Below are positions 1 to 64,000 of a DNA stretch of 64,000 bases, piece by piece. Position numbers and translations under genes: made by a program. The stretch's first letter is position 1; each line of letters begins with the position of its first letter. The DNA is taken from NCBI RefSeq assembly GCF_022761115.1, contig NZ_JAKWJS010000001.1, positions 248,001 to 312,000 of the forward strand. Direction: 5' to 3'. Source of the DNA: Dyella sp. RRB7 (GTDB lineage Bacteria > Pseudomonadota > Gammaproteobacteria > Xanthomonadales > Rhodanobacteraceae). The notes beneath the pieces were generated by a model that was given only the letters and a program-made list of their open reading frames with translations, made no database searches and had not been told where the DNA came from.

Positions 1-1152
1 GTCGTCCATGTCGGCGATGAGGTCGTAGGGCACGCCCGCCTCCGCCAGCAGCACGTTCATATGGCCGGGCATGCGCCCCGCCACTGGATGGATGGCGAAT
101 TTCACCTTCACGCCGCGCTCGATCAGCAGCTTGGCGAACTCCCACACCTTGTGTTGCGCCTGCGCCACGGCCATGCCGTAGCCGGGCACGATCACCACGC
201 GCTCGGCGTAGGCCATCATCACCGCCGCGTCGCTGGCCTCGATCGGCTTCTGGCTGCCGCCGATGGCCTGCGCCTCGGCACCGGCGGCGGCACCAAAACT
301 GCCGAACAGCACGTTGCCGATGGAGCGGTTCATCGCCTTGGCCATCAGCTGGGTCAGCAAGGTACCGGCGGCGCCGACCACCATGCCGGCGATGATCATG
401 GCCTCGTTCTGCAGCACGAAGCCCTCGAAGGCCACCGCCAGCCCGGTGAACGCGTTGTACAGCGAGATCACCACCGGCATGTCGGCGCCGCCGATGGGCA
501 GCGTCATCAGCAGGCCGAACAGCAGCGCCAGCACGAAGAACGCGATGATTAGCGGCATCGTCAGCTGGCCGCTGGCGATCATGCCGCCCAGCACTACCGC
601 GCCGGCCAGCACCAGCAGATTCACCACCCGCTGGCCGGGAAACACGAAACGCTTGTCCAGCCAGCCCTGCAGCTTGGCGAAGGCGATCAGCGAGCCCGAG
701 AAGCTCACCGAGCCGATCAGCGCCCCCAGCACGGCCAGCACCAGCTGCGCCGTGCCCGGCGTGTCCGCCCCGCTGGCGGTGAACTGGCCGCCATCGAGCA
801 GGGTCACCGCGCTGCCGGCGTAGCCGAACAGTTCCGAGGCGCCGATGGCCGCCGCCGCGCCGCCGCCCATGCCGTTATAGAGCGCCACCATCTGCGGCAT
901 GGCGGTCATCGCCACGCGCCGCCCGGACCACCAGGCTGCGGCCACGCCGATCAGCACCGCCGCTAGGATCAGCCCCCGGTTGTGCATGTCCGGCAGCGCG
1001 AAGGTGGCGATCACCGCCACCAGCATGCCCACCCCGGCCCACAGGATGCCGCCCCGCGCCGTACGCGGGGAGCTCATGCGCTTGAGGCCGAGGATGAACA
1101 GCAGGGCGGCGAGGAAATAACAGGCCTTGATCACCACCGGCAGCCAGGCCAT
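1..1152 (-). CDS. pntB: NAD(P) transhydrogenase subunit beta (partial, C terminus outside window)
   Basis: Membrane plus NADP(H)-binding subunit of proton-translocating transhydrogenase, which uses the proton gradient to reduce NADP+ with NADH. 384 residues are visible from the start (MAWLPVVIKACYF). The first ~180 are a run of hydrophobic helices, followed by the start of the dIII NADP-binding domain (VIVPGYGMAVAQAQ, a glycine-rich nucleotide loop, then KFAIHPVAGRMPGHMNVLLAEA). The ~75 C-terminal residues lie beyond the window edge. The start ATG shares one base with the stop of pntAB (TGATG), so the two are translationally coupled. Confidence 0.95.
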   Translation of the reverse strand, partial: MAWLPVVIKACYFLAALLFILGLKRMSSPRTARGGILWAGVGMLVAVIATFALPDMHNRGLILAAVLIGVAAAWWSGRRVAMTAMPQMVALYNGMGGGAAAAIGASELFGYAGSAVTLLDGGQFTASGADTPGTAQLVLAVLGALIGSVSFSGSLIAFAKLQGWLDKRFVFPGQRVVNLLVLAGAVVLGGMIASGQLTMPLIIAFFVLALLFGLLMTLPIGGADMPVVISLYNAFTGLAVAFEGFVLQNEAMIIAGMVVGAAGTLLTQLMAKAMNRSIGNVLFGSFGAAAGAEAQAIGGSQKPIEASDAAVMMAYAERVVIVPGYGMAVAQAQHKVWEFAKLLIERGVKVKFAIHPVAGRMPGHMNVLLAEAGVPYDLIADMDD

Positions 1153-1457
1153 CACTTGGCCTCCTTGCCGGCAGCGGGCTTGCTGGACTTGAACATCTCC
1201 AGCATGCGTTCGGTCACCACATAACCGCCGGCGGCATTGCCCGCCCCCAGCAACACCCCCAGAAAGCCGATGGCGATCTCGAAAGCTGTCTGCGCATGGC
1301 CTAGCGCTATCATGGCGCCCACCAGCACAATGCCGTGAATGAAGTTCGAACCAGACATCAACGGTGTGTGGAGAATCACCGGCACGCGGGCGATGATCTC
1401 GTAACCCGTGAATGCGGCCAGCATGAAGATATAAAGTGCCAGGAACCCGTCGATCAT
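1152..1457 (-). CDS. pntAB: NAD(P) transhydrogenase subunit alpha, part 2 (membrane)
   Basis: 101-residue membrane subunit of the three-polypeptide form of transhydrogenase, with hydrophobic helices (GFLALYIFMLAAFTGYEII, FIHGIVLVGAMIALG, IAIGFLGVLLGAGNAAGG) and a charged cytoplasmic tail. It sits directly upstream of pntB with a one-base overlap. In split-type operons pntAA normally comes immediately before this gene; here pntAA is 1.7 kb away behind genes on the opposite strand, so pntAB-pntB need their own promoter in the 94 bp shared with the divergent sigma factor gene. None is clear-cut there. Confidence 0.9.
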   Translation of the reverse strand: MIDGFLALYIFMLAAFTGYEIIARVPVILHTPLMSGSNFIHGIVLVGAMIALGHAQTAFEIAIGFLGVLLGAGNAAGGYVVTERMLEMFKSSKPAAGKEAK

Positions 1458-1550
1458 GACCTCTCCCCGCCAGGACACCGTTGTCCCCGCATCATACGGG
1501 CGTGGGTCAACCCGTGCGAGCCTTGAGCGTTGATGCACAAGGACGTACCG

Positions 1551-2180
1551 ATGGAATCCCAGGATGCCCGATCCGGCGAAGCGGACGATGACGCCATGAA
1601 TAGCGCCGTTTCCACACTGGAAGCCGAGCTGTTGACCGAAGACATCCGCGCGGTGCCCGCCTCGATGGATGCTTTCCTGGCGCAGGTGGAACGGCGCGCA
1701 TTCCGCATGGCCGAACTGAACCTGGGTCATCGGGAGGACGCGCTGGACGCCGTGCAGGACGCCATGCTCCGGCTGGTCAAGCACTACAGCGACAAGCCCG
1801 CCCAGGAATGGACGCCGCTGTTCTGGGGCATCCTGCGCCGGCGCATCGTGGATCTGCAGCGTCGCCGCAAGGTGCGCTCGATCATGGTGGGCTGGCTGGG
1901 TGGGCGCGACGAGGATGGCGACGAGCTGCCGATGTGGGAGCCCGCCGACAACTCGCCGGGTCCTTTGGAGCGGCTGCATGATGCGCAGTCGTATGCTGAT
2001 ATGGCGGCGGCGGTGAAGCTGCTGCCACAGCGGCAACGCGAAGCTTTCATGCTGCGCGTGCTGGAAGGCCTGGATGTTGCGGAGACGGCCCAGGCCATGG
2101 GTTGTTCGGAAGGGAGCGTGAAAACACACCTGTCGCGCGCGCTGCAACGTCTGCGCGACCAACTGGAGGAATGGCGATGA
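1551..2180 (+). CDS. RNA polymerase ECF-type sigma factor
   Basis: 209-residue sigma70-family protein. Region 2 is seen around AFRMAELNLGHREDALDAVQDAM through a WTPLFWGILRRRIVDLQRRR stretch. Region 4 contains LPQRQREAFMLRVLEGLDVAETAQAMG followed by CSEGSVKTHLSRALQRLR, a standard -35-recognition helix-turn-helix. The start at 1551 is chosen for the AAGGA ribosome site six bases upstream; in-frame TTG/ATG codons at 1530 and 1533 lack one. The stop overlaps the next gene (ATGA). The neighbouring DUF3619 membrane protein is a candidate anti-sigma factor by position only. Confidence 0.9.
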   Translation: MESQDARSGEADDDAMNSAVSTLEAELLTEDIRAVPASMDAFLAQVERRAFRMAELNLGHREDALDAVQDAMLRLVKHYSDKPAQEWTPLFWGILRRRIVDLQRRRKVRSIMVGWLGGRDEDGDELPMWEPADNSPGPLERLHDAQSYADMAAAVKLLPQRQREAFMLRVLEGLDVAETAQAMGCSEGSVKTHLSRALQRLRDQLEEWR

Positions 2181-2566
2181 ATGCGCCTGCTGACCACCTC
2201 GAACGCCGCGCCCGTGAGCTTTATCGCGAGGCTGCGCGCCAAATCGACCCGGCAACGGCTGCCCGCCTGCGCGCCGCGCGGCGCTCGGCGCTGGCTGGTG
2301 CCGATGGATCATCGTTTGCCCATCGCCTGTTGCAGTTGCTGTTGCCGGCAGGTGCGTTCGCGGCCATTGCCTTTGCCGCGCTGATGCTGTCCTCCCCGGC
2401 CGAGAACCCCACCAGCGGCGCCCCCGTGGGGACGCTGTCGGCAACGGTCGCCGATACGGATGGCGACCTGCCGCCCGACGCCGCAGCGGCCGACCCCGCG
2501 CTGTACCAGAACATGGATTTCTATGGCTGGCTGGCCAAGAACGGCAACAGCCAGGCGAGCAGGTGA
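2177..2566 (+). CDS. DUF3619-like single-pass membrane protein, possible anti-sigma factor
   Basis: 129 residues. A charged N-terminal part (LERRARELYREAARQIDP, then TAARLRAARRSAL) is followed by one transmembrane helix (LLLPAGAFAAIAFAALML) and an acidic outside segment. The start at 2177 gives a four-base ATGA overlap with the sigma factor and puts GGAGGA six bases upstream; the ATG at 2171 abuts the ribosome site and is less likely. The architecture and coupling to an ECF sigma gene suggest a membrane partner or anti-sigma role (inference). DUF3619 assignment is from memory of family context. Confidence 0.75.
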   Translation: MNAPADHLERRARELYREAARQIDPATAARLRAARRSALAGADGSSFAHRLLQLLLPAGAFAAIAFAALMLSSPAENPTSGAPVGTLSATVADTDGDLPPDAAAADPALYQNMDFYGWLAKNGNSQASR

Positions 2567-2568
2567 TC

Positions 2569-3132
2569 ATGCGTCGAAGCCGTATCTTCATGCCGCTGCT
2601 GTTGGCCGTTGGGCTGAGCGGCATCGCTTCTACCGCTATCGCACAGAACGGGCCGCCCGGGGGCTTTCCTCCCGGTCCGCCGCCGGGCGCACCGCCGGGT
2701 CCGCCGCCAGCGCCGCGTCCGTGGCAAAGCCTGAGTCCGGCCGAGCGCGACATCCTCGCGCCGCTGGCGGACAAGTGGAATTCGTTTCCGCCCGATCGCC
2801 AGGCCCGCATGCTGCAGCGCGCCCAGCAATGGAAATCACTGCCGCCGGAGCAGCGTGAGGAGATCCGCAAGCGGATCGACCAATGGCAGAAAATGACCCC
2901 CGAGCAGCGCGAGCAGGCCAGCGAGAACAGCCGTCGCTTCCAGGAGTTGCCGCCGGCAGAGCGCGAACGACTGCATGCGGCGTTCCAGCACTTCCAGCAA
3001 CTGCCGCCGGATCAGCGCGAGCTGTTGCTGCGCCAGTGGCGTCAGGAAATGCACGATGGACCGGCGCCTTTCCACGACGGGCATGATGGGCCGGCCCCGC
3101 ATGGGCCGCCCGGCGGCTCGCCGCGACACTGA
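2569..3132 (+). CDS. Exported proline-rich DUF3106 protein
   Basis: 187 residues with a cleavable signal peptide (hydrophobic core LLLAVGLSGIASTAIA, probable cleavage after AIA) and then a Gly/Pro-rich linker. It carries degenerate ~20-residue repeats of the type W..L.P..R...R...W..LPPEQR, the hallmark of DUF3106 and of zinc-resistance/CpxP-like periplasmic helical proteins. The C terminus is His/Pro/Gly rich (HDGHDGPAPHGPPGG), possibly metal binding. Last gene of the sigma operon; an in-frame GTG at 2563 is an alternative start. A sigma-controlled envelope-stress sensor or chaperone is a reasonable guess, not shown. Confidence 0.8.
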   Translation: MRRSRIFMPLLLAVGLSGIASTAIAQNGPPGGFPPGPPPGAPPGPPPAPRPWQSLSPAERDILAPLADKWNSFPPDRQARMLQRAQQWKSLPPEQREEIRKRIDQWQKMTPEQREQASENSRRFQELPPAERERLHAAFQHFQQLPPDQRELLLRQWRQEMHDGPAPFHDGHDGPAPHGPPGGSPRH

Positions 3133-3134
3133 AG

Positions 3135-3160
3135 AAAAACCCCGCCGATGCGGGGTTTTT
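3135..3160. terminator. Bidirectional intrinsic terminator
   Basis: A-run, GC-rich stem (CCCCGC / GCGGGG, loop CGAT) and T-run, symmetric on both strands, between two convergent genes. It begins 3 bp after the DUF3106 stop and lies 15 bp after the pntAA stop on the other strand, so it should end both transcripts. Confidence 0.9.
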
Positions 3161-3174
3161 CGTATCCGTGCCGG

Positions 3175-4853
<1,679 letters not shown>

Positions 4854-4878
4854 CGCCAGCACAGGCCCCGTGCCTCGC

Positions 4879-4899
4879 GCAGCCCGGAGTACGGGCTGC
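4879..4899. repeat. Perfect hairpin (8-bp stem) downstream of cdd
   Basis: GCAGCCCG / CGGGCTGC with a five-base loop, 25 bp after the cdd stop. There is no following T-run, so it is either a weak terminator, an mRNA-stabilising structure, or a REP-like palindrome. Confidence 0.5.
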
Positions 4900-4970
4900 C
4901 GGACGTCGCCCGCATTCGCCTATGAACCCGCGGCGGATTAGCATGCACGTTTGCCTTGCCAGATCCTGCC

Positions 4971-5540
4971 ATGTCCAATCCCCTTTCCCTGCTGCTGCAA
5001 CGCCACTCGGCCCCGTCCCGCCAGCTTGGCGAACCGGCACCGGCAGGCGCCACGCTGCATGCGCTGCTTGAAGCGGCGATCCGCGTGCCGGATCACGGCA
5101 AACTGCAACCGTTCCGCCTGATCCTGCTGCAAGGCGCCGCCAAGCTGACCTTCGGCGAGCGACTGGCGGCGCTGTCGCTGCGCCTGCATCCGGACCTGCC
5201 CGAATCCAAGCGCGAGAAGGAGCGCACGCGCTACGCCTTCGCACCGCTGGTGGTGGCCGTGGTTGCCCGCATCGATGCGGACAGCCAGGTGCCGGTGATC
5301 GAGCAGCAGCTCAGTGCCGGCTGCGTCGCCTACAACCTGCTGCTCGGCGCCGAGGCGCTGGGTTACGGCGCGCAATGGCTTACCGGCTGGGCGGCCTACA
5401 ACCGCGAAGCAGCCGCCATCCTGGGACTGGCCGACAACGAGCAGGTGATCGGCTTCGTCCACATCGGCACATCCCAGATCGACGTCCCGGATCGTGACCG
5501 CCCCGCCCTTGCCGACGTGCTCAGCACATGGACGCCGTGA
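4971..5540 (+). CDS. Putative NAD(P)H nitroreductase (YdjA-like)
   Basis: 189-residue member of the FMN-dependent nitroreductase fold. The N terminus SLLLQRHSAPSR is the FMN-phosphate-binding R-x-S-type segment, and VPDHGKLQPFRLILL fits the family's PDHGKL/PWRF signature. GYGAQWLTGWAAY and IGFVHIGT are the C-terminal flavin-contacting parts. The ATG at 4971 is chosen over an upstream TTG at 4956. The 3' end overlaps the next gene by 13 bases, indicating coupled expression. The true substrate cannot be told from sequence. Confidence 0.85.
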   Translation: MSNPLSLLLQRHSAPSRQLGEPAPAGATLHALLEAAIRVPDHGKLQPFRLILLQGAAKLTFGERLAALSLRLHPDLPESKREKERTRYAFAPLVVAVVARIDADSQVPVIEQQLSAGCVAYNLLLGAEALGYGAQWLTGWAAYNREAAAILGLADNEQVIGFVHIGTSQIDVPDRDRPALADVLSTWTP

Positions 5541-6427
5541 ACCGCCCCGCCGCCCACCTGATCGACGGCAGCCTGTACGTGTTCCGTGCCTGGCATTCGA
5601 TGCCCGACGAGTTCCACGATGCGGACGGCCATCCGGTCAACGCCGTGCATGGCTTCACCCGCTTCCTGTGCGAATTGCTGGAGCGGGTGAACCCCGGGCA
5701 TCTGGCGGTGGCTTTCGATGCCTCGCTGACCACCTCGTTCCGCAACGCCATCTATCCCGCCTACAAAGCCAACCGCGAACTGCCGCCGCCGGACCTGGAG
5801 CGCCAGTTCGTGCTGTGCCGCGAGGTGACGCAAGCGCTCGGCGTGCCGGTGCTGATCGACCACACCTACGAGGCCGACGACCTGATCGGCAGCGCGCTGT
5901 GGAGCCTGCGCGGACATGGTTTCCGCAGCGTGATCGTGTCGGCCGACAAGGACTTCGGCCAGTTGCTCGGCGAACACGACGAACAGTGGGACTACGCGCG
6001 CGGCATGCGTTGGGGACCGGCCGGCGTGCATGAGCGGCTGGGCGTGCATCCGCACCAGGTGGCCGATTACCTCGCCCTGTGCGGCGACGCGGTGGACAAC
6101 ATCCCCGGCGTGCCCGGCATCGGCGCCAAGACCGCTGCAGTACTGCTGGCGCACTTCGGCAGCCTCGATGCGTTGCTCGACCGGGTGGACGAGGTGCCGT
6201 TCCTGCGCCTGCGCGGCGCCGCCAGTTGCGCGGTGAAACTGCGCGAACATGCGCAAGCTGCACGGATGTATAGACGGCTGACACGCATTGCGCTGGATGC
6301 CCCGGTGGCCGCGGAAGCCGATGCGCTGCGACGCACGCCAGGCGAGATGGAAGCCATCGAGGCGTTATGCGAACGCCTGCGCTTCGGGCCGCTGACGCGC
6401 AATCGATTGAAAGCCCTGATCGGCTGA
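5528..6427 (+). CDS. 5'-3' exonuclease / flap endonuclease family (Xni/ExoIX-like)
   Basis: 299 residues with the PIN-like 5'-nuclease domain: HLIDGSLYVFRAWH (first acidic residue), VAFDASLTTSFRNAIYPAYKANR, then EADDLIGSAL and SADKDFGQLL for the metal sites, and the helix-hairpin-helix GDAVDNIPGVPGIGAKTAAVLL. It resembles the N-terminal nuclease domain of DNA polymerase I without polymerase. It probably processes branched or flap DNA in replication and repair. Overlaps the nitroreductase gene by 13 bases. Confidence 0.88.
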   Translation: MDAVNRPAAHLIDGSLYVFRAWHSMPDEFHDADGHPVNAVHGFTRFLCELLERVNPGHLAVAFDASLTTSFRNAIYPAYKANRELPPPDLERQFVLCREVTQALGVPVLIDHTYEADDLIGSALWSLRGHGFRSVIVSADKDFGQLLGEHDEQWDYARGMRWGPAGVHERLGVHPHQVADYLALCGDAVDNIPGVPGIGAKTAAVLLAHFGSLDALLDRVDEVPFLRLRGAASCAVKLREHAQAARMYRRLTRIALDAPVAAEADALRRTPGEMEAIEALCERLRFGPLTRNRLKALIG

Positions 6428-6573
6428 GGCATCGCGCCCGCATTGCCCACGGATGGCACCCGCAGCCCGGAGCAGGTCCACCTGCGGCGATGAATATCTA
6501 CGGGGATGGCGGCAAGAGGTTGTAGCTGCCACATGGGCGCGGCAACATGCGGGCACCTTACCGCCCGCATGCG

Positions 6574-7155
6574 ATGCCGATGAATCATCCAGACAGCCGT
6601 ATCCCCGCCGACGCCAGCGCCCCGGTGGAAACCCTTTATGTCGGCAAGTGGCTCAGCCTGCGCAAGCGCGGCCGTTGGGAGTTTGCCGAGCGCAACAATC
6701 CCGGCGGGGCGGTGATCATCCTGGCAGTGACCCCGGAGGACAAGGTGCTGTTCGTCGAGCAATACCGGGTGTCGATCCTGAAGAACACCATCGAGATGCC
6801 GGCAGGGCTGGTGGGCGACCTGCACGCCCATGCCGACGAGGATCCGCTGCTGGCCGCCGGCCGCGAGCTGGAGGAGGAAACCGGCTACCGCTGCCAGCGG
6901 CTGGAATTCGTGCATGAGGGGCCATCCTCATCCGGCATGAGCACCGAGATGATCACCTTCGTACGTGCCTGGGGCCTGGAGAAGGTCGGCCCGGGCGGCG
7001 GCGACGAAACCGAGAACATCGTGGTGCACGAAGTGCCACGCAAGGAGGCGGGCCACTGGTTGTTCGCACGCGCGGCCGAGGGCTATTCGATCGACCCGAA
7101 ACTGTTTGCGGGCCTGTGGTTCATCGAGCACACCGGGATCGACCTGCCTGGCTGA
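6574..7155 (+). CDS. NUDIX hydrolase (ADP-ribose pyrophosphatase-like)
   Basis: About 193 residues. The Nudix box is GLVGDLHAHAD then EDPLLAAGRELEEETGY: the E-x7-R-E-x2-E-E-x-G core is intact, with a few extra residues between the first glycine and the first glutamate. VLFVEQYRVSILKNTIEMPAGL is the AdpP/NudF-type segment before the box. Likely cleaves ADP-ribose or another nucleoside diphosphate-X; NADH or sugar-nucleotide substrates are possible. Start uncertain: ATGs at 6547, 6574 and 6580 are all in frame and none has a strong ribosome site. Confidence 0.85.
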   Translation: MPMNHPDSRIPADASAPVETLYVGKWLSLRKRGRWEFAERNNPGGAVIILAVTPEDKVLFVEQYRVSILKNTIEMPAGLVGDLHAHADEDPLLAAGRELEEETGYRCQRLEFVHEGPSSSGMSTEMITFVRAWGLEKVGPGGGDETENIVVHEVPRKEAGHWLFARAAEGYSIDPKLFAGLWFIEHTGIDLPG

Positions 7156-7175
7156 ACGCAAAGCGGAGGCGTCAC

Positions 7176-7202
7176 TAAAGAATCTGCCGGACCCGCCGAT
7201 GT
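7176..7202 (+). promoter_or_regulatory. Sigma28 (FliA)-type promoter for the small exported protein
   Basis: TAAAG, 14 bases, then GCCGATGT, matching the flagellar sigma28 pattern TAAAG-N14-GCCGATAA. Predicted start of transcription near 7209, 43 bases before the ATG at 7252. Same pattern and spacing as the promoters at 22.85, 22.95 and 58.7 kb. Confidence 0.7.
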
Positions 7203-7251
7203 TTGTCATGTCGTTTCCCTTTCCGACCTGACCCCATCGACGGATACCGCT

Positions 7252-7614
7252 ATGAAGACCCTGATCGCCTCTGCCCTGCTCCTGTTTGCCCCGCTGGCCG
7301 CGCACGCCGCCTGCGCCCCTACCGACTTCGCCGTGCAGGACTTCAAGATGAAGGTCGTCGGCAGCGGCATGGGGGCCCGCCTGAGCCTCAGCGGCCAGCT
7401 GGTGAACCATTGCGCCGAGCCCGCCGCCGCGCAGATCTCGATCGACGCCAAGGACGGGTCCGGCAAGGTGCTGCAGTCCAAGAAGGGCTGGCCGGCAGGC
7501 ACCACCAATATCGGTCCTGGCCAGTCGGTGGACTTCGACCTTGGCCGTCTGTTCCGCTTCGACCCCGAGATGCAGTCCTACACCGTCGGCGTGGCCGACG
7601 TGCGTACCTGGTAA
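7252..7614 (+). CDS. Small exported protein of unknown function, predicted sigma28-controlled
   Basis: 120 residues with a clear signal peptide (MKTLIASALLLFAPLAAHA, cleavage before ACAPTD). The mature part has two cysteines (ACAP near the N terminus and NHCAEP in the middle) that could form a disulfide. The alternating hydrophobic pattern with SLSGQLVNHC, SIDAKDGSGKVL and IGPGQSVDFDLG suggests a small beta-sandwich of FxLYD type. No family is recognised with certainty. It stands alone between a FliA-type promoter and a strong terminator, which suggests a periplasmic or secreted role linked to motility. Confidence 0.85.
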   Translation: MKTLIASALLLFAPLAAHAACAPTDFAVQDFKMKVVGSGMGARLSLSGQLVNHCAEPAAAQISIDAKDGSGKVLQSKKGWPAGTTNIGPGQSVDFDLGRLFRFDPEMQSYTVGVADVRTW

Positions 7615-7639
7615 TGCCCTTTTGAACTTGGCTTTGCTT

Positions 7640-7667
7640 GAGGCCCCGCAAGGGGCCTCTTTTTTTA
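7640..7667 (+). terminator. Intrinsic terminator
   Basis: GAGGCCCC / GGGGCCTC stem with a GCAA tetraloop followed by a run of T, 25 bp after the stop of the small exported protein. Confidence 0.92.
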
Positions 7668-7706
7668 TCCCCTGGCCTTCCCTTGCGCTCATTTTTGTGA
7701 CGCAGC

Positions 7707-7732
7707 TCAAGTTTCGCGCACCTGGCCGATAC
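7707..7732 (+). promoter_or_regulatory. Sigma28-type promoter for the diguanylate cyclase gene
   Basis: TCAAG (within CTCAAGTTT), 13 bases, then GCCGATAC. The spacer is one base shorter than at the other sigma28 sites here, within the tolerated range. Predicted transcript start near 7738, about 80 bases before the start codon. Confidence 0.6.
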
Positions 7733-7817
7733 ACTGTCGACCAATAACGCCGACCTCGCTCCATGGTGGCCCCCTGCCTTCGGGCAGGGCCATGGAACGG
7801 CGGCACAAGAGAGCGCC

Positions 7818-9014
7818 ATGTACCTGGACATACCGACCCTGGCCTTCATCAGCCTTCTGATGGGCATCGGGGCCTCGATCGGTTTTACCTCGCTGATGAC
7901 CGTGCTGCACAACCAGATGGTGTTGCGCACATGGGTGGCCGCCCTGTGGATAGGCACGGCGGGCATGCTGCTGATCGGTTTGCGCCACCGGATTCCAGAC
8001 CTCGGTTCGGTCGTGATCGGCAACGGCCTGGTGGTGCTATCCAATGTCATCGTGATGAAAGGCATCGCCAGGCACCTTGGCCAACCGCTGCGCTGGCGAT
8101 GGCCGATCGGCTTCGTGCTCATCTACACGGGCTTCAGCGCCTGGCTCACCTTCGTCACGCCCGACCTGCACATGCGCATCGTGCTGGGCAGCCTGCAGGC
8201 AGTGATCTTCTACCTGGCCAATGCCTACCTGCTGCTTCGTTACGCCGAGTCCGAAATTCGCACCAGCTGCCGCATCGCCGGTGCGATCATGCTGGTCAAC
8301 GCCGTCTTTTTCTTCGGTCGCCTGTTCATGCCGCTGGCGCCGGGCGCCGGCCAGGACCTGATGAAAGCCGGCTCTCCCATCGCCGCCACCTACGTGCTGG
8401 GCATCCTGACCGGCCTGGCAACCTACTTTGCGCTGTTGCAACTGGTCACCGAGCGATTGATGGTGGACCTGGGCCGCGCCGCGCGTACCGATGGCCTAAC
8501 TGGCCTGCTCAATCGCAGCGCCATCGTCGCCGAAGGACGTGCCTCGCTCGCCCGCTGCATGCAGCGAGGCCAGCCATTCGCCCTGCTGATCTTCGATCTC
8601 GATCATTTCAAGCAGATCAATGACACCTGGGGACACGATGCCGGCGACGCCGTGCTTCGGCATGTCACCGCCATCGTGCGCGAGCTGACGCGCGCATCCG
8701 GCTGCCTGGCCAGCCGCTACGGCGGCGAGGAGTTCGTGCTGGCGTTGCCGGAAACCACACTTGTCCAGGCCATGGACCTCGCCGAAAAGCTGCGCCATAC
8801 CCTGGCCCACTCCCACGCCCGCATCGACAACCAGTCCATTCCCGTCACCGCCAGCATCGGCGTGGCCGCGGCGCGGCCCGGTGTGCGCTTCGAGCAGCTG
8901 GTGCGCCAGGCGGATGAGGCGATGTATCGGACCAAGTTTGACGGGCGTAATGGGGTCAGCTCGGCGGACATCGACGATCTGCCCTTCGCCCAAGCAGGCG
9001 ACTTGCGTTGCTGA
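7818..9014 (+). CDS. Membrane diguanylate cyclase (GGDEF)
   Basis: 398 residues. About 215 N-terminal residues form roughly seven hydrophobic helices (a MASE-like sensor with no recognised ligand). A C-terminal GGDEF domain follows, starting ARTDGLTGLLNRSA. The active loop is RYGGEEF, so synthesis of c-di-GMP from two GTP is expected. The metal-site FDLDHFKQINDTWGHDAGD segment is intact. The allosteric RxxD motif normally five residues before GGEEF is absent (CLASR instead), so product inhibition through the I-site should be lacking. Preceded by a sigma28-type promoter. Confidence 0.92.
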   Translation: MYLDIPTLAFISLLMGIGASIGFTSLMTVLHNQMVLRTWVAALWIGTAGMLLIGLRHRIPDLGSVVIGNGLVVLSNVIVMKGIARHLGQPLRWRWPIGFVLIYTGFSAWLTFVTPDLHMRIVLGSLQAVIFYLANAYLLLRYAESEIRTSCRIAGAIMLVNAVFFFGRLFMPLAPGAGQDLMKAGSPIAATYVLGILTGLATYFALLQLVTERLMVDLGRAARTDGLTGLLNRSAIVAEGRASLARCMQRGQPFALLIFDLDHFKQINDTWGHDAGDAVLRHVTAIVRELTRASGCLASRYGGEEFVLALPETTLVQAMDLAEKLRHTLAHSHARIDNQSIPVTASIGVAAARPGVRFEQLVRQADEAMYRTKFDGRNGVSSADIDDLPFAQAGDLRC

Positions 9015-9134
9015 CGCCAGTTTCAGAATTGCCCTACACAAACGTAAGTTCTTGACCCCATTGAGCGGCGAATTCTCGGATATGCTGCCCTCGCTTCCGG
9101 GGGGAAGCATTCAAAGCACAGGGGATCCAAGGAT

Positions 9135-10316
9135 ATGCATGACGAGACCATGGCCTCGGGCGTGTACCTGCCCGAAATGGATGCTGCACCTGCCCGCTAC
9201 GCCAGCAGGGCACGCCACCTGGAATTTGCCGGCAACGCCAAAGACTATTTCCGCATCTGGATCGTCAACGTCGCGCTGAGCCTGGTCACGCTGGGTATCT
9301 ATTCGGCCTGGGCCACCGTACGTACGCGACGCTACATGTATTCGAGCACCACGCTCGCGGACACACCGTTTGAATACCTGGCGCGGCCGTTGCCGATTCT
9401 GAAGGGGCGCCTGCTGACGGCTTTCATTTTCGCGCTCTACGCGCTGGCCGGGCATATCTCCAAACCGCTGCAATTGGGCGCCGCGTTGTTGGTAGGCGCA
9501 TTCATGCCCTGGATGATCGTCAAGAGCCTGATGTTTCGCGCCCGCTATTCGTCGTGGCGCGGCCTGCGCTTCTACTTCACCAACGACTACGGCGGGGCCT
9601 ACCAGTGGTATCTGCTGGTCTACCTGCTGCTGGGCATTCCGATGATCCTGGTGGTCGTGCTCGCGGCAGGCGGGCATCCGACGATGGGCCTGCTGATCGC
9701 CTTCGCCGCCTTCACCGGCATCTACCCCTGGATCAAGGGCAACCAACAGCAGTGGATGATCGAGCATCACCATTTCGGCGGGAAATCGTTTCGCTTCAAG
9801 GGCAACATCGGCAACTACTACGGCGTGTACCTCAAGGCCGTTGCGGTATCGCTGGCGTGGTTCGTGCCAACCGCGCTGCTGCTTGGGCTGATCATCGCCG
9901 GCATTGCGAAAGGGCATGCGCAACCGTTCAACCCCAAGACGCCGCCACTGACCTTCGTCGCCATCGTCTATGCCTGCATGGCTCCCACGTACCTGGGGGT
10001 TTGGACCTACGCGCAGGTGCGCATGACCAATATGCTCTACAACCAGGCGCGGCTAGGTTTGTACAGCTTCAGCTCAACCCTCGCGTACTGGCCGATGCTT
10101 GGCCTGTACCTCACCAACGCACTGGCCATCGTGTGCTCCATCGGTCTGGCCATACCGTGGGCACGCATCCGCCTGGCGCGCTATCGCGCCGCTCATCTGG
10201 CCATCGTCGGTGACGGCGATCTCAGCGATTTTGTCCGCGACGCCTTCGCCCATGGCGAGGTCGGTGCCACGGGAACCGAGATGGACAGCTTGCTGGGTAT
10301 CGACATCGGCCTGTGA
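9135..10316 (+). CDS. DUF898 (YjgN-like) inner-membrane protein
   Basis: 393 residues with several transmembrane helices and the family's repeated pattern: FAGNAKDYFRIWIVNVALSLVTLGIYSAWATVRTRRY at the start, then a second copy around KGNIGNYYGVYLKAV, and a closing YFRW-like unit near the C terminus. Function unknown in the family. The stop overlaps the next gene, an M48 peptidase; DUF898 and M48 genes pair in many proteobacteria, suggesting a shared envelope role. Confidence 0.85.
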   Translation: MHDETMASGVYLPEMDAAPARYASRARHLEFAGNAKDYFRIWIVNVALSLVTLGIYSAWATVRTRRYMYSSTTLADTPFEYLARPLPILKGRLLTAFIFALYALAGHISKPLQLGAALLVGAFMPWMIVKSLMFRARYSSWRGLRFYFTNDYGGAYQWYLLVYLLLGIPMILVVVLAAGGHPTMGLLIAFAAFTGIYPWIKGNQQQWMIEHHHFGGKSFRFKGNIGNYYGVYLKAVAVSLAWFVPTALLLGLIIAGIAKGHAQPFNPKTPPLTFVAIVYACMAPTYLGVWTYAQVRMTNMLYNQARLGLYSFSSTLAYWPMLGLYLTNALAIVCSIGLAIPWARIRLARYRAAHLAIVGDGDLSDFVRDAFAHGEVGATGTEMDSLLGIDIGL

Positions 10317-11407
10317 CGGCAATGATTCCGGCGGTCTATTTCGACGGATGTTCCAGTCGCGCCACGCCGGTTTCCCTGTGGCGCGAGGAGGGCACGCTGC
10401 GCTGGCGCACGCCGGAGCGCAGCCACGAATGGAGTGCACCATTGGATTCGGTCGAGCCCAGTGCACGGGTCGCCGGCGTGCCGTTCGTACTGCGCCTGGC
10501 GGACGGTGGCCACCTGCAGGTCGATCATGATCTGCTGCCTGCGGACTGGTTTCCGCGCCACCATCGCCTGGAACAGCTGGTGGACTGGCTGGAGCGCCGC
10601 TGGATCGCCGCGCTGGTAGGCGTAGTCGTGGTGGTGGCGTCGTTGCTTGGGCTATTCGAGTATGGACTGCCGTGGGCGGCCGACCGCATTGCCGCCCATA
10701 TGCCGCAGGCGCTGGAGACCTCGATGGGCAAGCAATCGCTGGCGGCACTGGAAGGCCGGATATTGCTACCTACAAGGCTCGGCCCAGACCGTCAGTCGCA
10801 TCTGCAGTCGGTGTTTTGGCACTTCGTCAACGGCGTGCCGGGCTTGCCTGCGGTGCGGCTACGTTTTTATCTCGCCCCCGCCATTGGCGCCAACGCCTTT
10901 GCCCTGCCCGACGGCACCATCGTATTCACCGACGCGCTGGCCCGCGCGGTACCGGATGACCAGGCCTTCATCGCCGTCATCGCGCACGAGCTTGGCCATC
11001 AGGCGGGCCACCACATGATGCGGCAGGTACTGCGCAGTTCCGGCGTGTTTATCGTTGCCGGCATGCTGATGGGTGATGTCACCTCGCTGGGTGGCATGTC
11101 GGCGAGTATTCCGGTGTTTCTGGTCGACAGCCACTACACGCGCCGCTTCGAGCAAGACGCCGACGACTTCGCCTTTCGCGCGCTGGCAAGCCAGGGCATC
11201 GATCCAGTGGCCTTCGTGCATGCGATGCAGGCGCTGGAGAAGGCGCACCCAGAGCTACAGGGAGCCAAGGGGCTGCGTTATATATCCAGCCATCCCTTGG
11301 ACGAGGAACGCATCGCCAGGGCCAATGCGGCGTCACGGGCATTTCGGGCGGCGCAAGGGGGATCAGGGGTTGCTGGTGCGGGGGATGCAGGGGCAACGCA
11401 GGAATGA
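10313..11407 (+). CDS. M48-family membrane zinc metallopeptidase
   Basis: 364 residues. An N-terminal cytoplasmic part (~95 residues) is followed by a transmembrane helix (ALVGVVVVVASLLGLFEYG) and the M48 catalytic domain. The zinc motif HELGH starts at residue 225 (AVIAHELGHQAGHH); the third ligand is probably the Glu in RRFEQDADDFA. The GTG start overlaps the DUF898 stop by four bases (GTGA); the ATG at 10322 is the alternative. Likely membrane-anchored quality-control protease, similar to HtpX/BepA-type enzymes. Confidence 0.88.
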   Translation: MTAMIPAVYFDGCSSRATPVSLWREEGTLRWRTPERSHEWSAPLDSVEPSARVAGVPFVLRLADGGHLQVDHDLLPADWFPRHHRLEQLVDWLERRWIAALVGVVVVVASLLGLFEYGLPWAADRIAAHMPQALETSMGKQSLAALEGRILLPTRLGPDRQSHLQSVFWHFVNGVPGLPAVRLRFYLAPAIGANAFALPDGTIVFTDALARAVPDDQAFIAVIAHELGHQAGHHMMRQVLRSSGVFIVAGMLMGDVTSLGGMSASIPVFLVDSHYTRRFEQDADDFAFRALASQGIDPVAFVHAMQALEKAHPELQGAKGLRYISSHPLDEERIARANAASRAFRAAQGGSGVAGAGDAGATQE

Positions 11408-11419
11408 TGAGTAGGGTCG

Positions 11420-11480
11420 GCGTTGTGGCCAGGGTGCCGCCTACGCGGCGGGCGGCAGCCTGGCGATCACGCCACAACCA
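11420..11480. repeat. REP-like palindromic repeat, copy 1
   Basis: Nested inverted repeat: outer arms GTTGTGGC / GCCACAAC, inner CCAGG / CCTGG and TGCCGCC / GGCGGCA around TACGC. The core is shared with a second copy inside the inverted repeat at 45.18-45.33 kb. It lies between the M48 gene and a convergent STAS gene and may also act as a transcription barrier. Confidence 0.65.
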
Positions 11481-11512
11481 AGCACCCAATGCACTCAGAC
11501 AAGCAGCACGAA

Positions 11513-11815
11513 TCAGTGCAACACGAACAACTTGTCGAACCCCGCCACTCGCAACGTGCCCCGCAGGCTGCTGCCCGCATTCACGATGCGGATCTCGGCG
11601 CGGTCCGCCCCTGCATGCTCGCGCAACAGCATCAGCATGCCCAGCGCGGAGCTGTCCATGCTGGACACCTCGCCCAGGTCGATCACATAGCTGCGCGCGG
11701 CGCGACCACCCAGGCAGGCATCGTGGAAATCGCGGTGGACGCTGAAGTCGAAGCGCTCGCCCAGTTGCAGGGTGACGCAGTCTTGTTCGGGGTCGTGGTG
11801 GACGGTCAGGCTCAT
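11513..11815 (-). CDS. STAS-domain protein (anti-sigma-antagonist fold), che-linked
   Basis: 100 residues, one STAS domain: beta-strand SLTVHHDPEQDCVTLQL, then YVIDLGEVSSMDSSALGMLMLL with the conserved phospho-acceptor-type serine (D-S-S), ending RVAGFDKLFVLH. Last gene of the chemotaxis operon, 10 bp after the mcp stop. No cognate anti-sigma kinase or PP2C gene lies nearby. Start set at MSLTVHHD; longer versions read into the mcp 3' end. Confidence 0.88.
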   Translation of the reverse strand: MSLTVHHDPEQDCVTLQLGERFDFSVHRDFHDACLGGRAARSYVIDLGEVSSMDSSALGMLMLLREHAGADRAEIRIVNAGSSLRGTLRVAGFDKLFVLH

Positions 11816-11825
11816 GGTCGATTCC

Positions 11826-13010
11826 TCAGAACAGTTCGATCTCGCCGGCATCCATCGAGTTCTGCAATGCCGGGCCACGGGAGCGCAGGCGTGCCTTCTC
11901 GCGCTGGATGGCCAGGCGGCTGCGCACGCGTTCGGCCCGCTGGGCCAGCAGGTCGGCGTCGATCGGGTTGCAGGCGAGCTCCTCGATGTCGCGGGTGCAC
12001 TCGGTGGTGATTTCCTGCAGCTCCACCAGGCGCACGCGCGTCTGGTTGATCAGCTGGCTCAGGATGTCCTCGAACTGCAGCGAACGGATGGTGGTGGAAA
12101 CGTCGGTGCCCAGGCCGCGGTTGATCTCGACCACCTGGTCGGCCACCGCGCTGGTGCGTGCATCGCTTTCGGTGACGTGCGCCATCATGGCGTCGATGCC
12201 GCCCTTGGCGGACAGCGCCACGTTGAGATCCTGCGAGGCCATGGTGCCGACCAGTCCGCGCAGCTGTTCCATCGCGGTGCGGGCGCGCTCGACGTGGCTG
12301 CCGATCTGCTCGTTGAACTGGTTGGAATGGCTGGCCAGGTTGCGGATCTCGCCCGCCACTACCGCGAAGCCACGACCCGATTCGCCCGCACGTGCCGCTT
12401 CAATGGCGGCATTGAGCGCCAGCAGGTTGGTTTCCTCGGCGATGGTGTTGACGTTCTTGAGCAGGCCGAACACCGCGTCCATTTCCTTGGCCATGCCGTC
12501 GATGCGGTAGACGATGCGCAGGCTCTCGCGCGACATCTGCACCACCATGCCGACGAAGTGTTCCAGCAGATCGCCGGTGCGCGCAGCGAAATCCTGCACG
12601 GAGACGCCTTCGTTCTGCGCATCGATGATCTGGCGCAGCAGCGACTGCTGCATGCCGGTCTTGCGCGAGAGGCCGTCGAAGCCGCCGCCCAGCTCGGACA
12701 CCGCGTCGCGCAGCAGGTCCAGCGCCTGGTGCAGCTCGCGCGTGGCGTGGCCAAGCTCGTCGACCAGCGAGCTGCGCACTTCTTCCAGCGCCTCGCGCAC
12801 GGGGGCGTGATGCTCCAGCGAGGCGGCGATCACCGGCTCCTCGATCGGTGCGGCGCGGCGCAGCTCGACGATCCACGCGCCCGCCAGCAGCACGATCAGC
12901 ACGGGCGCCAGCCAAGCCGAGGGCCATAGCAGGGTCAGCAGCAGGGCGATGGCGCTGGCACCCAACCCGATGACCGGGCGCACGCGCAGGAAAGAGAGAA
13001 TGGCATCCAT
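11826..13010 (-). CDS. Methyl-accepting chemotaxis protein without periplasmic sensor domain
   Basis: 394 residues. Two closely spaced N-terminal transmembrane helices ([18 protein letters not shown] and [18 protein letters not shown]) leave almost no periplasmic loop. A long coiled-coil signalling region follows, with the hairpin tip [35 protein letters not shown]. The C-terminal region has [17 protein letters not shown] and ends in GEIELF. The same type of tail ends CheD in this operon (GEVELF), whereas the other two receptors end in W-x-E-F pentapeptides. It probably senses an internal or membrane-energy cue. Confidence 0.9.
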
Positions 13011-13025
13011 GGGCTTATCCGCAGA

Positions 13026-14123
13026 TCAGGGCGCCGCGACGGCGGCGCGTGGAATGGGTTGATGGGCCAGCGCGAGCAGGCGCGCGGCAATGTGGTCGAG
13101 CGGCAATTTCTCGCTGGCGGCGCCGAGCTTCCAGGCGGCCCCGGGCATGCCCCAGACCACGGAAGACTCCTCGTCCTGCACCAGCGTGCGCGCGCCGCCC
13201 TGCTGCAACTCCAGCAGGCCGCGCGCGCCGTCGTCGCCCATGCCGGTAAGCAGCGCAGCTACCGCCGCCTTGCCCACGCTGGCCGCCATGGAGCGGAACA
13301 GCACGTCCACGCTCGGCTTGTGACGATTCACCGGCGGGCCGTTGTGCAGGCGGCACACGTATTTGGCGCCGTCCCACATCACCAGCAGGTGCTGGCTGCC
13401 CGGCGCGATATAGGCATGGCCCTGCTGGATCGGCTGGCCGTCGCGCGCCTCGCACACGCGCATGGCCGAACAGGCGTCCATGCGTGCGGCGAACGGGCCA
13501 CTGAAGGCTGCCGGAATATGCTGGGTGATGACGATCGGCGGCGCATCGGGCGGCATCGCCTCCAGCACCACGCGAATGGCTTCGGTGCCGCCGGTGGAAG
13601 CGCCGATGGCGATGATCGGGCTGCCGCCGCGCGTGCCGGCGCTCTGCGCGCGCGGCAGCACCGCATCGGCGGTCAGGCGCGGCGGCACGTCGAGCTTGCG
13701 CACGGCGGTGCGCTGGCGGGGCCGAGCCAGCGCCGCCAGCTTCACCTTGGCGCAGATTTCCTGTGCACCCTCGGCAAACGTGCTGGCTAGGTCGTTGCTC
13801 GGCTTGGTGAAGAAATCCACCGCGCCCAGTTCCAGCGCGCGCAAGGTCACCTCCGCGCCTTCCTGGGTCAGCGAAGACACCATCACCACCGGCATCGGGC
13901 GCAGGCGCATGAGGTTCTCGAGGAAGGTAATGCCGTCCATGCGCGGCATTTCCACATCGAGCGTGAGCACATCCGGATTGAGCTGCTTGATCTTGTCGCG
14001 GGCAATCAGCGGGTCCGCCGCCGTACCCACCACTTCGATGCCCGGATCGCACGAAAGCATGGTCGACAGCAGCTTCCGCACGAGTGCGGAATCATCGACC
14101 ACCAGGACACGTACTCTTTCCAT
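13026..14123 (-). CDS. cheB: Chemotaxis methylesterase/glutamine deamidase CheB
   Basis: 365 residues. The receiver domain ([16 protein letters not shown]) has the phosphorylated Asp in [12 protein letters not shown] and Lys in FFTKPSND. After a linker comes the C-terminal esterase domain with the catalytic triad Ser ([10 protein letters not shown]), His (TQHIPAAFS) and Asp ([10 protein letters not shown]). It removes methyl groups from receptors and deamidates receptor glutamines for adaptation. The start at MERVRVLVV is chosen because upstream in-frame codons precede the conserved N terminus. 15 bp before the downstream mcp. Confidence 0.96.
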
Positions 14124-14234
14124 CGCCTTTAAGTCTCGCCTTCGTCGTGCGGTGTGGACGGGTCGCAACCCACGCCCGCTGGCCCGTGTCGGCGCCGGAT
14201 ACTGCCCATGTGAGGCTGTTGCTGCGCGAGTGCG

Positions 14235-14891
14235 CTAGAACAGCTCCACCTCTCCCTTTATCGGATCGTTTGCCAATCGCTTGAGATACAGCCGCTCGCC
14301 GTCGACCAGCACGCCATCGGTGCGGCCACGCAGCTGGCGCACGCGCGCCTTGCCGGTGCTGGGGAAAAACTGCACATGGCGCGGATGCACGTCGCCAAGA
14401 TCGGCGGCGCGCACTTCCAGCCGCTCCGCTTCCAGGTAGCGCTTGACGAAGGCGATGTTGCGCTGGCCGATGTCGGTCATCGTGGCCAGCACGCGACCGC
14501 CGCCGAACACCTTCACTTGCAGGTTCGCGCGCTGGCCACCGGCCTTGAGGATGGCGTTGATGAGCTGTTCCATCGCGTCGTTGCCGTAGCGTGCCGCGCG
14601 ACCGACGGTATCGGCCCAGGCGCCACGCTCGCCGATGGGCTCGGGCAACATGAAATGGTTCATGCCGCCGATGCCGCGCTGCGTGTCATAGATGCAGGCC
14701 GACACGCAGGAGCCGAGCACGGTGGAGATCATCTCCTCCTGCCGGCTCACATAGAACTCGCCGGGCAACACCTTCACCGTGACGCAGGCATGCGCGGGGT
14801 CCCAGAAGCGGCGCAGGTGCTCGAAGCCGGGCAGCACGCGCGCCGGATCGTAGCTTGCACCGCTGGGAAGATTGACGGCGGGGACGCTCAT
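14235..14891 (-). CDS. cheD: Chemoreceptor glutamine deamidase CheD
   Basis: 218 residues. Conserved catalytic segment TVLGSCVSACIYD holds the nucleophilic Cys; the catalytic His lies in GIGGMNHFMLP and the Thr region in GDVHPRHVQFFPSTGKARV. It deamidates glutamines on receptors. The protein ends in GEVELF, a tail nearly the same as the end of the mcp two genes downstream (GEIELF). The start overlaps the cheR stop by four bases (ATGA). A 111-bp gap without a clear promoter separates it from cheB. Confidence 0.95.
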   Translation of the reverse strand: MSVPAVNLPSGASYDPARVLPGFEHLRRFWDPAHACVTVKVLPGEFYVSRQEEMISTVLGSCVSACIYDTQRGIGGMNHFMLPEPIGERGAWADTVGRAARYGNDAMEQLINAILKAGGQRANLQVKVFGGGRVLATMTDIGQRNIAFVKRYLEAERLEVRAADLGDVHPRHVQFFPSTGKARVRQLRGRTDGVLVDGERLYLKRLANDPIKGEVELF

Positions 14892-15766
14892 GCACTGCGC
14901 TTCCGGTAGACCGTGCGTCCCATCAGGTCAAAGCTGTCATTGAGTCCATACATGGACTCGGAATGGCCAAGAAACAGGTAACCGCCCTCCGGCAGCAGGC
15001 CGGCATAGCGCTGGAACAGGCGCTGCTTGGTGGGCTTGTCGAAATAGATGACCACGTTACGGCAGAAAATCGCGTCGAACGGACCCTGCATCGGCCAGTC
15101 GTGCAGCAGGTTCAGCGGCAGGATGCTGACCAGCTCGCGCAGGCGCGGATGCACGCAGGCGTACTGGTCGTACTCGCCTTCGCCACGCAGGAACCAGCGG
15201 CGGCGACGCTCGGTACTCACGCCTTCGAGACGCTCGATGGGATACACGCCCTTGCGCGCCGTTTCCAATGCCTGCGGCGAAAGATCGGTGGCCAGGATCT
15301 TGGCGTCGACGTTGCCGCCGTGCTTCTCCAGCGCCTCGGCCAGCACGATGGCCAGCGTGTACGGCTCTTCGCCGGTGGCGCAGCCGGCCGACCAGATGCG
15401 CAGGCGGCCGCCGTGCTTCTTCTCGGCCAACCAGCGCGGCAGCAATTCGTTGGTCAGCAGGTCGAAGTGATGCGACTCACGGAAGAACGCCGTGACGTTG
15501 GTGCTGATGGCGCTGGCCAGCTCGCCGAGTTCAGCGTGCGGATCGCGCCGCAACAGCTCGCAATAACCCTGGAAATCGCGCAGCTTCAGCGCACGCAGGC
15601 GACGCAGCAACCGGCCCTGCACCAGCTGGCGCTTGTGCTCGCCCAGTGAAATGCCACAGTGCTCGTAGACAAAGGCGCGCAGGAAACTGAACTCGCTGTC
15701 ACCCAGCGTCGGACCATTCATGCCCGCCACAGCGGTGTTGCCATCGAGGGTGGCGGGCATGGTCAT
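14888..15766 (-). CDS. cheR: Chemotaxis protein methyltransferase CheR
   Basis: 292 residues. N-terminal helical domain (EFSFLRAFVYEHCGISLGEHKRQLVQGRL) with NVTAFFRESHHFDLL, then the SAM-binding domain IWSAGCATGEEPYTLAIVL and FDAIFCRNVVIYFD, ending GYLFLGHSESM. It methylates receptor glutamates. The beta-subdomain that docks on receptor pentapeptides is present (KGVYPIERLEGVSTERRRRWF). AAGGAG lies eight bases before the ATG. Coupled to cheD by ATGA. Confidence 0.96.
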   Translation of the reverse strand: MTMPATLDGNTAVAGMNGPTLGDSEFSFLRAFVYEHCGISLGEHKRQLVQGRLLRRLRALKLRDFQGYCELLRRDPHAELGELASAISTNVTAFFRESHHFDLLTNELLPRWLAEKKHGGRLRIWSAGCATGEEPYTLAIVLAEALEKHGGNVDAKILATDLSPQALETARKGVYPIERLEGVSTERRRRWFLRGEGEYDQYACVHPRLRELVSILPLNLLHDWPMQGPFDAIFCRNVVIYFDKPTKQRLFQRYAGLLPEGGYLFLGHSESMYGLNDSFDLMGRTVYRKRSA

Positions 15767-15768
15767 GC

Positions 15769-17481
15769 TCAGAACTCCTTCCAGCTACCGGCATCGGCCG
15801 CTTCGGCCGAGCGCGGCTGATGGGCCGCGGCAGGCGAATTGCGCACCGCGGCGAACACGGCCTCGGCCTCGGCCATCACGGTTTTCGTACGGACCTTCTC
15901 CGTCGCCGGCTCACCCGACAGCTCGCCCAGCTGGAAGAAGCTGACCTGGCGGGCCAGTTCGCCGGCCTGTTCGTGCATGGCGCGGGCGGCGGCGGCGGCC
16001 TCTTCCACCAGCGCGGCGTTCTGCTGGGTCATCTCGTCCATCTGCAGCACGGCGTGGTTGACCTGGTCGATACCGGCCGACTGCTCCTGGCTGGCCGCGG
16101 CGATCTCGGCCACGATGTCGGTGACCTTCTTCACGCTGTCCACGATCTCGGCCAGTGCCTTGCCCGACTGGTCCACCAGCGACGAACCCACGCGTACCTT
16201 CTCCGCGCTGTCGTTGATGAGGCCCTTGATCTCCTTGGCCGCGCCGGCACTGCGCTGCGCCAGGTTGCGCACTTCGGTGGCCACCACCGCAAAGCCGCGA
16301 CCCTGCTCGCCGGCACGGGCGGCTTCCACCGCGGCGTTGAGCGCCAGCAGGTTGGTCTGGAAGGCGATCTCGTCGATCAGGCTGACGATGTCGGAGATCT
16401 TGCGGCTGGACTCGTTGATCTCGCGCATCGCCGTGCTGGCCTGCGCAGCCACTTCGCCGCCGTGTTCCGCCTGACGGCGCGTGGCGCTGGCAAGCTGGTT
16501 GGCATGGCTGGCGTTCTCGGCGTTCTGCTTGACGGTGGAGGTCATTTCCTCCATCGACGAGGCGGTTTCTTCCAGGCTCGAGGCCTGTTCCTGCGTGCGC
16601 TGGCTCAGGTCGTCGTTGCCGCGGGCGATCTGCTGCGCGGCGGAGCTGACCGAGCCGGAACCATGGCGCACTTCGCCCACGATGCTGCTCAGGCGCTCGT
16701 CCATGGTGCGCAGGGCATCGAGCAATTCGCCCAGCTCGTCCTTGCGGTGCGTGGTGATGCGATGGCCCAGCCGGCCCGAGGCGATGGCATGCGCCACCGA
16801 GACGGCACGGCTCAGGGTGTTGAGGATGGAGCGCATCAGCAGCACGGCCATGATGCCGGCAATCAGCAGGCCAGCGAACAGCGCCACCAGGCTGATCGTG
16901 CGCACCAGGTGATAGCGCGCGACCTGGGCGTCGAAGATTTCCTTGGCGTCGGCGCGCTGCGCGTCCACCAGTTTCGCGAGCGAGTCCTGGCGCTGCATCA
17001 GCAGCGGGCGCACCTGCATTTCGAGCAGATCATTGGAACCGGTGTCGCCCTGCTTGAGCGCGTCGACCAATGAACTGTTGGCGTCGGCGTAGTCGGCATC
17101 GGTGGAATGCCAGTCGCTGAAGTGCTTCTTGACGCCATCGCTCATCGGGATGGCGGCGAGCTGCTTGTTGAGCGCACCCAACTCCGCCTGCAGCTTGTCG
17201 TACTCGGCCAGCTTGGCCTTGACCTGATCCGGCTTGCTCACCAGCGAGGCGGACTCACCCAGCAGAATGAACGACATCAGCTGGTGTGCGGTGATCTGGG
17301 AGACGAGCTGGGTAGGCACGATCTCTTCGTCATAGATCTTGCCCATGCCGTCGTTCTGTTGCTGCATGGAGCCCAGGCCGATGATCGCGCCGCCGATCAG
17401 CATCAGGCCCAGCAGGCCAAATACCACGCGCAGGCGGTTGCGGACGGAGAGTTCGGGGACTTTCAGTGTGAACTTCTTCAT
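15769..17481 (-). CDS. Methyl-accepting chemotaxis protein with four-helix-bundle sensor
   Basis: 570 residues, classical Tsr/Tar-like layout: TM1 ([19 protein letters not shown]), periplasmic 4HB_MCP ligand domain (~residues 40-190), TM2 ([24 protein letters not shown]), HAMP, and signalling domain with tip [35 protein letters not shown]. It ends SWKEF, a W-x-x-F pentapeptide that would dock CheR/CheB. The cheR gene follows after only 2 bp. An in-frame GTG nine bases upstream is an alternative start. Confidence 0.93.
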
Positions 17482-17505
17482 TGATTCCACTTCCTGCTAA
17501 ATCGT

Positions 17506-18012
17506 TCAGGCCACGGCTTTCACATCGGAGACCGCGGGCAGCGCAGCCTCCAGCATTTGCGCATCCTGCGGCTGCAGGAGCTTGTCCACGTCCAGCAGCA
17601 GCACCATGCGCTCGCCGGCGGAAGTCAGTCCCTTGAGGTATTCGGTATCCACCGCGGTGCCCATGTCAGGCACGGGGCGGATCGCGTCGGTGGTGACGTC
17701 GAGCACGTCCGACACGGCGTCCACCACTACGCCGAAGTTGCGCCCCGCCACCGTCACGATCACCGTGACCGTGGTGGCGTTGTATTCCTCGCGCGCCAGG
17801 CCGAAGCGCAGGCGCATGTCGATCACCGGCACGATGGCGCCACGCAGGTTGAGTACGCCCAGCACGTAGTGCGGCGCCTGCGGAATACGCGTGACCGGGG
17901 TCCAGCCACGAATCTCGCGTACCGCCAGGATGTCGATGCCGTATTCCTCATGGGCGAGGTTGACGGTGAGGTACTGCGACTGGAGCGCCTCGCTCCGGAT
18001 GTTGTCGGACAT
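17506..18012 (-). CDS. cheW: Chemotaxis coupling protein CheW
   Basis: 168 residues, a single CheW domain: QYLTVNLAHEEYGIDILAVREI, then GVLNLRGAIVPVIDMRLRFGL, and VVVDAVSDVLDV with MVLLLDVDKLL. It links receptors to CheA in the signalling array. First gene after a sigma28-type promoter at 18062-18088, with a hairpin in the leader; mcp-cheR-cheD-cheB-mcp-STAS follow. Confidence 0.95.
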   Translation of the reverse strand: MSDNIRSEALQSQYLTVNLAHEEYGIDILAVREIRGWTPVTRIPQAPHYVLGVLNLRGAIVPVIDMRLRFGLAREEYNATTVTVIVTVAGRNFGVVVDAVSDVLDVTTDAIRPVPDMGTAVDTEYLKGLTSAGERMVLLLDVDKLLQPQDAQMLEAALPAVSDVKAVA

Positions 18013-18028
18013 GGTTTGCCTCGTCGGT

Positions 18029-18049
18029 GGGACCCACGTGCTGGGTCCC
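18029..18049 (-). promoter_or_regulatory. Hairpin in the cheW leader
   Basis: GGGACCCA / TGGGTCCC with a five-base loop, between the predicted sigma28 transcript start (near 18055) and the cheW ATG at 18012. It would sit at the extreme 5' end of that mRNA, which suits mRNA protection or translational control. It lacks a T-run. Confidence 0.55.
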
Positions 18050-18061
18050 CTTTCGGAATCT

Positions 18062-18088
18062 GGATCGGCTGGAAAAGGGGAAACTTGA
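18062..18088 (-). promoter_or_regulatory. Sigma28-type promoter upstream of cheW
   Basis: On the minus strand TCAAG (in CTCAAGTTT), 14 bases, then GCCGATCC. Same spacing as the sigma28 sites before the STAS–cheY–cheA genes and fliC. It would supply an internal start so that cheW onward can be made independently of the upstream genes. Confidence 0.65.
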
Positions 18089-18145
18089 GTCGCGAAAAGC
18101 CTATGGAGCCGTACCGCCGGAGCGCCTCGATCGCCCCCTCCGCCG

Positions 18146-19825
18146 TTAGAACTCGCTCCAGCCGCCCGCCGCGACCGCGACGGGCGGCCGCAGGGCCGGC
18201 GCCTTCGCCATGGCGGGCGCGGCGCGGGCCGTGCGAACGGGCGCAGAGGCTTGTTCCTGCAGGCGGAAGTAACGGACCTGCCGCTGCAGCTCGTCGGCCT
18301 GCTCCTGCATGGCGCGGGCGGCGGCGGCGGCCTCTTCCACCAGCGCGGCGTTCTGCTGGGTCACTTCGTCCATCTGCATCACCGCCCGGTTGACCTGGTC
18401 GATGCCGGAGGACTGCTCCTGGCTGGCCGCGGCGATCTCGGCCACGATATCGGTCACCCGCTTCACGCTGCCGACGATGCCCTCCAGCACCTGGCTGGAT
18501 TCCGCCACCAGTGCCGAGCCGGCCTGCACCTTGTCGACGGTGTCGCCGATCAGCGCCTTGATCTGCTTGGCGGCGCCAGCGCTGCGCTGGGCCAGGCTGC
18601 GCACTTCGCCCGCCACCACCGCGAAGCCGCGGCCTTGTTCGCCGGCACGCGCCGCTTCCACCGCCGCGTTGAGCGCCAGCAGGTTGGTCTGGAAAGCGAT
18701 TTCATCGATCAGGTGCACGATCTCGGTGATCTGGCGGCTGGCCGCCTCGATCTCGCGCATGGCGCCGCTGGTGCGCATGGCCACTTCGCCGCCGCGTTCG
18801 GCCTGGACCCGCGTGCTGCGCGCGAGTTGGTCGGCGTGACCGGCGTGATCGGCACTCTGGCGAACGATGGAGGTCATTTCCTCCATCGACGCGGCGGTTT
18901 CCTCCAGGCTGGAGGCTTGCTCCTGGGTGCGATGCGACAGGTCGTCGTTGCCGCGGGAGATCTGCTGCGCGGCCGAAGACACCGCCTGGGAACCCTGCTG
19001 TACCTCGCGAACGATCTCCACCAGCTTGCTGCGCATGCGCTGCAATGCGTCGAGCATGCTGCCGGGCGCGAACGTGGCGGACGCATCCTTGCCACCCAAA
19101 TCGCCATCGGCGATGCGCGCCGCCATGGCCAGCGCATAGGCCGGCTCGCCGCCGATACTCTGGCGGATGCTGTGCATCGACTGCCATACCACGCCGATCA
19201 CCAGCACGCCCACCAGCAGCGCGCGCAACAGGCTGCCTTCCAGCATCGTGCGGAACTGCGCATCGATATCGACGAAGTACGCGCCGGCGCCCACGTGCAG
19301 GTCCCAGGGCTTGTACCAGGCGGTGTAGGTGATCTTGTGCTCGTTGTCCTTGGAGCCCGGCATCGGCCAGATGTATTCGGTGGCACCATGGCCGTCCTTG
19401 CGGTCGGACGCCATCATCTGCTGGTAGAAGTGCTTGCCGGTGACGTCCGCGTCGTTCTCGATGTTGGTGCCGACACGCTTGGGCATGATCGGGTGCATGC
19501 GCATGACGTAGTTGGAGTCGAACACGAACACATAACCGTTGCCGTCGTTCCAGCGCAGCGCGGACAGTTCCTTCAAGGCGCGCTTCAGCGCCTCCTCGTC
19601 GCTGAACTCGCCCGCCGCGGCGCGCGCGTGGTAACTGTCCAGCAAGGCCGTGGCCGTGCTCACCTCGTCACCCAATGCGCGCGTACGTGCCTCCATCTGC
19701 AGGCGGCGGCTGTCCATCGCGGAAATGACGGTAAGCGCCACCAACCCGGCCACCACGAAGGCGATGACCAGCCATACCTTGGCCGAGAGACCGAGGCGAT
19801 CGATACATGTCAGTGGGGACTTCAT
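18146..19825 (-). CDS. Methyl-accepting chemotaxis protein with single Cache sensor
   Basis: 559 residues: TM1 ([18 protein letters not shown]), a periplasmic sCache_2-type domain ([22 protein letters not shown], then [32 protein letters not shown]), TM2 ([17 protein letters not shown]), HAMP-like region and signalling domain with the standard tip [23 protein letters not shown]. It ends WSEF, a CheR-docking type pentapeptide. sCache_2 receptors usually bind small organic acids; the actual ligand is unknown. The start is set at [10 protein letters not shown]; the ribosome site is weak. Confidence 0.92.
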
Positions 19826-19995
19826 GAGAGGAGGACCTTCAGAATGAAAGAGGGCGGGGGTGCGATGGCCCGGATTCATTCCCTGCACTGCTCGACACCG
19901 GCCCGCAGGCCAGCGACCGCGGCTTCCTGTCGCGGCTGATGGTGATGCTGTTGGGCATGCGGCGCCCCGTTGCCTCGCCGCTGCCGGGGCCTGGA

Positions 19996-21984
19996 TCAGG
20001 CTGCCTTGCGCCGGCCCTGCAGGCGCACGAGGCCCGCTATATCCACGATCAGCGCCACCGAACCGTCGGCCAGGATGGTGGCGCCCGACACGCCCTGCAC
20101 GCGGCGGTAGTTGGCCTCCAGCGATTTCACCACCGCCTGCTGCTGGCCGATCAGGCCATCGACGAACAGGCCCACGCGGCTGCCGTCGCCTTCCACCACC
20201 ACCATCAGGCCCTGCTCGATGGCGTGCACCGCATGGGCACAGCCGAACGCTTCGTGCAGGCGGACCACCGGCAGGTATTCGTTGCGGAAACGGAACAGCT
20301 CGCCGCCGCCGGCCACGCTGCGTACGGCATCGGCCTTGAGCTGCACCGATTCGACGATGGACACCAGCGGCACGATATAGCGCTCGTCGCCCACCGCGGC
20401 GGTGAGGCCGTCGATGATCGCCAGCGTCAGCGGCAAGGTGATGGTGAACACGCTGCCCTTGCCCTGCGTGCTGCGGATGGTGACCGTGCCGCCCAGGTCG
20501 GCCACGTTGCGGCGGACCACGTCCATGCCCACGCCGCGGCCGGAAAGATCGGTGGTGACGGCCGCCGTCGAAAAGCCCGGCTGGAAGATCAGCTCGGCCA
20601 CGGCGTCGTCGCTCATGCCCTCACCGTTGGCAATCAGGCCGCGCTGCACCGCCTTGGCCACGATGGCATCGCGATTGAGGCCGGCGCCATCGTCGGACAC
20701 TTCCACCACGATGTTGCCGCCACGGTGCGAGGCCTCCAGTTTCAGCGTACCGATGTCGCCCTTGCCGGCGGCGCGGCGCTTGTCCGGCGTTTCCAGGCCA
20801 TGGTCGATGGCGTTGCGCACCAGATGCACCATCGGGTCGCCGATTTTCTCCAGCACCGTCTTGTCCAGCTCGGTCTGCTCGCCGACCAGTTCCAGCTTCA
20901 CCTGCTTGCCGAGCTTCTGGCTGATATCGCGCACCATGCGCGGGAAGCGGTTGAACACCGAGGCGATGGGCAGCATGCGGATGCCCATGACGCTTTCCTG
21001 CAACTCGCGCGTATGGCGGGCCAGCTGCGCCAGGCCCTGTTCGAGCACGGCCAGCCGCGCGGCATCGATATCGCCTTCGCGGAAGGTGTCGAGCATGGAC
21101 TGGGTAATCACCAGCTCGCCCACCAGGTTGATCAGTCCGTCGATCTTGTCGATCGACACGCGCACCGAGCTGGATTCGGCACTGCTATCGCGCTGCGTGC
21201 GCGCCGCCCCGGCATCGGCGACGGCGGCGACCGGCGCCGTCACGGCCGGCGCGGGCGCGGGTGCCGCCGCGGCCACCACGTGCCTGGCCTCGATGACCAG
21301 GTCGCACTCGTCCTCGACCCAGTCGAACACGGCGGCGATATCCGCCCGCTTCGCCGGCCCCTTCAGTTCGATGGTCCAGCCGAGATGGCATTCGGAAGGT
21401 TCCAGCGCCGCCAGCGTGGCCGGCAGCCGGTCGAACTCGGGCGTGACGCTCAGCTCGCCCAGCCCGGCCAGTTCACGGATCAGGCGCAGCGGCTCGTTGC
21501 CGCCGGCCAGCATGCCCGGATGGGGACGGAAGCGAACCGTCCAGGCGTCGGCATGGTCCTCGGACCGGCGCGCCTGCAGGTCATTGGCGGCGACGCCGCG
21601 GCCCATCGCCAGGGCCAGCTCGTTGCGCAGCCCTTCCGCCACCGCGTCATTGAGCGGCTCGCCGGCCTGGGCCCGCGCAAACATGCCGCGCAGGCAGTCC
21701 ACCGTGCGCAGCAGCAGTTCGATGATGGCGCCGTCGATGGCGCGCTTGCCGCTGCGCACCTCGTCCAGCAGCGACTCCGCCTCGTGGGTGAACGAGGACA
21801 TCTCCGGAAACCCGAAGGTGGCCGCGCCGCCCTTGATCGAGTGCGCCGCGCGGAAAATGGTATGCACCAGCTCCGCGTCACCGCCGTCATCCAGCGCAAG
21901 CAGCGACGATTCCATCGTATCGAGTCCTTCCAGACTCTCCTCGATGAATACCTGTTGGAACTGCGCCAGACCGGCCTTGCTCAT
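19996..21984 (-). CDS. cheA: Chemotaxis histidine kinase CheA (second system)
   Basis: 662 residues. P1 HPt with phospho-His in [16 protein letters not shown]; a P2-like region (~residues 150-235); P3 dimerisation ([22 protein letters not shown]); P4 ATPase with N-box [14 protein letters not shown]1 DDGAGLN, F-box and G2 [12 protein letters not shown]5 CheW-like C terminus. It transfers phosphate to CheY and CheB. Same operon as cheY (22.1 kb) and a STAS gene. Confidence 0.95.
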
Positions 21985-22026
21985 GGGAATCTCTACTCTT
22001 CGGGATAGCTTCGCGGTGCCTCACCA

Positions 22027-22111
22027 CCCGTCATCCCTGCGAAAGCAGGGATCCAGCGTCTTTCGTGCGGCGACAAAGGCACTGGATTCCCGCTTCCGCG
22101 GGAATGACGGG
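22027..22111. repeat. Inverted pair of GTCAT-type palindromic elements
   Basis: The left arm (CCCGTCATCCCTGC.. to ..GGGATCCAG, 22027-22056) is repeated inverted at 22082-22111 (CTGGATTCCCGC.. to ..GAATGACGGG), and each arm is itself a hairpin (for example CCCTGC-GAAA-GCAGGG). It sits in the 135-bp gap between cheY and cheA. Related elements are at 27286-27315 and 45181-45329. Confidence 0.8.
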
Positions 22112-22119
22112 CAAGAACA

Positions 22120-22482
22120 TCAGCCGAGCACGCGCTTGACGGTGGCCAGCAACTGCTCGGGATCGAACGGCTTCACCAGCCAGCCGGTGGCGCCGGCTGC
22201 CTTGCCTTCCATCTTTTTGTCGGTATGCGATTCGGTGGTCAGCATCAGGATCGGCACGCCCTTGTATTCGGGCAGCGTGCGCAATTCGCGCACCATGCTG
22301 ATGCCGTCCATCACCGGCATGTTGACGTCGGCCAGCACCAGGTCGTAACGACCGCCGCGCGCCGCGTCGAGCGCCAGCTGGCCGTTCTCGGCTTCGCTCA
22401 CGTCATGACCGGCGCCACGCAGGGTGAAGGCCACCATGCCGCGCATCGAAGCCGAATCGTCCACCGCAAGAATCTTTGCCAT
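22120..22482 (-). CDS. cheY: CheY-type response regulator of the second chemotaxis system
   Basis: 120-residue stand-alone receiver: acid pocket AVDDSASMRG, phospho-Asp in LVLADVNMPVMDG, Thr in MLTTESHTDKK and Lys in WLVKPFDPEQL. It is phosphorylated by the downstream CheA. Whether it binds the FliM switch, acts as a phosphate sink or serves adaptation cannot be told from sequence; a second CheY lies at 33.9 kb next to cheZ. Start set at MAKILAVDD. Confidence 0.92.
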   Translation of the reverse strand: MAKILAVDDSASMRGMVAFTLRGAGHDVSEAENGQLALDAARGGRYDLVLADVNMPVMDGISMVRELRTLPEYKGVPILMLTTESHTDKKMEGKAAGATGWLVKPFDPEQLLATVKRVLG

Positions 22483-22496
22483 CTTCCACCTCAGTT

Positions 22497-22811
22497 TCAG
22501 GCCGGCATGGTTGCCGGCAATTCCAAAGCCTGTGCCAGGCCGAGTACCCCGGCCGCATCGCGTATCGCCGTGCTCACACCCAGCCACGCCGGCAGCTGGC
22601 CGCGCGCCGCCGCTTCGCGACGGAACGCCACCAGCAGCTGCAGCGCCGCGGTATCCACGCGCTCCACGGCGCCGCCGTCGAGCTGCACGGCCGGCGCGTC
22701 GAAGGCGTCGATCAGCTCGGACTTGACGGCGGCCAGCTCGGCCAGACGAAAATCGGCAGGCAGCGCCACTACGCGCGCCTCACTCTTGCGTTGTGCCGTC
22801 TTGCTGCCCAT
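22497..22811 (-). CDS. STAS-domain protein, first gene of chemotaxis operon
   Basis: 104 residues resembling a STAS/MlaB-type domain: ALPADFRLAELAAVKSELIDAF, VQLDGGAVERVDTAALQLLVAF, and a C-terminal helix with GLAQALEL. The usual phosphorylatable serine of anti-sigma antagonists is replaced by Thr-Ala in VDTAALQLL. Its position just before cheY-cheA, with a sigma28-type promoter 40 bp upstream, ties it to chemotaxis. Its role there is unknown. Confidence 0.8.
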   Translation of the reverse strand: MGSKTAQRKSEARVVALPADFRLAELAAVKSELIDAFDAPAVQLDGGAVERVDTAALQLLVAFRREAAARGQLPAWLGVSTAIRDAAGVLGLAQALELPATMPA

Positions 22812-22853
22812 TGCGTCCGTCCTCACTGCGCCCCGCGAGCGTCTTCGGGATGG

Positions 22854-22880
22854 TTATCGGCCAGCCCCACGCTGGCTTTA
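22854..22880 (-). promoter_or_regulatory. Sigma28 promoter of the STAS–cheY–cheA operon
   Basis: Minus strand TAAAG, 14 bases, GCCGATAA: an exact -10 and a -35 core match. Predicted start near 22847, 36 bases before the STAS start codon. It is divergent from another sigma28 site 47 bp away. Confidence 0.85.
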
Positions 22881-22927
22881 GGGCTCCCCACTCCGCCAAA
22901 GCTGTGATGAAACCGGCAAAAAGATCC

Positions 22928-22954
22928 TCAAGTTCCGTGCGCGGCCGCCGATGT
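22928..22954 (+). promoter_or_regulatory. Sigma28-type promoter of the FliK2/FlhX pair
   Basis: Plus strand TCAAG, 14 bases, GCCGATGT. Predicted transcript start near 22961. The -10 element contains the ATG at 22951, so that codon cannot start translation of this transcript; the start is downstream at 23005. Confidence 0.75.
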
Positions 22955-23004
22955 CCAAGGCACGGAGAGGCGCGCGCACGACTCCTCGCCGCAAGGAGCC
23001 ATGC

Positions 23005-24144
23005 TTGATCATTCAACCCACCAGCCTCGCTGCCCTGGCCTGGGCCGGCGCTGCCTCAGGCAGTGCGGCGGAGAGCTGGCGCATCGGCACCGTGCTTGCC
23101 GCGCGTCCGTTGGGGATCAACCAGGACGGCCTGATGGTGCTGCAGATCGGCGCGCTCACGGTGGAAGCCGAGGCGCCCCGCAGCCAGCTGCCGTCGCAAT
23201 TTCAGGTGCGCGTGCTCAGCCTGGGCGCCGAGCCGTTGCTCGAAGTGATCGGCGCGAGCATGCCCGAGCCCGCCATGCAGGTGGCGCTGCGCGAGCGCCT
23301 GCCGCAGCAGAACGGCTATGGCCCGCTGCTGGCCACGCTCGACGCGCTGGCCCAACGCCCGGCCCTGCGCCAGCTGCCGGCCTACCTGCGTCCCGCGCTC
23401 GCCTTGCTGGAACATGGCGTGCGCACGCCCGCCGAGATCACCCGCGGCGAAGGGCTGGAGGAAGCGATCAACCGCAGCGGCCTGTTCCTCGAATCGCAAC
23501 TGGCGCAGGCCCAGGTCGACATGGCCGTGCTGAGCCAGGAAGACTGGAAAGGCGCGCTGCTGCGCCTGGCCAGCCTGCTCGACGACTACCTGCCCGCGCG
23601 CCGTGCGCCATCGGGCGATAGCGAAACACCGCCGCCGCTGCAGCAGCGCGGCCTGCAGGCACAGCCCCGGGTGCAGTTGCCGCCGGAACTGCTCAACGAC
23701 GATATCGACAGCTTGCTCGGCCGCCTGCACGGCGAAGTGCACGCCGCGCTGGCCCGCGTGGAGGTGGCGCAGCTGGAAGCCACCACCGTGCCGGCGTGGA
23801 TGATCGAGATCCCGCTGCAGGGCGAGAACGGACGCGACATCCTGCAACTTCAGTTGCAGCACAACGGCGGGGCCGAAGGCGGCTCGGCGTGGACGCTGGG
23901 CTTCGCGCTGGATCTGCCGGCGCTGGGCCCGATCCACGGCGAACTGCAACTGCGCGACCTGCGCCTGGCGGTTCGACTGTGGGCCGAGCGTGCCGACACC
24001 GTGCGGCGACTGGAGCAACAATTCTCCACTTTGCGAAACCAGCTTTCCGCCAGCGGCCTGATCCTCGACCAGCTGAGCTGCCAGCAGGGCCTGCCGCAAT
24101 CGGCCAGCCCGCATAGCGCCATCCTGCTGAAGACGATGGCATGA
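23005..24144 (+). CDS. FliK-like flagellar hook-length control family protein (second copy)
   Basis: 379 residues. The C-terminal ~110 residues match the FliK C-domain pattern (WMIEIPLQGENGRDILQLQLQHNG, then GPIHGELQLRDLRLAVRLWAERADTVRRL). Start: TTG at 23005 with AAGGAG six bases upstream; the ATG at 22951 lies inside the -10 promoter element and the ATG at 23001 is in another frame. The stop overlaps the next gene by four bases. A separate canonical fliK lies at 45.4 kb. The pairing with a FlhB-C-like gene mirrors Bacillus ylqG-ylqH. Role unproven. Confidence 0.8.
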   Translation: MIIQPTSLAALAWAGAASGSAAESWRIGTVLAARPLGINQDGLMVLQIGALTVEAEAPRSQLPSQFQVRVLSLGAEPLLEVIGASMPEPAMQVALRERLPQQNGYGPLLATLDALAQRPALRQLPAYLRPALALLEHGVRTPAEITRGEGLEEAINRSGLFLESQLAQAQVDMAVLSQEDWKGALLRLASLLDDYLPARRAPSGDSETPPPLQQRGLQAQPRVQLPPELLNDDIDSLLGRLHGEVHAALARVEVAQLEATTVPAWMIEIPLQGENGRDILQLQLQHNGGAEGGSAWTLGFALDLPALGPIHGELQLRDLRLAVRLWAERADTVRRLEQQFSTLRNQLSASGLILDQLSCQQGLPQSASPHSAILLKTMA

Positions 24145-24413
24145 GCACGCCACTGCCCCCCGCCCGCCGCCGCGTCACCCTGCGCCTGTCCGGTGGCCCC
24201 GCCGACGCGGCGCCGCCGGCCAGCCTGCCGCCCGAATCGCTGGAAACCCTGCTGGCACGTGCGCGTGCCCTGGGCATTCCACTGCATCACGACCCGCAGA
24301 TGGCCGCCCTGCTCGCTTCGCTGCGCCTGCGCCAGGATGTGCCCGCGACACTGTATGCGGCGGCAGCGGCGGTACTGGCCAGCATCTACGATGCGGCGGA
24401 AGACCAGCCATAA
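24141..24413 (+). CDS. FlhB C-terminal-domain homologue (FlhX/YlqH-like)
   Basis: 90 residues matching only the last part of FlhB: ALGIPLHHDPQMAALLASLRLRQDVPATLYAAAAAVLASIYDA lines up with the corresponding VPLVEAPPLARAL and EIPASLYVAVAQVLAYVF of the full flhB at 39.7 kb. The autocleavage motif NPTH, present in full FlhB, is absent, as are all transmembrane segments. Four-base overlap with the FliK-like gene implies the two products work together, perhaps as a substrate-specificity-switch accessory. Function not established. Confidence 0.82.
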   Translation: MSTPLPPARRRVTLRLSGGPADAAPPASLPPESLETLLARARALGIPLHHDPQMAALLASLRLRQDVPATLYAAAAAVLASIYDAAEDQP

Positions 24414-24658
24414 GCCTCGCAACCCCATCCGCCACCCGTAAATGGCGGTAAAGACGGCCGCGACCGCGACGCGTTGGGTACGATCCTTGCTTGGCCGTCC
24501 GAAAGAACTTCCCCGCTAGATGAATGCTCGCAGGGAGTATGCTTGCCCGCTTGAAGCGTCGACAGGGGACGCGGCTCCACCGCAACACACAACCGCCCAG
24601 TGGTATGAGGACTTTCCTGCAAGGGAATGCATCACCTCGTGCGGGAGTGCGGTTCGCC

Positions 24659-26848
24659 ATGGCACAGGTTTCCCCGGGGCCCGCGCTCCGGTACCGCGCC
24701 TTCATCAGCTACAGCCACCAGGACAAAGCCTGGGCCGACTGGCTGCACAAGGCGCTGGAAACCTATCGCCTCCCTTCGCGCCTGGTGGGCACGCGGACGG
24801 CTGCCGGCACGGTGCCGCGGCGTCTCGCGCCGATCTTCCGCGATCGTGATGAACTGGCCAGCGCCACCGACCTGGGACGCAAGGTCAACGAAGCGCTGGA
24901 GCAATCGGCAAACCTGATCGTGATCTGCTCGCCGCACTCGGCCGCCTCGCGCTGGGTCAACGAGGAAGTCCGGGCATTCAAACGGCTGGGACGCAGCGAG
25001 CGCGTGTTCTGCCTGGTCGTCGATGGCGAACCCAATGCCAGCGGGTTGCCTGGCCGCGAAGCCGAGGAATGCTTCGTCCCGGCATTACGCTATCGACCCG
25101 GTGCCGACCACGCATTGAGCGACCAAGCCACCGAACCCATCGCCGCCGACGCCCGGCCAGGCAAGGACGGCAAGACCAACGCGAAATTGAAACTGATCGC
25201 CGGCATGCTGGACCTTGCCTACGACAAGCTCAAGCAGCGCGAGCAACAACGACGCCAGCGGCGGATGGCGGCGATTACCGCCCTGGCCGTGCTGGTCACG
25301 GCCATCACCACCACGCTCGCCGTGATGGCCTTGCGCGCCCAGCGCATCGCCGAATACGAACGCAGCCAGGCCGAAGACCTGATCGGCTTCATGCTGGGCC
25401 ATCTGCATACCAAGCTGGAAGCCGCCAACCGGCTGGATATTCTCGATGACGTCGCCGGCAAGGCGATGGACTATTTCAGCGCGCTGGACGAGTCGGAGGT
25501 CACCGACGACTCGCTCGCGCAACGCGCCAAGGCGCTGCAGCTGATCGGCCGCGTGCGCGAAGAGCAAGGGAAACTGGACGACGCCACGCACGCCTTCAAC
25601 GATGCAAGTCAATTGATGAAACCCTTGGTGGCCCGCCAGCCACACAACGCCGCATGGCAGATCGCGCTCGCCGACAGCTACTCGTGGCTGGGCATGGTCG
25701 CCTGGGATCGCGGCGACATGCCATCGGCGCTCGGCCGGTTCCGCCTGGCCGCGCCGCTGGTCGAAGACGTCGTGCAGCGGCATCCGGAGAATCTGGACTG
25801 GTTCAAGCATCTGGGCTGGCTGCACAACAACCTTGGCCACGTGCTCGAAGCGGACGCGCAACTACCGGCGGCGCGCCAGGAGTACAAGGTCGTACTGGGC
25901 ATCTACCGGACGCTGGTGCGACGCGAACCCACCGACCGGCGCTATCGCTCGGAGCTTGGGCATGCCTATGGCAACCTGGCCGGCATCACCTATGCGCTGG
26001 GCGCGCTGACCGACGCACAAGACTACGCATCAAGGGCACTGGCGATTTGGCAGTCGCTGGCGCAACAGGACCCGACCGACATGTCGGTGCAAATGTACCT
26101 GGCCCGCGCCACCGCCATGCAGGGCAAGGTCTTGCAGGCCCGCGGCGATGCCGCTGCAGCCACCGCCGCGTTCGATGCCGCCCTCGGCATCGGCAAGCAT
26201 TTGCTCGCGGTCAATCCGACCAGCACGGAAAGCATCAGCGACATCGCCAGCTACAGCCGCTCGCTGGCTCACCAGCGCCGACTCGACGGCGATCCTTCGC
26301 ACGCGGAACAACTACTGCGCGAGGCCACCGCGTACTACACCCAGCTCGCGACCAGGGAGCCCGATGAACCGGCCTGGCAGACCAACCTGGCGGCCACCGA
26401 TATCGAGTCCGCACATCTTTCATGGCAAGCCGGCGACCTCGCCGCAGCCACGCGCGGCGCCGACGCCGCGCAGTCGCTGCTCGTCAGCGTGCTGAAGAAA
26501 CACGCCGACTATGCGCGCGCGCTGCCACTGCTGGCGGAAAGCCGTGTCCTGCTTGGGCAACTGCAGGCCGCCAGCGGCGACCTGTCGGCGGCGGCGCAAA
26601 GCTGGGGCGCCGCGCTGCAGGCGCTCCAATCCGGCACGGGATCGTCCCTGGATCCGCAGCCGGCCCTGCTGGAACCCCACGCGGAAGCACTGTGCCTGCT
26701 TGGCCGGACTGCCGAAGGCGAGCCCGTTGCGGCCACTCTCGCCGGACTCGGTGACCGCGATGCGCAATATCTGCGGACCATCGCCGCCACCCCATGCCAC
26801 GCATCGCCCGCCACCGCCCCAAGCCCAACGTCCACGCCATCGAACTGA
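24659..26848 (+). CDS. TIR-domain membrane protein with TPR repeats
   Basis: 729 residues. The TIR domain (residues ~12-150) opens YRAFISYSHQDKAWADWL; PIFRDRDELASATDLG is the BB-loop region; the putative catalytic Glu is in SRWVNEEVRAF (residues 97-105). A basic stretch and one transmembrane helix (AAITALAVLVTAITTTLAVMAL, ~203-225) precede ~450 residues of TPR-like helical repeats (for example AWQIALADSYSWLGMVAWDRGDMPSALGRFR). This layout puts the TIR domain inside and the TPRs outside the membrane. TIR domains can be NAD-cleaving enzymes or scaffolds; which applies here is open. In-frame upstream ATGs at 24605 and before are possible starts. Confidence 0.85.
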   Translation: MAQVSPGPALRYRAFISYSHQDKAWADWLHKALETYRLPSRLVGTRTAAGTVPRRLAPIFRDRDELASATDLGRKVNEALEQSANLIVICSPHSAASRWVNEEVRAFKRLGRSERVFCLVVDGEPNASGLPGREAEECFVPALRYRPGADHALSDQATEPIAADARPGKDGKTNAKLKLIAGMLDLAYDKLKQREQQRRQRRMAAITALAVLVTAITTTLAVMALRAQRIAEYERSQAEDLIGFMLGHLHTKLEAANRLDILDDVAGKAMDYFSALDESEVTDDSLAQRAKALQLIGRVREEQGKLDDATHAFNDASQLMKPLVARQPHNAAWQIALADSYSWLGMVAWDRGDMPSALGRFRLAAPLVEDVVQRHPENLDWFKHLGWLHNNLGHVLEADAQLPAARQEYKVVLGIYRTLVRREPTDRRYRSELGHAYGNLAGITYALGALTDAQDYASRALAIWQSLAQQDPTDMSVQMYLARATAMQGKVLQARGDAAAATAAFDAALGIGKHLLAVNPTSTESISDIASYSRSLAHQRRLDGDPSHAEQLLREATAYYTQLATREPDEPAWQTNLAATDIESAHLSWQAGDLAAATRGADAAQSLLVSVLKKHADYARALPLLAESRVLLGQLQAASGDLSAAAQSWGAALQALQSGTGSSLDPQPALLEPHAEALCLLGRTAEGEPVAATLAGLGDRDAQYLRTIAATPCHASPATAPSPTSTPSN

Positions 26849-26905
26849 CGCTGTCCCGAACGCGCCCATCCCGGACGCGCCTGCAACCACCGCGAGGAGA
26901 ACACC

Positions 26906-27277
26906 ATGGTCGGCGACACCACCCTGTCCATCACCGTTACCGTCAGCGGCAGCCCCGGCAATTATTCGGTTTCGGTATCGCCCAACAAATTGAATGTGGA
27001 TAGCGACGGCACCTTCGACATCGTATGGCAAGCCGGTAGCGGCGTCGCCTTTACTTTCGATGCCACCACGCCCATCGCGTTCACCGGCAACCACACGCCG
27101 CTGACCACGCCGACCTACGACTCAAGCAACAACACCGCCACCTGCACCGATACGGTGAGTGCCGATGGAACCTATCCCTATGTCATCAATCTCTGGGTGG
27201 GTGGCGTGAAGATCACTTGGCCGTCTGTCACGCATGTTGGCAATGGAGACCCTGAAATTCATAACCATCCCGATTGA
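26906..27277 (+). CDS. Small beta-rich protein, possible DP-EP family, partner of the TIR–TPR gene
   Basis: 123 residues with no signal peptide, rich in Thr/Ser/Val and strand-forming segments (TTLSITVTVSGSPGNYSVSVSP, GTFDIVWQAGSGVAFTF, GTYPYVINLWVGGVKITWPSV), suggesting an Ig-like sandwich. The end GNGDPEIHNHPD fits the short D-P-E signature of proteins annotated DP-EP (from memory, tentative). AGGAG lies seven bases before the ATG. It follows the TIR gene by 57 bp in the same direction. Confidence 0.7.
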   Translation: MVGDTTLSITVTVSGSPGNYSVSVSPNKLNVDSDGTFDIVWQAGSGVAFTFDATTPIAFTGNHTPLTTPTYDSSNNTATCTDTVSADGTYPYVINLWVGGVKITWPSVTHVGNGDPEIHNHPD

Positions 27278-27285
27278 GGGACATA

Positions 27286-27315
27286 TCGTCATTCCTGCGC
27301 AAGCAGGGATGACGA
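27286..27315. repeat. GTCAT-type palindromic element, single
   Basis: TCGTCATTCCTGC, loop GCAA, GCAGGGATGACGA: a 13-bp stem with one G-T pair, 8 bp after the small beta-rich gene. Same family as the elements at 22.03 and 45.2 kb. It may double as a transcript end. Confidence 0.8.
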
Positions 27316-27395
27316 ACTAAGAAAGCGCCTCGCGCTGATCCAGCCCTCGCAAGAATGACAAGCCAAGCGATCTCGCTTTCGAGCCTCCCGAAGCC

Positions 27396-27531
27396 TCAAG
27401 CCGCCTCACTCTCCAACGGCAATCGACACAACCGCCGCACATCCAGCAACGCCACAAACCCGCCCTGCCACGGCGGTACACACCATGCACCGGATCATCA
27501 TCGCGTGGCACACCACCCGGCAGCGGCATGG
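27396..27531 (-). pseudogene. Duplicated, frameshifted 3' fragment of cheW
   Basis: About 110 bp (27421-27531) nearly identical to the 3' end of the complete cheW at 28969-29100, including a 48-bp perfect match (27427-27474 versus 29000-29047). A two-base insertion near 27475 breaks the frame. The last codons differ (ending LESEAA, then a stop at 27396-27398, rather than LESETG), so it looks like an allelic remnant rather than a recent exact copy. The unrelated gene 27498-28775 lies between the two copies. Confidence 0.82.
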
Positions 27532-28775
27532 CCCGTGAGCGGCGCTTCGAGATACGCCTCCCAACGCCAGCCGGTCGCGATGCCGGCGTCATGGCTGCCG
27601 TCCGCGGCCACATGCACCAGCGGCTCGGCCGGCAACGTGTCGCCCGTGTAGAACAGGCGCGGTACGTCACTGCGCGGCTCGCCCTGACTCGACTGATCGC
27701 CGACGGCGCGATACCAACCGCCTTCGGTGACCTTGCTGCCCACGGTCAATGCGGGCAAGGTGGCCTCACGTTGGCGTCGCGCCGCTTCCAGCCTGGACAG
27801 GTCGGCGTCGTTGGTGGGGTAGTTGCACTCGAAGCGGTTGCCGCTGGTTGGGCGAAACCACATTTGCACCGAGCCCTTGAGGCTGGCCGGGGCTAGCACA
27901 TGCAGGGAATTCACCGAGCCACGTGTGGTGTAATTGCCCGCTGGGAACGGTTTCTCGGCATAGCTCAGAAACATCACATCGCGGTGTTGTCCGGCAGGTA
28001 CGATCAAGCGCCCATCGGGGAAGCTTTGCCCCGGCGCCAGTGACGTGCCGCCTAACCTGGGTAGACCAAACTCGTGCCCCGTATCGCCATCGGCTCCTAC
28101 CGCTACATAAGTAGCCCCCTCGCCCATCGGGTTGCGAATGCCCTCCCATTGCTCAGGGCTTTCCAACACAAGGTCCTCCTTGCCGCTATTGATCAACCGC
28201 AAGGTAACCTTGAGCTTGTCGCCTGCGGGCGCCACATAAGTCTCCGCTTCCAGCCACACCTGGCGGCTGCCTTGGGCACTCATGCCTTCGCGGTAATAGG
28301 ACAACAGCAAGTTACCAAACAGGTAGGTCAGCATCTTCGCATCGCGGCCGCCCACAATGGGGTCCGCACTGGCACTCTTGATTTCACCGGAGGCGCAGCG
28401 GGCACTGCCCCAGCCCATCGAATTACCGGGGTTCATGCCACCAAAGTCGGTCCCCTCGCAAATCACCTTGCGCGCCTGATCCCAACGGGGATCGGGCGCC
28501 GTTAGCGGCCCCTCCAGCACCCCCGCACCGGTGCCTTGCCCCAATGGGGTGGCTTTTTCGATGTCGGGCACGCCGCCCCGGTAGATCACCCGAAAACGTC
28601 CATCAGCGACGCTGACGCCGTGCTTGTAGTCGCCCCAGTCGCCGCTCAGTGCCACGGCGTCAACGGCTTGATGGTCGGGGCTGGCATGGGTCGTGGTGGT
28701 GGTTCCTAAAAAGCTGATAAATCCAACGAGGGCGAGATATTGCAGGCGGCGCACCTGTCGCAGCGGGCGGGTCAT
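27498..28775 (-). CDS. Exported protein of unknown function in the interrupted cheW 3' region
   Basis: 425 residues. Signal peptide with hydrophobic core LALVGFISFLG and probable cleavage after THA. The mature part is rich in Gly, Trp and Cys (CEGTDFGGMNPGNSMGWGSARC; KVTLRLINSGKEDLVLESPEQWEG; GWYRAVGD.. and GWRWEAYLEAP near the end), mostly beta-prone. No family recognised. The final ~10 codons (GHAAAGWCATR) are read from the duplicated cheW fragment in a different frame, so the native C terminus may be lost. Not related to chemotaxis by sequence; probably acquired. Confidence 0.7.
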   Translation of the reverse strand: MTRPLRQVRRLQYLALVGFISFLGTTTTTHASPDHQAVDAVALSGDWGDYKHGVSVADGRFRVIYRGGVPDIEKATPLGQGTGAGVLEGPLTAPDPRWDQARKVICEGTDFGGMNPGNSMGWGSARCASGEIKSASADPIVGGRDAKMLTYLFGNLLLSYYREGMSAQGSRQVWLEAETYVAPAGDKLKVTLRLINSGKEDLVLESPEQWEGIRNPMGEGATYVAVGADGDTGHEFGLPRLGGTSLAPGQSFPDGRLIVPAGQHRDVMFLSYAEKPFPAGNYTTRGSVNSLHVLAPASLKGSVQMWFRPTSGNRFECNYPTNDADLSRLEAARRQREATLPALTVGSKVTEGGWYRAVGDQSSQGEPRSDVPRLFYTGDTLPAEPLVHVAADGSHDAGIATGWRWEAYLEAPLTGHAAAGWCATR

Positions 28776-28968
28776 GGCTACTGCATCCTTTCTAACGCAA
28801 GCACGGCCCGTCGATCCCGACGGGCACAGATAGGCTGGACGCTAGTGGCGGTGCGAATACCCGTCTATCAGACAGCCCCCTAAAATGCGTACGCACCGTC
28901 CTTCATCAGGTGCGTGCCCTGAGAGCCTGTTCACCATCTCCCCGTAGCCCGCGTTGAGCCGCGGTGAG
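28776..28968. other. Non-coding gap between cheW and the exported-protein gene
   Basis: 193 bp. It holds a perfect hairpin at 28806-28825 (GCCCGTCG / CGACGGGC) in the leader of the exported-protein gene and a partly palindromic stretch near 28885 (GCGTACGC). No clear sigma28 or sigma54 promoter. It contains the right-hand boundary of the inserted segment. Confidence 0.5.
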
Positions 28969-29439
28969 TCAGCCCGTTTCGCTTTCCAGCGGCAGGCGGC
29001 ACAACCGCCGCACATCCAGCAACGCCACAAACCCGCCCTGCCACGGCAACACACCATGCACCGGATCATCATCGCGCGGCGCACCACCCGGCAGCGGCGG
29101 CGCCACCTCCGTCGTTTCCGGCGAGATCAGATCGCCCACCGCATCCACCCGCAGGCCCACCAGCTGGCTGCCATAAGCGAGCATCACCACGCGCACTTCG
29201 GCGTCGTCAGCCTCGAACGCGTCGGACAGGCCAAGCCGGCGGCGGCCATCGAGCACCGGCACGATGCGGCCACGCAGATGACGGATGCCAAGCAGGTCGG
29301 ATGCGGCACCGGGTACCGGCGTCAGCTCGCCATCACGGATGACTTCGCTCACCTGGGCCAATGGCGTGGCATACAGCTGCCCGCCGAGACGAAACGAAAG
29401 CCAGCGACCTTCGGTGGCGGGGGTGGTGGTATCGGTCAA
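28969..29439 (-). CDS. cheW: CheW-type coupling protein of the flagellar cluster
   Basis: 156 residues, one CheW domain: WLSFRLGGQLYATPLAQVSEVI, LLGIRHLRGRIVPVLDGRRRLGL, VGLRVDAVGDLISPET, and GFVALLDVRRLCRLPLES. Follows motD by 52 bp in the same direction, as cheW follows motCD in Pseudomonas and Xanthomonas, but parA and the ParC/ParP-type gene usually between them are absent here. Its 3' end is duplicated at 27.4 kb. Confidence 0.92.
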   Translation of the reverse strand: MTDTTTPATEGRWLSFRLGGQLYATPLAQVSEVIRDGELTPVPGAASDLLGIRHLRGRIVPVLDGRRRLGLSDAFEADDAEVRVVMLAYGSQLVGLRVDAVGDLISPETTEVAPPLPGGAPRDDDPVHGVLPWQGGFVALLDVRRLCRLPLESETG

Positions 29440-29491
29440 GACATCGACTCCCCGGCATGCGCCGGTGCTGCGGGCGGAACAAGGGCGAACA

Positions 29492-30607
29492 TCAGGGGCT
29501 GCGCTCCGGCGTGATGGGGCGCGGCGCGGTCACGGTGATGGTGCCGGAGGCGGCATGGGAAACCATCTCGTCCGCGGTGGACGCGGAGGCATCGCCCGTG
29601 TCGCGCGCCTCGGCCGGCGGCCCGGCGAGGATCACTTTGTTGACCGGTACATCGCTGCCGTTCGCCACGGGCGGCGTGGTGGTCACTGGCGCGCTGGCCG
29701 GTGCGGCGGCGGCAGGCGACGCCGGGGCATCGCCGCCCTCGGCGACCTGCCCCATGTGCTGGGCGTCGTTGTAGAAGCGCTTGGGCGCGTTTTCGTCACT
29801 CAGCACCACCACCAGCACGCGACGGTTGCGGTTGCGGCCGTCTTCGGTGGCGTTGTCGGCGCTGGGACGGTATTCGCTCCAGCCGACGATGCCCAGGCGC
29901 GACGGGTCGATGCCCTGCTCGGAGAACAACCGCGCCACGCTGGCGGCGCGCGCCGCGGACAGCTCCCAGTTGGAGGGATACAGCGCGGTGTTGATCGGCC
30001 GGTCGTCGGTATAGCCCTCCACCCGCACGGGGTTGCCGAAGGGCTTGAGGATGGCCGCGATCTGGTTGAGCACGCCATCGGCCGGCGGCGAAAGCTTGGC
30101 CACGCCGCTGGGAAACAGGATGTCGGTGCGCAGCTCGATTTCCAGCCAGGTAGTGGTCTTGCGCACGACCACCATCTTCTTGTCGATCAGCGGCTGCAAT
30201 GCTCGTTGCACTTCGTCGCGGATCAGCAACAGGTTCCGCTCCGACAGGGTCGGCTGCTCGGCCTGTCGCAGTTCGCGCAGATCCACCGCGCGCATCGGCG
30301 CCGGACGCTGCGGAATCGGCACGTTCACCGGCGTGGTGGCGGCGCCGGGCTGGCCGGCTGGCGCGGCTATCGCGGGGTCGACGTTGTGCGGCCGCGCGCG
30401 CGACTGCGGCATGGCCGCGATCACGTGGCTGGAACCGTTGAATGCCTCGATGATCGACTCGGACATCACGCGGTACTTGCCCTCGTTCACCACCGACACG
30501 GCGTACATCACCACGAAGAACGCGAGCAGCAACGTCATCAGGTCGGCATAGGGAATGGCCCACGCCTCGTGATTGAGATGATCCTCGTGGCGCTTGCGCC
30601 TTTTCAC
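29492..30607 (-). CDS. motD: Flagellar motor stator protein MotD
   Basis: 371 residues, MotB family. The N-terminal KRRKRHEDHLNHEAW leads to the single transmembrane/plug helix AWAIPYADLMTLLLAFFVVMYAV with the proton-channel Asp in YADLMTLL. The C-terminal OmpA-like peptidoglycan-binding domain shows VRVEGYTDDRPI, ELSAARAASVARLF and NRNRRVLVVVL. GTG start inside a GTGA overlap with motC; upstream in-frame ATGs lie inside motC and are rejected. A low-complexity Ala/Pro tail of ~90 residues follows the OmpA domain. Confidence 0.94.
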   Translation of the reverse strand: MKRRKRHEDHLNHEAWAIPYADLMTLLLAFFVVMYAVSVVNEGKYRVMSESIIEAFNGSSHVIAAMPQSRARPHNVDPAIAAPAGQPGAATTPVNVPIPQRPAPMRAVDLRELRQAEQPTLSERNLLLIRDEVQRALQPLIDKKMVVVRKTTTWLEIELRTDILFPSGVAKLSPPADGVLNQIAAILKPFGNPVRVEGYTDDRPINTALYPSNWELSAARAASVARLFSEQGIDPSRLGIVGWSEYRPSADNATEDGRNRNRRVLVVVLSDENAPKRFYNDAQHMGQVAEGGDAPASPAAAAPASAPVTTTPPVANGSDVPVNKVILAGPPAEARDTGDASASTADEMVSHAASGTITVTAPRPITPERSP

Positions 30608-31344
30608 GATAGATAACCCTGCAACTTCGCTTCGATCTGGCGCGGATTGGCGCCTTCGGCGATGGAAACCAGGCCCTCGACCAGGATCTCGCGCATCTGC
30701 GTCTGCTTGTGCACCATCCCCTTCAGGCGCGAGGCCATCGGCAGCATCAGCAGGTTGGCCAGCGCCACGCCATAGATGGTGGCCACGAAGGCCGCGGCGA
30801 TGCCGTGGCCGAGCTTGCTGGGGTCGGCGAGGTTCTGCATCACCGCCATCAGGCCCATCACCGCGCCGATGATGCCCATGGTGGGCGAGTAGATGCCGGC
30901 GTTTTCGAATACCTTGGCCGCCGCCAGGTCGCTGTGCTCGCGCGCGCCCAGCTCCACTTCGAGCACGCCGCGAATCGCATCCGGCTCGCTGCCGTCGACC
31001 AGCAACTGCAGGCCCTTGCGGGTGAAGGTATCGCTCTCGGACTCGATCTGCGGTTCCAGGCCCAGCAGGCCCTGGCGGCGCGAGATCTCGCTCCAGCCCA
31101 CGATGCGGCTGATCAGGTCCGAGGGCTGGTGCTGCGGTGGCTTGTACACCATCGGGAACATGCCCAGCGCCTGCTTGAGCACCCGGCCCGGGTTCTGCAC
31201 CAGCAGCGCCGCGATGGTGCCCAGGAACACGATGACGAAGGCCGCCGGGTTCCACAGCGCTCCCACGCTGGAGCCCTTGAGGATGGTGCCGACGATCACC
31301 ACCACGAAGGCGAGGATCGTGCCGATGAGACTTACCAGGTCCAT
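30604..31344 (-). CDS. motC: Flagellar motor stator protein MotC
   Basis: 246 residues, MotA/ExbB fold: TM1 LIGTILAFVVVIVGTIL, TM2 PAAFVIVFLGTIAALLVQ, the cytoplasmic torque loop, TM3 GIYSPTMGIIGAVMGLMAVM with the conserved proline, and TM4 FVATIYGVALANLLMLPMA. Forms the stator channel with MotD. In relatives with MotAB as well, MotCD is the second, high-torque stator; motAB are not in this window. Confidence 0.95.
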   Translation of the reverse strand: MDLVSLIGTILAFVVVIVGTILKGSSVGALWNPAAFVIVFLGTIAALLVQNPGRVLKQALGMFPMVYKPPQHQPSDLISRIVGWSEISRRQGLLGLEPQIESESDTFTRKGLQLLVDGSEPDAIRGVLEVELGAREHSDLAAAKVFENAGIYSPTMGIIGAVMGLMAVMQNLADPSKLGHGIAAAFVATIYGVALANLLMLPMASRLKGMVHKQTQMREILVEGLVSIAEGANPRQIEAKLQGYLS

Positions 31345-31345
31345 G

Positions 31346-33304
31346 TCAGGCGCTTACTCTCAGGGAAGGGAGGAGTTGGCCGTCGTTGCCGGCCAGGCCG
31401 GCCAGGTCCATCACCAGCGCGAGACGGCCATCGCCGGTGACGGTGGCGCCCGCCACGGCGGGCACGCCTTCGAACAGGGGACCAAGCGGTTTCACCATGA
31501 CGTCTTCGCGCCCCAGCACGTCGTGCACCAGGCAACCCAGACGCATGTGGCCGATGTGCAGCACCACCACATGCCGACCCGACGGGCCGGTGACGCCGAC
31601 CCAGCCGGCCAGGTCGGCCAGCGCCAGCGCACGGCCACGATGGGCCGCCACCACGCGGCCATCCAGGCGCTGTTGCTGCCCGGACGCCAGCTCGAAGACT
31701 TCCTCGATATTGCTGAGCGGCAGCGCCAGCAGGCGTGCGCCCACGCGCACCATCAGCACGCGCTGGATCGCCAGGGTGAGCGGCACGGCCAGCTCCAGCG
31801 TACTGCCGCGACCCAGCTGCGAACGCACCTGCAGCGTGCCGCCCAGTTCGGCGACGCGGGTTTTCACCACGTCCATGCCAACGCCGCGCCCGGAGATATC
31901 CGACACGGTGGCGGCGGTACTGAAGCCCGGGCGGAAAATCAGCTCATAGCATTCGTTTTCGCTGAGGCGCGCCGCCTGCGCCTCGTCGATGACGCCCTTC
32001 TCCACCGCCTTGCGGCGCAGGACGTCGGGATTCATGCCGCGACCGTCATCGGCCACGGTGATGACGATGCGCTCGCCACGCTGGCTTGCCGACAGCGTCA
32101 CCTTGCCCTTGCGCGGCTTGCCGGCGCGCTCGCGCTCATCGGGCATTTCCAGGCCATGATCGAGCGCGTTGCGGATCAGGTGCACCATGGGGTCGGCCAA
32201 CGCCTCGACCAGGCTGCGATCGAGATCGGTGCCCTCGCCTTCCTGCACCAGTTCCACTTCCTTGCCGAGCTGGCGCGAAAGATCGCGCACGATGCGCGGG
32301 AAGCGCTGGAACAGGCGCCCCACCGGCTGCATGCGCATGCCCAGCACGGCGTTCTGCAGCGCGTCGGAGACGCGATCGAGCTCGCTCGCGGCGAGCGCGA
32401 GGGTTTCATCGCCGTGCTTGGCGGCGAGACTGAGCAGGCGGTTGCGCACCAGCACCAGTTCACCGGCGCGATGCACCAGCGCATCGAGGCGGGCGGTGTC
32501 CACGCGCACGGTGGCTTCCGGCGCCGGCGCCGCGTGGCGTGCCGCGGGGGCGGCCGCAGGCGCGGCGGGAGTCGGTGCCGCCGCTGGCGTGCCAGGGGCC
32601 GCACCCTTGCCGTGCAGGTTGTCGAGCAGCGCCTCGAACTCATCGTCGGAGATGCTGCCGGAGACGGCCGGCGGCGCCACGGCGACAGGCGCCGTACCGG
32701 GCGTGACGCCCTTGCCGTGCAGGTTGTCGAGCAACGCTTCGAATTCGTCGTCGCTGATGCTGCCCGAGGCCACCGGCGCCGATGCCGGCGCGCCGGGAGC
32801 ACCACCGCTGCCATAGAGGCTGTCCAGCAGTGCTTCGAATTCGGAGTCGTCGATGGTGCCGTCGCCCGGCGGCGCGGCCACCGGCGGCGCTACCGGCCTG
32901 GGCGGCGGCGGCGGTGTGGCCGCGGCACCCGGCGTCAGGCGCTGCAGCAAGCTCGGCGGCGGCATGGCCATGGCGCTGCCGCCGGCCAGCGAGGCCAGCA
33001 TGTCATTGAGCAGGTCCAGTGCTTCGAGCAACGCATCCATGCGGCTGGCGTCGAGCAGCAACTGGCCGTTGCGCGCGACGTTGAGCAGATCTTCCGCGTG
33101 ATGGCATAGCTGCACCATCGGCTCGATGGCGAGAAAGCCGGCACCGCCCTTCACCGTGTGAAAGGCGCGGAACACCGCATTGAGCAGCTCGGCGTCGCGC
33201 GGCGCGGTCTCCAGGCCGATCAACTGCTCGCCCAGACGCTGCACCAGCTCCCCGGCTTCCACCAGGAAATCATTGCGCAGCTCGCTGTCCAGCGACGGAT
33301 CCAT
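31346..33304 (-). CDS. cheA: Chemotaxis histidine kinase CheA of the flagellar cluster
   Basis: 652 residues. P1 with phospho-His in FRAFHTVKGGAGFLA; a long Ala/Pro linker carrying three copies of a D-x-E-F-E-A-L-L-D motif in place of a globular P2; P3 (TARLDALVHRAGELVLVRN); P4 with LIRNALDHGLEMP, DDGRGMN and [14 protein letters not shown]5 CheW-like. It phosphorylates CheY encoded two genes upstream. cheZ ends 2 bp before its start. The cheB that usually follows is missing here and present only at 13 kb. Confidence 0.95.
   Translation of the reverse strand: MDPSLDSELRNDFLVEAGELVQRLGEQLIGLETAPRDAELLNAVFRAFHTVKGGAGFLAIEPMVQLCHHAEDLLNVARNGQLLLDASRMDALLEALDLLNDMLASLAGGSAMAMPPPSLLQRLTPGAAATPPPPPRPVAPPVAAPPGDGTIDDSEFEALLDSLYGSGGAPGAPASAPVASGSISDDEFEALLDNLHGKGVTPGTAPVAVAPPAVSGSISDDEFEALLDNLHGKGAAPGTPAAAPTPAAPAAAPAARHAAPAPEATVRVDTARLDALVHRAGELVLVRNRLLSLAAKHGDETLALAASELDRVSDALQNAVLGMRMQPVGRLFQRFPRIVRDLSRQLGKEVELVQEGEGTDLDRSLVEALADPMVHLIRNALDHGLEMPDERERAGKPRKGKVTLSASQRGERIVITVADDGRGMNPDVLRRKAVEKGVIDEAQAARLSENECYELIFRPGFSTAATVSDISGRGVGMDVVKTRVAELGGTLQVRSQLGRGSTLELAVPLTLAIQRVLMVRVGARLLALPLSNIEEVFELASGQQQRLDGRVVAAHRGRALALADLAGWVGVTGPSGRHVVVLHIGHMRLGCLVHDVLGREDVMVKPLGPLFEGVPAVAGATVTGDGRLALVMDLAGLAGNDGQLLPSLRVSA
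32606..32862 (-). repeat. Three in-frame repeats encoding the CheA linker motif
   Basis: Segments near 32607-32665, 32709-32767 and 32812-32862 encode ISDDEFEALLDNLHG, ISDDEFEALLDNLHG and IDDSEFEALLDSLYG, with a period of ~102 bases (34 residues). The first two are almost identical in DNA, indicating a recent duplication. Separated by Ala/Pro/Gly linkers. Confidence 0.85.
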
Positions 33305-33306
33305 GC

Positions 33307-33945
33307 TCAGAATCCAAATTCGCTCAGCAGACGATCAGCCTCGTCCTGGCTGGTGACCTTGACCGGGCCCACCGCGGCTTCGCCGGCCAGTGCGCCGGTG
33401 AGGCTGACCAGTTCCAGCAACGAGTTCTCCACGCTGCCGATGAAGTTGACCACTTTCTTGATGCGCTGGCCGGACAAGTCCTGCCATGACTGCGCCACCA
33501 CGAAATCGGCCAGTCCGTCGCGGCATTCGTTGGCGAAGGCGGCAGCCTGCACGGCAAGCACGTGGGCGACGTCGCCCGGCGGCGTGCCGTCGATGACCTC
33601 GCTGGCGTTCTGCGCCACGGCGTCGGCCTGCGGACGCATGCGCTCGGCGAAATCGAGCGTGCGGTGCGCGGCCTGCGAACTCATTTCCAGCACGTCTTCC
33701 AGATGCTTGCGCGCATCGGCGACGCTGCCCGGCACGCCCTCCTGGGCCAGGTCGCCACCGAGACGGCGCACCGCGTCGTGGAGGTCGCGCGCCAACAGGC
33801 CCAGCGCGCGGAACAGGCGGTGCTCGCGCTGGCGCACCAGCACGTCCAGGGCCTGCTCGAAGGCGGCGCCATCGGCGCTGTTGAGCAGGTCATGCAGTTC
33901 GGGCGGCAGCGTTTCGCCGGTCAACAGGGCAGGTTGTGCGGTCAT
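33307..33945 (-). CDS. cheZ: CheY-phosphate phosphatase CheZ
   Basis: 212 residues, long helical hairpin with the catalytic Gln region [17 protein letters not shown] and a C-terminal CheY-binding peptide [12 protein letters not shown]. It dephosphorylates CheY~P, ending the turn signal. Overlaps cheY by four bases (ATGA). Confidence 0.95.
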
Positions 33946-34349
33946 GCGGTGGCTCCGCTCGCGGCAAGGCGCTCAAAGATCTTGGTGAGTTTTTCCTGCA
34001 GGGTGGCGGCGGTGAATGGCTTGACGATGTAGCCGTTCACGCCGGCCTGGGCGGCGGCGATGATCTGGTCGCGATTGTTTTCCGCCGTGACCATCAGCAC
34101 CGGCATGCCCTTCAGCGAGGGCTCGGCGCGAATGGCGCGCAACAGGTCGATGCCGGTCATGTTGGGCATGTTCCAGTCGGTGACGACCAGGTCGAACGCG
34201 TTGGCGCGCAGCATGGTCAGCGCGTTCTCGCCGTCGTCGGCTTCCTGGATCAGCGGATTGCTGAAACCCAGCTCCACCAGCAGGTTGCGAACGATGCGCC
34301 GCATGGTGGAAAAGTCGTCCACCACCAGGATCTTCATATTCTTGTCCAA
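33942..34349 (-). CDS. cheY: Chemotaxis response regulator CheY
   Basis: 135 residues: [20 protein letters not shown], phospho-Asp in [14 protein letters not shown], Thr in [10 protein letters not shown], Lys in [11 protein letters not shown]. The DFSTMRRI signature is that of motor-binding CheY. TTG start at 34349 has GGAG eight bases upstream and gives the common N terminus MDKNMKIL; ATG at 34337 is the alternative. The 64-bp gap to fliA has no convincing promoter. Confidence 0.95.
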
Positions 34350-34413
34350 ACCACTTTCTCCGCTTGCACCGTGCGGTCCGGTGCGCCAAGCCTCAGGGAA
34401 TGTTGGGGTGCTG

Positions 34414-35148
34414 CTATGCGTGTTCGCGCCAGCCTGTCATGCGCGCACGCAGTCGCACGATGGCCTGGCCATGGATCTGGCATACCCTCGACTCGGTGAC
34501 GCCAAGTACTGCGCCGATCTCCTTGAGGTTCATTTCCTCTTCGTAATACAGCGACATCACCAACTGCTCGCGTTCGGGCAGGCTGCCGATCGATTCGATC
34601 AGCGCCTCGCGCATGCCATCGCGCTCGACGTTGTCCTGCGGTCCCAGGCTGTCCGCGTCAGCCACATCCAGCGCCGCGCCACCTTCGGCGTCGTCGGGCA
34701 CGGACAGGCTGAGCAACCGGGCGCTTGCCGCGTCGGCCAATGCCTGGTGGTACTCCTCCGGCCCCATGCCCAGTCGCCGCATCACCTCGGCGTCCTCGGC
34801 ATCGGCACCGGTTTCTATCTCGATCTGGCGTACCACCTCGGCCATCTCGCGTACCTTCCGGTGTACCGAGCGGGGCGTCCAGTCGGTGCGTCGCAGCTCG
34901 TCGAGCATGGCGCCACGGATGCGGATGCCCGCAAACGTTTCGAAGCTCGCGTTGCGCCCGGTGGTGAAATTTCGCGCAGCCTCCAGTAGACCGATCATGC
35001 CGGCCTGGATCAGGTCTGCCACATCGACACTCGGCGGCAATCGACCCATCAGGTGATAGGCGATGCGTCGCACCAGTGGCGCATGCTGGCGAACCAATTC
35101 GTCGGCACTTTGCCGTTGCAGTTGCAGGTATTCGGAAGCCACGTTCAT
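34414..35148 (-). CDS. fliA: Flagellar sigma factor sigma28 (FliA)
   Basis: 244 residues. Region 2: [41 protein letters not shown], then [22 protein letters not shown]. Region 3: [17 protein letters not shown]. Region 4: [42 protein letters not shown]. It directs RNA polymerase to late flagellar promoters; several matching sites are in this window. The start lies one base after the fleN stop. flgM (anti-sigma) is not in this window. Confidence 0.96.
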
Positions 35149-35149
35149 C

Positions 35150-36091
35150 TCACCACCCGGTCGCCGCTGCGGCCTGCCTGCTGAAGAAGGCGATGCGGTC
35201 CAGCGCCAGTCGCTCGGGTTCACCCCATGTATCGACCGCACCTGCCAATTGCTTGAATGCCTCCGCCGACCGGCTGGCCGGCCACAGGTCCACCACCGCG
35301 CTCTGCCGGCGAATGGCCTGCCGGAGCCGTTCGTCCTGCGGCACCATGCCCATGAATTCCAGCGCCACGTCGAGGAAGCGGTCGCATACGCGCGCCAGCT
35401 TCTGATGCAGCGCGCGGGCTTCGCCGGCGTTGCGCACCATGTTGGCGACCATGCGGAAGCGACGCACGCCGAAGTCGCGGCTCAACACCTTCAGCACCGC
35501 ATAGGCGTCGGTGAGCGAGGCCGGCTCGTCGCAGACCACCAGCACCACGTCGTCCGCCGCCGCCGCGAACATCGCCACGTTGTCGGACAGGCCCGCCGCG
35601 GTATCCACCAGCAGGTAGTCCGGCGGCACCGCCAGGTCGTCGAAGGCGCGGATCACGGCCGCGTGCTCGTTGTTGCTCAGCTGCGCCAGCCGCCGCGTGC
35701 CCGAGCCGGCCGGCACCACTTTCAACCCGTGGGGGCCGGTGAGCAGCAGATCCTCGATGCCGCAGCTGCCGTCGAGCAGGTGGCCGATATGGCGCGTGGG
35801 GGTCAGCCCCAGCAGCACATCGATATTGGCCAGCCCCATGTCCGCATCGAGCAGGATGACCTCGTGCCCGGCCATCGCCAGCGACATGCCGAGGTTGACC
35901 GAAATGGTGGTCTTGCCCACGCCGCCCTTGCCGCCGGCCACCGCAATGGCGCGGCAACGCCGGCGCGCTGGTGGCCGGGCCAGGCCGAACGCCTGGTCGT
36001 GGGAGGGCGCCTGCTTGCCATGCCGCTCAGCCAACGCGCGCAACATGCCTTCCAGACCCATCGCCTGATTCATCGCGAAGACACCGTTCAT
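35150..36091 (-). CDS. fleN: MinD-like ATPase FleN (FlhG), flagellar number regulator
   Basis: 313 residues. Deviant Walker A AVAGGKGGVGKTTISVNLG, Walker A' region VILLDADMGLANIDVLLGL, and Walker B-like YLLVDTAAGLSDNVAMF. It limits flagellar number and antagonises FleQ. Coupled to flhF by ATGA. An in-frame ATG six codons downstream is also possible. Confidence 0.95.
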   Translation of the reverse strand: MNGVFAMNQAMGLEGMLRALAERHGKQAPSHDQAFGLARPPARRRCRAIAVAGGKGGVGKTTISVNLGMSLAMAGHEVILLDADMGLANIDVLLGLTPTRHIGHLLDGSCGIEDLLLTGPHGLKVVPAGSGTRRLAQLSNNEHAAVIRAFDDLAVPPDYLLVDTAAGLSDNVAMFAAAADDVVLVVCDEPASLTDAYAVLKVLSRDFGVRRFRMVANMVRNAGEARALHQKLARVCDRFLDVALEFMGMVPQDERLRQAIRRQSAVVDLWPASRSAEAFKQLAGAVDTWGEPERLALDRIAFFSRQAAAATGW

Positions 36092-37500
36092 GCGTTAGCT
36101 ACCGCCAGTCCGAAACGTTCCGCCATCACTTCATCGTCCGCTGCCGCGGCGCCGCCCTTGAGTACCTGCGCGGCACGGCACACCAGCACGCGGGCGTCGG
36201 CCGTGGCGATGTCCTCGGGCACGCGCTGGCCGTCGGTGACGTAGTCGAGCGCGAGCCGGTGACGGATCAGCACCGACAGCGCGCCGCCGAGGCTGGGCGC
36301 TTCATCGAGCTTGGTGAGGATGCAGGCGTGCGGCTTGAGCGGCAGGTAGGCGCGCACCGCCTCGTCCAGCGACGAGGCCTGCGCATTGGCGGCCAGCGCC
36401 AGGCAGGCGCGCAGGTCGCCCCCGTTGCCCAGCACGTCCAGCTGTTCGGCCAGGCGCGGATCGCCGCCGGCCAGGCCCGCCGTATCCACCAGCACGGTAT
36501 GGCAGCCGCGCAGCAGTTCCAGCACCTGGCGCAGGCTGTCCGCGTCATAGGCGGGATACACGCGCACGCCGAGCAGGCGGCCGTAATGCTCCAGCTGGGC
36601 GGCGGCGCCGATGCGGTAATGGTCGGTGCTGACCAGCGCCACCTGCGATGAACCATGGCGCATCACCGCCCGCGCGGCGAGCTTGGCGATGGTGGTGGTC
36701 TTGCCCACGCCAGTGGGGCCGACCAGCGCGGTCACGCCGTGGCGTTCGGACTGGTCACGCCGGCTGACCGACAGGCTGCGGCTGAGCATGCCCAGCGGCA
36801 GATAACGCGCCTGCTCGGCGTTGATGTTGGGCGGCAGCTCATCCACCAGCTGGCGGGCCACGTCGGGCTCGATGCCCAGGCGGGTCATCTCGCGCAGCAC
36901 GCGGGCGCGCATCGGCTGACGGCGCTCCATGTCGTTCCAGACCAGGCTGGAAAGCTGCGTTTCCAGCAGCTCGCGCAGGCTGCCCAGTTCGGCCCGCACG
37001 CGTGCGGTGTCCTGCACGGCGCGTTCCAGCAACGGATGGATCGGTGCCGACGGATCAATCGTCGGCTCGGGCTTGGCGGCCTCGATCGGCGCCACCTTCA
37101 CCGCCACCGGTGCCGGCGGCGCCTTGCCGACGGGCGCTTCCGCGGCGACGGGCGCCGCGGGTGGCGTGGCGCGCGACAAGCTGACGGTGACGCCGTCATC
37201 GTGACGGGACGTTGGCGGCAGCGGCGGCGGCAGTACGTCGCTGCGACGCGTCGCCATCGGCGCGGCGGCAGCGGCGGCGGCGACGGGTGCCGCCGCAGGC
37301 CTGTGCGACTCCACCTGCAGCGGCGCGCCGTGGCGCGCGGCTTCGCGCACCAGCGCCTCATCGAAGTCGACGGCAGCGATGATCTCGATGCCTTCGTCCA
37401 GCCGGCGGGTGGAAAGGATCACCGCATCCGGGCCCTGTTCCTCGCGTACTTCACGCATGGCCTGGCGCATGTCGGCTGCCACGAAACGTTTGATCTTCAT
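36088..37500 (-). CDS. flhF: Flagellar biosynthesis GTPase FlhF
   Basis: 470 residues. The N-terminal B domain MKIKRFVAADMRQAMREVREEQGPDAVILSTRR is followed by an Ala/Pro-rich linker (~70-150), then helical N and SRP-type GTPase G domains with P-loop LVGPTGVGKTTTIAKLAA, VSTDHYRIGAAAQLEHYG, LVDTAGLAGGD and ILTKLDEAPSLGG. It sets the polar position of the flagellum. Its start overlaps the stop of a 35-codon reading frame (ATGA). Confidence 0.95.
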   Translation of the reverse strand: MKIKRFVAADMRQAMREVREEQGPDAVILSTRRLDEGIEIIAAVDFDEALVREAARHGAPLQVESHRPAAAPVAAAAAAAPMATRRSDVLPPPLPPTSRHDDGVTVSLSRATPPAAPVAAEAPVGKAPPAPVAVKVAPIEAAKPEPTIDPSAPIHPLLERAVQDTARVRAELGSLRELLETQLSSLVWNDMERRQPMRARVLREMTRLGIEPDVARQLVDELPPNINAEQARYLPLGMLSRSLSVSRRDQSERHGVTALVGPTGVGKTTTIAKLAARAVMRHGSSQVALVSTDHYRIGAAAQLEHYGRLLGVRVYPAYDADSLRQVLELLRGCHTVLVDTAGLAGGDPRLAEQLDVLGNGGDLRACLALAANAQASSLDEAVRAYLPLKPHACILTKLDEAPSLGGALSVLIRHRLALDYVTDGQRVPEDIATADARVLVCRAAQVLKGGAAAADDEVMAERFGLAVANA

Positions 37501-37604
37501 GCTTTGCTCCGCAAACGGGAGTCAGCCATCGGGGCGGCCGGACGAGCCAGCGATGCGCCTTCGGGGCGCGGTACGGCTTGCTGTTTCAGTTCCCGACTTT
37601 CCAT
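37497..37604 (-). CDS. Candidate 35-residue small protein or leader between flhA and flhF
   Basis: ATG at 37604 to TGA at 37497 with the stop overlapping the flhF start (ATGA), the coupling used throughout this operon. An AGAG-rich ribosome-site-like stretch precedes the ATG by a few bases. The product begins MESRELKQQAVPRP and is basic, Pro/Ala rich, with no transmembrane segment. It may be a true small protein or a coupling leader; without it there would be a 120-bp untranslated gap in an otherwise gapless operon. Confidence 0.45.
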   Translation of the reverse strand: MESRELKQQAVPRPEGASLARPAAPMADSRLRSKA

Positions 37605-37620
37605 GCTCGACTCTCTGCTC

Positions 37621-39711
37621 TTATCGCCCCAGCGCCTGCACCAACCGCACTCTCCGGTTGTCCGGCACCTCGTTGTAGGCCAGTACGTGCAGGTTCTGTG
37701 CCACGTGGCGAGTGAAGCGCGCCAGCCACGGGCGCAGCTGCGGCGCGACCAGCAGCACGGCCGGTTCGCCGCTCATTTCCTGCTTGCGCGCGGCGTCGGC
37801 CACGCCTTGCTGCAAGCGGTCCGCCAGGCCCGGTTCCACCGCCGCGCCCGCCACGCCGCCATTGGCGAGCGAGCCGAGCAGGATCTGCTCCAGCTCCGGT
37901 GCCAGCGTGATGACGGGGATCTCGGTGCCCAGCCCGGTGATCTCCTGCACGATCTGCCGGCCCAGCGCGACGCGCACGGCGGCGGTGAGCGCGCCGGGAT
38001 CCTGACTCTGCCCCGCGTGCTCCGCCAAGGATTCGACGATGCTGCGCATATTGCGGATCGGCACCCGCTCGGCCAGCAGGTTCTGCATCACCTTGACCAC
38101 CACGCCCAGCGACAGGCGCTTGGGCACCAGGTCCTCCACCAGCTTGGGCGCGGTCTGCGCCAGGCGGTCCAGCAGCTGCTGCACGTCCTGGTGGCCCAGC
38201 AGTTCGTGCGCATGGCCCTGCAGGATGTGCGACAGATGCGTGGCAATGACCGTGGCCGGGTCGACCACGGTATAGCCCAGGCTCTGCGCCTGCTCGCGCT
38301 GGCCGGGCTCGATCCACATCGCTTCGAGGCCGAACGCGGGATCGCGCGTGCTGATGCCCTGCAGGCCTTCCTGCACGCGGCCGGGGTTGATCGCCAGCAG
38401 GCGATCGCTGTGCACTTCGGCCTCGCCCATCGGCACGCCCATCAGGGTGATGCGATAGGTGCTGGGGCCCAGGTCCAGGTTGTCGCGGATATGCACCGGC
38501 GGCACCAGGAAACCCAGTTCCTGCGACAGCTTGCGGCGCACCGACTTGATGCGCCCCATCAGCTCGCCGCCCTGGTGCGTGTCCACCAGCGGGATCAGCC
38601 GGTAACCCACTTCCAGCCCCAGCGGATCGACGCTGGCCACGTCTTCCCAGCCCAGCTCCAGACGCTCGGCCGGCGTTGCCGCGGCGGGCACCTCGACCAC
38701 CGCCTGCGCCAGCTTTTCCTTGGCCTCGCGCTCGCGCTTGACCATCAGCCACGCGGCGCCGCCGCAGGAGCCGCCCAGCAGCAGGAAAGCGATGTTGGGC
38801 ATGCCGGGCACCAGCCCCATCACGCCCAGCACCACGCCGGCCACCGCCAGCGCGCGCGGCTGGCCGAACACCTGGCCGATCAGCTGCTTGCCCATGTCCT
38901 GCGACTTGGACACGCGGGTGACGATCACCGCGGTGGCGATCGACAGCATCAGCGACGGCACCTGCGCCACCAGGCCGTCGCCGATGGTCAGCAGCGTATA
39001 GGTCTTGGCCGCTTCGCTGGCGGACAGGCCGTGCTGCATCACGCCGACGAAGAAGCCGCCCACGATGTTGATCAGCAGGATCAGGATGCCCGCCGTGGCA
39101 TCGCCGCGCACGAACTTGGAAGCACCGTCCATGGAGCCGTAGAAGTCCGCTTCCTCGCGCACTTCCTGGCGGCGGTCGCGCGCCTGTTCCTGGTTGAGCA
39201 GGCCGGCGTTGAGGTCGGCGTCGATGGCCATCTGCTTGCCGGGCATGGCGTCGAGGGTGAAGCGCGCGGTCACCTCGGACACGCGCGTGGCGCCCTTGGT
39301 CACCACCACGAAGTTGATGATGGTGAGGATGGCGAACACCACCAGGCCCACCGCGAAGTTGCCGCCGATGACGAACTCGCCGAACGCCTCGATCACCTTG
39401 CCCGCCGCGCCGGGGCCGTCATGGCCATGCAGCAGCACCACGCGGGTAGAGGCGATGTTGAGCGCCAGGCGCAACAGGGTGGCCATCAGCACCACGGTGG
39501 GGAACGCGGCGAATTCCAGCGGCCGCATCACGTAGATCACCGCCAGCAGGATCACCAGCGACAATGCGATGTTGAAGCTGAAAAGCATGTCCAGCAGGAA
39601 CGGCGGCAGCGGCAACATCATCATCGCCAGCATGGCGAGCATGACCACCGGCGCGCCTACGCCGCGGCGTCCGAGCGATTTCAGGCTATTGATTGCACTG
39701 GCTGCAGCCAT
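37621..39711 (-). CDS. flhA: Flagellar export gate protein FlhA
   Basis: 696 residues. Eight N-terminal membrane helices (VVMLAMLAMMMLPLPPFLLDMLF, NIALSLVILLAVIYV and so on) with the FHIPEP signature region NIASTRVVLLHGHDGPGAAGKVIEAFG. A ~330-residue cytoplasmic domain forms the nonameric ring that docks chaperones. Ten bp after flhB. The first gene after flhA is the small frame leading into flhF. Confidence 0.96.
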   Translation of the reverse strand: MAAASAINSLKSLGRRGVGAPVVMLAMLAMMMLPLPPFLLDMLFSFNIALSLVILLAVIYVMRPLEFAAFPTVVLMATLLRLALNIASTRVVLLHGHDGPGAAGKVIEAFGEFVIGGNFAVGLVVFAILTIINFVVVTKGATRVSEVTARFTLDAMPGKQMAIDADLNAGLLNQEQARDRRQEVREEADFYGSMDGASKFVRGDATAGILILLINIVGGFFVGVMQHGLSASEAAKTYTLLTIGDGLVAQVPSLMLSIATAVIVTRVSKSQDMGKQLIGQVFGQPRALAVAGVVLGVMGLVPGMPNIAFLLLGGSCGGAAWLMVKREREAKEKLAQAVVEVPAAATPAERLELGWEDVASVDPLGLEVGYRLIPLVDTHQGGELMGRIKSVRRKLSQELGFLVPPVHIRDNLDLGPSTYRITLMGVPMGEAEVHSDRLLAINPGRVQEGLQGISTRDPAFGLEAMWIEPGQREQAQSLGYTVVDPATVIATHLSHILQGHAHELLGHQDVQQLLDRLAQTAPKLVEDLVPKRLSLGVVVKVMQNLLAERVPIRNMRSIVESLAEHAGQSQDPGALTAAVRVALGRQIVQEITGLGTEIPVITLAPELEQILLGSLANGGVAGAAVEPGLADRLQQGVADAARKQEMSGEPAVLLVAPQLRPWLARFTRHVAQNLHVLAYNEVPDNRRVRLVQALGR

Positions 39712-39721
39712 GGGAATTCCG

Positions 39722-40861
39722 TCAGAACTTGTAGGGACCCATCAGGTCCGGATCGATCTCGGGCTTGGGCTTGGGCGGCGGGTCGTCACCGCGCACCGCG
39801 GCCTGCTTGAGCTGGAACACGTAGGCCAGCACCTGCGCCACGGCGACGTAGAGCGAGGCGGGAATTTCGCGATCGAGCTGGGTGGTGGCGTACAGCGCAC
39901 GCGCCAGCGGCGGCGCTTCCACCAGCGGAACACGATGGCTGCTGGCGACCAGGCGAATCTGCTGGGCCAGCTCGTCCACGCCCTTGGCGATCACCCGCGG
40001 CGCGCCCATGCGGCCTTCGTCATAGCGCAGCGCCACCGCGAAGTGGGTGGGGTTGGTGATCACCACGTCCGCCTTGGGCAGCTCCTGCATCATGCGCTTG
40101 CGCGCCATCTGGAACTGCAGCTGGCGGATGCGGCCCTTGAGCTCGGGATTGCCGTCGCTTTCCTTCGACTCGTCCTTCAGCTCCTGCCGCGACATGCGCA
40201 GGCGCTTGTTGTAGTCGAACTTCTGGTACAGCGCGTCGGCACCGCCGATCAAGGCCAGGATGGAGCCGAACAACAGGGCGGCATGGCCGAGCAGGCCGAA
40301 CGACATCACCATGCCGGCGCCGACCTCGCCGCGACCGGTAGCCATCAGGTCGTCCTGCCAGTTCTTCATCACCATCACCAGCACGGTGCCGATCAGCAGC
40401 AGCTTGGCCAGCGACTTGGCCAGCTCGACCAGGCCACGCAAGGCGAAGATGCGACCGAGCCCGCTGATGGGGTCCAGACGCTCCAGCTTCGGTTCCAGTG
40501 CCTGGGCGCTGAAGCTGAGGCCACCCAGCAAAATAGGCGCCGCCAGCGCGGCCAGCAGGGTGGCCAGCGCTACCGGCGCCAACAGGGCCATGGCCTCGTG
40601 CAAGGCCATGTTCAGTATCCGCGCGGGAAGTTCGTCACTGAACAGGGCATCGCGTCCATAGCTCAGGCCAAACCCGTAGATGCGTCGGATATGTTCCAGC
40701 GACTGATGGCCACCGCTGATCAGCGTGGCCACGCCGGCCAGCACCACCACGGCGCCGGACAGGTCGCGCGAGCGGGGTATGTCGCCCTTTTCGCGTGCTT
40801 CGCGCAGGCGTTTTTCCGAAGGTTGTTCGGTGCGTTCCTGATCGTCGTTGTTCTCGGCCAT
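39722..40861 (-). CDS. flhB: Flagellar export switch protein FlhB
   Basis: 379 residues. N-terminal signature ERTEQPSEKRLREAREKGDIPRSRDL, four membrane helices, and the cytoplasmic domain with autocleavage site NPTH (VVITNPTHFAVALRYDEGRMGAPRV). It switches export from hook to filament substrates after FliK senses hook length. A separate 90-residue copy of its last domain is encoded at 24.1 kb. 12 bp after fliR. Confidence 0.96.
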   Translation of the reverse strand: MAENNDDQERTEQPSEKRLREAREKGDIPRSRDLSGAVVVLAGVATLISGGHQSLEHIRRIYGFGLSYGRDALFSDELPARILNMALHEAMALLAPVALATLLAALAAPILLGGLSFSAQALEPKLERLDPISGLGRIFALRGLVELAKSLAKLLLIGTVLVMVMKNWQDDLMATGRGEVGAGMVMSFGLLGHAALLFGSILALIGGADALYQKFDYNKRLRMSRQELKDESKESDGNPELKGRIRQLQFQMARKRMMQELPKADVVITNPTHFAVALRYDEGRMGAPRVIAKGVDELAQQIRLVASSHRVPLVEAPPLARALYATTQLDREIPASLYVAVAQVLAYVFQLKQAAVRGDDPPPKPKPEIDPDLMGPYKF

Positions 40862-40873
40862 GGCGATGCTCCC

Positions 40874-41644
40874 TTAGCCGCCGGCCAGGTCGTGCATCAG
40901 CGTCCATGCGCTGTTCTGCAACGACTCGAAAGCGCCGGGCACGCTACGCACGGACAGCCATAGCGCCACGAAGCCCAGCGTGATGGTGATGGGAAACCCC
41001 ACCGCAAACAGGTTCATCGACGGCGCCGCGCGACTGATCGCGGCAAAGCCGAGATTGACCAGCAGCAACGAGGTCGTGGCCGGCAAGGCGACGCGCACCG
41101 CGCCGCCGAACAGCTGGCTGGCAAACGCCACCACCGCATGGAAACCATCGGGACCGATGGCTGCCTCGCCAGGAGGCAGCGTGCGGAAGCTTTCCGCCAG
41201 CAGGGCGATCAGGCGCAGATGGCCATCCATCGCCAGGAACAGCAAGGTCACCATCAACAGATAGAACTGGCTGATCACCGGCGAGCTGCCGCCACCGCGC
41301 GGGTCGACCGTTTCGGCGAAACCCAGGCTCATGCTCTGCCCCACCAGCTGGCCGCCGAACGACACCGCTTCGAAAATCAGCTTGAGCACAAAGCCAATGG
41401 CAGCACCGATCAGCACCTGGCTCACCATCAGGCTGATGCCGTCGGCCGTCATCGGGTCCACCGAGGCAGGCGCCAGCGGCGCCAGCACGGCGGTCAGCAC
41501 CAGCATGATGCCCAGCCGGATGCGCTGGGGGCTGACCGCGTCACCGAATACCGGCGCGATCAGGCACAGCCCGCCCACCCGGCCCATGGCCCACATCAGC
41601 GAGCCCAGCATGTGCTGCAGTTGGGCCAGGTCGACGGTGGTCAC
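40874..41644 (-). CDS. fliR: Flagellar export gate protein FliR
   Basis: 256 residues, highly hydrophobic: MLGSLMWAMGRVGGLCLIAPVFGD, AIGFVLKLIFEAVSFGGQLVGQSMSLGFAETVDP, VNLGFAAISRAAPSMNLFAVGFPIT. Part of the FliPQR core channel. GTG start in a GTGA overlap with the fliQ stop, matching family N-terminal length; upstream in-frame ATGs would extend it into fliQ. Confidence 0.94.
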   Translation of the reverse strand: MTTVDLAQLQHMLGSLMWAMGRVGGLCLIAPVFGDAVSPQRIRLGIMLVLTAVLAPLAPASVDPMTADGISLMVSQVLIGAAIGFVLKLIFEAVSFGGQLVGQSMSLGFAETVDPRGGGSSPVISQFYLLMVTLLFLAMDGHLRLIALLAESFRTLPPGEAAIGPDGFHAVVAFASQLFGGAVRVALPATTSLLLVNLGFAAISRAAPSMNLFAVGFPITITLGFVALWLSVRSVPGAFESLQNSAWTLMHDLAGG

Positions 41645-41910
41645 TTCACCGCTCCCGGCAGGCTCTCGATCAACTGGCGGGTGAACTGCACCAACGTGCG
41701 CAGCATCCACGGCCCGGCGATCAAACCCACCGCCGCCATGGCGATCACCTTGGGGATGAAGCTCAGGGTCATTTCGTTGATCTGCGTGGCGGCCTGCACC
41801 ACGCCGATCACCAGGCCCACCAGCAACGCGGTGAGCAGCAAGGGCGCGGCGATCATCATCGCCACGTACAGCGCGTGCTGGCCAAACTCGATGACGGATT
41901 CGGGCGTCAC
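41641..41910 (-). CDS. fliQ: Flagellar export gate protein FliQ
   Basis: 89 residues with two membrane helices (ALYVAMMIAAPLLLTALLVGLVIGVVQAATQIN and IPKVIAMAAVGLIAGPWMLRTL), the canonical FliQ size. GTG start at 41910 overlapping the fliP stop (GTGA). Four copies pack around FliP5R1 in the export gate. Confidence 0.94.
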   Translation of the reverse strand: MTPESVIEFGQHALYVAMMIAAPLLLTALLVGLVIGVVQAATQINEMTLSFIPKVIAMAAVGLIAGPWMLRTLVQFTRQLIESLPGAVK

Positions 41911-42698
41911 GTGTAGAAGCTCCCCGCCAGCGTCCCCAGCAGCAGCGTCCACCCGTCCACCAGCACGAACAGCATGATCTTGAACGGCAACGAGATGATG
42001 GTGGGCGACACCATCATCATGCCCATCGACATCAGCACGCTCGCCACCACCAGGTCGATGATCAGGAACGGGATGAACAGCAGGAAACCCATCTGGAAGG
42101 CCGTCTTCAGCTCGCTGGTGACGAAGGCCGGCATGGCCACGCGAAACGGCACATCTTCCTTGCTCGCATAAGGCTGCTCGTTGGCCAGGTGCGTGAACAG
42201 CTGCAGGTCAGCCTCGCGCGTCTGGTCGAGCATGAAGCGCTTGAACGGCGCGGCCGCCGCGGGCACCGCCTGCTCGGCGCCCATCTGGCCGTCCATATAG
42301 GGCTTGATGCCGTCGGCATAGGCGCGGTTGAGCACCGGCGACATCACGAACAAGGTGAGAAACAGCGACAGGCCCAGCAGGATCTGGTTCGACGGCGTGG
42401 ACTGCGTGCCCAGCGCCTGCCGCAGAAAACCCAGCACCACCATGATGCGGGTGAACGAGGTCATCATCAGCAGCACGGCGGGCAGGATGGTCAGCACCGT
42501 CATCAGCGCCAGCATCTGCAACGACAGCGTCCAGTTCTGGGCACCGCCCGGCGCATTCTGCACGGTCAGCACGGGAATGCCCGTGGGCGAGGACGGCATC
42601 TGCGGCATGGACGGCATCGCGGGCATGGCCGGCGCAGCCCAGGCCAGCGTCGGCGCAAGCATCAGCAGTACGAGGAGCAACCAGCGCAGCGTCTTCAT
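41907..42698 (-). CDS. fliP: Flagellar export gate protein FliP
   Basis: 263 residues with a signal peptide (LRWLLLVLLMLAPTLAWA) then the FliP domain: TVLTILPAVLLMMTSFTRIMVVLGFLRQALGTQSTPSNQILLGLSLFLTLFVM and the C-terminal IPFLIIDLVVASVLMSMGMMMVSP. Start at MKTLRW overlaps the fliO stop (ATGA); longer in-frame versions run into fliO. Confidence 0.95.
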   Translation of the reverse strand: MKTLRWLLLVLLMLAPTLAWAAPAMPAMPSMPQMPSSPTGIPVLTVQNAPGGAQNWTLSLQMLALMTVLTILPAVLLMMTSFTRIMVVLGFLRQALGTQSTPSNQILLGLSLFLTLFVMSPVLNRAYADGIKPYMDGQMGAEQAVPAAAAPFKRFMLDQTREADLQLFTHLANEQPYASKEDVPFRVAMPAFVTSELKTAFQMGFLLFIPFLIIDLVVASVLMSMGMMMVSPTIISLPFKIMLFVLVDGWTLLLGTLAGSFYT

Positions 42699-43084
42699 GG
42701 CGTGCGCTTCCAGCGCGCCAGCAGATCGCCAAAGCCCAGCGGCGGCGGGTTGGCGCCGGGTGCCTCCGGTGCTGAAGTCGTGCCCTCGTAGACGTGCAAG
42801 GCGCGCATGCCGCCCGGCCCCACGCCGATCAGCAGGCGCTTGCCATCGGCATCGACCAGCAGCAGGCGATCGCGCGCGCCCACCGCCATCGTTTCCACGC
42901 AACGCAGGCGACGGCCGCCCGGCGTGGCGCGTGCCTGCAATCGCCGGCTCAGCCAGCCGGCGGCGAAGATCAGCGCGACGATACCGCACAGGCTCAGCAG
43001 TACGCGCACCAGCTCGCCGCCGACGTTGATGTCGGGCGCGGCGGCAACCGGTACGGCGAGGGCAAGCATCAACATAGTGGTCAC
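42695..43084 (-). CDS. fliO: Flagellar export assembly factor FliO
   Basis: 129 residues: an exported N terminus (LMLALAVPVAAAPDINVG), one transmembrane helix (LLSLCGIVALIFAAGWLSRRLQ), and the cytoplasmic beta domain (LRCVETMAVGARDRLLLVDADGKRLLIGVGPGGMRAL). It helps assemble the FliP ring. GTG start in a GTGA overlap with fliN; ATG at 43075 is an alternative. Confidence 0.9.
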   Translation of the reverse strand: MTTMLMLALAVPVAAAPDINVGGELVRVLLSLCGIVALIFAAGWLSRRLQARATPGGRRLRCVETMAVGARDRLLLVDADGKRLLIGVGPGGMRALHVYEGTTSAPEAPGANPPPLGFGDLLARWKRTP

Positions 43085-43422
43085 CGCAGCTTGCGCACGC
43101 GCTCGGCGGGGCTGATGACGTCGGTGAGACGGATGCCGAAGCGCTCGTTGATCACCACCACTTCGCCGTGGGCCACCAGGGTGCCGTTGACGAACACGTC
43201 CAGCGGCTCGCCGGCGGAACGGTCCAGTTCCACCACCGAGCCCTGGTTGAGCTGCAGCAGGTTGCGGATGCTGATGCGGGTGCGGCCGACCTCCATGGCC
43301 AGCGTCACCGGCACATCGAGGATCATGTCGAGATTCACCTCGGCGCCATCGGCCGCGGGGCCGTTGAGCTGGTCGAACTCGACGCGTTGGGTCGCGGCGG
43401 CGGCGTCGTTGGTCGTGGTCAT
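43081..43422 (-). CDS. fliN: Flagellar switch protein FliN
   Basis: 113 residues, SpoA fold: MILDVPVTLAMEVGRTRISIRNLLQLNQGSVVELDRSAGEPLDVFVNGTLVAHGEVVVINERFGIRLTDV. Forms the C-ring base with FliM and FliG and binds FliH. ATGA overlap with fliM. Confidence 0.96.
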   Translation of the reverse strand: MTTTNDAAAATQRVEFDQLNGPAADGAEVNLDMILDVPVTLAMEVGRTRISIRNLLQLNQGSVVELDRSAGEPLDVFVNGTLVAHGEVVVINERFGIRLTDVISPAERVRKLR

Positions 43423-44435
43423 GCGGGGATGATCTCCGGGAGGGGGTCAGTCGACAGGCGCATCTCGCGGCGGCCGGTCGGGGCGTGGAAACGAACAGCG
43501 TTGCGGCCATTGGACTGGCCATAGCGGCCGCGAAAGACCGGCACGTCTTCGGCGAAGATCGTGCTCAGCTCGGGCAGCTGGATGGGGATGACGTCGCCCG
43601 GACGCAGGCGCAGGAACTCGCCGATGCTCAGGCGCGTTTCCAGCAGCAGCGCGCTCAGCTCCACTTCGGCATCGAGCACCTCGTCCTGCAGGTTCTCCGC
43701 CCAGCGGTCGTCACGGTCCACGCGGTCGCTCTGCACGCCGGCATCGAGCAGCGAGCGGATCGGCTCGACCATGGCGTATGGCAGCGTCAGGTGTATTTCG
43801 CCGCCACCGCCGTCGAGTTCCACATGGAAGCGCGACACCACCACGGTTTCGGTAGGGCTGACGATGTTGGCGAACTGCGGATTGATTTCCGAGTTCAGGT
43901 ATTCAAAGCTCAACGGCAGCACCGGCGCCCACGCTTCCACCATCGAGGCGAACAGCTCCGTCAGCATGATCTGGATGACGCGGTTTTCGGTGGCGGTGAA
44001 ATCGCGACCCTCGATACGCGCGTGATAGCGCCCGTCGCCGCCGAAGAAATTGTCGATCACGGTGAACACCAGGCGCGGCTCCATCACCACCAGCGCGGTG
44101 CCGCGCAGCGGCTTGATGCGCACCAGGTTGAGATTGCTCGGCACCGACAGGCCATGCACGTACTCGGCGAACTTGATCATCTTCACGCCCAGCACCGACA
44201 CCTCGCAGGTCTTGCGCAGCACGCCGAAGATGGCGGTGCGGAAGAAGCGCGCAAAACGGTCGTTGACCATTTCCAGCGTCGGCAGGCGACCGCGCACGAT
44301 GCGGTCCTGCTGGGTGAAGTCATACGAAATCACCGCATCGCGCGGCACCGGCTCGTCATTGCCGGTTTCGACGGCGCCGCCCTCGACGCCATCGAGCAGG
44401 GCATCGATTTCCTCTTGTGAAAGCAGATCGCTCAT
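43419..44435 (-). CDS. fliM: Flagellar switch protein FliM
   Basis: 338 residues. The N-terminal CheY-binding peptide MSDLLSQEEIDALLDGV is followed by the middle CheC-like domain (RTAIFGVLRKTCEVSVLGVKMIKFAEYVHGLSVP) and C-terminal SpoA domain. It receives CheY~P and reverses rotation. Confidence 0.97.
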   Translation of the reverse strand: MSDLLSQEEIDALLDGVEGGAVETGNDEPVPRDAVISYDFTQQDRIVRGRLPTLEMVNDRFARFFRTAIFGVLRKTCEVSVLGVKMIKFAEYVHGLSVPSNLNLVRIKPLRGTALVVMEPRLVFTVIDNFFGGDGRYHARIEGRDFTATENRVIQIMLTELFASMVEAWAPVLPLSFEYLNSEINPQFANIVSPTETVVVSRFHVELDGGGGEIHLTLPYAMVEPIRSLLDAGVQSDRVDRDDRWAENLQDEVLDAEVELSALLLETRLSIGEFLRLRPGDVIPIQLPELSTIFAEDVPVFRGRYGQSNGRNAVRFHAPTGRREMRLSTDPLPEIIPA

Positions 44436-44453
44436 GGACTGCCTACCCGCCCG

Positions 44454-44960
44454 TCACTGCATCACGAAGCTGGTGAAATACAGCGCTTCGATGCCGGGAC
44501 GACCGAGCCGGTCGCCGACGATCTTGCGCACCGCCGCCAACGCCTGCGCCTGCAGCTTCTGCTTGCCGGCGGCATCGCTGAGAATCGAATAGTCCTGGCT
44601 GCTGAACAGCATCACCAGCGCATTGCGGATCACCGGGTCAGCGTCCTTCGCCGCTGCCAGCGCCGCCGCGTCGTGCGACATCAGGCTGACGCCGACCTGC
44701 AGGAAGCGCATGGACTGGTCATCGCGGAAATTCACCACGAACGGCGGGTCCATCGGCAGGTACTGCTCCTGCTTGGACATCACCACCTTGGCATCGTCGG
44801 TCGCACCAGCCGCGCCTTGCGCGCCACGCGTACCCAACAATACGTAGGCACACACGCCGGCCATGGCCAGCAAGGCCACGCCCATGATGACCACCGTCTT
44901 GGACGAGCCCTTTTTCGCGATGGAAACGGGGGCTTCCGTTACTTGCTCGTTCTGAGCCAT
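44454..44960 (-). CDS. fliL: Flagellar basal body-associated protein FliL
   Basis: 168 residues: short cytoplasmic tail, one transmembrane helix (TVVIMGVALLAMAGVCAYVLLG), periplasmic stomatin-like domain (YLPMDPPFVVNFRDDQSMRFLQVGVSLM; IRNALVMLFSSQDYSIL; AVRKIVGDRL). Supports stators. First gene of the fliLMNOPQR-flhBA transcript, 69 bp after a consensus sigma54 promoter. Confidence 0.94.
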   Translation of the reverse strand: MAQNEQVTEAPVSIAKKGSSKTVVIMGVALLAMAGVCAYVLLGTRGAQGAAGATDDAKVVMSKQEQYLPMDPPFVVNFRDDQSMRFLQVGVSLMSHDAAALAAAKDADPVIRNALVMLFSSQDYSILSDAAGKQKLQAQALAAVRKIVGDRLGRPGIEALYFTSFVMQ

Positions 44961-45028
44961 GCCTGTCTCGATCCCTATCAGTCACAAATGCCTCGGCCAC
45001 TCGCCACGAGCGCCGCATGACCGTTGGT

Positions 45029-45044
45029 AGCAAACGCCGTGCCA
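45029..45044 (-). promoter_or_regulatory. Sigma54 (RpoN) promoter of the fliL operon
   Basis: Minus strand TGGCACGGCGTTTGCT, identical to the -24/-12 consensus TGGCACG-N4-TTGCT, with GG-N10-GC spacing. Predicted start near 45019, about 59 bases before fliL. Confidence 0.92.
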
Positions 45045-45180
45045 TCGCTGGGAAGTGTTGTGGCTGCTGGGTTTGCAGGGATCGGAGACGGGGTGGTGGC
45101 GCTTTCTTGACGCGCGACGGGGATTGGTCGCGGCGGGGTGGCGGCGGTTGTCGGAAGGTTGTCGCGCGGGTGCGCTTTTA

Positions 45181-45329
45181 CTCGTCATCCCCGCGAAAGC
45201 GGGGGCCTAGGGACTTTCGCTTTTCCTTGGGCGCTTCTGCGAGGTTGCCGCTTACGCAGCGGGCGGCACCCTGGCGACCACGCCAACAAGAGCGAAAGTC
45301 CCAGCCTCCGCTTTCGCGGGGATGACGAG
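45181..45329. repeat. Composite inverted repeat with REP-like core
   Basis: Arms of ~40 bp (45181-45221, inverted at 45291-45329) start CTCGTCATCCCCGCGAAAGC and end in ACTTTCGCT. Each arm carries a GTCAT-type hairpin. The centre (45241-45285) has the same REP-like core as 11420-11480 (GCCGC..TACGC..GCGGGCGGCA). No open frame. It looks like a non-autonomous palindromic element (REPIN or MITE type). Confidence 0.75.
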
Positions 45330-45363
45330 CAAAAGACAGCGCCCCTGCGACGCCACCCTCACC

Positions 45364-46554
45364 TCACGCAAACGTATCCAGCAACCCCACCCCACTCACC
45401 ACCGCGGCCCCCACCGAAGCCACCACCCCGGTATCGGCCGACTCCGCATCACCGCTGGCCGCGGAGCCAGACGACGCCCCTTGCCCCGAGGCATTGCCAC
45501 TTCCACCCTGCCCCACCTGCGCCTGCCCCAACGTGAGGCCGTGTTGCGCGAGCATGGAATCGAGCTGGCTCAGGGTCTGTTGCACGGCGTGTACCGCCTG
45601 GGGATGTTGCACGACGAAGCTCACGTCGACGTGGTCGTGCAGCACGCTGACCTTGACGTCGAGCGGGCCGAGGTCTTCGGGGTTGAGGCGGATGCGCGCC
45701 TGCTTGACGTCCTGGCCGCCGAGCCATGCCACCTGCTGACCCAATTCCTGCCCGAACGAGGGCGAGCCGACGGGTGCGTTCATGGTCAAGGCATGGGCTG
45801 GTGCGGTCGCCTGCGCGGTGACCGGTTGCTGCATGGTCGTGGTGGCCGCGGTCATCGCGCGCAGTGCATCGAGCGGGTCGTCGTGGTTGTTCTGCGTGGC
45901 GGGCCCGGAGGTCGCCTGGCCGATAGGGTCGGCTTTGGCGCTGGTGGAGACGGCGGTGGCCAGCGCGGTGACGATGTCGTCGTCGGTATCACTGCTGGCG
46001 GCGGCGGGCGAGGCGCTGTCCTTGACGCCACCGAGCGCGCCGACGTCGTCGCCTGCGTCGTCACCCTCGGCGGCGGCCTGCCCCGCGGTCATGGCGGCGC
46101 CCAGCGGGACGGCGCCGGGGATTAGTGCAGGCATGGCGGCAACGGGGGCGCTGGCGGTCGTCGCCTTGGCATCGGCGGAACCGCCGCCTGTCGGCGCGGC
46201 CGCGACGGCGGGTGTCATCGCCGGAACGCTTTGGCCCAGCAAGGCAAGCATGGCGCTGGTGGCGTCCGTCGGATCACTCTTGGTCGGCTTGCTGTCGTCC
46301 TTGTCCTGGTCTTGCGACGCGTGGGAAGACCATGCGGTTTTCCCCTTGGACGACGGCGAGGTCGACGCGGGCGTCGAGGGAGGACGACCCGACGAGGATG
46401 CCTGTTTCGCCTGCTGCTGGCGTGCTTCCAGCATGGGTCGGCTGAAATCGCTGGAACCGGTGTTGCCGGACGACCCGGGCGATGTCGAGGGGGTCGATGC
46501 CGGTGCGGGCGACGGCGGCGCCGCGTTCACGGCCAGGACGACGGAAGACGTCAT
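45364..46554 (-). CDS. fliK: Flagellar hook-length control protein FliK
   Basis: 396 residues. A long Ala/Ser/Thr/Pro-rich N-terminal ruler, low complexity, then the conserved C domain: GQELGQQVAWLGGQDVKQARIRLNPEDLGPLDVKVSVLHDHVDVSFVVQHPQAVHAV. It measures hook length and triggers the FlhB switch. Follows fliJ in the fliE-K transcript. A second FliK-like gene lies at 23 kb. Confidence 0.93.
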   Translation of the reverse strand: MTSSVVLAVNAAPPSPAPASTPSTSPGSSGNTGSSDFSRPMLEARQQQAKQASSSGRPPSTPASTSPSSKGKTAWSSHASQDQDKDDSKPTKSDPTDATSAMLALLGQSVPAMTPAVAAAPTGGGSADAKATTASAPVAAMPALIPGAVPLGAAMTAGQAAAEGDDAGDDVGALGGVKDSASPAAASSDTDDDIVTALATAVSTSAKADPIGQATSGPATQNNHDDPLDALRAMTAATTTMQQPVTAQATAPAHALTMNAPVGSPSFGQELGQQVAWLGGQDVKQARIRLNPEDLGPLDVKVSVLHDHVDVSFVVQHPQAVHAVQQTLSQLDSMLAQHGLTLGQAQVGQGGSGNASGQGASSGSAASGDAESADTGVVASVGAAVVSGVGLLDTFA

Positions 46555-46591
46555 GGGTTTATCTCCCTAAAGGTATACCGCTGGCGTTTCA

Positions 46592-47026
46592 TCACGACCA
46601 CCCCTTGGTGGGTCGGCGATGCTGCATGCGTTCGTCGATTTCGGACTGCTCGCGGCGCTCTTCGCTCTTGCGCTCCTGCTCGCGGTAGCTGTCGATCACG
46701 CTGCCGAGGGCGCGCTCGCGTGCGTGCGCGTCGCGCCACTGGCCACGTGCCTGGTCGAGCTGCCGATTCAGTCGCGCCACCTCGACGATCTGCTGCGAGA
46801 TCACCTGGTCGATGCGTTCCACAAACTGGCGGCGATTGAGCAGTGCGCTCACGCTGACGCCGCCGGAGGTATCGGCATACTCCTGGCGGTAGCGTTCCAA
46901 TTCGGCCAGCTGTTGCTCGGCCTTGGCTACGCGCTGCTGGTGTTCGGCCAGCTTCTGCATGGCCGCTTCCTGGCGCTCGCGCGCAAGATCGGCGGCGGGT
47001 TGCAGGCGGTTCGCACGCGATTTCAC
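46592..47026 (-). CDS. fliJ: Flagellar export chaperone FliJ
   Basis: 144 residues, nearly all coiled coil ([58 protein letters not shown]). GTG start in a GTGA overlap with fliI; in-frame upstream ATGs fall inside fliI. It couples the FliI ATPase to the FlhA gate. Confidence 0.9.
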
Positions 47027-48387
47027 GGGACACCTCCGGCGGTGAGCATTTCCAGCCCGGCAATGGATTCGACCAGCGTGGTCGGCGCGTCCACTTCCTG
47101 CTGCAGGAAGTCGCGCAGGCGTGGCCACATGGTGATGGCATGGTCGACCTGGGGGTCGGAACCCTTCTGGTAGGCGCCCACGGCGATCAAGTCGCGCTGC
47201 TGGCGATAGGCCGAATACACCTGGCGGAAACGCTGCGCGGCGCGCAGGTGCTCGCGCTTGACCACAGCGGGCATCACGCGGCTGATCGATGCCTCGATGT
47301 CGATCGCCGGATAGTGGCCGGCCTCGGCCAGGTCGCGCGAGAGCACGATATGGCCGTCGAGGATGGCGCGCGACGCATCGGCGATGGGATCGTGCCGGTA
47401 ATCGTCGCCCTCGGTCAGCACGGTATAGAAGGCGGTGATGGAGCCGCGCCCCTCGGCGTCATTGCCCGCGCGCTCGACCAGGGCGGGCAGCATGGCGAAC
47501 ACCGACGGCGGATAGCCCTTGGTGGCCGGCGGCTCGCCGATGGCCAGGGCGATCTCGCGCTGCGCCTGCGCATAGCGCGTGATCGAGTCCATCAGCAGCA
47601 GCACGCGCTGGCCGCGATCGCGGAACCATTCGGCAATGGCCGTGGCGTACTGCGCGCCACGCAGGCGCTTGAGCGGTGGCGCATCGGCCGGCGCGGCGAC
47701 GATGACCGCGCGCGCGCGCCCTTCCGGGCCCAGCGTGTGTTCCACGAATTCCTTCACTTCGCGGCCGCGCTCGCCGATCAGGCCCACCACCACCACATCG
47801 GCGTCGGTGTAGCGCGTCATCATGCCCAGCAGCGTGGACTTGCCCACGCCGGAGCCGGCGAACAGGCCCAGGCGCTGGCCGCGGCCCACCGTGAGCAAGG
47901 CGTTGATGGCACGCACGCCGGTATCCAGCGGCGTATCGATCGGCTTGCGCGACATGGGATTGATCGGCTCGCGCTTGAGCGTGGCGTGCTCGTCCACGTC
48001 GAGCGGGCCCATGCCGTCGAGCGGCACGCCATCGGCGCCCACCACGCGACCCAGCAAGGCCATGCCTACCGGCAGGCCGCTGCTGTGCGCGCACGGACGC
48101 ACGCGCGCATTGGGCAGTACGCCGTGCATCTCGGTCACCGGCATCAACAGCAGGCGTTCGTCGGCGAAGCCGACCACTTCGGTATCCAGTTCGCTGCCAT
48201 CGGCGGTGGTCACCATGCAGCGCGCGCCCAGCGGCGCCTCGCAGCCTTCCGCTTCCAGGGTGAGGCCGACCACGCGGCGCAGGCGGCCTTCCACGGTCAG
48301 CGTGCGCGCATTGACGGCACGCTGGCGGCGGCGCGCCAGCCGCTCCTGCCATAGCGCCGTGGGCGAATGGCCGGCCGGCGCATTCAT
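47023..48387 (-). CDS. fliI: Flagellum-specific ATPase FliI
   Basis: 454 residues, F1-beta-like. Walker [18 protein letters not shown], Walker [38 protein letters not shown], and an N-terminal beta barrel. Energises export with FliH and FliJ. ATGA overlap with fliH. Confidence 0.97.
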
Positions 48388-49034
48388 CCGCGCACCTCGT
48401 CGGCGTCGACATCGATGTCTTCCGCCTCGGCGCCGAGCACGGCATCGACGACGGCGGCCAGGCGGGTTTCCACCCGCGCGTCCAGCCGCGAACGCTCGCT
48501 TTCCAGCAGGCAGTCGCCACGCTGCAAGCTTGCATCGCCAACCAGCTGCCAATTCGACTCGGCGACATCGAGCGAACGCAGCAGGGCAAGGTCTTCGGGA
48601 TGCAACCGGACCCGCAGGTGGCCGGTAGCCGAGGGCAACGCCAGCGCGGCCTGGCGCACGGCCTCCACCACCAGGTCGGGCGAGGTGCGCAGTTCGTGGG
48701 CCAGCACCTGGCGCGCCACGGTCATGGCCAGGCGGGCCAGTTCCAGCTCGACCAGTTCATCCATCGCGCGCAGCGGACGCGCGGCCGCTTCCAGCAGGGC
48801 ATCGAGCCGGGCCATGCGCGTGTTCAGCACGTCGCGTGCGGCCGCCATGCCTTCGGCGTGCCCGGCCGCATAGCCTTCCTCGCGCGCCTGCTGCTCGATC
48901 GCTTCGAGATCGCGCACGGTGGGCTGCGCCGCCGGCTCCACCGGCGCCGGCTCGGCCACGGGCGGCTCGCCGACTTCGGGAGGCAGCCAGCGCTCAAGAC
49001 CGACCAGGTTGTCGCGGCTCCATATGGCGTTCAT
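48384..49034 (-). CDS. fliH: Flagellar export ATPase regulator FliH
   Basis: 216 residues: an acidic/Pro N terminus that includes the Trp motif [16 protein letters not shown], a G-x3-G helical repeat region ([18 protein letters not shown]), and a C-terminal V-ATPase-E-like domain ([13 protein letters not shown]). Tethers FliI to the C-ring via FliN. ATGA overlap with fliG. Confidence 0.92.
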
Positions 49035-50044
49035 GCCACCAGCTCGTCACCCGTGCCAGAGAGATTGATCGCGCCCGAATCGGCCAGCTTGCGCGCGATG
49101 CCCAATACTTCCTTCTGCGCCGCGTCCACTTCGCTCAGGCGTACCGGCCCGGACACCTCCAGGTCGTCGCGCAACATGTCGGCGGCGCGCTTGGACATGT
49201 TGGCGAAGATGCGCTCGCGCACGCCCGGCTCGGCGCCCTTGAGCGCCGTGACCAGGCGCGCGGTGGGCACTTCGCGCAGCAGCGTCTGCATGCTGCGGTC
49301 GTCCAGCTCGGCCAGGTCTTCGAACACGAACATCAGTTCTTCGATGCGCCCGCCCAGGCCGGCGTCGTGGGTGCGGATGGCCGCCATCAGCTCGTTCTCG
49401 CGCGAGGACTCCATCGCGTTGAGGATGTTGGCCGCCGCCTTCAGGCCGCCCACCGAGGCGGACTTGAGCTTCTTGGTGTTGCCGCCGGAAAACTGCCGCT
49501 CCATGATTTCGTCCAGCTCGTTGAGCGCGTGCGGCTGCACGCCGTCGAGCGTGGCGATGCGCATCACCGCGTCGCTGCGCGTGCGCGGCGGCAGGTAGCC
49601 GATGACTTCCGCCGCCTGGTCCGGCTCCAGGTGCGCCAGCACCAGCGCGATGATCTGCGGATGCTCCTGGTTGATCATCTCGGCGATGGCGCGGCTTTCC
49701 ATCCACTTCAGCGACTCCAGGCCCTTGCTGGAACGGCCCAGCAGGATGCGGTCGATCAGGCCGCCTGCCTTGCTCTCGCCCAGCGCGTTGACCAGGATCT
49801 TGCGGATGTACTCCTCGGTGCCCACGCCCAGCGACGTGTTGCGCCCCATGTCCTCGTTGAGCCGGCCGAGCACCTGTTCGACCTGTTCGCGCGAGACATT
49901 GGTGAGGCCGGCCATGGCCGTGCCCACGGCCTGTACGTCGCGTGCGCTGAGGTGCTTGAGCACCTCGGCCGCGTCCTGCTCACCCAGGGTGAGCAGCAGG
50001 ATGGCCGCGCGCTGCGCGCCGCCGATTTGCGTGTCTGACTTCAT
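49031..50044 (-). CDS. fliG: Flagellar motor switch protein FliG
   Basis: 337 residues. FliG N domain GGAQRAAILLLTLGEQDAAEVLKHLS, middle domain with EHPQIIALVLAHLEPDQAAEVIGYLPPRTR, and C domain with torque helix charged residues (LDDRSMQTLLREVPTARLVTALKGAEPGVRERIFANMSKRAADMLRDDLE). Start set at MKSDTQIGG; in-frame upstream codons lack conservation. Confidence 0.96.
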   Translation of the reverse strand: MKSDTQIGGAQRAAILLLTLGEQDAAEVLKHLSARDVQAVGTAMAGLTNVSREQVEQVLGRLNEDMGRNTSLGVGTEEYIRKILVNALGESKAGGLIDRILLGRSSKGLESLKWMESRAIAEMINQEHPQIIALVLAHLEPDQAAEVIGYLPPRTRSDAVMRIATLDGVQPHALNELDEIMERQFSGGNTKKLKSASVGGLKAAANILNAMESSRENELMAAIRTHDAGLGGRIEELMFVFEDLAELDDRSMQTLLREVPTARLVTALKGAEPGVRERIFANMSKRAADMLRDDLEVSGPVRLSEVDAAQKEVLGIARKLADSGAINLSGTGDELVA

Positions 50045-50179
50045 GATCTGTCCCGCCAGCCTGATTGCTTCGCCTTGACCGAGCCGTCCACCGCGACGAA
50101 ACGCGCGGCCTCTCTGGCGCATATCGGCCAAGCGGCCGCTTTCCGAAGCCGCGATGCGGCCCTGGGCGTGCGCAGGTGC

Positions 50180-51880
50180 TTAGCTGCCATCTTCGCCCAC
50201 CCAGTTCTTCACTACCTGCGCGACCTGCTTGGGGTTTTCGCTGACCATGCGCCGCGCCATGCCGATGCGCTGCTCATAGGCCATCGCCGAGGGCACGCTC
50301 AGGCGCATCAGGTCGTCGTCTTCGTCCTTGTCGTCAACGCGCACGGAAATGGTGGGCGGCGCCGGTTCCTGTGCCACGGCCACGCCCTTGCCCGGCGTGG
50401 GCGCGCGTGAGAGACCACGCAGCAAGGGGCGCAGCAGCCCGAAGGCCACCAGCAGCGCCACCAGGATGCCGGCTGCCTGCTTGATCAGGTCGAGCATGCC
50501 GGGGCGCTCCCAGAACTGCGGCGGGGGCGGCGCGCTGTCGCTGGTGGCGTCCTGGTGGAACGGCTGGTTGATCACGCTGACGTTGTCGCCGCGCGCCTCG
50601 TTGTAGCCCACCGCGTTGCGGGTGAGCGTGGTGAGGTGCTCAAGCTCCTGCGGCGTGAACGGCACGCTCTTGTCGCCCTTGTCGCCCGGCACGGACTTGT
50701 TGTCGACCACCACCGCCACGGTAAGGCGCGCCAGGCGTCCCGCCGGGTCGCTGACGTGGCTGATGGTGCGGTCGAGCTCGTAATTGCGCGTGGCGCTGCT
50801 GGTGGTTTCACCCGGGCCACTGGCCTGCGCGGTGGTCGCGTTCGCCCCGCCCTTGCCCGGCGCCTTGCCGGCATTCGGGCGGGCCGCGGTGGGCTGCGTC
50901 ACCGTATTGGGCGGCTGGTTGCTCAGCGCCCCCGGCACGCCGCCCTCACTGGCCTCGCCGACGCGCTGTTCGCTGTTGGTCTGCTCGCTGCGCAACGCCG
51001 GGTGTTCGTGGTCGAACGTTTCGGTGGCCTTTTCGGTTTCGCTGAAGTCCAGGTCCGCATACACCTGCGCGCGCACCTTGCCCGGCCCCACCAACGGGGT
51101 GAGCAGTTCCTCGATGCGCTGTGCGTAGGTGTTCTCGATGCGCGTAGCCAGGCGCAGGCGCGTATCGCCCACCGAGCTGGCGCTGTTCGGATCGGTGCTG
51201 GTCAGCAGTTGCCCCTGCTGGTCGACCACCGATACCTGCTTGGGATCGAGGTTGGGTACGCTCGCCGCCACCAGGTGCACGATCGCCGCCACCTGGCTGG
51301 CGTCGAGCTGGCGACCGGGGTACAGCGTCACCAGCACCGAGGCACTGGCCTCGTGGCTGTCGCGGATGAACGCCGAGGGCTTGGGCAACGCCAGGTGCAC
51401 GCGCGCGGCGCGCACCGACTGCAGGCCGGCGATGGTGTTGCCCAGGTCGGTCTCCAGCATCTGCTGGTAGCGCGTGCGCTCGGCCAGGTCGCTCATGCCG
51501 AACGGCGAGTCGGCCGGGGGAACCGTGGTCGCGGCCGCATTGCCCTGCGGCAAGCCCTGCGCGGCGAGCTTCAGCCGGATGGCCGACAGGTCGGAGGCCG
51601 GCACCATGATCGAGCTGCCGTCGGCACCCAACGTATACGGCGTATTGGAGGCCTGCAGCGCTTGCGTCACCGCCGCGGCGTCTTTCTGTTCCAGGCCGGC
51701 GTAGAGCAGGCCGTAGTTGGGTCCGCGCGACCACAGCACCACGGCGACGCCGAGCGCGACGGCAGCCGCCACGCCAACCAGCAGCAACAGCTGCCGTGAT
51801 GCCGGCGTGCGCGCAAGTTGTTTAAGGTCCAGGCGAGAACCGGCCTTGTCGTCGGTGGTCGCGAGGGCGTTATCGGCCAT
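50180..51880 (-). CDS. fliF: Flagellar MS-ring protein FliF
   Basis: 566 residues. TM1 (LLLLVGVAAAVALGVAVVLW), ring-building motifs (YGLLYAGLEQKDAAAVTQAL; VRAARVHLALPKPSAFIRDSHEASASVLVTL), a linker, TM2 (LDLIKQAAGILVALLVAFGLL), and a C-terminal FliG-binding tail (MARRMVSENPKQVAQVVKNWV). 135 bp separate it from fliG with no visible promoter or hairpin. Confidence 0.96.
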   Translation of the reverse strand: MADNALATTDDKAGSRLDLKQLARTPASRQLLLLVGVAAAVALGVAVVLWSRGPNYGLLYAGLEQKDAAAVTQALQASNTPYTLGADGSSIMVPASDLSAIRLKLAAQGLPQGNAAATTVPPADSPFGMSDLAERTRYQQMLETDLGNTIAGLQSVRAARVHLALPKPSAFIRDSHEASASVLVTLYPGRQLDASQVAAIVHLVAASVPNLDPKQVSVVDQQGQLLTSTDPNSASSVGDTRLRLATRIENTYAQRIEELLTPLVGPGKVRAQVYADLDFSETEKATETFDHEHPALRSEQTNSEQRVGEASEGGVPGALSNQPPNTVTQPTAARPNAGKAPGKGGANATTAQASGPGETTSSATRNYELDRTISHVSDPAGRLARLTVAVVVDNKSVPGDKGDKSVPFTPQELEHLTTLTRNAVGYNEARGDNVSVINQPFHQDATSDSAPPPPQFWERPGMLDLIKQAAGILVALLVAFGLLRPLLRGLSRAPTPGKGVAVAQEPAPPTISVRVDDKDEDDDLMRLSVPSAMAYEQRIGMARRMVSENPKQVAQVVKNWVGEDGS

Positions 51881-51928
51881 GAAGACTGCTCGTGCGGTAG
51901 GTGCGCGTGGGTGTCGTCAACAGGCCGG

Positions 51929-52252
51929 TCAAACCGGCATGTTCATGATGTTGTTGTAGGCATCGACCAGTTTGTTGCGCACCTGGGTCAGCGTGTTCAA
52001 CGACAGGTCGGCCTTCTGCACGGCCACCATGGTCTTGCCCAGATCGGCGCCAGCATCGCCGCGCTCAAAACTGGCGGCGAGGCGACCGGCTTCCGTCTGC
52101 GTGTCGGCGACCGATGAAATCGATTGCTTGAGCAGGCTGGAAAAATCCATCTGCCCTGGCGCCGCCGCCGTGAACGACTGCTCCGCAGGTTTCACCTGCG
52201 AAGAAAGTTGGCGCATCTGCGACAGCAGGTTGTTGACGTCGATCTGGCTCAT
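51929..52252 (-). CDS. fliE: Flagellar rod/MS-ring junction protein FliE
   Basis: 107 residues: DFSSLLKQSISSVADTQTEAGRLAASFERGD then LGKTMVAVQKADLSLNTLTQVRNKLVDAYNNIMNMPV, the conserved FliE C terminus. First gene of the fliEFGHIJK transcript, 30 bp after a sigma54 promoter. Start set at MSQIDVNN. Confidence 0.95.
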   Translation of the reverse strand: MSQIDVNNLLSQMRQLSSQVKPAEQSFTAAAPGQMDFSSLLKQSISSVADTQTEAGRLAASFERGDAGADLGKTMVAVQKADLSLNTLTQVRNKLVDAYNNIMNMPV

Positions 52253-52291
52253 GACGGAATTCCAACGCGTGACGGTAATCAAGGCTATAAA

Positions 52292-52307
52292 TGCACAAGC
52301 CGTGCCA
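52292..52307 (-). promoter_or_regulatory. Sigma54 (RpoN) promoter of the fliE operon
   Basis: Minus strand TGGCACGGCTTGTGCA with GG-N10-GC spacing; perfect -24 half, one departure in the -12 half (GTGCA for TTGCA). Predicted start near 52281, 29 bases before fliE. Confidence 0.88.
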
Positions 52308-52324
52308 TGCAAAAAAGCGCGCCA

Positions 52325-53776
52325 TCAGGCCTGCAGACTGGGCTGCAGGCCATACTTGCGAAGCTTCTCCACCAGCGTCGTGCGCTGCATGCGCAGTAAT
52401 TTCGCCGCATGCGCCACTACGCCGCCGGTCACGTCAAGCGCTTGACGGATCAACCCCACCTCGATGTCGGCCAGGTGATCCTTCAGGTCGAGCCCGCCTT
52501 CGGGCAGCAACACCAGCGAGTCGGTGGACACCATCGTCATCGGCTCCGGCAGCACGCTGGCATGCCCGGTCATCAGCGAGAGCAAGGCCGCGCCGCGCAC
52601 TTCCTCCACCACCTGCTGGCCGCGATATTTCTCCGGCAGGTCGCTGACCCGCACCTCGCTGTGCGGATAGAGAATGGAGAGGCGCTCCACCAGGTTGTAC
52701 AGCTCGCGCACGTTGCCCGGCCACGCATAGCCATGCAATGCGTGCATCGCGCCGGCACTGAAACGCACGTTGGCCAGGCCGCGGCGCGAGAGGCGCTGAT
52801 TGAATTCGGCGATCAGCTCCGGCAGATCGTCCAGGTGCTCGCGCAGCGCGGGCATCTCCAGCGGGAACACGCTCAGGCGATAGAACAGGTCTTCACGGAA
52901 CTGGCCGTTGGCGATGGCCGCCTCCAGGTTGCGGTGCGTCGCGGCGATGATGCGCACATCGCAACGCTGCGTGCGGTTGCCGCCGACGCGCTCGAACACG
53001 CGCTCCTGCAACACGCGCAGCAGCTTCACCTGCATCGGCAGGCTCATGTCGCCAATTTCATCGAGGAACAGCGTGCCGCCCTCGGCCAGCTCGAAGCGGC
53101 CCTTGCGCGCGCTGATGGCGCCGGTGAAGGCCCCCTTCTCATGGCCGAACAGCTCGCTTTCCAGCAGCTCGGCCGGGATGGCGCCGCAGTTGATGGCCAC
53201 GAACGGCTTGTCGCGACGCGACGAGCACTCATGAATGCTGCGCGCCACCATCTCCTTGCCGGTGCCCGATTCGCCCAGCACCAGCACGCTGGAATCGAAG
53301 GGAGCCACCTGGCGCACCAGCGCGTTCATGCGGGACATCGGCGCCGAACTGCCGACCAGGCGCAATTCCTGGCGCCGCGCATTCGCCTGAAGCTGCGGCC
53401 CGCGCAAGACTTCCGCGAGCTGCTCGTAACGCAGCGGGAATTCGACCATGCCCAACCGGGCCGCGAACGGCGACGAATTGGCGCCCAGCCGGGACACCCA
53501 GCTCGAGTCGGCGGCCAACAACACCATCACGTGGCCGGCAGCTGCCCCAAGCAGGCCGAATTGCCGCTCGGCCTCCGCGTCATCGACCACATTGCCCACA
53601 TAGACCGCGCGCCATGCGTGGGTCGATTCATCGACCTCCACGCATTCCTCTCCCCTTTGCGGGCGATAGCCGAGGAATTGAAGCGCTGAAACGATTGACT
53701 CCGCCCTGCGGTGATCGGATTCGACCACCAGTACATCGAACTTGCCCATGCCTGATTCTCGTGCGTGCTGCTTCAT
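52325..53776 (-). CDS. fleQ: Flagellar master regulator FleQ (sigma54 activator)
   Basis: 483 residues: an N-terminal FleQ receiver-like domain lacking a phospho-Asp pocket; AAA+ domain with Walker [20 protein letters not shown], sigma54-contact loop GAFTGA, Walker [13 protein letters not shown] and arginine fingers; C-terminal Fis-type helix-turn-helix ([29 protein letters not shown]). It activates sigma54 flagellar promoters and, in relatives, binds c-di-GMP. Start 53776 is chosen for its AGGGG ribosome site; [11 protein letters not shown] at 53749 is the alternative. Confidence 0.94.
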
Positions 53777-54114
53777 CTGTGGACCCCTGAACCCTGGACT
53801 GCGCCGCTGCGTGTCGACAATCCGTCGTCGATCTCAGGAATGGTTCAGCAAGAAGAAGGCCAGCACGACACGTATTTCTGACGCTCGCCACGCCATGTGG
53901 GTGTCGGTATGCGTCACTTGTGCGCGCGGGCCCTCAAGCAGTTCGCAAGGGTGTGCGACATGTCACTGAATCCATTGGGCAAAAACAGGGGATGAAGGCG
54001 CAGGAAAAGGTGACCTGGAACGGCACCCGGGCGAGAGCTGCGTCAAAGAACTTTCGTGCCGACTTTTCGTAACGTGACGTCAGTCACACTACGCACTCTG
54101 CTGTCAGCGCCGGC
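53777..54114. other. 338-bp region between pilZ-like gene and fleQ
   Basis: Contains a Clp/CRP-like palindrome at 54073-54088. No sigma28 site. A near-sigma54 sequence around 54045-54062 lacks the -12 GC. No confident -35/-10 pair, no coding sequence supported. Confidence 0.6.
54073..54088. promoter_or_regulatory. CRP/Clp-type operator upstream of fleQ
   Basis: CGTGACGTCAGTCACA matches TGTGA-N6-TCACA in nine of ten positions. It lies ~300 bp before the fleQ start and 27 bp after the PilZ-like gene. In Xanthomonas, Clp is a c-di-GMP-responsive CRP homologue that controls flagellar genes. Confidence 0.5.
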
Positions 54115-54699
54115 CTAAGGTGATGTCAGGCGGCGACCTGCCACTTTACGTCGGTGATGGCGGAACACGAGCCGCTCAAGCGCGTCAGCAGTCACGTCAT
54201 CCATCGTTTCGAAGCTCACGAAAATGTGACCCTCGTCACGCTCCTGCACGAGTCGTGCCGGCAACTCCAAAGGCAGCGCCAGGCAGCCGTCGAAATGCAG
54301 GCGCAGCAGCGCAGTGGCCGCGCCCGACGGCCATAGCGCGCGCGGCAGCAACGCGCCCACGGCGTTGAAGCGCACCGGCTGGCGCGGCGGCAGCTCAGTC
54401 CCGCGCTGGAGCAACTGGTCCAGCATGGCCATCAGTACGTTGAGCTTGCTGTCCAGGCGCTGGATATCCTGCGCCACCGGGCTTTCGTCATCCGCGGCAT
54501 CCAGGCGCCGCTCACTGAACACGGCCAGCGTGCCCAGCACGCTGAGGTTGCGCTCTCGCATGGCGGCCAACTGCAATTCGGAAAGTGGCTGCGGCACGGC
54601 GACACAACTGACGTGCAGGCCGTCGTCGTAGCTCACCCGCTCGGAAAATGCCAACCAGGATGCGTCTTGCATGAGCCCTTCGATCGTTGGTCGCGGCAT
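54115..54699 (-). CDS. Atypical PilZ-domain protein with coiled-coil segment
   Basis: 194 residues. The N-terminal part is followed by helical heptad-like segments (ELQLAAMRERNLSVLGTLAVFSERRL; IQRLDSKLNVLMAMLDQLLQ) and a PilZ-like beta domain (RQPVRFNAVGALLPRALWPSGAATALLRLHFDGCLALPLELPARLV). RxxxR is present (RQPVR) but the second c-di-GMP motif (D/N)xSxxG is not recognisable. The layout recalls Xanthomonas XC6012, a tetramer-forming PilZ protein (from memory). Follows fliT by 64 bp. Start ambiguous (54705, 54699, 54672). Confidence 0.78.
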   Translation of the reverse strand: MPRPTIEGLMQDASWLAFSERVSYDDGLHVSCVAVPQPLSELQLAAMRERNLSVLGTLAVFSERRLDAADDESPVAQDIQRLDSKLNVLMAMLDQLLQRGTELPPRQPVRFNAVGALLPRALWPSGAATALLRLHFDGCLALPLELPARLVQERDEGHIFVSFETMDDVTADALERLVFRHHRRKVAGRRLTSP

Positions 54700-54763
54700 G
54701 ATCACCGCAGCGCCATTATGCGTGAATGCATGAGGCCACTACGGCGCGCCGCCCACGCTGGGG

Positions 54764-55060
54764 TCAATCGCTGGCGGCGGCCAGGTAGGTATGCAGGGCG
54801 CGCCGGGTATGTTGCTGTTCGCCCAACTGGGTGCCCACCTGATCGTGCGCATGGCCGGCCAAGGCGCGTACTTCTTCATTGTGATCGAGCAGCAGCTGCA
54901 GGGTCTCGCGCAGCTCCGGATCGTTGACGGGCAACGCGTACAGCAGTTCATCGCGCAAGGCCATGTCCTGGGCCGCGTGCTCCCAGGCACCGTCACGGGC
55001 ACGTCCGAGCATGCGGGCGCTGACTTCCACCAGGTCGGACACCGCGTCCATCCTGCTCAC
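54764..55060 (-). CDS. fliT: FliT-like flagellar export chaperone
   Basis: 98 residues, all-helical and acidic (SDLVEVSARMLGRARDGAWEHAAQDMALRDELLYALPV; LQLLLDHNEEVRALAGHAHDQV), placed directly after fliS with a GTGA overlap as fliT is in many genomes. Likely binds FliD. The family is weakly conserved, so the name rests largely on position. GTG start; ATG at 55051 also possible. Confidence 0.75.
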   Translation of the reverse strand: MSRMDAVSDLVEVSARMLGRARDGAWEHAAQDMALRDELLYALPVNDPELRETLQLLLDHNEEVRALAGHAHDQVGTQLGEQQHTRRALHTYLAAASD

Positions 55061-55479
55061 GCCGCCACGCCGCGCTGGGAATCGAGGAAGGCCGGGCGGA
55101 TTTTCTGCCAGGCATCGCGAATCGGGGTCAGCAGCCCCAGAACCTCGTCGAATGCGCGCTCATCGTCGTTGAGCTGCGCACTCAGCATGCGGCGGCCGAC
55201 ATAGTCATAGAGGGCATCAAGCCGCCCGGCGAGCTGGCCACCGACCTCGTGATTGAGGCTGCCGCGCAGTTCGATCAGGATGGCCTGCGCGCGGGCGAAG
55301 TGGGCGCCCTTGGCCGGCACGTCGCCACGGCGCAAGGCGCCGCGCGCCTGGTTGATGCGGTCGATCAACCCGTCGTAGAGCAGGCCGGTGAGCTGGTGCC
55401 GGTCGGCGCCCTCCACCTTGCCGCGCACGCTGGTGTCCTGGTACATCGCGCTGGCATTGCGCATATAGCCGTAACTCAT
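55057..55479 (-). CDS. fliS: Flagellin export chaperone FliS
   Basis: 140 residues: YMRNASAMYQDTSVRGKVEGADRHQLTGLLYDGLIDRINQARGAL, then LIELRGSLNHEVGGQLAGRLDALYDYVGRRML. Canonical FliS that binds the flagellin C terminus to prevent early polymerisation. 16 bp after fliD. Confidence 0.95.
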   Translation of the reverse strand: MSYGYMRNASAMYQDTSVRGKVEGADRHQLTGLLYDGLIDRINQARGALRRGDVPAKGAHFARAQAILIELRGSLNHEVGGQLAGRLDALYDYVGRRMLSAQLNDDERAFDEVLGLLTPIRDAWQKIRPAFLDSQRGVAA

Positions 55480-55495
55480 CGTCGCTTGTCCTCAC

Positions 55496-57013
55496 TCAGC
55501 TCTTGGAACTGCTGCTCGAATTGTTCAACTGGGCCAGCGCCGTGGTCAGGTAGCTGCTGGTGCTGTTCAGCGATGACATCATCGTGTCCAGATTGGTGTA
55601 CTGGGCTTGCAGCTGCTGCTGGTAGACCGCCATGCGCGCGGTCAGCGCGGTCTGCTCGGTCTGCAGCTGGGTCAGCTGGCTGTTGATGCTGGTGATCTGC
55701 GCCGGGATGATGCCGGAGCTGGACGTGGTGAACACGTTCAGCGCATTGTTCAACGTGGTGCCATAGCCGGTCGTGCCGCTGAACAGGTTCTGCACCGCGC
55801 TGGGGTTGCTGCTCAACGTGCTGTTGAGGGTGGCGCTGTCGATGCTGAGCGTGCCGTCGGCCTGGCGGGTGATGCCGAGGTTCGCCAGGCTGCCGATGCT
55901 ATTGCCCTTGACCGAGGCACTGAGCACCTGGTTGATCTGGTTCTGTACCTGCGTCATGGTCGAGTTGCCCAGCAGCAAGCCCACCGTGCTGGAACTGGCG
56001 TCATAACTGGTCAGGGAGCTCGCCGTCGACACGTAGCTGTTGTAGGCGGTGACGAAGGACTGGATCGCGGTGGAGGCGGCCGAAGTGTTCTGCGCCACCG
56101 TCAGCTGGTTGGTGCCGGTCGAGGTGAGATTGAGCGTGACGCCGTCGAGCACACCGGACACCGAGTTCGAGGCGCTGGTGGCCGCGATGCCGTTGATGGT
56201 CAGCTTGGCGTCCTGCGCCTCGCTGCTGCCGGCGGTATTGAGCTGGGTGGCCAGCGACTGCAGACCGCTGCTGCTGGTAGCGTTGGCGCTTACCGTGAAG
56301 GCGTTGGCCACGCCCGTCTTCTGCGACGTCAGGATCAGCTGCTGGCCGTTGACGCCATTGACGATGGTGGCATTCACGCCCGGATTGGACGATGAGCTGT
56401 TGATCGCCGCGGCGATGTCCGACAAGGTGTTGGTGGCCGACACCGCGACGTTCATCGAGTTGGAACCGATCGCGATGGTAAGGGTGCCCGCGCCGACGGC
56501 GGTGCCAGTGGCCACGGCGCTGCTGGTACGCGACTGTGCGGTGGCCAGCTGGCTCACCGCCACCGTGTACGTACCCGGCTGGGCACTGCTCATGGTGGTG
56601 GCGCTGCCGATGCTGCTGCCGCCGCTGGTGGAAGCGAGCGAGGCGGTGTAGCTCTGATAGGTGCTGGCTGTGGTCAGCGCCGTCAGCGAACTCTGCAGCG
56701 AGGTCAGCGCCGAATTCAGCTGGGTCAGGCCGCTCAGCTGGTTGTTCAGCGCCGTGGTCTGGTTGGTGATCGACTGCTGCGGCGCCGCCTGGCGCGCCGC
56801 CACCAGGGCGCTGACGATGGAGCTGACATCGAGCCCCGAGCCGATGCCGGCCGAGCTGAGAATCGACTGGCCGGTCGATGAGGTGGAGGACCCGCTGCTC
56901 GGCGTGGTCGTGGTCGTCGTCGTGGTGGTACCGGACGAGCCGGAGCTGCTGCCGGTCAGGGCACCGAGCAGGGAACTTAGACTGCTGGAAGTGGCGCTGC
57001 TGGTAGTCGTCAT
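55496..57013 (-). CDS. fliD: Flagellar filament cap protein FliD
   Basis: 505 residues. After a Ser/Thr/Gly-rich N terminus of ~50 residues containing nine threonines in a row comes FliD_N (GIGSGLDVSSIVSALVAARQAAPQQSITNQTTALNNQLSGLTQLNSAL), a variable middle, and FliD_C (IQSFVTAYNSYVSTASSLTSYD; VGLLLGNSTMTQVQNQINQVL; coiled-coil AQITSINSQLTQLQTEQTALTARMAVYQQQLQAQYTNLDTMM). Start set at MTTTSSAT. The low-complexity extension before the conserved domain is unusual. Confidence 0.95.
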   Translation of the reverse strand: MTTTSSATSSSLSSLLGALTGSSSGSSGTTTTTTTTTPSSGSSTSSTGQSILSSAGIGSGLDVSSIVSALVAARQAAPQQSITNQTTALNNQLSGLTQLNSALTSLQSSLTALTTASTYQSYTASLASTSGGSSIGSATTMSSAQPGTYTVAVSQLATAQSRTSSAVATGTAVGAGTLTIAIGSNSMNVAVSATNTLSDIAAAINSSSSNPGVNATIVNGVNGQQLILTSQKTGVANAFTVSANATSSSGLQSLATQLNTAGSSEAQDAKLTINGIAATSASNSVSGVLDGVTLNLTSTGTNQLTVAQNTSAASTAIQSFVTAYNSYVSTASSLTSYDASSSTVGLLLGNSTMTQVQNQINQVLSASVKGNSIGSLANLGITRQADGTLSIDSATLNSTLSSNPSAVQNLFSGTTGYGTTLNNALNVFTTSSSGIIPAQITSINSQLTQLQTEQTALTARMAVYQQQLQAQYTNLDTMMSSLNSTSSYLTTALAQLNNSSSSSKS

Positions 57014-57043
57014 CGACAAAATCTCTCTCAGTGGACTTGAAAC

Positions 57044-57185
57044 AGCCCCACTCAAGGGGCTTCCAAGCCGCCGGCAAAACCCTCGTCAGGCAAGGACTTT
57101 GCCGGCGGCTCCTGAACCAGCCACCGGGTCGCTTGGCGACCCGGCGACTCGATCCGCCGGCTGGGCCGTGTTCTCCACGGCCCAG
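57044..57185 (-). repeat. Four consecutive perfect hairpins in the fliC-fliD gap
   Basis: 57161-57185 (10-bp stem, CTGGGCCGTG / CACGGCCCAG), 57124-57144 (9-bp stem, CCGGGTCGC / GCGACCCGG, three-base loop), 57067-57109 (12-bp stem, GCCGCCGGCAAA / TTTGCCGGCGGC, 19-base loop) and 57044-57061 (6-bp stem, AGCCCC / GGGGCT). None is followed by a T-run. Together they fill most of the 182-bp gap. Confidence 0.85.
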
Positions 57186-57195
57186 TTCGGAGGAG

Positions 57196-58617
57196 TTACT
57201 GCAACAGCTTGAGCACCTGCTGCGGGTTGGAGTTGGCCTGGGCCAGCACCGAGATACCCGCCTGCTGGAGCACCTGCGCCTGGCTCAGTGACGCCGTCTC
57301 CGACGCGAAGTCCGCGTCCTGGATGGTCGACTGCGAGGACTGCAGGTTGGTGGTCTGCGCCTGCACCGTGGAGATGGTGGACTGGAAGCGGTTCTGCACC
57401 GCGCCCAGCTGCGCCGAGAAGTTGCTCACCGTGGTCAACGCGACGTCGATGCGCGAGATCAGGTCGTTGGCCGAGTCCACCGTCAACACGTTGCCGTTGG
57501 CCAGCGAACCACCGGTGCTGGCGTTAGCCGAACCCGCCGTAAAGTTGACCCCGGTGTTGCCGTCAGTGGCGCCGGAGGTGATCACTCCGCTGGTGGAGTC
57601 CGAGATGGTCAGCGCATTGCTGGAGTAGAAATTCACGCCGTTGCCAGCCGCATTCACGGCGGCGGTGACGCCGCTGACGCCGGCTGCGTTGATGGTGTCG
57701 GACAGGTCCTGCAGGCTGGTGACGCCAGTCAGCTTGACCGCCTTGCCATTGATGGTGAGGGTTTCGGCCGAGAGGTCGCCCACGGCGGCCTGCGCGCCCG
57801 AGACCAGACCACCGCTACCGACGGTTCCCAGCGCGGTCGCATCGCCACCACCGAGCGTGGTGCCGCTGGCGAGCACTAGCTGGCCGGATGAATTCACGGT
57901 GGCCACGCCAGTCCCGGCTGCGTTGTTGATGGCAGCCGCCAGGCCGCTGACGCTGTGGTAGGTGCCGACGGCGACGTTCACCGCAGTGCCGCCAGTGCCG
58001 CCAGTCGTCACGGTGAGAGCACCGGTGCCCGAGCCGCTGCCGGTGCTCACGCTCAGGCCGGCAAACGCGCCGCTGATCGAGCCCGTATTCACTTCCGCCA
58101 CCTGGCCGATCTGGCTGGCCTTGACGTCGGTGTTGAGGCTGACGCTGATGGTCTGGCCCACGTTCGCGCCGATCTGGAAGCTCTTGGTGCCCAGCGAGCC
58201 GTCCAGGATGTTGGAGCCGTTGAACGTGGTCTGGTTGGCGATGCGGGTGATTTCCTGCAGGCGCTGCTGCACTTCCTGGTCGATCGAGGCGCGGTCAGCC
58301 GAGGTGTAGGTGCCGTTGGCCGACTGCACCGCCAGGTCACGGATGGCCTGCAGGTTGGAGGTCACCTGATCCAGCGCCGAACCGGCGGTCTGGGCCAGGT
58401 TGATCGCGTCCGAAGCGTTGGCGCTGGCCTGGGTCAGGCCACCGATCTGGGTGGTGTACTGCTGCGAGATGGCAAAGCCGGCGGCGTTGTCGGCCGCGCT
58501 GTTGATCTTCAGACCCGACGACAGACGCTCCGTGGCCTGGGCCAGCGCGCTCTGCGACTTGCTCAGGTTGTTCTGCGTCTGCAGCGACGAAATATTGGTA
58601 TTGATAACGAGAGACAT
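57196..58617 (-). CDS. fliC: Flagellin FliC
   Basis: 473 residues. Conserved D0/D1 N terminus SLVINTNISSLQTQNNLSKSQSALAQATERLSSGLKINSAADNAAGFAIS and C terminus with QNRFQSTISTVQAQTTNLQSSQSTIQDADFASETASLSQAQVLQQAGISVLAQANSNPQQVLKLLQ. The middle D2/D3 region is Gly/Ser/Thr/Ala rich with no cysteine, a suitable O-glycosylation target. A sigma28 and a sigma54 promoter lie upstream. The C-terminal ~120 codons are nearly identical to those of the second flagellin at the right edge. Confidence 0.97.
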   Translation of the reverse strand: MSLVINTNISSLQTQNNLSKSQSALAQATERLSSGLKINSAADNAAGFAISQQYTTQIGGLTQASANASDAINLAQTAGSALDQVTSNLQAIRDLAVQSANGTYTSADRASIDQEVQQRLQEITRIANQTTFNGSNILDGSLGTKSFQIGANVGQTISVSLNTDVKASQIGQVAEVNTGSISGAFAGLSVSTGSGSGTGALTVTTGGTGGTAVNVAVGTYHSVSGLAAAINNAAGTGVATVNSSGQLVLASGTTLGGGDATALGTVGSGGLVSGAQAAVGDLSAETLTINGKAVKLTGVTSLQDLSDTINAAGVSGVTAAVNAAGNGVNFYSSNALTISDSTSGVITSGATDGNTGVNFTAGSANASTGGSLANGNVLTVDSANDLISRIDVALTTVSNFSAQLGAVQNRFQSTISTVQAQTTNLQSSQSTIQDADFASETASLSQAQVLQQAGISVLAQANSNPQQVLKLLQ

Positions 58618-58709
58618 GGACTACTCCTACGGGACCGTTGCCGGTTAGTTGGCTTTGTCGTACCAGCGGGAAGATTCCTCACTAGGGAATGCCGTCCGCC
58701 TCGGGGAAC

Positions 58710-58736
58710 ATTTCGGCCTTGCGTGGGATTACTTGA
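58710..58736 (-). promoter_or_regulatory. Sigma28 promoter of fliC
   Basis: Minus strand TCAAG (TCAAGTAA), 14 bases, GCCGAAAT. Predicted start near 58703, ~86 bases before fliC. Confidence 0.8.
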
Positions 58737-58744
58737 GTGGTCTA

Positions 58745-58760
58745 AGCAACACGCGGGCCA
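58745..58760 (-). promoter_or_regulatory. Sigma54 promoter upstream of fliC
   Basis: Minus strand TGGCCCGCGTGTTGCT with GG-N10-GC spacing; one departure from TGGCACG. Predicted start near 58734, inside the -35 element of the fliC sigma28 promoter. Confidence 0.8.
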
Positions 58761-58885
58761 AAGTGCGCTACGGCGCACCCTTTCCCCGGCGGCCATGATC
58801 AGGCGGCCGGGCCATGACCGGACGATCGGCCACGAGTCCTTGATGCATAAGGCTTTGCACTGATGCCTGTAACGCGCCCACGCCT

Positions 58886-58901
58886 TGGCACTCCGCTTGC
58901 A
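58886..58901 (+). promoter_or_regulatory. Sigma54 promoter of the glycosyltransferase gene
   Basis: Plus strand TGGCACTCCGCTTGCA, matching TGGCAC-N5-TTGCA exactly with GG-N10-GC spacing. Predicted start near 58912, giving a ~200-base leader to the ATG at 59113. Divergent from the fliC promoters. Confidence 0.88.
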
Positions 58902-59112
58902 ATCAATCCATGAGCTGCGACGGCACGCGTTGGAAATCCGACGCGATGCCGTTGCGCCATGCCACTTTCTTCGTGCGGCGGCATCGGGAAATCGCCTGGA
59001 GTCCAGCGTATGGGCGCCGGCCGGGCCCCGGTCGCCGCGGAAGACGGATGGCACCACCGCGCCGACACGGCGCCAAATTTTCGACACGGCGCCGCGAGGC
59101 CCTGGACCACGC

Positions 59113-62100
59113 ATGAGCATTCCTACCGCGACCATCGACCATCCAGAAACCGAGGCAGCGGCCGTGCTGCCGCGGATGAGCGAATTCATCCGCAACGATG
59201 CCGGCGTCTGGCAGTCCCCGCATGCCAAGCCCTTCAACTACTCCGACGGCGATGCGACGGAGGAACGCATGTATCGCATCGTCGCCGGCGCCAGCAATAC
59301 GGACGTCTATTCGTCGGAGCTGGTCAGCCAGATCAACGACTGGCCCAGCGAGTACCACTTCTCGCCCCGCCGCGCCAACGTGATCCGGCTGCTCGACCTG
59401 GACGCATCGCACCGCGTGCTCGAACTGGGATGCGGCTGCGGCGCGATCACCAAGGCGCTGGCGGAAACCGGTTGCCGGGTGGATGCCATCGAAGGCTCGC
59501 CGCGTCGCGCCCGCGTGGCCGCATCGCGCGTGCGCAACCATCCCAACGCCGCCGTCTACCACTCCAACTTCCAGGACGTGGCGCTGGAGCCGGTATACGA
59601 CCTGGTCACCCTGATCGGCGTACTCGAATATTCACCGGTCTATCTGGATGCGCCCGACCCCTTCGTCGCCTGCCTGCAGATTGCCCTGAGTGCGCTCAAG
59701 CCCGGCGGCACGCTGCTGGTGGCGATCGAGAACAGGATGGGCCTGAAGTACTTCGCCGGCATCTCCGAAGACCATTTCAACCGCCCCTATTACGGCATCG
59801 AAGGCCGTTACGGCAAACAGCAGACCACCACCTACGGTCGCCAGGGGCTGGAACGCAAGTTGCGCGCGGCCGGGTTCGGCAACGTCTCGTTCTATTTCCC
59901 GTTCCCCGACTACAAACTGCCGGAAGCGCTGGTGTCCGAGCAGGCCCTGGACGAGGACGGCTTTCGCCCCGACGACTTGCTGCAGGGGCTGGACCATCGC
60001 GACTACAACCATACCGGCCGGGCCCAGTTCAACCTCGATATGACGTTGCAAAGCCTGCACGAAGAGGGCTTGCTGGGCGACATGGCCAACTCGTTCCTGG
60101 TGCTGGCCACGCGTCATGACCCTTCCCCCCTGACCCGTCCCGAACTGCTGGCCCAGAAGTACAGCGATGCGCGCCGTCCCGGTCTCAATTGCGTGACTGA
60201 CTTCATCAAGGACCGCGATGGGATCGCGGTGATCAAGCAGCCCATCAATCGTGAGGTACTGGCACTCCGGGGCATCGAACATGTGTTTACCCAGGAGCGT
60301 TACCAGACCGGTCGCAGCCTGTCGACGCTGATGCGTCGCGCCGCGGTGACCGGGCGCACGGCGGAATTGGTGGAACTGCTCAACCTCTGGTCCGACATGC
60401 TGCGGGCCGGCGCTGACGAACAAGGCATGCTGCCGGGCGAGTGGATGGATGTGATCCCATCCAACCTCATCCTGCAGAAGGATGGCCAATGCGCCCACAT
60501 CGATCGCGAATGGCGCCTGCCCGGCCTCATTCCCGTCAGCACGCCGCTCTACCGCGGCCTGATGATGCTGACCTGGGACCCGGCCTTGGCCACGGTGTTG
60601 CCCGAGGGCGATCCGGCCGCCAAGGTCCAGTGGCTATGTCGCGAGGCTGGCTGGGAGTACGACGCGGATGCCTACCAGACCGCGCTGGATATTGACGGCC
60701 TGCTGTGGCGCGAGGTGTACGACAACGGTCGCTGGTGGCGCGTGGACAGCTATCGTTTCCGGCCCCAGGTCGGGGCCTTGTCCCGTCCGCTCGACTACGC
60801 CGAAATCCTCGCCCGGTGCAGCCCCACGGCAAACCAGTTGCTGGAGGTAGCCCAGGCCACCCGGCCGATCACGCAGCTTCGCATTGGCTACGTCGTCCTG
60901 GCCGTCGACGGCAACGAGACGGCCCTGGCGCGCACGCTGCAGAGCATCGCCGGGATATCCCCTGCAGCCCATGCCATCCACGTGCTCGGCAACGTGCCGT
61001 TGCCGCCGGCGTTCGAGCATGTCATCGCCATCGAGGCGGACGCGGCGACGGCCCTGCCACGGCTCAATGCCCTGCTGGAGCAGTCGGACGCGGACTGGAT
61101 CCAATTGGTCGCCGCGGGTGACCAGCTTTCGCCGCTGTTCGCCCACCTGCTGGAGGATCAGCTGGCCCATCACCCCGGGCTCAGCGCCGTTTACACCGAC
61201 GAAGACAGCTCGTCCAACGGCAGTCCGGCAGCGCCGATTTTCAAGCCCGACCTCAACCTGGATCTGCTGCGCAGCTACCCCTACACGGGCCACTCGCTGG
61301 CCATCCGGCGCGAGCACTGCGTGGCGCTGGGAGGTTTCAACGAGGATCCCGCAGGACTCGGCAACCACGACCTGATCTTCCGCCTGATCGAGCGCCACGG
61401 CCTGGAATCCATCGGACACATTGCCGAGCCCTTGCTCAACGCAGGCCTGCCGTTCGTGCAGTGGCTGGCCTCGCCCTCGGTGACCGAGCGCTCGGCGAGC
61501 GTGGTGTCGTCGCACCTGGACCGGCTGGGCATCGCGCACGACGTGCAGTCCGCCGGCGTACCTGGCATCAACCGTGTGCGCTACACGCACCACCAGCGTC
61601 CGCCGGTGTCGATCATCATCCCGACCCGCGACCACATGCCCCTGCTGAACGGTCTGCTCGACAGCCTGCTGGCCAAGACCAGCTACCGCAACTACGAGCT
61701 GCTCATCGTCGACAACGATAGCCGCGACCCTGCCACCTGCGCCTACCTCGATGGCATCGAACGGCTGAACAACCCGCAGTTGCGCGTGCTGCGCTGGCCC
61801 CATCCGTTCAACTACGCGGCGATCAACAACTTCGCCGCCGCGCAGGCGCGCGGCGAATATCTGCTGCTGCTCAACAACGATACCGCCGTGCTCCACGACG
61901 ACTGGCTGGAAGCACTGCTCAACCATGCGCAGCGACCGGAGGTCGGCATCGTCGGCGCCAAGCTGCACTACCCCGATGGCCGCATCCAGCATGCCGGCAT
62001 GGTGCTGGGCCTGCGCGGGGCGGCCAGCCACCCCTTCCTGGGCGACGCCATGGATGCTCCGGGCTACATGCATCGCCTGCTGGTGGACCAGAACTACACG

Positions 62101-63459
62101 GCCGTTACCGCGGCCTGCCTGATGATACGCAAATCGGTGTATGAGCAGGTCGGCGGTCTCGACGAGACCGAACTCAAGCTGTCGCACAGCGACGTCGACC
62201 TGTGCCTGAAAGTGCGCGCCGCCGGCTACCTCACGGTATGGACGCCCTATGCCCGCCTGATGCACGAGGATGGCGCCAGCCATCGCCAGCTGGATAAGAC
62301 ACAGCTCGCCGACCAGATGAAGCGCTTCGAAGACGACCAGCGTGTGATGTACCGCAAGTGGCTGCCCGTGCTGGCGCGCGACCCCGCCTATAACCGCAAC
62401 CTGAGCCTGGAGGGCAACGGCTACGGCTTGCAGCAGACCCGGCATCTTGCCTGGGAACCGTTCGAGCAAGCGCTGCTGCCGCGCTTTTTCTGCGTCGCGG
62501 CGGATGAATTCGGCTGCGGGCATTACCGCATCAGGCAGCCGTTCCAGGCGATGCAGCGTCAAGGCCTCGCCGAAGGTTCGCTCGCCCTGCTGCATCTCAA
62601 CCCGGTGGCGATGGAGCAGTTCGCACCCACATCGATCGTGCTGCAACGCCAGATCACCCAAAACCAGCTGAAGTTCATGCGCAACTATCGCGAGTTCAGT
62701 TCGGCCTTCAAGGTCTACGAACTCGACGACTACCTGCCCAAACTGCCATTGAAGAACCATCACAAGGGCGAGATGCCCAAGGACGTGCTGAAGTCGCTGC
62801 GCAAGGCGCTGACCCTGGTCGACCGCTTCGTCGTTTCCACCGCGCCGCTGGCCGAGCAGTTCGTCGGCATGCATGACGATATCCGGGTGGTCCACAACCG
62901 TTTGCCCGTCCATTGGTGGCGCGATCTCAGCGCCGTGCGCCGCCGCGGCCCCAAGCCACGCGTGGGCTGGGGTGGCGGATCGAGTCACCGTGGCGACCTG
63001 GAAGTGGTCGCGGACGTGGTGCGCGAACTGGCCGGCGAAGTCGACTGGGTGTTCTTCGGCCTATGCCCGCCGAAACTGCGCCCCTACATCAGCGAGTTCC
63101 ACGAGGGCGTGGCCATCTCACAGTATCCGGCCAAGCTGGCCTCGATGGACCTGGACCTGGCCATCGCGCCGCTGGAAGACCATGTCTTCAACAGCTGCAA
63201 GAGCAACCTGCGCCTGCTGGAATACGGCGCGTGCGGCTTTCCCGTGGTGTGCAGCGACATCGAATGCTATCGCGGCGACCTCCCGGTGACCCGCGTGCGC
63301 AACCGCTACAAGGACTGGGTCGATGCCATCCGCATGCACCTGGCCGACATGGATGCCTGTGCCCGCATGGGCGACGCACTGCGCGACGCGGTGCGGCGCG
63401 ACTGGATGCTGGAAGGCGAGCACCTGGTGAACTGGCGCAAGGCCTGGCTGCCGGACTGA
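59113..63459 (+). CDS. Multidomain methyltransferase–glycosyltransferase, predicted flagellin glycosylation enzyme
   Basis: 1448 residues. Residues ~60-260: SAM methyltransferase (RVLELGCGCGAITKALAETGCRVDAIE). ~270-580: a linker with EVLALRGIEHVFTQERYQTGRSL. ~590-830: a GT-A-like domain (YVVLAVDGNETALARTLQSIAG; YTDEDSS). ~830-1100: GT2 glycosyltransferase (VSIIIPTRDHMPLLNGLLDSLL, LLLNNDTAVLHDDW, ELKLSHSDVDLCLKVRAAGY). ~1130-1448: a GT-B-like C-terminal domain (FGCGHYRIRQPF; VGWGGGSSHRGDLE; LLEYGACGFPVVCSDIECYRGDLP). Sited between two flagellin genes with a sigma54 promoter, it probably builds a methylated glycan on flagellin. Start chosen at MSIPTATIDH; in-frame codons from 58885 precede the predicted transcript start. 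Confidence 0.88.
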   Translation: MSIPTATIDHPETEAAAVLPRMSEFIRNDAGVWQSPHAKPFNYSDGDATEERMYRIVAGASNTDVYSSELVSQINDWPSEYHFSPRRANVIRLLDLDASHRVLELGCGCGAITKALAETGCRVDAIEGSPRRARVAASRVRNHPNAAVYHSNFQDVALEPVYDLVTLIGVLEYSPVYLDAPDPFVACLQIALSALKPGGTLLVAIENRMGLKYFAGISEDHFNRPYYGIEGRYGKQQTTTYGRQGLERKLRAAGFGNVSFYFPFPDYKLPEALVSEQALDEDGFRPDDLLQGLDHRDYNHTGRAQFNLDMTLQSLHEEGLLGDMANSFLVLATRHDPSPLTRPELLAQKYSDARRPGLNCVTDFIKDRDGIAVIKQPINREVLALRGIEHVFTQERYQTGRSLSTLMRRAAVTGRTAELVELLNLWSDMLRAGADEQGMLPGEWMDVIPSNLILQKDGQCAHIDREWRLPGLIPVSTPLYRGLMMLTWDPALATVLPEGDPAAKVQWLCREAGWEYDADAYQTALDIDGLLWREVYDNGRWWRVDSYRFRPQVGALSRPLDYAEILARCSPTANQLLEVAQATRPITQLRIGYVVLAVDGNETALARTLQSIAGISPAAHAIHVLGNVPLPPAFEHVIAIEADAATALPRLNALLEQSDADWIQLVAAGDQLSPLFAHLLEDQLAHHPGLSAVYTDEDSSSNGSPAAPIFKPDLNLDLLRSYPYTGHSLAIRREHCVALGGFNEDPAGLGNHDLIFRLIERHGLESIGHIAEPLLNAGLPFVQWLASPSVTERSASVVSSHLDRLGIAHDVQSAGVPGINRVRYTHHQRPPVSIIIPTRDHMPLLNGLLDSLLAKTSYRNYELLIVDNDSRDPATCAYLDGIERLNNPQLRVLRWPHPFNYAAINNFAAAQARGEYLLLLNNDTAVLHDDWLEALLNHAQRPEVGIVGAKLHYPDGRIQHAGMVLGLRGAASHPFLGDAMDAPGYMHRLLVDQNYTAVTAACLMIRKSVYEQVGGLDETELKLSHSDVDLCLKVRAAGYLTVWTPYARLMHEDGASHRQLDKTQLADQMKRFEDDQRVMYRKWLPVLARDPAYNRNLSLEGNGYGLQQTRHLAWEPFEQALLPRFFCVAADEFGCGHYRIRQPFQAMQRQGLAEGSLALLHLNPVAMEQFAPTSIVLQRQITQNQLKFMRNYREFSSAFKVYELDDYLPKLPLKNHHKGEMPKDVLKSLRKALTLVDRFVVSTAPLAEQFVGMHDDIRVVHNRLPVHWWRDLSAVRRRGPKPRVGWGGGSSHRGDLEVVADVVRELAGEVDWVFFGLCPPKLRPYISEFHEGVAISQYPAKLASMDLDLAIAPLEDHVFNSCKSNLRLLEYGACGFPVVCSDIECYRGDLPVTRVRNRYKDWVDAIRMHLADMDACARMGDALRDAVRRDWMLEGEHLVNWRKAWLPD

Positions 63460-63479
63460 GTACACCACGCCTTCAACGA

Positions 63480-63506
63480 CAAACGCCGGCGCTAAGCCGG
63501 CGTTTG
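63480..63506. terminator. Hairpin between convergent glycosyltransferase and flagellin genes
   Basis: CAAACGCCGGC / GCCGGCGTTTG with loop GCTAA: an 11-bp near-perfect stem flanked by short A and T tracts on either side, 20 bp after the glycosyltransferase stop; probably a bidirectional terminator. Confidence 0.8.
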
Positions 63507-63551
63507 CTTCCATCGACCGGGCCACGACCTGCGCGGCCCGGAGATACGACG

Positions 63552-64000
63552 TTACTGCAACAGCTTCAGCACCTGCTGCGGATTGGAGTTGGCCTGGGCC
63601 AGCACCGAGATGCCCGCCTGCTGGAGCACCTGCGCCTTGCTCAGCGACGCCGTCTCCGAGGCAAAGTCCGCGTCCTGGATGGTCGACTGCGAGGATTGCA
63701 GGTTGGTGGTCTGCGCCTGCACCGTGGAGATGGTGGACTGGAAGCGGTTCTGCACCGCGCCCAGCTGCGCCGAGAAGTTGCTCACCGTGGTCAACGCGAC
63801 GTCGATGCGCGAGATCAGGTCGTTGGCCGAGTCCACCGTCAGCACGCTGCCGTTGGCCAGCGATCCGGCGGTACCGGCCGAATCGCCCGACTTGTACGCC
63901 TGGCCGCTGTTGCCATCGATGGCGTTGCCCGTGATCACCGAGCCCGCGCTGTCGGTGATGCTCAGTGCACCACTGGAGTAGAAATTGACCCCCGTGCCCG
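63552..64000 (-). CDS. fliC: Second flagellin (partial, N terminus beyond the right edge)
   Basis: 149 codons visible up to the window end. The final ~105 residues match FliC at 57.2 kb apart from rare changes (LSKAQ for LSQAQ). The upstream visible part (GTGVNFYSSGALSITDSAGSVITGNAIDGNSGQAYKSGDSAG) is related but diverged from the D2/D3 region of the first. Direct orientation with the first flagellin, separated by the glycosyltransferase gene. Confidence 0.95.
   Translation of the reverse strand, partial: GTGVNFYSSGALSITDSAGSVITGNAIDGNSGQAYKSGDSAGTAGSLANGSVLTVDSANDLISRIDVALTTVSNFSAQLGAVQNRFQSTISTVQAQTTNLQSSQSTIQDADFASETASLSKAQVLQQAGISVLAQANSNPQQVLKLLQ

What the first reader, a model, noticed from the sequence alone, without database searches (positions are those of the whole stretch)
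27396..29100. Gene captured at the 3' end of cheW with a duplicated, allelic 3' fragment
A complete cheW (28969-29439) is followed by an unrelated exported-protein gene and then by a second copy of the cheW 3' end (27396-27531): 48 bp perfectly identical, ~95% over ~110 bp, frameshifted, with different last codons. This is the footprint expected when a segment integrates at a gene's 3' end and brings its own replacement end, as integrative elements do at tRNA genes. Only ~1.5 kb and no integrase remain.
Basis: seen in the sequence. Interest (0 to 1): 0.75.

Follow-up and report, generated by a model that had tools for sequence, protein, structure and literature searches.

The report
Two cheW gene ends in tandem
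In a soil bacterium, two versions of the end of a chemotaxis gene were stitched together around a clipped gene that probably once protected against a rival's toxin; it looks like a scar of imperfect DNA exchange rather than of a self-inserting mobile element.

Summary
The repeat is real: the last 130 bp of cheW (28969-29098) recur at 27396-27527 (E 1e-45). A 48-bp block is identical; the terminal 39 bp differ at 10 bases, 7 of them synonymous, so the ends are alleles, not one copy and its decayed twin. Named relatives are Dyella. The gene between is the truncated relative of a putatively exported protein that, in three of seven relatives whose surroundings I read, sits directly behind a VgrG-like gene with a C-terminal metallopeptidase domain: probably a T6SS immunity gene. 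Here it is an orphan, without TssB or VgrG match in this genome. About 50-60 C-terminal residues are missing where the cheW fragment begins. The nearest tyrosine-integrase domain is ~196 kb away. The fragment reaches 53 bp upstream of the identical block while staying this genome's own type, which site-specific integration does not predict. No second cheW end was found in the intervals of 19 congeners. Best reading: an integrase-free join of two cheW haplotypes at a highly variable locus, like rhs C-terminal displacement or homology-facilitated illegitimate recombination. Which end is native is unresolved.

The parts
28969..29439 (-). cheW, complete; C-terminus ESETG*
   Evidence: Pfam CheW E 1.3e-27; matched in 19 of 19 congeners
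28969..29007 (-). terminal 39 bp of the intact cheW, end allele A; differs at 10 of 39 bases from the second copy
29000..29047 (-). 48-bp block identical to 27427-27474
28923..28961 (+). remnant (one end) of a dispersed, mostly ~266-bp element with ~35-bp terminal inverted repeats, MITE-like; the only match in this genome to the 31-base end pattern with at most 2 mismatches
27528..28775 (-). putatively exported protein gene, putative orphan T6SS immunity gene, truncated at its 3' end; the ORF goes on to 27498 inside the cheW fragment
   Evidence: homologues behind VgrG-metallopeptidase genes; alignment shows the missing C-terminus
27396..27527 (-). second cheW 3' end, end allele B (ESEAA*), frameshifted by 2 bp
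27427..27474 (-). 48-bp block identical to 29000-29047
24524..26848 (+). TIR-TPR protein gene, other variable content of the same cheW-fliK interval
   Evidence: Pfam TIR_2 1.5e-14, TPR_12 4e-9; no match in the stretches searched in 19 congeners
26906..27277 (+). 123-aa ORF of unknown function beside the fragment
   Evidence: no family over its cut-off

Best explanation
Two haplotypes of the region behind cheW were joined in tandem by recombination without an integrase. Haplotype A reads cheW (end ETG) - MITE-like remnant - immunity-type gene. Haplotype B reads cheW (end EAA) - the present downstream DNA. A piece of A entered a cell carrying B, or the reverse. It was anchored by homology in or upstream of cheW, and its other end, inside the immunity-type gene, was joined illegitimately to the other haplotype's cheW at about codon 116. 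This added DNA instead of replacing it. It left an intact cheW, a truncated immunity-type gene, and a silent cheW 3' end that has since gained a frameshift. Shown: the tandem ends, their allelic character, the missing C-terminus at the joint, no tyrosine integrase nearby. Inferred: the import, the joining mechanism, the role of the gene. Not known: which end is native. No genome with A or B alone was seen.
For: Allelic ends: 7 of 10 base differences synonymous. The fragment end places best on the stem of sister clade G010+G014, 9.35 lnL better than the best place outside that clade. At the 10 sites only G010 and G014 of 19 congeners have more fragment states (6:2, 7:2); the other 17 have more states of the intact end, some narrowly (5:4, 4:3). 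Upstream of the tip the copies are nearly identical: 2 base changes and one four-column indel cluster in 93 columns, against 10 of 39 in the tip (Fisher P 9e-5 with the indel left out). The ORF lacks 52 residues of the ASV21 homologue (itself cut by its contig end) and about 62 of the C11 one at the joint; the missing part has no convincing match in the window (best E 0.03). Variable locus: cheW to fliK spans 0.76-61.5 kb in the 18 of 20 genomes where both lie on one contig. No tyrosine integrase near. No repeat footprint in the intervals of 19 congeners.
Against: Only 39 bp carry the allelic signal. AU tests of the three best places for the fragment end outside the sister clade give 0.085, 0.046 and 0.062, so they are not clearly rejected; placement of the intact end is uninformative (0.54 lnL). 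With fixed branch lengths the fragment is the better native end in 2 of 6 model-tree pairs and the intact end in 4 of 6. At 5 of 7 synonymous differences the intact end has the codon preferred in seven neighbouring genes; at the two Glu codons the fragment has it. HFIR products generally lose recipient DNA, whereas here DNA is duplicated (PMC3240628, passages). Microhomology at the joint cannot be tested without a close untruncated homologue. DNA behind the fragment does not align with that behind cheW in G010 or G014, so no empty site was seen at base level.
Confidence: 0.6

Rival explanations
1. Site-specific integration of a small element at the 3' end of cheW, which supplied a new end and was later reduced to 1.5 kb with loss of its integrase.
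For: An intact gene, a displaced end and a 48-bp identical block at both ends; alternative ends.
Against: Nearest tyrosine-integrase domain ~196 kb away. The second copy continues 53 bp upstream of the block as this genome's own cheW type. The inner boundary falls inside a truncated gene. No second cheW end in the intervals of 19 congeners.
Confidence: 0.12
2. rhs-like C-terminal displacement: a circular DNA carrying a cheW piece, an alternative end and the immunity-type gene integrated by one RecA crossover, pushing the old end downstream.
For: The displaced tip keeps core sequence nearly identical to the intact gene, as reported for displaced rhs tips (PMC2935791, passages). Circularised linear DNA integrates by single crossover in E. 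coli (PMC3240628, abstract and passages).
Against: The donor's cheW would have to be nearly identical to the recipient's in the ~90 bp before the last 39 bp. No array of alternative cheW tips in congeners.
Confidence: 0.15
3. Plain tandem duplication of this genome's own cheW end, with the gene between native downstream, followed by drift of the silent copy.
For: Upstream of the tip the copies are nearly identical and the fragment is frameshifted.
Against: 10 of 39 differences in the tip against 2 changes and one indel cluster before it; 7 of 10 synonymous; fragment-specific states are shared with the sister species G010/G014.
Confidence: 0.08

Closest known systems
Displacement of T6SS effector genes and orphan immunity arrays in Vibrio cholerae (Kirchberger et al. 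2017, PMC5361080; passages and section 13 read)
   Same: An immunity gene without its effector; homology-facilitated illegitimate recombination proposed; an old 3' part pushed downstream of the insert
   Different: There the anchor lies upstream of the effector-immunity module inside a T6SS cluster. Here it is the chemotaxis gene cheW, in a genome without TssB or VgrG match, and the immunity-type gene is truncated
rhs C-terminal displacement (Jackson et al. 2009, PMC2935791; passages read)
   Same: Intact gene with one tip, a silent downstream fragment of the same gene with another tip and near-identical core
   Different: cheW is not a polymorphic toxin; its two tips differ in two residues only; no array of tips in congeners
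Genomic islands integrated in tRNA and tmRNA genes (Islander, PMC4383910; start of abstract seen in the search listing only)
   Same: Regenerated gene plus displaced fragment mark the ends
   Different: No tyrosine integrase near, no tRNA or tmRNA gene in the window, and the fragment reaches upstream of the identical core
VgrG2b metallopeptidase and its periplasmic immunity protein PA0261 of Pseudomonas aeruginosa (PMC6899460; passages read)
   Same: VgrG with a C-terminal HExxH metallopeptidase paired with a gene for an exported immunity protein
   Different: No PDB relative of the Dyella protein by sequence; kinship with PA0261 or with the VgrG2b peptidase was not compared directly

Membership tests
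Integrase-type element at a gene 3' end | integrase gene in or beside the segment | tested here: not met
   6 Phage_integrase matches in the genome, none in the window, nearest ~196 kb away on the contig; serine integrases not searched
Integrase-type element at a gene 3' end | identical direct repeat at both ends, gene end restored | tested here: met
   48-bp identical block, intact cheW
Integrase-type element at a gene 3' end | displaced fragment starts at the crossover core | tested here: not met
   host-type cheW sequence continues 53 bp upstream of the block
Integrase-type element at a gene 3' end | other strains with elements at the same site | tested here: not met
   no second cheW end in the cheW-fliK intervals of 19 congeners, two of them held as two contigs; no conspecific strain was available
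Homology-facilitated illegitimate recombination product | one homologous and one illegitimate joint | tested here: inconclusive
   non-homologous joint inside the gene between; homologous side inferred from the allelic pattern
Homology-facilitated illegitimate recombination product | 3-10 bp microhomology at the illegitimate joint | not testable with these tools
   nearest homologue is 59% identical as protein; the donor sequence past the joint is unknown
Homology-facilitated illegitimate recombination product | loss of recipient DNA of similar size | tested here: not met
   cheW sequence is duplicated at the joint, not lost; loss further on not excluded
rhs C-terminal displacement | silent fragment with core like the intact gene and a different tip | tested here: met
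rhs C-terminal displacement | Rhs or other polymorphic toxin gene with arrays of tips | tested here: not met
   the gene is cheW; no arrays
T6SS immunity protein | encoded directly behind an effector gene in relatives | tested here: inconclusive
   3 of 7 relatives read: behind VgrG-metallopeptidase in Dyella sp. C11, Dyella sp. ASV21 and G130. Not in G062 or G259, weak relatives, nor in G139 and G140, C-terminal-only matches. G459 (E 1.9e-4) was not read
T6SS immunity protein | export to the periplasm | tested here: inconclusive
   hydrophobic N-terminal stretch only; no signal-peptide predictor was run
T6SS immunity protein | binds and neutralises the effector | not testable with these tools
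   needs an experiment

The most novel reading that the evidence does not exclude
The 3' end of cheW in Dyella is a recurrent landing place for VgrG-metallopeptidase/immunity modules. They spread by homology in the flanking chemotaxis gene and swap its C-terminus on the way, an rhs-like displacement acting on a housekeeping gene and able to leave orphan immunity genes in strains without a T6SS. Two of the three Dyella genomes with this gene family carry it directly beside cheW.
Probability: 0.2. Interest if true: 0.55.

Novelty: new variant of a known kind. Interest (0 to 1): 0.36.

Why it matters
Orphan immunity genes are thought to be gained by recombination, but the joints are seldom visible (my judgement). 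Here both joints can be read in a short segment at an ordinary chromosomal gene. They show how an 'integrase footprint' could arise without an integrase, a trap for methods that call genomic islands from displaced gene fragments. It also marks the cheW-fliK interval of Dyella as a locus of very variable content.

Tried and rejected
Simple duplication with drift was set aside: the differences are clustered in the tip and mostly synonymous. No Rfam match in 24000-30000; folding of the spacer behind cheW is unremarkable, z -0.28. Pfam, NCBIfam and PADLOC gave no family for the protein between, nor did the PDB sequence search. The AlphaFold model from three sequences was useless (mean pLDDT 35), so no fold search was run. 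Polarity of the two ends was tried three ways (site states, placement, fixed-branch likelihood and codon use) and stays open; my notes that the fragment end is native were too strong, and note says so. The base-level empty site in G010/G014 could not be aligned. A search for papers on cheW as an island integration site held 18 papers, 8 listed, none to the point by title (listing only). I did not search print for this gene family by name.

Full report
What is there. The window lies at 248001-312000 of contig C1 of a 4.08-Mb genome. Two genomes of its genus, G017 and G011, correspond to the named records Dyella sp. ASV21 and Dyella sp. C11, so I call it Dyella. cheW (28969-29439, minus; Pfam CheW 1.3e-27) stands at the end of a chemotaxis/motor gene run. 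The names motA, motB, cheA, fliK, flhB-like and perM used here are recalled from sequence and come from no family search. Reading on from cheW: 39 bp of a dispersed element at 28923-28961, a gene for a putatively exported protein (ORF 27498-28775), a second cheW 3' end (27396-27527), a 123-aa ORF, a TIR-TPR gene, and the flhB-like and fliK-like genes.

The repeat. The two ends align over 132 columns with 16 differing columns. A 48-bp block is identical (27427-27474 and 29000-29047). Upstream of it lie 2 base changes and one four-column indel cluster; downstream, in the last 39 bp, 10 changes. Seven of the 10 are synonymous, unlikely for random change (P 0.0035, 0.0067 and 0.020 by three ways of counting). 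The intact gene encodes ...ESETG and the fragment ...ESEAA. Of 19 congeners 17 end in AA, one in AT and one in VA; none ends in TG. So the two tips look like alleles that diverged while functional, whereas the stretch before them is of one origin.

Relatives. In trees of the upstream 2.6 kb and of cheW, the genome is sister to G010+G014 (support 94/96 and 94/89, just under the tool's mark of 95). At the 10 differing sites G010 and G014 have more fragment states (6:2, 7:2); the other 17 of 19 congeners have more states of the intact end, two of them narrowly (5:4, 4:3). Placing the 39-bp tips on a fixed backbone puts the fragment tip on the G010+G014 stem, 9.35 lnL better than the best place outside that clade, though AU tests of the three best outside places give 0.085, 0.046 and 0.062. 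The intact tip is uninformative (0.54 lnL). Asking which tip fits better as this genome's native one gave mixed answers. With the cheW tree the fragment is better by 1.2 and 2.5 lnL under the two gamma models and worse by 3.7 under HKY. With the upstream tree the intact end is better by 2.4 to 9.8. At 5 of 7 synonymous differences the intact tip has the codon preferred in seven neighbouring genes, at the two Glu codons the fragment has it. I therefore leave the polarity open.

The gene between. Relatives are rare: 3 of 20 genomes of the genus, 5 of 233 of the family, 6 of 398 sampled from the order (G017 is not among them and was presumably not drawn) and only the own genome of 369 sampled from the class. 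In some searches only the best 4-7 first-look candidates per genome were scored, so weak relatives may be missed. A scan of one genome for each of 84,980 species with two peptide patterns gave two loci, both Dyella. In Dyella sp. C11 and sp. ASV21 the gene overlaps the end of a VgrG gene (VgrG-type Pfam domains) whose C-terminal domains are 34% identical to each other with a shared HEAGHLFSWPDEY motif. In G130, of another genus, a partial homologue follows a VgrG-like (23%) and metallopeptidase-like (36%) region. Against this, no VgrG or peptidase match lies in the stretches read around the weak relatives in G062 and G259 (the G259 relative itself was not found again there) or the C-terminal-only matches in G139 and G140. 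I read the protein as an immunity protein for a VgrG-borne metallopeptidase; this is inference. The window's copy lacks the C-terminus of both Dyella relatives, about 52 residues of ASV21 (whose own end is cut by its contig) and 62 of C11. This genome has no match to TssB (6 of 20 genomes have one) or to the VgrG family PF05954 (10 of 20 have a match), so the gene is an orphan. Its composition is only mildly unusual: GC 63.9% against 66.7% for the window, GC3 73.7% against 75.2% for cheW and 79.5-91.9% for six other genes, while the 123-aa ORF has 71.0%. dN/dS against ASV21 is about 0.28 (0.33/1.19); dS is near saturation, so this is rough.

The element remnant. The spacer behind the intact cheW holds one end of a repeat found elsewhere as pairs of ~35-bp inverted ends, mostly 235 or 280 bp apart from start to start. 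The 31-base end pattern with up to 2 mismatches occurs in 14 of 20 genomes, 39 times in G018, and once in this genome, in this segment; a 23-base partial match lies on C18. That fits DNA from a relative rich in the element, but does not prove it.

The locus. The interval from cheW to the fliK-like gene ranges from 0.76 kb (G014) to 61.5 kb (G001) in the 18 of 20 genomes where both lie on one contig; in G004 and G008 they lie on two. A perM-like gene is found behind cheW in 17 of 19 congeners and is missing in G010, G014 and this genome. In 16 of the 17 the match begins 79-288 bp after cheW; in G011 it begins 6.0 kb after it, behind the VgrG/immunity-type pair. So two of the three Dyella genomes with this gene family carry it directly beside cheW, but in opposite orientation and only 23-26% identical; the third, G017, has it on a 3.8-kb contig of unknown place, and its own cheW is followed by perM. 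None of the 19 congeners shows a second cheW 3' end in its own interval: the longest match is 57 bp at 68% identity and the best E-value 2.8e-4, against 122 bp and 1e-45 here.

Mechanism. Site-specific integration predicts an integrase or its trace, element sequence upstream of the core in the displaced copy, and a clean boundary. I find the nearest tyrosine-integrase domain ~196 kb away (serine integrases not searched), host-type cheW upstream of the core, and a boundary inside a truncated gene. Joining two haplotypes explains all three: homology on the cheW side and illegitimate joining on the other. Neither haplotype was seen alone in any genome. Kirchberger et al. (PMC5361080, section 13) propose homology-facilitated illegitimate recombination for orphan immunity arrays. 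Jackson et al. (PMC2935791, passages) propose circular intermediates for displaced rhs tips. PMC3240628 (abstract and passages) says that such illegitimate products generally lose recipient DNA, which is not seen here. I prefer the haplotype join, with the circular route as the nearest rival.

Verdict. The comparison with integrative elements is not supported, and the direction of replacement is undecided. It is an instructive but local scar, of moderate interest.

Noticed in passing
28923-28961; L056-L071: A dispersed MITE-like element of Dyella, mostly about 266 bp (a longer form about 311 bp), ~35-bp terminal inverted repeats, ends often preceded by CTNA (seen, not counted); 39 end matches with at most 2 mismatches in G018 and none in 6 of 20 genomes. 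L064 and L066 look like short hairpin forms.
   Followed up: partly
24524-26848: TIR-TPR protein gene with a 123-aa ORF behind it, in the same variable interval and without a match in the stretches searched in 19 congeners; possible defence gene.
   Followed up: no
L034-L052, L072-L087: The cheW-fliK interval of Dyella varies from 0.76 to 61.5 kb; the contents of the long forms (G001, G006, G009, G012) were not annotated.
   Followed up: partly
L089:4636-9389; L088:4-3830; L100:3860-7949: VgrG-type proteins with a C-terminal HExxH domain for which Pfam gave no family at E 0.1, paired with putatively exported proteins; a 2019 review (PMC6653060, passages) reported no specialised VgrGs in the Xanthomonadales genomes it analysed.
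   Followed up: partly
L093, L094 (G139, G140): Proteins that match only the C-terminal part of the family, overlapping the part missing in the window; perhaps a separate domain.
   Followed up: no
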